Of a stretch of DNA of 34,740 nucleotides, positions 1 through 34,740 are shown piece by piece. Numbering within the stretch: position 1 is the stretch's first letter; each line of letters starts with the position of its first letter. This DNA comes from an uncultured beta proteobacterium (GTDB lineage: Bacteria > Pseudomonadota > Gammaproteobacteria > Burkholderiales > Burkholderiaceae_C), in the NCBI GenBank assembly GCA_903834645.1, contig CAILKA010000372.1:1-34740 (forward strand), in the 5' to 3' direction. A program made the translations under genes and the position numbers. The notes under the pieces are model-generated. The model searched no databases. It had not been told where the DNA came from and was given only the letters and a program-made list of their open reading frames with translations.

Positions 1-1797
1 CGCCGCAGGGGAGGCGGCCGGTGCACGCGCACCGCGTTCGCTCCCGGCCCCGCTGCCGGCACGCACCCCAGGGGCCGGCGAAGCGAGCCAGCTCTCGACG
101 TTGAGGGATCCGGCCGCCGCGCGAACCAGCCTCACCTCCGGAGCCTCCACCCGCAGGCTGCCCACCCTCACCCGCCCGCCGGGCAGCTCCAGGCTTGCAT
201 CGGCCAGCCGCAGGGCCGACACCTCCACAGCGGGTGCGGAAGCACCCGGCTCGCTGAGCTGCAGGCCCTGGACGCGAAGGGCGTGCACGCGCAAGCCGAC
301 GCTCAGGGCCGGTTCGAGCCTGGCCTGCACCGATGCGGCCAAGCCGACCCGCCCCGACAGCGCAGGCCGCAAGGTACCGGCCAGGTATGGGGCGAAGGCT
401 TCCAGCGAAAGGTCTTCGAGCTGGGCGTCCGCCCGTACGCCGTCGGGCGACCACTGTCCCTTCACGTTGAGCGCGGCTCCCGGCCCCGCCCGGCCGCGCA
501 CCTGTCCCGTGGCCTGGAAGGCCAACGGCTCGCCAGACGGCCAGGCCAGCGGCCCGGCCGTCAGCTCAAGCTCCTCCAAGCGCAGCCGAGCCGCGGGCGC
601 GGTCGTGGCATCGGTCCAGCCGATGCGCGCGGCGGAGATCGCGATGTGTCCCAGCTGCACCTGCCACGGGGGCTGCAGGCCGGAGGGAGCCTGAGCCTGG
701 GTGGAAGCCTGCGTCGCAGTAGCCGGGGCGCCCGAGCCGGGAACGGGCACCCCGCCCACCGTGAATCGACCCCGACGGTCCCGCCCCAGGTCGAACTTCG
801 ACCCTTCGAGGCGCACGGCAGACAGGGTGACGCGCCTGTCGTGTCCGGAGAGGTCGAGCCCTTCGACGGCCAGGCGCTTCCAACCCAGCGGATCGCTCCC
901 CGGTGCGGCGCGCCAGGCGATATCCTCGAGCGCAGCCTGGCCGCTGAGCTGCCACTGCAACGGCTGCCCGGCCGGCTGCGCCACGCGTGCCTGGAGCGTG
1001 GCAGCGAGCGTGCCGCCCTCGGGCCGGCCAGGCCAGCCGCCGAGATCGGTGGGGAGGTAAGCCCACATGCGCGCCAACGGGAGTGCCTGGCCGAAGCTGA
1101 CTGCCAGCGTGGTCGCCGGGGCGGCGGCGTAGGGTCGAACCGTTGCCGTGACGCTCACAGGCGTGCCCTCCAGGGCAAAGGACACGCGCGGCTCGGCCTG
1201 CGCCGCCTCGGGCCCCTCGAGCGTGCTGAAGCCCGGGAGCTCGATGCGCAAGCCCGACAGACGGAATACCTGCTGCACCACCTGGTCGTCCAGCTCGACG
1301 GTGCCATCGACCACCTGCACGCCCGAGACCGAGAAACGCGGCGGTGGGCCACCGGAGCGCGTGGCTGGCGTGGGCGCCGGGCCGGCCAGGCGGGCCAGGA
1401 TGTCATCGAGGTCGGTGTGTCCGCCCGCGAGCCGGGCCACGCGCAGCCGGGGCGCCTGCACCTCGAGGATCTGCACGACGAGAGCGCGCCGGGGAAGCGA
1501 GGCCCACGACACCTCCAGCCGCAAACGGTCCAGCTCGAACTGCGGCAAGGCGGCGGCCGAGGCAGCCGCCACACGCAGCCCGTGGAGCGTCACGCCCGGC
1601 ACGGCCCAGGACACCTCCAGGCGTTCGAGCGTCACCTCGCGCCCCAGGCGCTGGCTGGCCTCGGTGGCCAGTCGCTGCTGGAGCCAGCCAGGCAGCCACG
1701 AGGTGGCCGCAACCGCCAGCGCCCCGAGTGCAACCGCCAGGGTTGCAACCAGCCCTGCCGCCACACGCATGCCAGACTTACCACGCATGGCGTGCAT
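1..1797 (-). CDS. DUF748/AsmA-like protein, 3' end truncated by the window edge
   Basis: The minus strand is open from ATG at 1797 (alternative ATG at 1788) to position 1. It reads MRGKSGMRVAAGLVATLAVALGALAVAATSWLPGWLQQRLATEASQRLGREVTLERLEVSWAVPGVTLHGLRVA..., an N-terminal TM segment followed by the 'ASQRLGREVTLERLEVS' pattern typical of DUF748/AsmA-type proteins. It is missing from the ORF track because its stop codon lies outside the window. Confidence 0.82.
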   Translation of the reverse strand, partial: MHAMRGKSGMRVAAGLVATLAVALGALAVAATSWLPGWLQQRLATEASQRLGREVTLERLEVSWAVPGVTLHGLRVAAASAAALPQFELDRLRLEVSWASLPRRALVVQILEVQAPRLRVARLAGGHTDLDDILARLAGPAPTPATRSGGPPPRFSVSGVQVVDGTVELDDQVVQQVFRLSGLRIELPGFSTLEGPEAAQAEPRVSFALEGTPVSVTATVRPYAAAPATTLAVSFGQALPLARMWAYLPTDLGGWPGRPEGGTLAATLQARVAQPAGQPLQWQLSGQAALEDIAWRAAPGSDPLGWKRLAVEGLDLSGHDRRVTLSAVRLEGSKFDLGRDRRGRFTVGGVPVPGSGAPATATQASTQAQAPSGLQPPWQVQLGHIAISAARIGWTDATTAPAARLRLEELELTAGPLAWPSGEPLAFQATGQVRGRAGPGAALNVKGQWSPDGVRADAQLEDLSLEAFAPYLAGTLRPALSGRVGLAASVQARLEPALSVGLRVHALRVQGLQLSEPGASAPAVEVSALRLADASLELPGGRVRVGSLRVEAPEVRLVRAAAGSLNVESWLASPAPGVRAGSGAGSERGARAPAASPAA

Positions 1798-2007
1798 CCT
1801 GCCCCGGAGGCACCTGGCGCACAACCCGGTGCTTCACGGGAGGCGGGCATCCCTGATCCTTCAAGGGCTTCGCAGCGTAGGGCTTGGGAACCCGCGCCGG
1901 GTGCCGCACACTAAGGGGTGAGCCTGGCAGAGGGGCGCCCGCGGGGGCCCAGGCGGCCAGGCGTGTTCAGGTAGACCGGATTTGCAACCAAGGAAGAGGT
2001 AGCTGAG

Positions 2008-3051
2008 ATGAAAAACTGGCTGGCTGGTGGCGTGGCGCTCGTCGTGGCGGTCGCCCTTGCCCTTCCGAATGTGGCCGACGCGAAGCGCCTGGCTGGCGGC
2101 AAGAACGCCGGCATGCAGCGCAGCGCACCGACGCAGCAGGCACCCAACTCCGCGCAGGGCACGCCCGCGCAGCAGGCTGCCCCGCAAGGCGCTGCGCCTT
2201 CTCCGGCTGCCGCACCGGCCGCCGCTGGCGCCACCGCGACGGCGGCCACCGCAGCGGCCGCCCCGGCCAAGCGCTCCTGGATGGGGCCGATCGCGGGCCT
2301 GGCGGCCGGCCTCGGCCTGGCGGCCTTGGCGAGCTACCTGGGCTTTGGCGAAGCCCTGGCCAACTTCCTCATGATCGCGTTGCTGGCCATTGCCGCGATC
2401 TTCCTGGTGCGCTTCCTGATGCGCCGGTTTGGCGCGCCAGCGCGCTCCGAGCCCGCCCTGGCCGGTGCAGGTGCGGCCGGTGGTACGCCCAGCGTGCCCG
2501 CAGGCGCACAGCGCGAGGAGCCCGCCTCCGCCCTGGCGCAGGCGCCGATGGCGCGTTCGGCGCTGCCAGACGCGACCGCCGGCGAGGTCTCGGTGACGGG
2601 TCGCCCGCTGCAGGCGATGGGTGTGGCCGATGAGCCCGCACCCGCCACCGCCTCTGTGGCGGCGATCGCCGGCCCGCAACTGCCCGAGGGCTTCGACCTT
2701 CCGGCCTTCGAGCGCGTGGCCAAGATGATCTTCATCCGGCTGCAAGCCGCCAACGACAAGGCCGACCTCGACGACCTGCGCCAGTTCACGACGCCCGAGC
2801 TCTACGCCTCGCTGCGCCTGGACCTGCAGGACCGCGACAGCACGGCCCAGACCACCGACGTGGAGCGCGTCGATGCCCAGGTGGTGGATTTCGCCACCGA
2901 AGACGGCCGCGAGATCGTCAGCGTGCGCTTCCACGGCCTGATCCGCGAAGAGGCTGGCCATCCGGCCCAGGCTTTCAACGAGATCTGGCACCTGGTGCGA
3001 CCGGTGGCGGGCGGCAGCTGGTCGATCGCAGGCATCCAGCAGGCGCACTGA
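2008..3051 (+). CDS. Tim44-like domain-containing protein
   Basis: 347 aa. Signal peptide/TM (MKNWLAGGVALVVAVALALPNVADAKRLAGGKNAGMQ), Ala/Pro-rich linker, TM segments, and a C-terminal Tim44-type domain (FERVAKMIFIRLQAANDKADLDDLRQFTTPELY...FNEIWHLVRP). SD-like AGGAAGAGG upstream. Confidence 0.88.
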   Translation: MKNWLAGGVALVVAVALALPNVADAKRLAGGKNAGMQRSAPTQQAPNSAQGTPAQQAAPQGAAPSPAAAPAAAGATATAATAAAAPAKRSWMGPIAGLAAGLGLAALASYLGFGEALANFLMIALLAIAAIFLVRFLMRRFGAPARSEPALAGAGAAGGTPSVPAGAQREEPASALAQAPMARSALPDATAGEVSVTGRPLQAMGVADEPAPATASVAAIAGPQLPEGFDLPAFERVAKMIFIRLQAANDKADLDDLRQFTTPELYASLRLDLQDRDSTAQTTDVERVDAQVVDFATEDGREIVSVRFHGLIREEAGHPAQAFNEIWHLVRPVAGGSWSIAGIQQAH

Positions 3052-3065
3052 GTCAGTGTCCGGCA

Positions 3066-3085
3066 CGGGCCGCGATGGCGGCCCG
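3066..3085 (+). terminator. Hairpin after the Tim44 gene, candidate terminator
   Basis: Perfect 8-bp inverted repeat CGGGCCGC-GATG-GCGGCCCG starting 14 nt after the stop at 3051. No clear U-tract. Confidence 0.45.
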
Positions 3086-3124
3086 GTGATTCCGGGTCCT
3101 TCGGGGCGGGTACGATCACCCTGA

Positions 3125-4372
3125 GTGATCCCCGCCCCGCTTCGTTCCTGCCCCGATTTCCTGCGCCTGTGGTGGTCGCGCCTGGCCAGCGTGTCGGCCG
3201 GCCAGATGCTGATGGTGGCCATAGGCTGGGAGGTCTACGACCTGACCGGCTCGGCCTGGGACCTGGGCCTGGTGGGCCTGCTGCAGTTCGCCCCCGCGCT
3301 GGTGCTGATGCTGCCGGCGGGGCATGTGGTGGATCGCTTCCACCGCGCCACCATCGTCTCGTGCTGCCTGGCCGCGCAAGGCGCGGTGGCGGCGGTGCTG
3401 TGGCTCAGCCCCTTCGAGGGCCTCTCGCAGCGCACGCTGCTGCTCGGCGCATCGCTTGTGCTCGGGGCCGTGAAGGCCTTCCAGATGCCTGCCCAACAGG
3501 CGCTCGTGCCCCTGCTGGTGCCCAGCGAGCTGCTGGCACGGGCGCTGGCCTTCAGCTCCGCGGGCTTGCAGGCGGCGATCATTGCCGGGCCGGCGCTCGG
3601 GGGCTTCCTGTACGTGGGCGGGTCGGATGCGGTGCAAGCCGCCTGCGTGCTGCTGTTCGCCGTGGCAGCCGCGCTGGCATCGCGGGTGCGGCACGCGCCG
3701 CCCGCCCGCAGCGAGCCGGCCAGCTTGCACACGCTGCTGGCGGGCGTGCGCTACGTGCGCAGCACCCCGGTGGTGCTCGGCGCGATCTCGCTGGACCTCT
3801 TTGCCGTGCTGCTGGGCGGCGCCACCGCCTTGCTGCCGATCTTTGCGAAGGACATCCTGCACGTCGGGCCGATCGGCATGGGCTGGCTGCGCGCCGCGCC
3901 TGCCATCGGCGCGCTGCTGGTGTCGCTGGCGCTGTCGCGCTGGCCCATCGAGCGCGGCGCCGGCACCAAGCTCTACGCCGCCATCGTGGTCTACGGCCTG
4001 GCCACCCTCGCCTTCGGGCTTTCCACGTCCTTCGTGCTGTCGATGGTCGCACTCGCGGTGACGGGCGCGGCCGACATGGTCAGCGTCGTCGTGCGCCAGA
4101 CGCTGGTTCAGCTCGAGACGCCCGATGCAATGCGCGGCCGCGTGAGCGCCGTCAATTCGGTCTTCATCGGTGCGTCCAACCAGCTCGGCGAGTTCGAATC
4201 GGGCGCCACCGCAGCATGGCTCGGGCCCGTGGGCTCGGTGGTGCTGGGCGGGCTGGGCTCGATCGCCGTGGCAGCCTTGTGGTGGCACGCCTTCCCGGCA
4301 CTCGCCCGGCGCGACCATCTGGCCGCGCCGCAAGCGAGTGCCTCCCCGCCTCAGGCCGCCTCGTCGGGCTGA
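3125..4372 (+). CDS. MFS transporter (MFS_3/EntS-like)
   Basis: 415 aa, GTG start. Multi-TM; begins LRLWWSRLASVSAGQMLMVAIGWEVYDLTGSAWDLGLVGLLQFAPALVLMLPAGHVVDR; contains the MRGRVSAVNSVFIGASNQLGEFESG pattern of this MFS subfamily. Confidence 0.9.
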   Translation: MIPAPLRSCPDFLRLWWSRLASVSAGQMLMVAIGWEVYDLTGSAWDLGLVGLLQFAPALVLMLPAGHVVDRFHRATIVSCCLAAQGAVAAVLWLSPFEGLSQRTLLLGASLVLGAVKAFQMPAQQALVPLLVPSELLARALAFSSAGLQAAIIAGPALGGFLYVGGSDAVQAACVLLFAVAAALASRVRHAPPARSEPASLHTLLAGVRYVRSTPVVLGAISLDLFAVLLGGATALLPIFAKDILHVGPIGMGWLRAAPAIGALLVSLALSRWPIERGAGTKLYAAIVVYGLATLAFGLSTSFVLSMVALAVTGAADMVSVVVRQTLVQLETPDAMRGRVSAVNSVFIGASNQLGEFESGATAAWLGPVGSVVLGGLGSIAVAALWWHAFPALARRDHLAAPQASASPPQAASSG

Positions 4373-5328
4373 GCGGCGTGCTTGATCTTGGGCGCAGTGC
4401 GCAGGCTCAGTGCCATCGTCGCAGCGAGGATGGCCACCACCACGCCCAGTGACACGGCCACCGGGATCTTGTAGATGTCGATCAACATCATCTTCGTGCC
4501 GATGAACACCAGGATCACGGCCAGGCCGTAGCTCAGCAGGTGGAACTTCTCGGCCACCGCCGCCAGCAGGAAGTACATCGCGCGCAGGCCGAGGATGGCG
4601 AAGATGTTGGAGGTGAGCACGATGAAGGGGTCCATCGTGATCGCGAAGATCGCCGGGATCGAGTCCACCGCGAAGATCACGTCGGTCAGGCCCACGAGCG
4701 CGATCACGAGCAGCAGCGGCGTGGCGATGCGCTTGCCGTTTTCCACCGTGAAGAAGCGCTCGCCGTCGAAGCCCTTGCTCACGGGCAGCACGCGGCGCAG
4801 CAGCTTGAGCGCCGGGTTGCTCTCCAGGTCGGGTTCCTGGCCGGCGGCCCACCACATCTTGATGCCGGTGAGGATCAGGAAGGCGCCGAACACGTACAGC
4901 ACCCAGTGGAAGTGCGCGATCAGCCACGAGCCCACCAGGATCATCACCGTGCGCAGCACGATGGCGCCGATGATGCCGATCATCAGCACGCGCTTCTGGT
5001 AGGCCGGCGGCACCGCGAAGTACGTGAAGATCATCAGGAAGACGAAGATGTTGTCCACCGCCAGGCTCTTCTCGATGAGGTAGCCGGTGAGGAACTCCAT
5101 GGCCTTGGTGTTGGCCATCGCCGTGCCGTGGTCCTGCTGCACGGCCCACCAGAACAGGCCGTTGAAGAGGAAGCTCAGGGCCACCCAGATGAGCGACCAG
5201 TTCAGCGCCTCCTTCACGGAGACGGTGTGCGCGCCCTGCTTGCGCAGCACGACGAAGTCGACGAACAGTGCGACGAGCACGGAAATGACGAAAACGGCCC
5301 ACAGCCAGGCCGGCGCGATGGTGTCCAT
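4351..5328 (-). CDS. TerC family membrane protein (Alx/TerC-like, probable Mn2+ exporter)
   Basis: ATG at 5328 gives MDTIAPAWLWAVFVISVLVALFVDFVVLRKQGAHTVSVKEALNWSLIWVALSFLFNGLFWWAV..., TerC-typical 'AVDNIFVFLMIF' and 'VDSIPAIFAITMDPFIVLTSNIFAILGLRAMYF'. SD GGAGGA upstream. A yybP-ykoY riboswitch precedes it, which is a characteristic association. Confidence 0.94.
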   Translation of the reverse strand: MDTIAPAWLWAVFVISVLVALFVDFVVLRKQGAHTVSVKEALNWSLIWVALSFLFNGLFWWAVQQDHGTAMANTKAMEFLTGYLIEKSLAVDNIFVFLMIFTYFAVPPAYQKRVLMIGIIGAIVLRTVMILVGSWLIAHFHWVLYVFGAFLILTGIKMWWAAGQEPDLESNPALKLLRRVLPVSKGFDGERFFTVENGKRIATPLLLVIALVGLTDVIFAVDSIPAIFAITMDPFIVLTSNIFAILGLRAMYFLLAAVAEKFHLLSYGLAVILVFIGTKMMLIDIYKIPVAVSLGVVVAILAATMALSLRTAPKIKHAAQPDEAA

Positions 5329-5360
5329 GGACACTCCTCCAGGAAGGTTGAAGATCGCGC

Positions 5361-5475
5361 CGAAAGGTCTTGCGGGCTGGGGTGGAGCCTGCGGTCCCGG
5401 GAGGCCGGCGGGCGCCAGCTTCCGTATTGACGGGGGGCCGCGGCAGCCGGGCGGCTGCTTGCTACTCCCCTTTCG
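5361..5475 (-). ncRNA. yybP-ykoY family (Mn2+-sensing) riboswitch in the terC 5' leader
   Basis: Minus-strand sequence CGAAAGGGGAGTAGCAAGCAGCCGCCCGGCTGCCGCGGCCCCCCGTCAATACGG...CCCGCAAGACCTTTCG. It contains the family's conserved blocks GGGGAGUAGC, GUCAAUACG and GCAAGACCUUU. P1 is a perfect 7-bp stem, CGAAAGG (5469-5475) with CCTTTCG (5361-5367). It sits 32 nt upstream of the terC ATG. Confidence 0.93.
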
Positions 5476-5584
5476 ACGGGGCGGATTGTGGCGGGTGAGG
5501 CCATGCCCCCACATTGCGTAGGTGCATGGGTCACGTGCAGCGCATGCCTGAACGCAGGGCCAGCCTTCGCTATGCTGAGCCGGG

Positions 5585-6235
5585 ATGGACCGCCCCTTCC
5601 TGCTCCACGCCGATGCGCACTGCCTCGTCGTCGACAAGCCTGCCGGGCTGCCGGCGGTGCCCGGGCGGCCGCAGGCGCTGCATGACTGCGCCTACAGCCG
5701 CGTGTGCGCCTTGCACGCCGACGCCCGCGTGGTGCACCGCCTGGACATGGCCACCTCCGGGCTGCTGCTGTTCGCGCGCGGCGAGCACGCGCAGCGCGTG
5801 CTGTCGCGCGCCTTCGAGCAGCGGCGCGTGCGCAAGCGCTACCTCGCCGTGGTGCACGGGCAGATGCGCGTGCCGGCCGGCGAGATCGAGCTGCCCATCG
5901 GTGCGCACTGGCCCGACCGGCCGCGCCGACACGTGGACTTCGAGAAGGGCCAGGCGGCGCTGACCCGCTACCGGGTGCTGGCCCTCGAGGATGGGCGCAC
6001 CCGTGTGGAACTCGAGCCCGTGACCGGCCGCACGCACCAGCTGCGCGTGCACCTGGCAGCCATCGGCCATCCGATCCTGGGCGACACGCTCTACGCGCCC
6101 GCCGCCGTGCAGGCGGCCGCGCCGCGGCTGCTGCTGCACGCAAGCGTGCTGGCCTTTGCGCACCCGGGCACGGGGGAGATGTTCGAGGTGTGCAGCGAGG
6201 CGCACTTCGGGCTGCCTATGATCGACCCATCATGA
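5585..6235 (+). CDS. RluA family pseudouridine synthase
   Basis: 216 aa. Contains VVDKPAGLPAVPG, the catalytic-motif region RVVHRLDMATSGLLLFAR, and PVTGRTHQLRVHLAAIGHPILGDTLY, all diagnostic of RluA/RluC-type synthases. Confidence 0.93.
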   Translation: MDRPFLLHADAHCLVVDKPAGLPAVPGRPQALHDCAYSRVCALHADARVVHRLDMATSGLLLFARGEHAQRVLSRAFEQRRVRKRYLAVVHGQMRVPAGEIELPIGAHWPDRPRRHVDFEKGQAALTRYRVLALEDGRTRVELEPVTGRTHQLRVHLAAIGHPILGDTLYAPAAVQAAAPRLLLHASVLAFAHPGTGEMFEVCSEAHFGLPMIDPS

Positions 6236-7626
6236 CCGCACACACCCTGCTGATCCGCGACGCAGACCTCGTCGCGACGATGGACGACGCCAGGCGCGAG
6301 ATCGTGCGCGCCAGCGTGCTCGTGCGTGGCAGCGCGATCGAGGCCATCGGGCCCGCCACCGAGCTGCCGCGCGAGGCGGACCATGTGATCGACGCACGCG
6401 GGCACGTGGTGGTGCCCGGCCTCGTGAACACGCACCACCACATGTACCAGAGCCTGACGCGTGCCATTCCTGCGGCGCAGGACGCGGAGCTCTTCGGCTG
6501 GCTGCGCACCCTGTACCCGATCTGGGCGGGCCTGACGCCCGAGATTGTGCGCGTGTCCACGCAGGTGGCAATGGCCGAGCTGCTGCTGTCGGGCTGCACC
6601 ACCAGCAGCGACCACCTCTACCTCTACCCCAACGGCGTGCGGCTGGACGACTCGATCGAGGCGGCCGCGGCCATCGGCATGCGCTTCCACGCCGCGCGCG
6701 GCAGCATGAGCGTGGGCGAGTCCGCGGGCGGCCTGCCGCCCGACGCGCTGGTGGAAGACGAGGCGAGCATCCTCGCCGACACGCAGCGCCTGATCGAGAC
6801 CTATGACGACAAGGGCCGCTACGCCATGTTGCGCGTGGTGGCGGCGCCCTGCTCGCCCTTCAGCGTCAGCCGCGACCTGATGCGCGAATCGGCCGCGCTC
6901 GCACGGGCACTGGGCACGCGGATGCACACGCACCTGGCCGAGAACGACCACGACGTGGCCTACAGCCGCGAGCGCTTCGGCATGACGCCGGCCGAGTACG
7001 CCGAGTCGCTGGGATGGGTCGGGGCGGACGTGTGGCACGCGCACTGCGTCAAGCTCGATCCCGCGGGCATCGCGGCCTTCGCCCGCACGCGCACGGGTGT
7101 GGCGCACTGCCCGTGCAGCAACATGCGGCTGGCCTCGGGCATCGCGCCGGTGCGCCGCATGGTCGATGCCGGCGTGCCGGTGGGCCTGGGCGTGGACGGC
7201 AGCGCCAGCAACGACGGCGCGCACCTGCTGGGCGAGGCGCGAACGGCCATGCTGCTGGCGCGCGTGGGCCGCGCCCTCGAGCCCAACGGCTGCGACCACG
7301 GGCCGCGCGAGATGACGGCGCGCGACGCATTGGCCCTGGCCACGCGCGGTGGCGCGCAGGTGCTCGGCCGTGGCGACATCGGCCACCTGGCCCCCGGCAT
7401 GGCGGCCGATCTGGCGCTTTTCGACACGCGCGGGCTCACCCACGCGGGCGCGGCGGTGCACGACCCGCTGGCTTCGCTGCTGATGTGCGCGCCGGCTCCA
7501 GCGGCCTGGACCGTCGTCAATGGCCGCGTCGTCGTCGAGCGGGGGCAGCTCACCACGGTGGACCTCGGCCCGCTGGTGGAGCGGCACAACCGCCTGGCGC
7601 AGCTGCTGGCCTCGAGCCCGGGCTGA
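6232..7626 (+). CDS. 8-oxoguanine deaminase-like amidohydrolase
   Basis: ATG at 6232 overlaps the rluA-like stop (ATGA). Protein MTAHTLLIRDADLVATMDDARREIV... with VVPGLVNTHHHMYQSLTRAIPAAQDAELFGWLRTLYPIWAGLTPE, HTHLAEN, HCVKLDPAGI, HCPCSNMRLASGIAPVRRM, GLGVDGSASND. The pattern matches 8-oxoguanine deaminases of the amidohydrolase superfamily. Confidence 0.9.
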   Translation: MTAHTLLIRDADLVATMDDARREIVRASVLVRGSAIEAIGPATELPREADHVIDARGHVVVPGLVNTHHHMYQSLTRAIPAAQDAELFGWLRTLYPIWAGLTPEIVRVSTQVAMAELLLSGCTTSSDHLYLYPNGVRLDDSIEAAAAIGMRFHAARGSMSVGESAGGLPPDALVEDEASILADTQRLIETYDDKGRYAMLRVVAAPCSPFSVSRDLMRESAALARALGTRMHTHLAENDHDVAYSRERFGMTPAEYAESLGWVGADVWHAHCVKLDPAGIAAFARTRTGVAHCPCSNMRLASGIAPVRRMVDAGVPVGLGVDGSASNDGAHLLGEARTAMLLARVGRALEPNGCDHGPREMTARDALALATRGGAQVLGRGDIGHLAPGMAADLALFDTRGLTHAGAAVHDPLASLLMCAPAPAAWTVVNGRVVVERGQLTTVDLGPLVERHNRLAQLLASSPG

Positions 7627-7627
7627 G

Positions 7628-7649
7628 GCCAGGGCCGACAGCTCCTGGC
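7628..7649 (+). terminator. Possible terminator hairpin downstream of the deaminase gene
   Basis: Inverted repeat GCCAGG-N10-CCTGGC directly after the stop at 7626. No U-tract. Confidence 0.25.
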
Positions 7650-7685
7650 GGCGTCCCCGCGCCGACCCCCTTATCCTTGTCGACC

Positions 7686-8435
7686 ATGAACACCCCCACT
7701 CTCCACGTCACCGTCGTCACCGGAGCCTCGCGTGGCCTGGGCTTGTCCATGGCCTCGCAGCTGCTGGGCCGAGGTCACCGCGTGCTCACGCTCCAGCGCC
7801 AGCCCAACCCCGCGCTGCAGGGCTCGGTCGAGCAGTGGTCGGTGGACCTGGCCGATCCGGCGCCAGTGGCCGAGCGCCTCGGGCAGTGGGTGGCGGCGCT
7901 GCCGCACGCGGACCTCGCCTCGCTCACGCTCATCAACAACGCCGCGCTGCTCGTCACGCCCGGCTCGCTGCGCGATGCCCAGGCCGCCGAGATGAGCCGT
8001 GCGCTGCGGGCGAGCCTGGAGGCGCCGCTGCTGCTCACGGCCGCTTTCCTGCGTGCCAGCGCGGGCGTGGGGGCACCCCGCAAGGTGCTCAACATCTCCT
8101 CGGGCCTGGGGCGCTTTGCGATGGCCGGCAGCGCCGTCTACTGCGCCTCCAAGGCCGGCATGGACCACTTCAGCCGCGCCGTGGCGCTGGAGGAGGCAGA
8201 AGTGCCCGGCGGCGCGAAGATCGTCTCGCTCGCGCCGGGCGTGATCGACACCGACATGCAGGTGCAGCTGCGCAGCGCCGACCCGGCGGCCTTCACCGCA
8301 CAGGCGCGCTTCCGGTCGATGAAGGAAAGCGGCGGGCTCGACAGCGGCGAGGCCGCCGCATCCAAGGTGCTCGCCTACCTGGACCGCGCCGACTTCGGCG
8401 CCAACCCGATCGGCGACGTGCGCGACCCGGCCTGA
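7686..8435 (+). CDS. SDR family oxidoreductase (sepiapterin reductase-like class)
   Basis: ATG at 7686. MNTPTLHVTVVTGASRGLGLSMASQLLGRGHRV... with TGASRGLG cofactor motif, NNAA, ISSGLGRFAMAGSAVYCASKAGMDHFSRA (S-Y-K catalytic set). Confidence 0.9.
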   Translation: MNTPTLHVTVVTGASRGLGLSMASQLLGRGHRVLTLQRQPNPALQGSVEQWSVDLADPAPVAERLGQWVAALPHADLASLTLINNAALLVTPGSLRDAQAAEMSRALRASLEAPLLLTAAFLRASAGVGAPRKVLNISSGLGRFAMAGSAVYCASKAGMDHFSRAVALEEAEVPGGAKIVSLAPGVIDTDMQVQLRSADPAAFTAQARFRSMKESGGLDSGEAAASKVLAYLDRADFGANPIGDVRDPA

Positions 8436-8439
8436 GCGC

Positions 8440-8483
8440 AGGCCGGGCGGGCGGGCGCCCCCCTCTCCCGGCGGCCCGCGCCT
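8440..8483. terminator. Candidate bidirectional terminator between the convergent SDR and S10 genes
   Basis: AGGC-CGGGC ... GCCCG(C)GCCT inverted repeat with one bulge in the 47-bp convergent gap. Confidence 0.3.
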
Positions 8484-10006
8484 CAGCTCGCCAGCCAGGC
8501 CGCCAGATCCGCCTTGAGCTGGCGCAGGTCGGCCTCGCGGGTGTACATCATGTGGCCGGCGTCGTAGTAGCGGTGCGTCAGCCGCGTGCGCACGTCGGCC
8601 GGGATGTCGAGCTGCGCAAGCGACCAGTCGGTGGCGCTGTAGGGCGTGCCCAGGTCGTAGCGGCCGCTGGCCACGAGCACCTTCAGGTGCGGGTTGCGGC
8701 GCATCGCGCGCGACAGGTCGGCGGTGGTGGTGGTGTAGTTGTTGCCCTTGTCTTCGCCGCGGTTCCAGTTCCAGCCGCGGTTGACCTCCACGTTCAAGGC
8801 CTCGTAGCGCGCCTGGATCGGAATGCCCAGCGTTCCGGCGAAGTAGGCCTGCGCCGCCATCTTGTAGGGCCCGGCGATGGCGTCGATGCCGGGGTCGAAC
8901 TCCCAGTCGCGGCTGCGCGTGGCGCCCATCGGGCCCGTCACGCGGGACTCGAGACGGCCGACGATGCGGCCCTGCGCGCGCATGGCCTCGAAGAAGAAGG
9001 TGCTGTCGCTGATGCGCAGGTCATGGTGCTCCACGAGCTCGCGCGGCAGCCCGGTGAGCTCGGCCATGCGCCGCGCCACGCGGCTGCGGCGCGCAGGCGC
9101 CAGCCGCGAGCCTGCATGAAGCGCCGCCAGGTACTCGCCTTCGGCAAAGGCCTCGGCTTCAGCACGCGCCGCCTCCGAGGAGGCACCGAGCGACCCCTTG
9201 AGCAGCCCGTGGTACTGGGCCGTGTTGGCAAAGGCCGGCAGGAAGAGCGCGTAGGGCAGATCGTTGCCGCGGTGGAAGACGATCGACTGCAGGTCCATCG
9301 CACACGAGACGAGGATCACACCCGACAGCGCCAGGCCCGAGGCCTGGAGCTGGTCGGCAATGGCCGCGCCGCGCGTCGTGCCGTAGCTCTCGCCGCACAG
9401 GTACAGCGGCGAGCCCCAGCGCTGGTGGCGCGTGAGCCAGGCGCGCACCACCTCGCACATCGCAGCGACGTCACCGTCCACCGACAGCAGCTTCTTGCGC
9501 GACTCCTCGCCTGCGGCGAGCGACCAGCCCGTGTGAGGCGGGTCGATGAAGACGAGGTCGAAGTGCTCGAACCAGGACAGCGCGTTGTCCACCACCGCAT
9601 AGGGCGGCGCAGGCGCAGTGCCGTCGTCGCCCACGACGACGCGCTTGGGGCCGAGCGCGCCCAGGTGCAGCCACAGCGAGGCCGAGCCCGGCCCGCCGTT
9701 GAAGGCAAAGCACACCGGCCGCGAGGCGGCGTCGACCCCCTTCTTCAGGTAGGCGGTCGTGTAGACGGCCGCGTCGGGCGGGGCACCGGCCGACGCGAGG
9801 CCGGAGGCGGCCACCGGCACGAAGGCTGCGTGCACCGCATAGGGGTGGGCGGCAGCGCCGATGGTGACCGAACCCTCGCTGCGGGCGGGCTCGAGTGCCA
9901 GCAGCCGCTCGACGGCCTCGCGCTGGCGCTTCGCCGGATCGGAGTCGCCTGCGGCAGCCACGGCGGGGGTGGAAGAAGAGGGGGAAGAGGGGGAGGATTC
10001 GCTCAT
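8483..10006 (-). CDS. S10 family serine carboxypeptidase-like peptidase
   Basis: ATG at 10006. Contains PVCFAFNGGPGSASLWLHLGALGPKRV, LYLCGESYGTTRGAA (nucleophile), VASGRYDLGTPYSATDW (Asp) and YYDAGHMMY (His). Confidence 0.92.
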   Translation of the reverse strand: MSESSPSSPSSSTPAVAAAGDSDPAKRQREAVERLLALEPARSEGSVTIGAAAHPYAVHAAFVPVAASGLASAGAPPDAAVYTTAYLKKGVDAASRPVCFAFNGGPGSASLWLHLGALGPKRVVVGDDGTAPAPPYAVVDNALSWFEHFDLVFIDPPHTGWSLAAGEESRKKLLSVDGDVAAMCEVVRAWLTRHQRWGSPLYLCGESYGTTRGAAIADQLQASGLALSGVILVSCAMDLQSIVFHRGNDLPYALFLPAFANTAQYHGLLKGSLGASSEAARAEAEAFAEGEYLAALHAGSRLAPARRSRVARRMAELTGLPRELVEHHDLRISDSTFFFEAMRAQGRIVGRLESRVTGPMGATRSRDWEFDPGIDAIAGPYKMAAQAYFAGTLGIPIQARYEALNVEVNRGWNWNRGEDKGNNYTTTTADLSRAMRRNPHLKVLVASGRYDLGTPYSATDWSLAQLDIPADVRTRLTHRYYDAGHMMYTREADLRQLKADLAAWLAS

Positions 10007-10022
10007 GGTGTGGGGGGTTCCT

Positions 10023-10802
10023 TCAGACGATGCCCTTGTACGAGCCGCCATCGACCTGGATGTTCTGACCGCAGACATAGGAAGCCTGCTCGCTGCACAG
10101 GTAGGCGCACAGGTCGCCGAACTCGTCGGGACGGCCGAAGCGCCGAGCGGCGATGGTGTCCTCGAGCTTGCGCCGGGCCTGCTCGAAGGTGATGCCGTCG
10201 ATGCGGGCCTGGCGCTCGGTGAGGAACTGCTGGCGTCCGGTGTCGATGCGCTCGGGCAGGAGGTTGTTGATCGTGACGTTGTCCACCACCGCCTCGCGCG
10301 AGATGGCCTTGCACACGGCCGTGAGCGCGGTGCGCGCGGCGGTGGACAGGCCCTGGTGCGGGTTGGGCGCCTTCACCATGGCCGAGGTGATGTTGACGAT
10401 GCGCCCGAAGCGGCGCGCACGCATGCCCGGCAGGAGCGCGCGGATCATCAGCACCGGGCCGAGCATGTTGGCCTCGAAGGCCTGGATGTAGGCGTCGTGG
10501 TCCCAGTCCTCGAAGCGGCCGGGCTTGGGGCCCTCGTTGTTGGTCACGAGGATGTCGGCGTCCGGGCAGGCGGCCACGAGCCGGGCCCGGCCGGACTCGG
10601 TAGTGAGGTCGGCGGCCACGCCAGCCACCGTGCCGCCGGTCTCGCTTGCAATCTCCGCCGCCGCGGCCTGCACCGACTCCTGGCTGCGGCCGTTGATCCA
10701 CACATGCACGCCCTCGCGGGCCAGCGACGTGGCGCAGGCACGGCCCAGGCCCTTGGTGGAGGCGAGCACGAGGGCCTTGCGGCCGGCGATGCGCAGGTCC
10801 AT
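10023..10802 (-). CDS. Atypical SDR family protein (BKR-like)
   Basis: 259 aa. MDLRIAGRKALVLASTKGLGRACATSLAREGVHVWINGRS... with NNEGPKPGRFEDWD, NITSAMVKAPNPHQGLSTAARTALTAVCKAISREAV, C-terminal CGQNIQVDGGSYKGIV. The Rossmann-fold pattern is clear but YxxxK is absent. Confidence 0.9.
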   Translation of the reverse strand: MDLRIAGRKALVLASTKGLGRACATSLAREGVHVWINGRSQESVQAAAAEIASETGGTVAGVAADLTTESGRARLVAACPDADILVTNNEGPKPGRFEDWDHDAYIQAFEANMLGPVLMIRALLPGMRARRFGRIVNITSAMVKAPNPHQGLSTAARTALTAVCKAISREAVVDNVTINNLLPERIDTGRQQFLTERQARIDGITFEQARRKLEDTIAARRFGRPDEFGDLCAYLCSEQASYVCGQNIQVDGGSYKGIV

Positions 10803-10810
10803 GGGGTGCC

Positions 10811-11818
10811 CTATTCGATCTTCACGGTCTTGAGCAGTTCGCCGAAGCGCTGCGACTCGCTGCGCACGAACTGCGCGAACTCCGCCGGAGGCCGCCCGTC
10901 CACCGCGAAGCCGGCCTTGGCGAAGGCCGCCCTCACGTCGGGCTGAGCGACGATCTTGCGGATCTCCTGGGCCAGGCGATCGACAACGGCTGCAGGCGTG
11001 CCGGCCGGGGCGAACCAGCCCAGCCAGGTGCCGACGATGACGAAGTTGTCCAGGCCGCCCTCCTTCATGGTGGGCACCTGCGGGAAGTCCGGCGAGCGCT
11101 CCGCGCCGGTGAAGCCGATGGCGCGGACCTTGCCGGCCTGCACCATCGGATGCGCGATCGTGGGCGGCAGGATCATCAGGTCCACTTCAGACGAGGCCAC
11201 GGCGTTGAGCGCCGGAGCCGTCCCCTTGAAGGGCACGTGCACGGTCTGCATCCCCGTGCGCGCCACGAACATCTCGGTGGCCAGGTGCAGCGCGTTGCCG
11301 ATGCCCGGGGAGGAAAAGGCCACACCCTTGCGCGAGGCACGGCCCCAGTCGATGAATTCGCGCAGCGTGCGCGCGGGGATCTGGGGTGCGATGACGACGA
11401 TGTAGCCGGTGCCCAGCCCGACGTTGGTGATGGGCACGAAGTCCTTGAAGACGTCGTAGCCAGCCGTCTTGCTCACATGCGGGTTGATGACGAAGGCCGG
11501 GGTGGTGTGCAGCAGCGTGTAGCCGTCGCCCGCAGCCTTGGCCACTGCCGCTGCGCCGATGGCGCCGTTGGCGCCGGCGCGGTTGTCCACGAGCACGCGC
11601 ACGCCCAGGGCCTGATCGAGCTGCTGCGCCACCATGCGGGCCGTGGTGTCGGAGGTGCCCCCGGCCTCGAAGGGCACGACGAGGCGGATAGGCCGGCTCG
11701 GGTAGGCCTCAGCCTGGGCAAAGGCCGGCAGGCTCGCCCACCCGGCCAGGCAGGCCAGCAGCGCAGCCCCGGCACGGGCGAGCGTGACGCGTCGCGCCGT
11801 GAGATCAGTTGCTGCCAT
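10811..11818 (-). CDS. Tripartite tricarboxylate transporter (Bug/TctC family) substrate-binding protein
   Basis: 335 aa. Signal peptide, then AEAYPSRPIRLVVPFEAGGTSDTTARMVAQQLDQALGVRVLVDNRAGANGAIGAAAVAKAAGDGYTLLHTTPA, the classic Bug-family N-terminus. Confidence 0.95.
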   Translation of the reverse strand: MAATDLTARRVTLARAGAALLACLAGWASLPAFAQAEAYPSRPIRLVVPFEAGGTSDTTARMVAQQLDQALGVRVLVDNRAGANGAIGAAAVAKAAGDGYTLLHTTPAFVINPHVSKTAGYDVFKDFVPITNVGLGTGYIVVIAPQIPARTLREFIDWGRASRKGVAFSSPGIGNALHLATEMFVARTGMQTVHVPFKGTAPALNAVASSEVDLMILPPTIAHPMVQAGKVRAIGFTGAERSPDFPQVPTMKEGGLDNFVIVGTWLGWFAPAGTPAAVVDRLAQEIRKIVAQPDVRAAFAKAGFAVDGRPPAEFAQFVRSESQRFGELLKTVKIE

Positions 11819-12710
11819 GTGTGCCTCCGGCCTGCAGGCTGTGCAGGAAGTGGTCGACCATCTGCGAGCGCGTGCCCACCCATACGTCGGGGGCGCTCGT
11901 CGCGATCTCGAGGATGCGGTGGAAGGCTCCCGTGCCGGCCGGTCGGCCGAAGACGTGCGCGTGCACGGTCGGGTCGATCTTGATGGCGCGCGTCTCCCAC
12001 TGGCGCGCGTAGGCCAGCCAGTCCTCGAAGATCTCCACCATCACGCGCGGGGGCTGGCCGTGGCGCATGAACAGCGGAAGATCGTTGACCTCCATCGTTC
12101 CGGGCACGGCGACGATGGAGGTGTCTCCGAAGTCGACCCGGTACGGCAGGTCATCGTTGAGGGTGTCGCTGTGCCACTGGTACCCCTCCCGGGCGAGCAG
12201 GCGTGCCGTGCGCGGGCTGGGTGTGCTGCGCGGGCTGATCCAGCCTGCCGGGCGGCGGCCGATCGCGTCGGCGATGAGGCCCGTGGTGCGCCGGATGTTC
12301 TCCACCTCCGCCGCTTCGTCCAGGTAGGCCGGGATCACGTCCATGGCATAGGAGTGGGCCACGATGTCGTGGCCGGCCTCGGCGATGCGGCGCACTTCCT
12401 GCGGATAGCGTTCGGCCATGATTCCGCACACGAGGATCGAGGCCTTCACGCCGAAGCGCTCGAAGACCTCCAGCACGCGGTGCACCCCGCGGCGGTGGCC
12501 ATATTCGGCCCAGCCGATCGCGTTCAGGTCGGGCGTGCCCGCCTTCAGCGGGTTGCCCATCGGGCCGATGCCGGGCCAGTGGCCGTCTGACCACCACTCG
12601 TAGGCCATGCGGAACACGACCCCGATCTTGTGGCCGCCGGGCCAGGTGAAGCCTTCGGGCGGATGGGTCTCGCGCCCTCCGGCGTGGATGTCGTAGAGGT
12701 GTGAGGACAT
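11805..12710 (-). CDS. Polysaccharide deacetylase (CE4)/PuuE-like family protein
   Basis: ATG at 12710. MSSHLYDIHAGGRETHPPEGFTWPGGHKIGVVFRMAYEWWSDGHWPG...HRRGVHRVLEVFERFGVKASILVCGIMAERYPQEVRRIAEAGHDIVAHSYAMDVIPAYLDEAAEVENI. NodB-type architecture. Overlaps the downstream Bug gene by 14 bp. Confidence 0.87.
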   Translation of the reverse strand: MSSHLYDIHAGGRETHPPEGFTWPGGHKIGVVFRMAYEWWSDGHWPGIGPMGNPLKAGTPDLNAIGWAEYGHRRGVHRVLEVFERFGVKASILVCGIMAERYPQEVRRIAEAGHDIVAHSYAMDVIPAYLDEAAEVENIRRTTGLIADAIGRRPAGWISPRSTPSPRTARLLAREGYQWHSDTLNDDLPYRVDFGDTSIVAVPGTMEVNDLPLFMRHGQPPRVMVEIFEDWLAYARQWETRAIKIDPTVHAHVFGRPAGTGAFHRILEIATSAPDVWVGTRSQMVDHFLHSLQAGGTHGSN

Positions 12711-12717
12711 GCGGGAC

Positions 12718-12723
12718 AATATA
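12718..12723 (-). promoter_or_regulatory. Candidate sigma70 -10 element (TATATT) 7 nt before the deacetylase ATG
   Basis: Minus strand CGCTATATTGTCCCGCATG. AT-rich hexamer in very GC-rich context; no SD before the ATG at 12710. Confidence 0.45.
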
Positions 12724-12786
12724 GCGGAGCAGCCACGCGGCCCAAACGGTGTCGGCCCGCAGGCGGGCACCGGGATCGTCCCGCCC

Positions 12787-13719
12787 TCAGGGCGCGATGG
12801 CCAGCGAGCGGGCCTCCTCGACGACGAGCTGGCGCAGCCAGCGGTGGCCCGCATCCTTGTGGCTGCGTTCGTGCCAGTAGGCCGCATACCGCACCCGCGG
12901 AAGCGTGAGCGGAGGGTCGAACACCGCCACATCATGCTGGCTCGCGAAGGCCAATGCCAGGGCACGGGGCATGGTGGCAATGGCATCTGTCCCGACAAGC
13001 ATGCGTGGCACGCTCAGGAAGTTCTGGACACCGAAGCACACGGGCACGCGCCCGGCCAGCCGACCCACTGCGGCGTCCAGCACCTGCCCGGTCGTCGTGC
13101 GTCCGAGGCCGAGTGGCCGGACATGCGGCAGTTGCAGATACTGCTCCAGGCTGAGCGTGCCGCCGCGCAGATGAGGGTGCCGGCGGTCAGCCACGCACAC
13201 GATCCTGTCCTGCCACAGGGGCATCGTTCGAAGGGTCGGCGGAACCTTCAAGACCCAGGCGATGCGAAGGTCGACTTCGCCGCGCTCCAGGTGGTCCAGC
13301 GATCGGGGTGGGTCTGGTGCGCGGACGTCCACGCGCACCCCCGGCGCCACGGTGCGCATCCGCCTGAGCAGGCCCGGCATGAGCAGGTGCTCGGCATACT
13401 CGGGCGCGCTCAGCACGAAGCCCCTGCTAGAGCGGGCCGGATCGAAAGGGGCAGGCGGCGCAAGCAGCGCATCGAGCTGGTCCAGCAGCGGCCGCAGTGT
13501 GCGTGCGAGCTGCGCCGCGCGTTCCGTGGGCGTCATGCCGTGGCGGGACCGCAGCAGGAGCGGATCGCCGAAGTGCTGGCGCAGCCGCGCCAGGGCCCGG
13601 CTGGTCGCTGGCTGGCTCAGGCCGAGCCGATCGGCCGCGCGGGACACGCTGCCCTCGGCGATGAGGGTGTCGAAGATGCGCAGCAACCGGATGTCGAGCG
13701 GGTCTGGATTGCGAATCAT
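12787..13719 (-). CDS. LysR family transcriptional regulator
   Basis: 310 aa. MIRNPDPLDIRLLRIFDTLIAEGSVSRAADRLGLSQPATSRALARLRQHFGDPLLLRSRHGMTPTERA, a canonical LysR wHTH. Confidence 0.95.
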   Translation of the reverse strand: MIRNPDPLDIRLLRIFDTLIAEGSVSRAADRLGLSQPATSRALARLRQHFGDPLLLRSRHGMTPTERAAQLARTLRPLLDQLDALLAPPAPFDPARSSRGFVLSAPEYAEHLLMPGLLRRMRTVAPGVRVDVRAPDPPRSLDHLERGEVDLRIAWVLKVPPTLRTMPLWQDRIVCVADRRHPHLRGGTLSLEQYLQLPHVRPLGLGRTTTGQVLDAAVGRLAGRVPVCFGVQNFLSVPRMLVGTDAIATMPRALALAFASQHDVAVFDPPLTLPRVRYAAYWHERSHKDAGHRWLRQLVVEEARSLAIAP

Positions 13720-13742
13720 GTCTTGCCTTCACGCGCATGAGT

Positions 13743-13762
13743 GATATGCCATTCATGGTATC
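13743..13762. promoter_or_regulatory. Candidate LysR operator, imperfect inverted repeat
   Basis: GATATGCCATTCATGGTATC (ATGCCAT-TC-ATGGTAT, one mismatch) in the 77-bp divergent gap between the LysR and Bug genes. Confidence 0.45.
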
Positions 13763-13796
13763 TGCTGATCAGGTCTGCCTGCCTAAACTGGGCCGC

Positions 13797-14768
13797 ATGA
13801 CAAGCCCTCGAGCCTTCCTGCGCGCCGCCCTGGCGCTGTGCATGGCCTGCGTGGCCACCTCCTCCCAGGCGCAGGACTACCCCTCGCGCCCCATCCGCCT
13901 CGTCCTGCCTTTCCCCACGGGTGGAACCTTCTTCGTCGGCCAACTGCTCTCGGAGCGGCTGCCCGAGGCGCTGGGTCAGCCGGTGGTGATCGAGAACAAG
14001 CCCGGCGCCGGGGGGAGCCTGGCCATGGAGGCCGTGGACAAGGCCGCACCCGATGGCTACACGCTCTTCGTCACCTCCCCCACCCTCACGATCACCCCGA
14101 TCGTGCAGCGCAACCTGCGCTTCAACCCCATGACCGACCTCGTGCCGGTGGCCCTCGTGGCCACCGTTCCGAACGTGATGGTCATCAATCCCAAGGTGCC
14201 GGCGCGCACGTTTCGCGAGTTCGTGGAGCTGGCCCGCGCGCAGCCCGGCAAGCTCACCTACGGCACCGGAGGTGCCGGCGCCTCGAACCACTTCGCCTCC
14301 GAGCAATTCAAGGTGCTCGCCGGGCTGGACATCCTGCACATCCCCTACCAGTCGGCCACGCATGCGGTGACGAACCTGGTGGGCGGGCAGATCGACATGG
14401 TCATCGGCGGCCTGCCGACCTCTGCGCCGCTGGTGCAGGATGGGCGGCTGCGCGCGCTGGCCGTGCTGACCCGGCAGCGTCACCCGCTGTTGCCCGATGT
14501 GCCCACCGTCCTCGAGGTGGGCATGCCCGAGCTCGTCGTCGACACGTGGTACGGCGTGCTCGCACCGGCAGGCACCCGGCCCGAGATCGTCGAGCGGCTG
14601 CACCGCGAGATCACGAAGATCGTCCGTTCGCCCGAGACGCTGGCGCGCATGAACAAGGCCGGGATCGATCCCCTCTTCTCGACCCAGGCGGAATTCGCGG
14701 CGTTCGTGAAGAACGACCACGACAAGTGGGTGCGCGTCTCGCGTGCGGCGCGCCTGAAGTTCGACTGA
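13797..14768 (+). CDS. Tripartite tricarboxylate transporter (Bug/TctC family) substrate-binding protein
   Basis: ATG at 13797. MTSPRAFLRAALALCMACVATSSQAQDYPSRPIRLVLPFPTGGTFFVGQLLSERLPEALGQPVVIENKPGAGGSLAMEAVDKAAPDGYTLFVTSPT. Confidence 0.95.
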   Translation: MTSPRAFLRAALALCMACVATSSQAQDYPSRPIRLVLPFPTGGTFFVGQLLSERLPEALGQPVVIENKPGAGGSLAMEAVDKAAPDGYTLFVTSPTLTITPIVQRNLRFNPMTDLVPVALVATVPNVMVINPKVPARTFREFVELARAQPGKLTYGTGGAGASNHFASEQFKVLAGLDILHIPYQSATHAVTNLVGGQIDMVIGGLPTSAPLVQDGRLRALAVLTRQRHPLLPDVPTVLEVGMPELVVDTWYGVLAPAGTRPEIVERLHREITKIVRSPETLARMNKAGIDPLFSTQAEFAAFVKNDHDKWVRVSRAARLKFD

Positions 14769-14845
14769 AGCCCGACCCAGACCGCCCCGTCGCCCTCCTG
14801 CCAACCTGCCCCCACCCCCACCTCGCCACACCCGGAACCCGAACC

Positions 14846-15445
14846 ATGGACACGATCTGCCCGACCCAGGAGGAGATGAAGGCCCGCATCGCGCGCTTCA
14901 AGGAGCTCAAGCCGCGCGCCACCCATTGGGAAAAGGACCTGGGCATCCCGGCCGATGTACTGCGCATGTTCAACCCGAAGGCCAACTACGTGCTGATGGC
15001 GCCGGCCGACATGCCCGGCCGGCTGTCCCCGAGCCCGGCCATCGTCGACGGCGACAAGGGAGTCATCCGCATCGGCATCGCGCTGGCCGAGGCGGGCGAC
15101 GGACCGGGGCTGCACGTGCACTGGAAGACCACCGAGACCTTCATGGCCTTGACAGGCCGCTGGATGATCCGCTGGGGCGACGACGGGCAGGAGCACATCA
15201 TCCTGGAACCCTTCGACATGATCTCGGTCCCGCCGCGCGTGACGCGGCAGTTCGTCAACGTCTCCGACCAGGACGCGCACCTGCTGGTCATCATCCAGGG
15301 CCGCAAGGAAGACTTCAACGACGTGGGCCGCCTGCCGCAGGCCGCCGAGCCGATCATCGAGAAGTACGGGGTGGAGATGATCGGCAAGCTCGAGCAGAAC
15401 GGCTGGAAGTTCCAGCTCGACGCCCACGCGCCGGCCGCGAGCTGA
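14846..15445 (+). CDS. Cupin domain-containing protein
   Basis: ATG at 14846, 199 aa. MDTICPTQEEMKARIARFKELKPRATHWEKDLGIPADVLRMFNPK...GLHVHWKTTETFMALTGRWMIRWGDDGQEHIILEPFDMISVPPRVTRQFVNVSDQDAHLLVIIQG (cupin_2-like). Confidence 0.88.
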   Translation: MDTICPTQEEMKARIARFKELKPRATHWEKDLGIPADVLRMFNPKANYVLMAPADMPGRLSPSPAIVDGDKGVIRIGIALAEAGDGPGLHVHWKTTETFMALTGRWMIRWGDDGQEHIILEPFDMISVPPRVTRQFVNVSDQDAHLLVIIQGRKEDFNDVGRLPQAAEPIIEKYGVEMIGKLEQNGWKFQLDAHAPAAS

Positions 15446-15449
15446 GCCG

Positions 15450-17129
15450 GTGGCGGTGCTCACAGGCGGCGCGTTCATCGCGCAGACGCTGCACGCCTAT
15501 GGCGTGGACCACGTCTTCTTCGTGGACGCCATCCTGCGGCGCGCCCTCATCGAGATGGAGCCGCTGGGCATCCGGCGAGTCCTCACCCATTCGGAGAAGG
15601 CCGCCGCCTACATGGCCGACGGCTACGCCCGTGCCGGCAACCGGCCCGGCGTGTGCATGGCCCAGTCGGTCGGCGCAGCCAATCTCGCCGCGGGCCTGCA
15701 GGACGCATGGCTCGGTCAGTCGCCGGTGATCGCGATCACGGGGCGGCAGGTGGCCGTCAACCAGTACCGCAACGCCTATCAGGAGATCCCTCACGAGCCG
15801 CTGTACGCCGCCGTCACACGCCAGAGCGCCCGCGCCGACTCGGTGGAGCAGCTGCCGCACCTGCTTCGCGCGGCTTTCCGGAGCTGCACTTCGGCCACCC
15901 CGCGGCCCGTGCACCTGGACATCGGTGGCCACACCGGAGACGTCGTCGGTGCCGCGACCCTGCAGGCCGAGGTCACATGCGACGCGCCCTTCCGGGTTGT
16001 GCCCGCCTTTCGCCCGGGTGCATCGGCCCAGGCGCTGGCCCGCGTGCGGGCGCTGCTCCAGCGCTCGCTGCGGCCTGTGGTCATGGTGGGGCGAGCGGCG
16101 ATGGTCAGCGGCGTGGGGACCGTGCTGGGGGAGTGGTGCCGGCACGCCGGCGTGGCGGTGGTTGCCTCGCTCGACGCCAAGGCCGTCCTCGTCGACGACC
16201 ACCCCTGTTTCGCAGGCGTGGCAGGCACCTACTCGCGCGGCTGCGCCAACCAGGTTCTGGAGGCGGCCGACCTCGTGCTGATGGTCGGCACGGACACCTC
16301 CGACCAGGCCACCTCAGGCTGGACGCTGCCACGCCCGGCAGCTGCGCTCGTGCAGGTGGATGCCGATCCGCTGGAGCTCGGACGCAACTTCGCCTGCGCC
16401 GAGCTGGTGCAGGCCGATCCCCGGACCTTCCTGGAGCAGCTGGCCGGCGCCGCCACGGGCGGCGGGCGCGACAGCTGGCTGGCCGAGGTGGGCACCTTCG
16501 TGGCGGCCTGGCGCGCTCAGGCCGAGATCTGGTGCCGGGACGACGCCGTGCCGATCCGGCCGGCTTGGCTGTGCCGCAGCCTGTCGCGACTGCTGCCCGA
16601 AGACGCCCTGCTCGTGGCCGACACCGGGTACGCCTCGCAGTGGGCCGGCACGCTCGTGGACCTGCCACACCCCGGGCAGCGCTTCCTGCGGGCAGCTGGC
16701 TCGCTCGGCTGGGCCTTCCCCGCATCGCTGGGTGCGCGCTGCGCGCTGCCCGACACACCCGTGGTGTGTTTCACCGGAGACGGTGGCTTCATGTACCACG
16801 CGGGCGAGCTCGAGACGGCGCGGCGCTGCGGCATCCACACCGTCACGGTGGTCAACAACAACAGCCAGCTGGCGCAAGGTGTGCCCAACATCGACAAGGT
16901 CTACGAAGGCCGGGACACCTCGCGCAAGCACGAGATCCATGCCTTCCGCGACATGGACTTTGCCCGGCTCGCCCAGGCGCACGACTGCCTGGGCCTGCGC
17001 GTGGAGCACCCTTCGCAGTTCGAGCGCGCCTTCGCCCAGGCACTGGCCAGCGAGCTCCCCGTGGTCATCGATGTCGTCACCGATCCCGCCAGCCGCCCGG
17101 TCTCGGGCGGCCCGGCGCGTGCGGCCTGA
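15450..17129 (+). CDS. Thiamine pyrophosphate-binding protein (acetolactate synthase-like superfamily)
   Basis: GTG start. Pyr-domain SEKAAAYMADGYARA (Glu retained), central domain, PP-domain FTGDGGFMYHAGELETARRCGIHTVTVVNNNSQ (GDG...NN ThDP motif). Confidence 0.93.
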   Translation: MAVLTGGAFIAQTLHAYGVDHVFFVDAILRRALIEMEPLGIRRVLTHSEKAAAYMADGYARAGNRPGVCMAQSVGAANLAAGLQDAWLGQSPVIAITGRQVAVNQYRNAYQEIPHEPLYAAVTRQSARADSVEQLPHLLRAAFRSCTSATPRPVHLDIGGHTGDVVGAATLQAEVTCDAPFRVVPAFRPGASAQALARVRALLQRSLRPVVMVGRAAMVSGVGTVLGEWCRHAGVAVVASLDAKAVLVDDHPCFAGVAGTYSRGCANQVLEAADLVLMVGTDTSDQATSGWTLPRPAAALVQVDADPLELGRNFACAELVQADPRTFLEQLAGAATGGGRDSWLAEVGTFVAAWRAQAEIWCRDDAVPIRPAWLCRSLSRLLPEDALLVADTGYASQWAGTLVDLPHPGQRFLRAAGSLGWAFPASLGARCALPDTPVVCFTGDGGFMYHAGELETARRCGIHTVTVVNNNSQLAQGVPNIDKVYEGRDTSRKHEIHAFRDMDFARLAQAHDCLGLRVEHPSQFERAFAQALASELPVVIDVVTDPASRPVSGGPARAA

Positions 17130-17134
17130 GGGTG

Positions 17135-18046
17135 ATGGCCGAGTCCTCGCTTCATCCGGACTACGAGCGGGCAGCCCAGGTTCTGCGCGAGGCCGGCTGC
17201 CAGGCCGCCGAACCACTGAAGTGCTCCCTGGCTGAGGCCCGTGCGCAGCAGGATCGGCACTTCGCCTATCTCAACTCCGACCTGCCCGCAGTGCACGCCG
17301 CGCGCGACGTCCAAGCCCCCGGCCCGGCCGGCCCCCTGCGCCTGCGCCTGGTGCACGCGCGCCCGGCCGACCTCGCGCCAGTGGTGCTCTTCATGCGAGG
17401 TGCCGGGTGGTGGGCGGGCGGCCTGCACTCGCATGAGCGCACCGCCCGCGTGCTGGCGTGGCGCACCGGCGCGGCCTGCGTGGTGCTGGACTATCACCGC
17501 ACCCCCGAACACCGCTTTCCCACCCAGCTCGAGGAGCTGCTGGCTGCTGTGCAGTGGGTGCGCGAGGCGGGCCGCACGCACGGCCTGGACGGCGCGCGGC
17601 TGGTGCTGTGGGGCGAGTCGGCAGGCGCCACCACGAGCCTGCTGGCGGCTCAGCGCATGCGCGATGCGGGGATCGATCCGGTTCAGGCGCTGGTGCTGTT
17701 CTACGGCAACTTCCTCGGGCCCGGGCCGACCACGCGTGCACAGTCGTTGTGGGTGTGGCAACAGCTGCTGGGCGAGCATGCGGCCACGCCGCCCCTGGAG
17801 GCGATTCCGGCACGGCAGCCCTTGCACGGGCTGCCTCCGGTCTGGCTCGGATGCGGAGAGGCCGATCCCCTGCTGCAGGACACCCTCGCCGTGCGCGACC
17901 AGCTCGTTCAGGCAGGCGCGCCACACGCCCTGCATACGTGGCCCGGCCTGCCGCACGGCTTCATGACGCTGGGCCGGCTGCTGCCCGCGGCGCAGGAGGC
18001 GGTGGACCTCGCCTGGGCAGGGATCCAGACCCGGTTGCAGGCCTGA
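17135..18046 (+). CDS. Alpha/beta hydrolase fold protein (HSL/bacterial family IV-like)
   Basis: ATG at 17135, 303 aa. DYHRTPEHRFPTQLEE, WGESAGATTS (nucleophile elbow), GEADPLLQD, GLPHGFM. The HGGG motif position reads FMRGAGWWAGG. Confidence 0.88.
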   Translation: MAESSLHPDYERAAQVLREAGCQAAEPLKCSLAEARAQQDRHFAYLNSDLPAVHAARDVQAPGPAGPLRLRLVHARPADLAPVVLFMRGAGWWAGGLHSHERTARVLAWRTGAACVVLDYHRTPEHRFPTQLEELLAAVQWVREAGRTHGLDGARLVLWGESAGATTSLLAAQRMRDAGIDPVQALVLFYGNFLGPGPTTRAQSLWVWQQLLGEHAATPPLEAIPARQPLHGLPPVWLGCGEADPLLQDTLAVRDQLVQAGAPHALHTWPGLPHGFMTLGRLLPAAQEAVDLAWAGIQTRLQA

Positions 18047-18052
18047 GCGGCC

Positions 18053-19063
18053 TCAGGCCAGCCCGCCGGCCAGCAGCTCACCCAGCCGCCGCACGTCCAC
18101 GTTCCCCCCTGAGAGGATCACCCCCACCCGGGCGCCGCGCAGATCGGGCAGGCCGGCGGCGCGCTCGAAGAGCGCGGCCGCGCCCAGGCAGCCGGTGGGC
18201 TCGACGACGATCTTCATGCGCTCGGCGAAGAAACGCATCGCCTCGACGAGCTGCGCGTCGCTCACCGTGACGATGCCCGAGACGAGGGCCTGGATCACGG
18301 GGAAGGTGAGCGTGCCGCTGTGCTGGGTCTGAGCGCCGTCGGCGATGGTCTTGGGCGTGTCGATGTGGACGATGCGGCCCTCGGCGAGGCTGCGCTGGGT
18401 GTCGTTGCCGGCCTCGGGCTCCACACCCCACACCTGCACGCCCGGCACGAGGTGGTGCGCGGCCACGGCGCAGCCCGAGACCAGGCCGCCGCCGCCCACG
18501 CACACGAGGAGCGCGTCGAGCCCGCCACCATCGAGTTCGCGCACCTGCTCGATGAGTTCCAGGGCCGCGGTGCCCTGCCCGGCCATCACGTGCGGATGGT
18601 CGTAGGGCGGCACGAGCGTCATGCCGCGCTCGGCGGCCAGGCGCGCGCCGATGGCCTCGCGATCCTCGGTGTAGCGGTCGTACAGCACGACCTCGCTGCC
18701 GGCCTGGCCCTCCTGGTAGCCACGCGTGGCGGCGAGCTTGGCCGCGGGTGCGTCGTGCGGCATCACGATGACGCTGGGCATGCCCAGCATCCGCGCCGAC
18801 AGCGCGATGGCCTGGGCGTGGTTGCCCGACGAGTAGGCAATCACGCCCCGTACGCGCTGCTCGGGCGTGAAGTGCGACAGTGCGTTGAAGGCACCCCGGA
18901 ACTTGAAGGCCCCCATGCGCTGCAGGTTCTCGGCCTTGTAGAACACGCGCGCCCCTGTGCGCGCATCGGCCGTGCGCGAGGTCAGCACGGGCGTGCGGTG
19001 CGCGTGGCCAGCCAGGTGCCGCGCCGCACGCGCCACGTCGTCGAAGGTGATGGCCAGGCTCAT
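18053..19063 (-). CDS. PLP-dependent serine/threonine dehydratase-like (threo-3-hydroxyaspartate ammonia-lyase type)
   Basis: ATG at 19063. FYKAENLQRMGAFKFRGAFNALSHF (PLP Lys), YSSGNHAQAIALSAR, CVGGGGLVSGCA, TPKTIADGAQTQHSGTLTFPVIQALV, ILSGGNVD. Confidence 0.9.
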   Translation of the reverse strand: MSLAITFDDVARAARHLAGHAHRTPVLTSRTADARTGARVFYKAENLQRMGAFKFRGAFNALSHFTPEQRVRGVIAYSSGNHAQAIALSARMLGMPSVIVMPHDAPAAKLAATRGYQEGQAGSEVVLYDRYTEDREAIGARLAAERGMTLVPPYDHPHVMAGQGTAALELIEQVRELDGGGLDALLVCVGGGGLVSGCAVAAHHLVPGVQVWGVEPEAGNDTQRSLAEGRIVHIDTPKTIADGAQTQHSGTLTFPVIQALVSGIVTVSDAQLVEAMRFFAERMKIVVEPTGCLGAAALFERAAGLPDLRGARVGVILSGGNVDVRRLGELLAGGLA

Positions 19064-20091
19064 TCGGAGGTGCGCCCGTAGCGCTCGCGCGCCAGTGCCG
19101 CCCCGGCCGCCAGGGCACGCAGCTTGCCCTCGGCCGCTTCGCGGCTCATCGGTGCGAGGCCGCAGTTGGTGCAGGCGATCAACCGCTCGCGCGGCACGTG
19201 CTGCAGGGCGCGGCCGATCGTGTCGGCCACTTCCTCGGGGCTCTCCACGGTTTCGCTGGCCACGTCGATCACGCCCACCATCACGTCCTTGCCGGCCAGC
19301 AGGGCCATCAGGTCGGGCGGCACGTGCGAGTGGATGCACTCCAGGCTCACCTGCTGGATCGAACTCGCGGCCAGCGCCGGGAACACCTTCTCGTACTGGC
19401 GCCATTCCTGGCCGAGCGTGGCCTTCCAGTCGATGTTGGCCTGGATGCCGTAGCCGTAGCAGATGTGGACGGCGGTGGTGCAGTGCAGGCCCTGAGCGGC
19501 GCGCTCGAGGGCCTTCACACCCCAGTCGGCTGCCTCGTCGAGGTAGACGTTGAAAGCCGGCTCGTCGAACTGGATGATGTCCACGCCCTGGGCCTGCAGC
19601 GCCAGTGCCTCCTGGTTCAGCAGCTCGGCGAAGGCGAAGGCCATCTTCACGCGGTCGCCGTAGAAGCGGTCGGCCACGGTGTCGACGATCGTCATGGGGC
19701 CGGGCAGCGTGAACTTGATGCGGCGCGTGGTGTGCGCGCGCAGCAGCTGCGCCTCGGTGGCGTGCACGCGGCCCTTCAGGCGCAGCGGTGCCACCACCTG
19801 CGGCACCATGGCCTTGTAGCGGTCGTTGCGGATGCCCATCTCGACCTTGTTGGCGAAGTCGATGCCCTCGACCTGCTCGAGGAATCCGTGCACGAAGTGC
19901 TGGCGCGACTGCTCGCCGTCGCCGATCACGTCCAGCCCGGCGTCTTCCTGCATCTTGATCCACAGCAGCGTGGCGTCGCGCTTGACACGCGCGAGCTCCT
20001 CGCCCTCGGCGCGCCACTGCGGCCAGAGCTTGCGGGTCTCGGCGAGCCAGGCGGGCTTGGGCAGGCTGCCGGCGATGGCGGTGTCGAACAT
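19060..20091 (-). CDS. Cobalamin-independent methionine synthase C-terminal-like protein (MesD/core-MetE-like)
   Basis: ATG at 20091 (alternative 20118), 343 aa. MFDTAIAGSLPKPAWLAETRKLWPQWRAEGEEL...VIGDGEQSRQHFVHGFLE...LPGPMTIVDT...DIIQFDEPAFNVYLDEAADWG...HICYGYGIQANIDWKATLGQEWRQYE...LIACTNCGLAPMSR. Has MetE C-domain zinc-site-like His/Cys positions; overlaps the dehydratase start by 4 bp. Confidence 0.85.
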   Translation of the reverse strand: MFDTAIAGSLPKPAWLAETRKLWPQWRAEGEELARVKRDATLLWIKMQEDAGLDVIGDGEQSRQHFVHGFLEQVEGIDFANKVEMGIRNDRYKAMVPQVVAPLRLKGRVHATEAQLLRAHTTRRIKFTLPGPMTIVDTVADRFYGDRVKMAFAFAELLNQEALALQAQGVDIIQFDEPAFNVYLDEAADWGVKALERAAQGLHCTTAVHICYGYGIQANIDWKATLGQEWRQYEKVFPALAASSIQQVSLECIHSHVPPDLMALLAGKDVMVGVIDVASETVESPEEVADTIGRALQHVPRERLIACTNCGLAPMSREAAEGKLRALAAGAALARERYGRTSE

Positions 20092-20142
20092 GGTGGGCAC
20101 TCCGTGCGGCCAGGTCAAAGTTGGCCGGGAGGTTAGCGCAAC

Positions 20143-22029
20143 TCAGAGAGGGTCGATGAAGGCGCGGCGCGGAGGAAGCGTGCGGCCGTCGAGCGTACGC
20201 AGGTGGCGCAGCAGCCACGGGCGCGTCTGGGCGGGGTCGATCACGTCATCGATTTCGAGGTGGCTGGCCATGTTCAGCGCCTGGCCACGCGCCAGCGACT
20301 CGTCCACCAGGCGCTGGAACAGCGCCTCGCGCTCGGCACCCTGCACCGCCTCGAGCTCCTTGCGAAAGCCCAGCCTCACCGCACCCTCGATGCCCATCGG
20401 CCCGAACTCGCCGCCGGGCCAGGCGCAGGTGGCCAGCGGCGCGTGGAAGTGGCCCGCGGCCAGAGCCATCGCCCCCAGGCCGTAGCCGCGTCGCAGCATC
20501 ACGCTCAGCACCGGCACGCGCAAGGCGGCCGCGGCCACGAACACGCGTGCGGCCTTGCGCACCATGCCGGTGGCCTCGCTGGCGGGCCCGACCATGAAGC
20601 CGGGCGTATCCACGAAGGTGATGATCGGCCAGCCGCAGGCATCGGCCAGCTGCAGCGTGCGCGCGAGCTTGTCGCAGGCCGGCGCATCGAGCGCTCCGCC
20701 AAGGTGGCGCGGATGGCTCGCCACCAGCATCACGGGGCGCCCCTCCAGGCGCGCGGCGGCGGTCACGAGGCCAGGGCCGAAGTCGGCGCGCAGCTCCAGC
20801 AGCGAGCCGGCGTCGGCCACCGTGTGCAGGATCGGGTACGGATCGATCGGGGCACGACGGCTCGCCGGCACGGCCTCGCGCAGGCGCTGCGGATCGCCGC
20901 CCGGGGGCCCGGCACTCGCGGGGCCGCCGGTGAGCGCCAGCCACTGGCGTGCCACGCGCACCGCCTGCCCCTCGTCGGGCACGCGCACATCGATGACGCC
21001 GGCACGCGCGAGCACGTCCACGGGCCCCACGTCCTCGGCGGCCACACGGCCCAGGCCACCGCCCTCGATCATGGCCGGCCCGCCCAGGCCGATGCTTGCG
21101 CCCTCCACCGCGATGACGAGATCGCAGCAGCCCAGCAGCGCCGCGTTGCCGGCGAAGCAGCGGCCCGCGACGATGCCCACCAGCGGCACCTGCCCCGACA
21201 GCGCCGCCAGGCGTGCGAAGGTCGTGCAGTCGAGCCCGGCCACGCCGTGCCAGTCGACATCACCCGGGCGCCCGCCTCCGCCTTCGGCAAAGAGCACCAG
21301 CGGCAGGCGCTGGCGCTGCACGAGCTCGAGCAGCCGGTCGGCCTTGGCGTGGTTCCACACGCCCTGCGTGCCGGCCAGCACCGTGTAGTCATAGGCCATC
21401 ACCGCGCAGGGCCGGCCTTGCACGGAACCGATGCCGGTGACGAGCCCGTCGGCAGGCGTCTCGCGCTGCAGCTCGGCCTCGGCCCGACGGCTGCGCTGCG
21501 CAGCCACCGCAAAGGCTCCGTACTCGCTGAAGCTGCCAGGGTCGAGCAGGTCGGCCAGGTTCTCGCGCACGCTGCGCAGGCCCGTGGCGTGACGCCGCGC
21601 CAGGGCCTGCGGGCGCGCTGCGTTCTCCAGGAGCGCGCGGCGCGCCAGCAGCGCATCGAGGGCGCTGCTCGCGCCGGGCTGGCTGGAATCGCCATGGCGG
21701 CTGGAGTCGGTGCGGTTCGATGCCGGCTGGCCCGGTGGGGCGTCCGGCGGCGACGCTGAAGGCTGAGCGACAGAGTCTGCGCACTGGATGTGACCCAGCA
21801 CGTCGCCCGCCTCCACGGCCTCTCCCTCGGCCACCTGCCAGGCTTGCAGCGTGCCCGCGACGGGCGCCGTCACCGGCACCTCCATCTTCATCGACTCGAG
21901 CACGAGCAGCACCGCGCCCGCAGCCACCTGGACGCCGGCTCCCACGAGCGGCTCGAGCACGCGGCCGGCCACGGGCGCGCGCACCAGACCCGGATCGTCC
22001 CCGCGCTGCGCACCGGGCCGCGGGGCCAT
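20143..22029 (-). CDS. Fusion of N-terminal biotinyl (BCCP) domain and C-terminal acyl-CoA carboxylase carboxyltransferase
   Basis: ATG at 22029, 5 nt after the M3 peptidase gene. BCCP motif VLLVLESMKMEVPVTAPVAGTLQAWQVAEGEAVEAGDVLGHIQ, low-complexity linker, then carboxyltransferase domain (DLLDPGSFSEYGAFAV...CFAGNAALLGCCDLVIAVEGASIGLGGPAMIEGGGLG...FVDTPGFMVGPASEATGMVRKAARVFVA). Confidence 0.9.
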   Translation of the reverse strand: MAPRPGAQRGDDPGLVRAPVAGRVLEPLVGAGVQVAAGAVLLVLESMKMEVPVTAPVAGTLQAWQVAEGEAVEAGDVLGHIQCADSVAQPSASPPDAPPGQPASNRTDSSRHGDSSQPGASSALDALLARRALLENAARPQALARRHATGLRSVRENLADLLDPGSFSEYGAFAVAAQRSRRAEAELQRETPADGLVTGIGSVQGRPCAVMAYDYTVLAGTQGVWNHAKADRLLELVQRQRLPLVLFAEGGGGRPGDVDWHGVAGLDCTTFARLAALSGQVPLVGIVAGRCFAGNAALLGCCDLVIAVEGASIGLGGPAMIEGGGLGRVAAEDVGPVDVLARAGVIDVRVPDEGQAVRVARQWLALTGGPASAGPPGGDPQRLREAVPASRRAPIDPYPILHTVADAGSLLELRADFGPGLVTAAARLEGRPVMLVASHPRHLGGALDAPACDKLARTLQLADACGWPIITFVDTPGFMVGPASEATGMVRKAARVFVAAAALRVPVLSVMLRRGYGLGAMALAAGHFHAPLATCAWPGGEFGPMGIEGAVRLGFRKELEAVQGAEREALFQRLVDESLARGQALNMASHLEIDDVIDPAQTRPWLLRHLRTLDGRTLPPRRAFIDPL

Positions 22030-22033
22030 CGGC

Positions 22034-24142
22034 TCAGGCCTGCGCGCCGACCGGGGCCGTGGCTGGCAGCAGCCCCTTCTTCCGGAGCATCGGCTCCACC
22101 TGCGGCGCGCGGCCGCGGAAGGAGGCAAAGGCCAGGCCGGGCTCCAAGGTGTTGCCGCTGCCGTAGATGAAGCGCCGCAGCGACTCGGCCACCCGCCCGT
22201 CGAAGGGGTTGCCGGCCTCGACGAAGGCACCGTAGGCGTCGGCGTCGAGCACCTCGGCCCACAGGTACACGTAGTAGCCCGCGGCGTACGAGGAACCGGC
22301 GAAGAGGTGCTGGAAGTGCACGAGCCGGTGGTTCAGGCCCACGCCGTGGGGCAGGCCCAGCCGCGCGAGCGTCTCGGCCTCGAAGGCGCACACATCGTCA
22401 GGCGGCTCGCTCAGGCTGTGCACCGCCATGTCCACGAGGGCGCTGGCGGTGTAGCGCACGGTCTCGTAGCCCTGGCCGAAGCGCTGCGCGCGGCGCAGCC
22501 GGGCGATCAGGTTGTCCGGAATGGGCTCGCCCGTCTGCCAGTGGCGCGCGTGGCGCTTGAGCACCTCGGTCTCCTGGGCCCAGTGCTCGAACAGCTGCGA
22601 GGGCAGCTCGACGAAATCGCGCAGCACCTGCGTGCCCGACAGCCGCCGGTACGTGACCTGGCTCAGCAGCCCGTGCAGCCCGTGGCCGAACTCGTGGAAG
22701 AGCGTGCGCACGTCGTCCATCGACAACAGCGTGGGCTCGCCCGGCGCGCCCTTGGCGAAATTGTTGTTGTTCATGATGACCGGCAGCTCCGCCCCACCGG
22801 CCGAGCCCGGAGCGTTGCGGTTCTGCCAGCGCAGCGAGCTCATCCACGCGCCGCTGCGCTTGGTGGGGCGGGCGTAGTTGTCCTGGAGGAAGATGCCCAC
22901 GGGCGCATCTTGCGCATCGTGCACCTCGTAGGCGCGCACGTCGGGGTGGTAGACCGGCAGGTCCGCGCGGGGGGTGAAGCGCAGCCCGAACAGGCGCTGC
23001 GCGCAATCGAAGGCCGCCTCCACCACCTGCTCGAGCCGGAAGTAGGGCTTGACCTCCGAGTCGTCCACGGCAAAACGCGTCGCGCGCACGTGCTCGGCCC
23101 AATAGCGCCAGTCCCAGGGCTCGATGGTGCCGTCGGCGCTGCCCGCGCCCGCATCGGTCATCGCCTCGCGCAGCATCCCCGCCTCGCGCGCCACCGCTTC
23201 CAGCGCACGCGGCCAGACCTCGTCGAGCAACTGGCCCACCGCCACGCGCGTGCCGGCCATCGTGTCGGCCAGCGCATGGTCGGCATAGCAGGCATGGCCC
23301 TGCAGCCGGGCCTGCTCGGCGCGCAACGTCAGGATCTCGCGGATCACGCCGCGGTTGTCCTGCGCGCCGTCGTGCTCGCCCCGGCTCACCCAGGCGCGCC
23401 AGGCCTGCTCGCGCAGGTCGCGGCGCTCGGAGTAGGTCAGGAAGGGCACGATCAGCGAGCGGCTGAGCGTGATCACATGGCCCTCGGGCAGCCCGCGATC
23501 GATGGCAGCCTGCCGCGCGGCCGCGCGCACGAAGCCCGGCAGCCCGGCCAGCTCGGCCTCGTCGTGCAGCACGAGCTGGAAGCCTGCCTCGTCGGCCAGC
23601 ACGTTCTGCCCGAATTGCGTCGTGAGCTGCGCCAGCCGTTCCATGACCTTCGCATAGCGCGTCCGGGCCTCGGGCGCCAGGCGTGCGCCAGCGCGCACGA
23701 AGTCCAGGTGCAGGCGCTCCAGCAGCCTGCGGGGCTCGGGCTCCAGACCGAGCGCGTCGCGCTGGGCGTGTAGCCCATCCAGACGCTGGAACAGCGCCTG
23801 GTCCATGTAGACGGCGCTCGCGTGCGCGGAGAGCGGGGCAGCCATCTGGCGCTGAACGGCCCGGATGGCAGGCGACGTGGCCGAGCCGGTCAGTGCGTAG
23901 AAGGCATGCTCGATGCGCGCCAGCAGCCGCCCACTGCGGTCGATGGCGGCCACCGTGTTGTCGAAGGTCGGCAGTTCCGGGTCGGTCGCGACGGCCTCCA
24001 ACTCGATGCGGTGCGTGCGCATGGCGGCCTCGAAGGCCGGGGGGAAGTGCGCAGCGTCGAGGTGCTCGAAGGGGGGCAGGCCGTGCGGGGTATCCCAAGG
24101 CTGCAGCAGCGGATTGGCCGAAAGCTCCACGTTGGCGTCCAT
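22034..24142 (-). CDS. M3 family metallopeptidase (oligopeptidase A-like)
   Basis: ATG at 24142, 702 aa. MDANVELSANPLLQPWDTPHGLPPFEHL... with TLFHEFGHGLHGLLSQVTYRRLSGTQVLRDFVELPSQLFEHW (HEFGH zinc motif). Confidence 0.93.
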   Translation of the reverse strand: MDANVELSANPLLQPWDTPHGLPPFEHLDAAHFPPAFEAAMRTHRIELEAVATDPELPTFDNTVAAIDRSGRLLARIEHAFYALTGSATSPAIRAVQRQMAAPLSAHASAVYMDQALFQRLDGLHAQRDALGLEPEPRRLLERLHLDFVRAGARLAPEARTRYAKVMERLAQLTTQFGQNVLADEAGFQLVLHDEAELAGLPGFVRAAARQAAIDRGLPEGHVITLSRSLIVPFLTYSERRDLREQAWRAWVSRGEHDGAQDNRGVIREILTLRAEQARLQGHACYADHALADTMAGTRVAVGQLLDEVWPRALEAVAREAGMLREAMTDAGAGSADGTIEPWDWRYWAEHVRATRFAVDDSEVKPYFRLEQVVEAAFDCAQRLFGLRFTPRADLPVYHPDVRAYEVHDAQDAPVGIFLQDNYARPTKRSGAWMSSLRWQNRNAPGSAGGAELPVIMNNNNFAKGAPGEPTLLSMDDVRTLFHEFGHGLHGLLSQVTYRRLSGTQVLRDFVELPSQLFEHWAQETEVLKRHARHWQTGEPIPDNLIARLRRAQRFGQGYETVRYTASALVDMAVHSLSEPPDDVCAFEAETLARLGLPHGVGLNHRLVHFQHLFAGSSYAAGYYVYLWAEVLDADAYGAFVEAGNPFDGRVAESLRRFIYGSGNTLEPGLAFASFRGRAPQVEPMLRKKGLLPATAPVGAQA

Positions 24143-24181
24143 GCGACGTCTCCCTGTTCGTCTTTTTCGTGCCCCCACTGG

Positions 24182-24200
24182 CCGGGGCGATCCGCCCCGG
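24182..24200. promoter_or_regulatory. Perfect inverted repeat in the divergent M3/S9 intergenic region
   Basis: CCGGGGCG-ATC-CGCCCCGG, 8-bp perfect arms and 3-nt spacer; operator or leader hairpin. Confidence 0.35.
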
Positions 24201-24264
24201 ATGATGCCAGCCGCCTCCGCCGCGCGCCCATTCGTCGCAGGCTAATGCCCCGATTGACGCCGCC

Positions 24265-24270
24265 TATGAT
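24265..24270 (+). promoter_or_regulatory. Candidate -10 element (TATGAT) 6 nt before the S9 peptidase ATG
   Basis: CGCCTATGATGCGGCCATG; 5/6 match to TATAAT; no SD before the ATG at 24277. Confidence 0.4.
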
Positions 24271-24276
24271 GCGGCC

Positions 24277-26523
24277 ATGTCGCTTCCACTCGCCCTTCTG
24301 GTCGCCGCCCTCGCCATGTTCCAGCCCGACGCAGCCGGCGCCGCCCCTGCCCCCGATCGCTCCCTCGCGGCCCCCGCCGTGGCGTCGAATGCCGCCTCGA
24401 ACTCAGCCCCCATGGCGCCGGCAGCGGAAGACCCCTGGCTCTGGCTGGAGGACGTGCAGGGCGAGCGCGCGCTTGCGTGGGCCCGCGAGCGCAACGGCGC
24501 GACCCGTGAGCGGCTCCAGGCCTGGCCGGAATTCGCCGGCACGCGCGATGCGCTGCGCGCGATCCTCGACTCGCGCGCGCGCATCCCCTCGGTGGTGAGG
24601 CGGGGTACCTGGTTCTACAATTTCTGGCAGGACGCGACCCACCCCCGCGGCCTGCTGCGCCGCGCCACCCTCAACGAGTACCGCCAGCCTGAGCCGCGCT
24701 GGGAGACGGTGCTCGACCTGGATGCCTTAGCGCGCGCGGAGGGCGAGAACTGGGTGTGGGGCGGAGCGAACTGCCTGGGCCCGGAGTACCGGCGCTGCAT
24801 GATCAGCCTGTCGCGCGGCGGGGCCGACGCAAAGGTCCTGCGCGAGTTCGATGTCGTCGACAGGGCCTTCGTCAGCGGCGGCTTCAACCTGCCCGAGGCA
24901 AAGTCGGCCTTCACCTGGATCGACGCCGACACCGCCTTCGTCGCCACCGACTTCGGTGCAGGCTCGATGACCGACTCCGGCTACCCACGCGTGATCAAGC
25001 GCTGGAAGCGCGGCCAGCCGCTGCGGGACGCACAGACCGTGTTCGAGGGCCAGCCCCGCGACGTCTCGGCCTGGGCCTGGGTGGACCGCACCCCGGGCTT
25101 CGAGCGCACGGGCTTCGGCCGCTCGGTGGACTTCTGGCGCAGCGAAATGGTGCTGCTCGATGGCGAGCGCCGCCTGCCGCTGGCCAAGCCCGCTGATGCG
25201 CGGCTGGCCTTCTGGCGCACCCATGTGGTGATGGACCTGAAGAGCCACTGGACCGCAGGCGGGCGCACCTGGCCCGCGGGCACGCTGCTGGCGGCTCCCG
25301 CCGGGGATTACCTCGCCGCGGTGCGCGCCGGCAAGCTCGACGCGCTCGACTGGACAGCCCTTTTCACGCCCACGCCCACGCGCTCGCTGCGCGGCTGGTC
25401 GACCACACGCACGACCGTGCTGCTGTCGGTGCTCGATGACGTGACCGGCAAGCTCGAGGAGCAGCGCCTGCACGACGGGCGCTGGACAAGGCGCGAGGTG
25501 CGCACGCCCTCTCCCGGGACCCTCTCGGTGTCGCCTCTGCACGACCCGCTGCTGGCCGATGACCCGCTGCAGGAAGCCTACCTGCTGAGCTACACCGATT
25601 TCCTCACCCCCGACTCGCTCGCGCTGGGCCGCGCGGGCAGCGACATGCGCGAGCCGCTGAAGGCGCGGCCGGCCTTCTTCGACGCCGAGGGCATGCGCGT
25701 GGAGCAGCTCTTCGCCACCTCGAAGGACGGCACGCGCGTGCCCTACTTCGTGGTCTGGCCACGCGGAGCGCGCGCCGACGGCGAGAATCCGACGCTGCTC
25801 TACGGCTACGGGGGCTTTCGCGTGCCGCAACTGCCGTGGTATTCGGCCGGCTTCGGCACCGCCTGGTATGCCCGCGGCGGCGTGCTGGTGGTGGCCAACA
25901 TCCGCGGCGGCGGCGAGTACGGACCGGGCTGGCACCAGGCTGCGCTGCGCGAGAACAAGCAGAAGAGCTACGACGACTTCGCGGCCGTGGCCGAGGACCT
26001 GATCGCGCGGCGCATCACGAGCCCGCACCGGCTGGGCATCCAGGGCGGCAGCAACGGCGGGCTGCTGGTGGGCGCGGTGATGCTGCAGCGCCCCGAGCTC
26101 TTCGGCGCCGTGGTGTGCTCGGTGCCGCTGCTGGACATGCAGCGCTACCACCGGCTGCTGGCCGGCGCGAGCTGGATGGCCGAGTACGGCAACCCCGACA
26201 AGCCCGAGGACTGGGCCTTCATCTCGCGCTACAGCCCCTACCAGAACGTGCGCGCGGGCACGAAACTGCCCACGGTGCTCTTCACCACGAGCACGCGAGA
26301 CGACCGCGTGCACCCGGGCCATGCGCGCAAGATGGCCGCGCGCATGCTCGAGCAGGGGCATGCGGCGCTGTACTACGAGAACATGGAAGGCGGCCACGGC
26401 GGCGCGGCCGACAACGCGCAGCGCGCCGACCTGCTGGCCCTCGAGTTCGCGTTTCTTTGGCAGCAGCTCGGCCCGAAGCGGGCCCGCGTCCCGGCCGAGC
26501 CGCCCCGGCCAGCCACGCGCTGA
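24277..26523 (+). CDS. S9 family prolyl oligopeptidase-like serine peptidase, exported
   Basis: 748 aa. Signal peptide MSLPLALLVAALAMFQPDAAGAA; DPWLWLEDVQGERALAWARERN; LYGYGGFRVPQLPWYSAGFGTAWYARGGVLVVANIRGGGEYGPGWHQAALRENKQKSYDDFAAVAEDLI; catalytic GIQGGSNGGLLVG, TRDDRVHPGHARKM, EGGHGG. Confidence 0.95.
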   Translation: MSLPLALLVAALAMFQPDAAGAAPAPDRSLAAPAVASNAASNSAPMAPAAEDPWLWLEDVQGERALAWARERNGATRERLQAWPEFAGTRDALRAILDSRARIPSVVRRGTWFYNFWQDATHPRGLLRRATLNEYRQPEPRWETVLDLDALARAEGENWVWGGANCLGPEYRRCMISLSRGGADAKVLREFDVVDRAFVSGGFNLPEAKSAFTWIDADTAFVATDFGAGSMTDSGYPRVIKRWKRGQPLRDAQTVFEGQPRDVSAWAWVDRTPGFERTGFGRSVDFWRSEMVLLDGERRLPLAKPADARLAFWRTHVVMDLKSHWTAGGRTWPAGTLLAAPAGDYLAAVRAGKLDALDWTALFTPTPTRSLRGWSTTRTTVLLSVLDDVTGKLEEQRLHDGRWTRREVRTPSPGTLSVSPLHDPLLADDPLQEAYLLSYTDFLTPDSLALGRAGSDMREPLKARPAFFDAEGMRVEQLFATSKDGTRVPYFVVWPRGARADGENPTLLYGYGGFRVPQLPWYSAGFGTAWYARGGVLVVANIRGGGEYGPGWHQAALRENKQKSYDDFAAVAEDLIARRITSPHRLGIQGGSNGGLLVGAVMLQRPELFGAVVCSVPLLDMQRYHRLLAGASWMAEYGNPDKPEDWAFISRYSPYQNVRAGTKLPTVLFTTSTRDDRVHPGHARKMAARMLEQGHAALYYENMEGGHGGAADNAQRADLLALEFAFLWQQLGPKRARVPAEPPRPATR

Positions 26524-26528
26524 CCCCA

Positions 26529-26557
26529 GCGCCCGGCGCGCGCCCGTGCCCGGGCGC
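26529..26557. terminator. Candidate bidirectional terminator between the convergent S9 and alpha/beta hydrolase genes
   Basis: Perfect 8-bp stem GCGCCCGG (26529-26536) and CCGGGCGC (26550-26557) in the 43-bp convergent gap. No U-tract. Confidence 0.4.
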
Positions 26558-26566
26558 CGCCAGCCC

Positions 26567-27412
26567 TCAGGCGGCCAGCAGGCGGCGGATCATCGAGTCC
26601 ATCTCGGCGGCCGTCTCCTGCGGCCGCTCCATGGGGAAGAGGTGGCTGCCCTCGACGATCCGCAGCCGCTCGGGATCGTCCGTGCCGACCACCTTGCGGG
26701 TCATCGACAGGCCCACCTGGCGCAGCTCCTGCGAGTCGGCCGCGCCGATGAAGCCCGCCGGGCAGCGCAGCGGGTGGCGCTTGAGCAGCCGGTCGAGGTT
26801 GTGCGGCAGCGTGTTGTAGATCGCCGTCTCCACCTCGCGGTCGAAGGCCAGCTCACGCCGCACGCGCCCGTCGGGCCCGGGCTGCTCGACGGTGCCGTGC
26901 TGCACGTAGTCCTCCAGCACAGCGGGGTGCCAGCGCGCGAAGGCGCGCTTGTGGCGGAAGTGCTCACGCACGGCCTCCAGGTCGGGCCAGTGCTCGCGGC
27001 GCTTGCGGCTGATGCGGCCGGGCGAGACCGACCCCACGAGCTGCGTGAGCTTCATCACCTCCAGCGTGCGCGCGCGCCAGCCTCCGAGCAGGGGCGAGTC
27101 GAGCAGCAGCAGGCTGTCCACGGGGCGCCCGCCGAGTTCGGGGTGGCGTGCCGCGCACATCACGCTCAGGAAGCCGCCCAGGGAGTGGCCCGCCAGCACG
27201 ACGGGGCCAGGGTGGGCGGCGGCGTGCGGCGCGGCGAAGTCGGCGAGTTGCTGGACGAGGTGGCGCCAGTTGCTCGTCACCGGGTAGCGCGGGTCGTGCC
27301 CGAATCGCTCCAGCGCCTTCACGGTGTAGCCCCGCGCGCGCAGCGACCGGAAGAGCACGCCGTAGGTCGACGCGGAAAAGCTGTTGGCGTGGGAGTAGAC
27401 GATGAGCGGCAT
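26567..27412 (-). CDS. Alpha/beta hydrolase
   Basis: 281 aa. MPLIVYSHANSFSASTYGVLFRSLRARGYTVKALERFGHDPRYPVTSNW...VVLAGHSLGGFLSVMCAARHPE (GHSLGG elbow), VEGSHLFPMERPQETA (His). Confidence 0.92.
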   Translation of the reverse strand: MPLIVYSHANSFSASTYGVLFRSLRARGYTVKALERFGHDPRYPVTSNWRHLVQQLADFAAPHAAAHPGPVVLAGHSLGGFLSVMCAARHPELGGRPVDSLLLLDSPLLGGWRARTLEVMKLTQLVGSVSPGRISRKRREHWPDLEAVREHFRHKRAFARWHPAVLEDYVQHGTVEQPGPDGRVRRELAFDREVETAIYNTLPHNLDRLLKRHPLRCPAGFIGAADSQELRQVGLSMTRKVVGTDDPERLRIVEGSHLFPMERPQETAAEMDSMIRRLLAA

Positions 27413-27496
27413 GGGGGGTGGGCAGGCAAGCGGGGAGGCGCACGTCGAGCTCGTGCGCCCGGCGCGCCAGGCGAGCCCGGCTTCGGCAGGGGCCGG

Positions 27497-28468
27497 TCAG
27501 CGCAGCAGCTGCACCGTCGCGCTTCCCAGCCAGCCCTGCAGCATAGCCCCACCGGGCCAGGCCGGCCCGCTGCGGCGCCCCTGGACCAGGTCGCTGGCCC
27601 AGGTTGCGGCCAGGCTGCGCAGCGCCGAGACGATCGCCGCGTCGGGCCACAGCCGCCCGCAGGCCATGAAGGCAAGCCAGTCCGTGTCCTCGCCTTCGGC
27701 GTCCATGTGCGTGGAGCGCGCGCCGAAGACGACGCCGGCGAAGTCCTCGCGCCCGGCCGCGCGCGCCGCCTCGGCCATGCGCCGCAGCGCCGGGTGCGCG
27801 TTGTGGCGCGCATTGCAGCCGTCGGACTTCGCCGCCAGCGACAGCACCGGGCGCTCGCCGCGCGCGGAGAGCCGCTCCAGCGCAGGCTTGAAGGCGCGGC
27901 CGGCGACGGGGTCAAGCAGCACGGCGCCGGCCAGGCGCGCTGGCGCCACCTCGGCCAGGCGCGCGCCCAGCACCACGGCGAAGTGCGCGCCGGCCGAGAA
28001 GCCGGCCACGACGACGCGCGCAGGCAGCTCGCCGCGCTCGGGCAACCTGAGCTGCCCGGCCGCCAACGCATCGGCCAGGCTGCGCGCAAGCTCGGGGTTG
28101 CCACCGGCCACCGAGGTGTTCAGGCACAGCGTGGCCAGCCCCGCCCGCGCCATCGCCATGGCCGTGCCCCGCAGGTGGTGACACTGGCGCATGAAGCCGT
28201 GCTGCAGCGTGACGAGCCCGCTCGGCGCCCCGGCCGAAGGAGGAGGAAGGTGCCACTCGGCGGACACGCTCCCGGCACCGAGCACAAGGGTGTCTGCATG
28301 CCGGGAAGGCGCCGGCCCCGCGGTAGGCGCAGCGGGCGCGGCGCCGCTGGCGCCTTCGCGCTCACCTTCGCCCGGAGGGGCAGGCGGGCTCGCGCATCCG
28401 GCCAGCGCCGCTGCCAGCAACGCCGCCAGCAGCCACCTGGTCGCCTGCTGCCAGGAGCTACCGGGCAC
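27497..28468 (-). CDS. Alpha/beta hydrolase-fold putative lipoprotein
   Basis: Lipobox-type signal LLAALLAAALAGC; SGLVTLQHGFMRQCHHLRGTAMAMARAGLATLCLN; VVAGFSAGAHFAVVLGARLAE (nucleophile elbow); VVFGARSTHMDAEGED (His region). Confidence 0.85.
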   Translation of the reverse strand: MPGSSWQQATRWLLAALLAAALAGCASPPAPPGEGEREGASGAAPAAPTAGPAPSRHADTLVLGAGSVSAEWHLPPPSAGAPSGLVTLQHGFMRQCHHLRGTAMAMARAGLATLCLNTSVAGGNPELARSLADALAAGQLRLPERGELPARVVVAGFSAGAHFAVVLGARLAEVAPARLAGAVLLDPVAGRAFKPALERLSARGERPVLSLAAKSDGCNARHNAHPALRRMAEAARAAGREDFAGVVFGARSTHMDAEGEDTDWLAFMACGRLWPDAAIVSALRSLAATWASDLVQGRRSGPAWPGGAMLQGWLGSATVQLLR

Positions 28469-30194
28469 GCGCCGCCTCCTGCTCCTGCAGCAGCCGCCAC
28501 ATCACCTTGCCCGAGCCGCTCTTGGGCAGCGATTCGACGAACTCCACCAGGCGTGGCACCTTGTAGGCCGCCATGTGCGCGCGCGCCCACTCAATCACGT
28601 CCTCGGGGCGTGCCGAGCCTCGCGCCTCGGCGCGCAGCACCACCATCGCCTTCACCGTCTCGCCGCGGTAGCCGTCCGGGGCGGAGATCACGCAGGCCTC
28701 CTGCACCAGCGGGCACTTGAAGAGCAGCAGCTCCACCTCGCTGGGCCAGACCTTGAAGCCGCTGGCGTTGATCATGCGCTTGAGGCGATCGGTGATGTAG
28801 AAGTAGCCCTCCTCGTCCATGCGGCCCAGGTCACCGGTCCGGAAGAAGCGCTGCCCGCCAAGCTCGATGAAGGCCGCCGCGGTGGCCTCGGGATGGCCCC
28901 AGTAGCCCTGGAACACCATCGGCCCGCGCGTGACGATCTCGCCCACCTCGCCCGGTGGCAGCTCCTTCAGTGTCTCGGGATCGACCACGCGCGAGTCCAC
29001 GCCGAAGATCGGCATGCCCAGGCACTGCAGCTTGGCGCGCTCGGGCGGATTGGCGTGGCTGGGTGCCGCCGTCTCGGTCAGGCCGTAGCCCTCGGCGAAG
29101 GTCAGCCCGAACTCCTGCTGCAGCCGCTCGGCCACGGCCTGCGGCATGGCCGCGCCGCCACCCGAGAGGTAGCTCAGGCTCGAGAGGTCGAAGTTGCGCC
29201 AGTTGGGGCTGCCGAACAGGTCGATGATCATCGTCGGGATGCAGGTCCAGTGCGTCACGCGGTGGCGCGAGATGACGCGCCCGGCGAGCTCGCGGTCCCA
29301 GCGGGGCAGGATCACCACCGTCATGCCGCTCCAGGCCGGCGCGAGCACGCCGTACATGAAGCCCGTGATGTGGAACATCGGCACCACGCCCAGGCTCACG
29401 CTCTCGGCGCCCGCATGCCCCCACAGCGCACCGCCCACCACGTTGGGCATCAGCGTGCGGTGGGTGTGCAGGCAGCCCTTGGGCAGCCCCGTGGTGCCCG
29501 AGGTGTAGGGCAGCAGCGCGAGGTCGTCGGGGTGGGCCTCGTGCGGCCCGGGCTGCAGGCCGGCCGCCAGCGCCCCCTGCCAGCGCACGAAGCGCGGATC
29601 AGGCGCGGGTGCCGAGGAGGAGCCCGGCGTGGCCGGTTCAAGGGGAAGCGGCGGGTCCGCGCGCAACCACTCGAGGATCGGTGCGGCCGGGGCTTCGGCG
29701 GGGTCGACCTCATCGGGCATCGCATCGGCATAGCGCGTGACCAGCACGCGCTGCAGGCGCTGCGCCGGCGGCAGCGCGGCATCGGCCTGCGCGACGATGC
29801 CGGCGAGATCGGCCGATGTGATCACCACCCGCGCGCCGGGGTCGACGATGTAGTGGCCGAACTCGTCGGCACGGTTCATCGGGTTGACCGGCACCACCAC
29901 CGCATCGGCGCGCAAGATGGCATGCACGGCCACGACGTACTGCGGGCAGTTCTGCAGGAACACCGGCACACGGTCGCCCTTGCGCACGCCCTGCGCCTGC
30001 AGCCAGCCCGCGAGTGCGAGTGCCTGCGCGTGGAGCTCGCGCCAGGTCAGCGCACGGCCTAGGTAGAGGTAGGCAGGCTTGTCCGGGTAGCGCGTGGCCG
30101 CCACCTCAGGGTTGAACCACAGCGTGGTGTCAGGCAGCTCGAGCGCGCGCGGCAGGCGCGCCGGCCAGTGGGCGTGGTGGGGGCGGTCGGTCAT
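28458..30194 (-). CDS. AMP-dependent acyl-CoA synthetase/ligase
   Basis: ATG at 30194. LLPYTSGTTGLPKGCLHTHRTLMPN, EGYGLTETAAPSHANPPERAKLQCLGMPIFGVDSRVVDPE, FRTGDLGRMDEEGYFYITDRLKRMINASGFKVWPSEVE, KSGSGKVMWRLLQ. Confidence 0.95.
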   Translation of the reverse strand: MTDRPHHAHWPARLPRALELPDTTLWFNPEVAATRYPDKPAYLYLGRALTWRELHAQALALAGWLQAQGVRKGDRVPVFLQNCPQYVVAVHAILRADAVVVPVNPMNRADEFGHYIVDPGARVVITSADLAGIVAQADAALPPAQRLQRVLVTRYADAMPDEVDPAEAPAAPILEWLRADPPLPLEPATPGSSSAPAPDPRFVRWQGALAAGLQPGPHEAHPDDLALLPYTSGTTGLPKGCLHTHRTLMPNVVGGALWGHAGAESVSLGVVPMFHITGFMYGVLAPAWSGMTVVILPRWDRELAGRVISRHRVTHWTCIPTMIIDLFGSPNWRNFDLSSLSYLSGGGAAMPQAVAERLQQEFGLTFAEGYGLTETAAPSHANPPERAKLQCLGMPIFGVDSRVVDPETLKELPPGEVGEIVTRGPMVFQGYWGHPEATAAAFIELGGQRFFRTGDLGRMDEEGYFYITDRLKRMINASGFKVWPSEVELLLFKCPLVQEACVISAPDGYRGETVKAMVVLRAEARGSARPEDVIEWARAHMAAYKVPRLVEFVESLPKSGSGKVMWRLLQEQEAARAR

Positions 30195-30206
30195 CGCAGC
30201 CTCTGC

Positions 30207-30236
30207 ACGACGGGGCGTCGTCGAGCCATGATCATG
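30207..30236. promoter_or_regulatory. Two adjacent palindromes in the divergent ligase/CoA-transferase intergenic region
   Basis: ACGACG-GGG-CGTCGT (30207-30221) and CATGATCATG (30227-30236), both perfect. Confidence 0.35.
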
Positions 30237-30326
30237 CAGCAGTCCGATCCGGGCCGCGCACCTGCCGCGCCGCCGAACCTGCATGGGCCGACACTTCGGG
30301 CCTGGCGCAGCTTCCGTACCCCACCC

Positions 30327-31544
30327 ATGACCCCCACCCCCCCGACAGACGCCCTGCAAGGCGTGCGCGTGATCGAGCTCGGACAGCTCATCGCCGGCCC
30401 CTTCGCGGGCAAGACGCTCGCCGACTTCGGCGCCGACGTGATCAAGGTCGAGCCCCTGGAGGGCGGCGACCCCCTGCGCACCTGGCGCCTGCTGCGCGAG
30501 GGCACGTCGGTGTGGTGGGAGGTGCAGTCGCGCAACAAGCGCTCGGTGGCGCTGGACCTGCGCACGCCCGAGGGGCAGGAAGCGGTGCGCGCCCTCGTGG
30601 CGCAGGCCGACGTGCTGATCGAAAACTTCAAGCCCGGCACGCTCGAGGCCTGGGGCCTGGGCTGGGAGGCGCTGCACGCGCTGAACCCGGGCCTGGTGAT
30701 GCTGCGCATCTCGGGCTTCGGGCAGACAGGGCCCTACCGCAGCAAGCCGGGCTTCGGCGTGCTCGGCGAGGCGATGGGGGGCCTGCGTCACCTCACCGGC
30801 GAGCCGGGCCGGGTGCCCGTGCGCGTGGGGGTCTCGATCGGTGACACGCTGGCCGCGCTGCACGGCGTGATCGGTGTGCTGCTGGCGCTGCGCCACCGCG
30901 AAGTCAACGGCGGGCTCGGCCAGGTCGTGGATGTGGCCCTCTACGAGAGCGTCTTCAACGTGATGGAGAGCCTGCTGCCCGAATACGATGCCTTCGGCGC
31001 CGTGCGCGGCGCAGCCGGCAGTGCGTTGCCCGGCATCGCCCCTAGCAACGCCTACCGCTGCGAGGGTGACGCCTGGGTGCTCGTGGCCGGCAACGGCGAC
31101 AGCATCTTCAAGCGGCTCATGAAGGCGATCGGCCGCGCCGACCTGGCCGACGACCCCGGCCTGGCGCGCAACGACGGGCGCGTGGCCCGGGTGGCCGAGA
31201 TCGACGCGGCCATCGGGGCATGGACGGGCGAACACCCGATCGAGGAGGTGATCGCCACGCTCGAAGCCGCAGGCGTTCCGGTGGGACGCATCTACACGGT
31301 GGCCGACATCGCGCAGGATCCGCAGTTCCAGGCGCGCGAGATGATCGTGCAGACCCAGGATGCACAAGGGCGTGCGCTGAAGGTGCCGGGCATCGTGCCC
31401 AAGCTCTCGGCCACGCCGGGGCGGCTGCGCACCCCGGCGCCCCGGCTGGGCGAGCACACCGAGAGCGTGCTGGGCGGGCTGGGGGATACGGGCGAACCCG
31501 GCGAACGCGCCGCCGCGGGTGGCCGCACCGGCAGCGGCAGGTGA
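30327..31544 (+). CDS. CaiB/BaiF family CoA-transferase
   Basis: ATG at 30327. LQGVRVIELGQLIAGPFAGKTLADFGADVIKVEPLEGGDPLRTW...RNKRSVALDLRTPEGQE...ENFKPGTLEAWGLGWEAL...GVSIGDTLAALHGVIGVLLAL (conserved Asp). Confidence 0.95.
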   Translation: MTPTPPTDALQGVRVIELGQLIAGPFAGKTLADFGADVIKVEPLEGGDPLRTWRLLREGTSVWWEVQSRNKRSVALDLRTPEGQEAVRALVAQADVLIENFKPGTLEAWGLGWEALHALNPGLVMLRISGFGQTGPYRSKPGFGVLGEAMGGLRHLTGEPGRVPVRVGVSIGDTLAALHGVIGVLLALRHREVNGGLGQVVDVALYESVFNVMESLLPEYDAFGAVRGAAGSALPGIAPSNAYRCEGDAWVLVAGNGDSIFKRLMKAIGRADLADDPGLARNDGRVARVAEIDAAIGAWTGEHPIEEVIATLEAAGVPVGRIYTVADIAQDPQFQAREMIVQTQDAQGRALKVPGIVPKLSATPGRLRTPAPRLGEHTESVLGGLGDTGEPGERAAAGGRTGSGR

Positions 31545-31637
31545 CCCAGCCGGCCTGTATTCGAGGAGACCTTGAGGCGGCTCAGCCGCACCGACATGGG
31601 CCGATCGGAATCGGTGTCTGGCCGCACCGGGCTCGCG

Positions 31638-31660
31638 TGACCGCTCACAATGACCGCTCA
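31638..31660. repeat. Tandem direct repeat TGACCGCTCA-CAA-TGACCGCTCA
   Basis: Two identical 10-mers (31638-31647, 31651-31660) with 13-bp periodicity upstream of the YhgE/Pip gene. Confidence 0.6.
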
Positions 31661-31692
31661 GGGTAGGCAGGTTCGCGAAGAGGGACGCGCAC

Positions 31693-33711
31693 ATGGGCTT
31701 CTGGCCATCGGTAGCCGAAGTCGTCAGCTGGGAGTTGAAGCTGCTGCGCGCGCACCGCAAGCTCGCGCTCGCGTGCGCAGGTCTCATCCTGGTGCCGGCG
31801 CTGTACGCCTGGATCTACCTCTACGCGATGTGGGATCCGGCCTCGCACACGCGCGAGCTGCCCGCCGGGCTCGTGACCCTGGACGAAGGCGTGCGCTACC
31901 GTGACCGCGAGCTGAACCTGGGCCGCCAGGTGCTCGGCCAGATCGAACAGCACGGGCAGTTCGCCTACCGCCGCTACGGCGACCCGGCGCAGGCCCGGCA
32001 CGACGTGCGAACGGGCCGGCTCGCCTTCGTGCTCGAGATCCCCGCCGACTTCAGCCGCAGCGCCCTGCCCGGCGAGCAGCCGGGCGCGGCCAAGCTGACG
32101 ATCTACACGAGCGAGGGCAACAACTTCGCAAGCGCGGAGTTCGCGCGCCGCTTCGCGCCCGAGGTGGCGCGACGCGTCAACACGATGCTTGCCGAGGCGC
32201 GCTGGGATCTGGTCCTGTCGCGCGCGAGCGGCTCGCAGCGCACGCTCGAGGACCTGAAGGCGGCACTGTCCGAGCTGCACCGCGGCGCCGACGAGCTGCA
32301 CACCGGGCTGATGCGCGCACGCGAAGGCAGCGTGCAGCTCACGGGCAACAGCGCGAGCGCGCTCGACGCGGCAGGCCGCCTGCGCGCCGGTGCAGCCCAG
32401 CTGGCCGAGGGCACGCAACAGCTGGGAGGCGGTGTGCGGCAGGTCGGGTCTTCGCTGCGCGCCCTGGAGGCCAGGCGCCCGCCGGAGTCTGAGCTGGCCG
32501 CCCTGCGCCTGGGGCTGCAAGCCCAGGTCGAGGGGCAGCGCGAGCTGCTGCGTGGGCTGGAGAGCCTGCTGGACGGCACGCGCCAGCTCGAAGGCGGCCT
32601 GGGCCAGTTCCGCGTGACGGCCGACGAGGTGCCACTCTTCGGCGGCCGGTTGGTCGAGGGGCTGGCTCCGATCACGCAAGGCGCGCAGCTGCTCGGTTCC
32701 GGGCTCGATCGCGCGCTTGCCGGGCAGGCGCGGCTGCTGCAGGGTGCGGTACGGCTCCAGGAGGGTGTGGGCGCCCTTGCCGACGGCTCGCAGCGTGCCG
32801 GGCAGGCTGTTTCGGCGCTGACCGGACGGCTGCCCGAGGATGCGCGGGTGGATAGTCTGGGCGAAGGCGCACGCGAGCTGGTACGCGGCCACGACACGCT
32901 GCTGGCGGGGCTGCAGCAGTTCGGGGGCGGCACGCAGTCGCTGCAGACGGGGCTGGTGCGGCTGGGTGATGGCGCCGGTCGGCTCGAGACGGGGCTGGAG
33001 CTGGTGCGGCGCGCGCTGCCACAGGAGGTGGACCGCCCCGAAGGCAGCGCGCAAGGGCTGGCGCAGTCGGTGGAGCCCGTGGTCGAGGTGGTGGCCCCGG
33101 TGCCCAACCAGGGCAGCGCGCTCACGCCCAACTTCGTGCCGCTGGCGCTGTGGGTGGGGGCGGTGATGGTGGCCTTCATCGTGCACCTGCGCCGCATCCC
33201 GCAGCCACTGGCGCACCATCCACGGCTCGCGTTGGCGGTGGGCAAGCTGGCGCTGCCGCTGTCGGTGGTGCTGATGCAGGCCCTGGTGATGCTCGTCATG
33301 CTCGCCTGGCTACTGCGCGTGCCGCTGCCGCAGATGGGCCTGTTCTCGCTGCTGCTGGCTACCACCTCGGTGGCGTTCCTGGCGCTGGTGTGGGCGCTCG
33401 TGCGGCTGCTGGGGGATATCGGCAAGGTCGTGGCCGTGCTGCTGCTCATCGTGCAGGTCTCGGCTGCCGGGGCGCTGCTGCCCATCCAGCTCAGCGACGA
33501 GGCCTTCCAGGCCGTGCACCCCTACCTTCCGCTGACCTGGGTGGTGCAGGCCTTTCGCGCGAGCCTGTTCGGGGCTTTCGATGGGGGCTTCTGGCCCGCC
33601 TACGCCATCGTGGCCGGCATCGCCGCAGTCGGGCTGGCGATCGGTGCAGGGCTCGGCCGGTGGCGTACCGTTCCCGAGCACGACTGGCGCCCGCCACTGG
33701 ACATGGACTGA
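31693..33711 (+). CDS. YhgE/Pip family membrane protein (ABC-2-like permease fold)
   Basis: 672 aa. One N-terminal TM (LALACAGLILVPALYAWIYLYAMWDP), long soluble region with LxxGxxxL repeats (QLAEGTQQLGGGVRQVG; RLGDGAGRLETGLELV), cluster of C-terminal TMs, LPIQLSDEAFQAVHPYLPLTWVVQAFR. Confidence 0.9.
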   Translation: MGFWPSVAEVVSWELKLLRAHRKLALACAGLILVPALYAWIYLYAMWDPASHTRELPAGLVTLDEGVRYRDRELNLGRQVLGQIEQHGQFAYRRYGDPAQARHDVRTGRLAFVLEIPADFSRSALPGEQPGAAKLTIYTSEGNNFASAEFARRFAPEVARRVNTMLAEARWDLVLSRASGSQRTLEDLKAALSELHRGADELHTGLMRAREGSVQLTGNSASALDAAGRLRAGAAQLAEGTQQLGGGVRQVGSSLRALEARRPPESELAALRLGLQAQVEGQRELLRGLESLLDGTRQLEGGLGQFRVTADEVPLFGGRLVEGLAPITQGAQLLGSGLDRALAGQARLLQGAVRLQEGVGALADGSQRAGQAVSALTGRLPEDARVDSLGEGARELVRGHDTLLAGLQQFGGGTQSLQTGLVRLGDGAGRLETGLELVRRALPQEVDRPEGSAQGLAQSVEPVVEVVAPVPNQGSALTPNFVPLALWVGAVMVAFIVHLRRIPQPLAHHPRLALAVGKLALPLSVVLMQALVMLVMLAWLLRVPLPQMGLFSLLLATTSVAFLALVWALVRLLGDIGKVVAVLLLIVQVSAAGALLPIQLSDEAFQAVHPYLPLTWVVQAFRASLFGAFDGGFWPAYAIVAGIAAVGLAIGAGLGRWRTVPEHDWRPPLDMD

Positions 33712-33723
33712 ACGCGACCCCTG

Positions 33724-34722
33724 TCAGACCACCACCGGCTCGGGCTCCAGGCGGATGCCGAAGCGCCCGTAGACGCTCTCCTGGATCGCGCGCGCGAGCG
33801 TCACCACCTCGCCCCCAGTGGCCGCGCCGCGGTTGACGAGCACGAGCGCCTGCTTCTCGTAGACGGCCGCCCCGCCCACACCCTTGCCTTTCCAGCCGCA
33901 GGCGTCGATGAGCCAGCCAGCAGCGAGCTTCACGCTGCCATCGGGCATCGGGTAGTGCACGAGCTCGGGATTGAGATCGATGATGTCGCGGCACTGCTCG
34001 GCGCTCACCACCGGGTTCTTGAAGAAGCTGCCCACGTTGCCGATGCGCGCCGGGTCGGGCAGCTTGGCGCGGCGGATGGCGCACACCCACTCGAAGACCG
34101 TGTGCGCATCGGGCTCGGTCAGGCCCGTCTCGTCGATGCGCCGCTGCAGGTCGAGGTAGCCGAGCACCGGCTGCCACGGGCGCGGCAGGCGCAGCCGCAC
34201 GTGCGTGATCACGCTCTTGCCGGCCAGGTGCTGCTTGAAGACGCTGTCGCGGTAGCCGAAGTGGCAGGCCTGCCGCGTGAGCGTCACGGTGCGGCCTGTG
34301 ACCAGGTCCACCGCGTCGAGCGAATCGAAGCGGTCGGCCAGTTCCACCCCGTAGGCGCCAATGTTCTGCACCGGCGCCGCCCCGACGCTGCCGGGGATCA
34401 GCGCGAGGTTCTCCAGGCCCGGGCAGCCCTGCTCGAGGGCCCACGCCACTGCCTCGTGCCAGCTCTCCCCGGCGCCGAACTCCACGATCCAGGCATCGTC
34501 GCGCGCCTCCACCACGCGGCGGCCCGCCACCTCCACCTTCAGCACGAGGCCTGGCGGGTCGCGCGTGAGGACGACGTTGCTGCCCCCGCCCAGGATGAAC
34601 TTGGGCCCCAGGCCCCATGCGGGGTCGTCGACGACGCGGCGCACGTCTGCGGCGCTGCGCACCCGCACGAGGTGCCCCGCCACGGCGGGCAGGCCAAAGG
34701 TGTTGAGCGCGCGCAGGTTCAC
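33724..34722 (-). CDS. murB: UDP-N-acetylmuramate dehydrogenase (start may lie beyond the window)
   Basis: LRALNTFGLPAVAGHLVRV, FILGGGSNVVLTRD, GCPGLENLALIPGSVGAAPVQNIGAYGVEL, GYRDSVFKQ, NVGSFFKNPVVS, KLAAGWLIDACGWKG. The frame stays open to the window edge (...LAVESRVNLRALNTF). Confidence 0.96.
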   Translation of the reverse strand: MNLRALNTFGLPAVAGHLVRVRSAADVRRVVDDPAWGLGPKFILGGGSNVVLTRDPPGLVLKVEVAGRRVVEARDDAWIVEFGAGESWHEAVAWALEQGCPGLENLALIPGSVGAAPVQNIGAYGVELADRFDSLDAVDLVTGRTVTLTRQACHFGYRDSVFKQHLAGKSVITHVRLRLPRPWQPVLGYLDLQRRIDETGLTEPDAHTVFEWVCAIRRAKLPDPARIGNVGSFFKNPVVSAEQCRDIIDLNPELVHYPMPDGSVKLAAGWLIDACGWKGKGVGGAAVYEKQALVLVNRGAATGGEVVTLARAIQESVYGRFGIRLEPEPVVV

Positions 34723-34740
34723 ACGGCTCTCGACGGCAAG

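Follow-up and report, generated by a model that had tools for sequence, protein, structure and literature searches.

An alx-type yybP-ykoY leader, a predicted Mn2+ riboswitch, precedes terC in a Burkholderiales family and is missed by the Rfam model RF00080

The window, a 34,740-nucleotide stretch of DNA from an uncultured beta proteobacterium, carries a terC/alx gene on its minus strand, preceded by the structured leader itemized in Table 1. The encoded protein contains a TerC domain (PF03741; 176 bits), shares 59% identity with E. coli Alx across 304 residues, and is assigned to TIGR03718 at 410.5 bits (cut-off, 246.4), a family whose name, R_switched_Alx, itself records riboswitch control. 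From the orthology to Alx we infer a link of terC to Mn2+ rather than to tellurite, as had an earlier reading of the same DNA from its sequence only. The terC start codon sits inside a palindrome, GTGTCCATGGACAC (5321-5334, minus strand), a context that is frequent among close relatives. A divergent pseudouridine-synthase gene, whose start is at 5585, lies on the other side of the same intergenic region, and open reading frames span the leader on each strand, as that sequence-only reading had stated.

Table 1. Features of the terC leader and gene. A2 and A3 are the alignments of 24 and 87 leader sequences described in the text.
Feature	Position	Strand	Remarks
-10-like CACAAT	5485..5490	-	position conserved just 5' of P1 in relatives, read by eye
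alx-type yybP-ykoY aptamer, whole	5358..5480	-	four helices; 29 nt 5' of the terC ATG
P1 switch helix, 5' strand GTCGAAAGG	5469..5477	-	98.1% of cells paired in A2; compensatory changes in 8/9 pairs in A3
L1 loop, 5' strand (GGAGUA, part of the GGGGAGUAGC block)	5463..5468	-	invariant columns in A2
P2 hairpin GCAGC/GCUGC	5443..5458	-	both-side changes in 5/5 pairs
P3.1, 5' strand (GCGG 5441-5438 and CCCG 5434-5431)	5431..5441	-	pairs kept 92.7-100%, compensatory changes
L3 metal-site loop UCAAUAC (predicted)	5424..5430	-	consensus UCANUAC; length equals that of E. coli alx UCAUUAC
P3.2 hairpin	5400..5423	-	both-side changes in 8/10 pairs
P3.1, 3' strand (CGGG 5399-5396 and CCGC 5394-5391)	5391..5399	-	pair counts in A2 and A3
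P4 hairpin GGCU/AGCC	5375..5389	-	both-side changes in 5/5 alignment pairs
GCAAGA (closing GC and L1 3' strand)	5368..5373	-	invariant in A2
P1, 3' strand CCTTTCGGC	5359..5367	-	partner of GTCGAAAGG; 9 bp, one G-U
CGGCGCGAT, proposed OFF-state arm	5354..5362	-	shares bases with the P1 3' end; complement of 5319-5311
Shine-Dalgarno GGAGGAG	5340-5334	-	from the sequence
terC/alx gene	4351..5328	-	325 aa; ATG at 5328
ATCGCGCCG, terC codons 4-6	5311..5319	-	partner of 5362-5354

Three hallmark blocks, GGGGAGTAGC (5470-5461), GTCAATACG (5432-5424), and GCAAGACCTTT (5373-5363), follow one another on the minus strand, accompanied by CGAAAGG beginning at 5475 and CCTTTCG ending at 5361, all where the sequence-only reading had placed them. 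A search for the three blocks in this order gave a single match in the window and none in 100 dinucleotide shuffles. The helix formed by the two heptamers, previously described as a perfect 7-bp P1, is present, but its real extent is 9 bp, including one G-U pair. The 3' heptamer ends at 5361, 32 nt 5' of the ATG, with the Shine-Dalgarno (SD) sequence in between, as had been proposed.

An RF00080 match had also been predicted, and this prediction failed. The Rfam yybP-ykoY model gave no match at the gathering cut-off in the window, none at E ≤ 10 on 5250-5600, nothing at the place of the terC leader in a genome-wide search, and no match in any of 12 related terC leaders; as far as Rfam 15 is concerned, the predicted riboswitch is indeed unannotated. 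Elsewhere in the same genome, RF00080 matched at 90.7 bits the leader (L001; G000:C37:628-804) of a UPF0016/GDT1-type gene; some members of this family export Mn2+. On E. coli K-12, RF00080 from Rfam 15 missed the alx leader (L148:4370-4504) at E ≤ 1 and scored the mntP leader (L149:2462-2558) at 41.6 bits, under its gathering cut-off of 45. Because the miss extends to E. coli alx, a leader studied by experiment, the silence of RF00080 at terC is a blind spot of the model and not a refutation.

A genome scan with the window TerC protein yielded 80 close relatives, and the three blocks were found upstream of terC in 73 of them (74 loci counting the window). The seven block-less relatives comprise two that are cut by a contig end (L045 and L081, the latter retaining the 3' part) and five without the leader motif. 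Three of these five (L014, L025, and L027) have in common an alternative block, ACTTCG..AAAAACCG..A ... TTTATYCGAAGT ... GCACACTG, at most ~130 nt upstream of terC, for which Rfam gave no match.

The consensus of the leader reads GTCGAAAGGGGAGTAGC - P2 - GCGG..CCCG-UCANUAC-GG - P3.2 - CGGG.CCGC - P4 - GCAAGACCTTTCGGC. For A2, 24 sequences were aligned with MAFFT without structural information, and a single hand-written structure was tested by pair counts. In A2, 89.6% of cells were paired and both-side changes numbered 98, compared to 33.6 in shuffled alignments (0/500); the structure was derived from these same sequences, which favors the percentage paired and, less so, the both-side changes. 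The covariation score was 0.299 versus 0.144 after shuffling (0/500), and control structures shifted by 1 to 3 columns paired only 36 to 48%. In A3, whose 87 sequences were aligned to the covariance model R1 described below and are thus biased toward the structure, 91.9% of cells were paired, both-side changes reached 641 versus 181.8 shuffled, and the score was 0.511 versus 0.164. Both-side changes occurred there in 34 of 39 pairs, and compensatory changes in all helices but the 2-bp step beside L1. Both alignments therefore show a four-way junction of P1 to P4 with covariation, and the L1 hallmarks of the class, GGGGAGUA and 3' AGACC, are present and invariant in A2. Minimum free energy folding of the single window leader was not informative (z, -0.98). 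RNAalifold on the plain MAFFT alignment recovered the structure only in part, since the lengths of P2 and P4 differ between sequences, and the hand-written structure was used instead.

Covariance models were then built from this branch only. R1, made from 24 terC leaders, scored the window, itself part of the seed, at 110.5 bits; it gave 23.8 bits for E. coli alx and 26.7 bits for the classical leader L001 of the same genome. R2 was made from 87 loci; its training set contained neither E. coli sequences nor leaders of the GDT1/mntP type. It recovered alx (43.5 bits; E, 2e-9), mntP (30.2 bits; E, 8e-6), and L001 (34.1 bits), the E-values being rough owing to a short calibration, and it found most of the classical RF00080 loci offered. 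On the five terC loci without the motif, R2 gave no match. The recognition of both E. coli leaders and of most classical loci tested by these models supports the family, strand, and target gene that the sequence-only reading had named. At E ≤ 0.001, R1 matched 52 of 201 sampled genomes of the same family, a lower bound given the strict filters, and all 29 same-family loci examined (L162 to L190) precede TerC; two further TerC genes in the window's own genome had no R1 match. R2 gave few matches class-wide, where 12 candidates were scored per genome, so that little is said about absence. The aptamer stands before a probable gene of Mn2+ homeostasis (TerC/Alx), and, judged by its sequence, its covariation, and its homology to the E. 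coli alx and mntP leaders, the leader is a member of the yybP-ykoY (Mn2+) class, of an alx-type branch.

A Mn2+ ON switch with switching in the P1 region, probably at the level of translation, is very likely at the terC leader. The terC/alx mRNA would start near 5480 with the aptamer at its 5' end; such a start is suggested by the -10-like hexamer, which is conserved a few bases 5' of P1 in most relatives, and a scan for sigma-70 consensus promoters found no site. Mn2+ bound between L1 and L3, with alkaline pH assisting as it does in E. coli, would keep P1 closed. Without Mn2+, the P1 3' strand and the next bases (CGGCGCGAU) would pair with AUCGCGCCG in terC codons 4 to 6, a pairing that would enclose the SD and start codon and bring translation down. 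Mn2+ would in this manner raise TerC/Alx, a probable Mn2+ exporter.

Several comparisons bear on the proposed OFF-state pairing. In the window, the complementarity between 5362-5354 and 5319-5311 is perfect over 9 bp. GGCGCR is present at 34 loci, and at every one of them the base at the variable position is complementary to the one opposite it (30 G-C and 4 A-U). Own leader/start pairs averaged -20.4 kcal/mol versus -17.7 kcal/mol for swapped pairs (0/5000), a statistic that ignores relatedness. The complementarity to codons 4 to 6 may in part be coincidence, as conserved Ile-Ala-Pro codons are involved. At other loci the P1 3' strand, taken together with adjacent bases, is complementary to the SD region: CCUUUCGGCGC to GCGCCGAAAGG at the SD in L010, CUUUCGGCAUGA to UCAUGCCGAAGG, the SD segment itself, in L053, and CCCGCAAGA to UCUUGCGGG at the SD in L023 and L034.

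The same aptamer could instead act mainly on transcription, through termination, intrinsic or Rho-dependent, in the first part of terC, an alternative that we regard as unlikely. In ViennaRNA, a model without metals and tertiary contacts, the SD was unpaired with a probability of 0.25 when the aptamer was enforced and 0.26 when the outer P1 was forbidden. SD access being alike in both states, release of the SD does not follow from folding energies alone, which speaks for transcriptional control, as do one weak terminator-like stem and its T-run (5312-5295) and the Rho-dependent control reported for E. coli mntP (PMC11647493). On the other hand, the interval from P1 to the SD holds no terminator-like element, the stem falls within the coding region and its T-run is only 4, and complementarity of the P1 3' strand to the SD/start region recurs across lineages. 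The translational platform envisaged by the sequence-only reading hence keeps its plausibility through this recurring complementarity, though not through folding energies, and a predicted translational ON switch is the best-supported mode for the terC leader.

As for the ligand, among the closest known systems is the E. coli alx leader. It has in common with the window the helix layout, GGGGAGUA, AGACCUU, the L3 length (UCAUUAC versus UCAAUAC), and the position before an Alx homologue. Unlike in the window, its P4 is longer, and its aptamer is followed by a strong AGACCUUGCC/GGCGAGGUCU hairpin, in place of which the window has its complementarity to codons 4 to 6. The classical member L001 likewise contains the GGGGAGUAGC, GUCA..AC, and AGACCUU blocks and the four-way junction, and it is matched by R1 and R2, whereas its L3, UCAACANAC, is two nt longer, its P3 3' side is CAUGGCG, and its P1 is GUCA/UGAC. 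In the shorter L3, UCANUAC, the A that follows UC is conserved, and alx has it too; in crystal structures the invariant Mn2+-contacting L3 adenosine is A41 in L. lactis and A48 in X. oryzae (PMC6754395), whose counterpart in the shorter loop may be this or another A. A loop that lacks two nt relative to the classical members seen, in a branch that RF00080 fails to recognize, might mean that these aptamers sense a different divalent ion, or pH only. This is improbable, given that the E. coli alx loop is equally long, that alx-lacZ reporters respond to Mn2+ as well as to alkaline pH (PMC9603457), and that the target belongs to the Alx family. It is a tentative and rather doubtful idea that the short-L3 aptamers form a separate, Rfam-invisible branch that acts on a larger set of genes (TerC of the Alx and YjbE types, distant NhaD-like antiporters, and LysR-type regulators), tuned unlike the classical sensors, for example to alkaline pH and Mn2+ combined.

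Very little speaks for another RNA family altogether. DUF3085 RNA (RF02959) gave a match of 27.5 bits at 5339-5424 (E, 0.0074), which was rejected as chance, being below the gathering cut-off of 40.6 and absent from the 12 related terC leaders. The terC RNA motif (RF03067) occurs upstream of terC genes; its 59-position model had no match at the window leader. Neither family explains the covarying four-helix layout, and either assignment is highly improbable. Literature searches on the terC motif, and on yybP-ykoY with NhaD, gave nothing direct. Finally, the intergenic region also serves the divergent gene, and a conserved non-regulatory leader or DNA-only conservation (a promoter, or the pseudouridine-synthase gene itself) might be entertained, but the compensatory base changes in the helices effectively exclude this, and the aptamer stands before TerC at every same-family locus examined.

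Alx-type aptamers were also seen before other genes. Five of them (L151, L153, L157, L159, and L161; minus strand, about 1500-1630) precede distant NhaD-like Na+/H+ antiporter genes, L157 and L161 being two copies ~1.8 kb apart on one contig; the NhaD-like calls rest on TIGR00775 scores of 59 to 73 bits, far under the cut-off, in the two tested and were made by eye in the others. Three precede LysR/CbbR-like regulator genes on the minus strand (L119, 1421-1521; L128, 1456-1555; and L154, 1501-1645), an identity given by HMM for L119 and L154, and L127 may be another such locus. YjbE-type TerC genes, called by HMM at L131, L158, and L160 and by eye at L197 and L075 (minus strand, 1055-1225), follow a further five; at L075, two divergent TerC-family genes each have an aptamer of their own upstream.

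The riboswitch class is already known; what the analysis usefully adds is that RF00080 misses the alx-type branch, including its E. coli prototype. Because RF00080 does not annotate alx-type leaders, surveys of Mn2+ regulation based on it will miss them; the covariance models obtained here find E. coli alx as well. A conserved set of predicted Mn2+ riboswitches stands before terC in one large Burkholderiales family, unannotated by the standard Rfam model, and TerC there, often labelled as tellurite resistance, gains a testable role in Mn2+ and alkaline stress.
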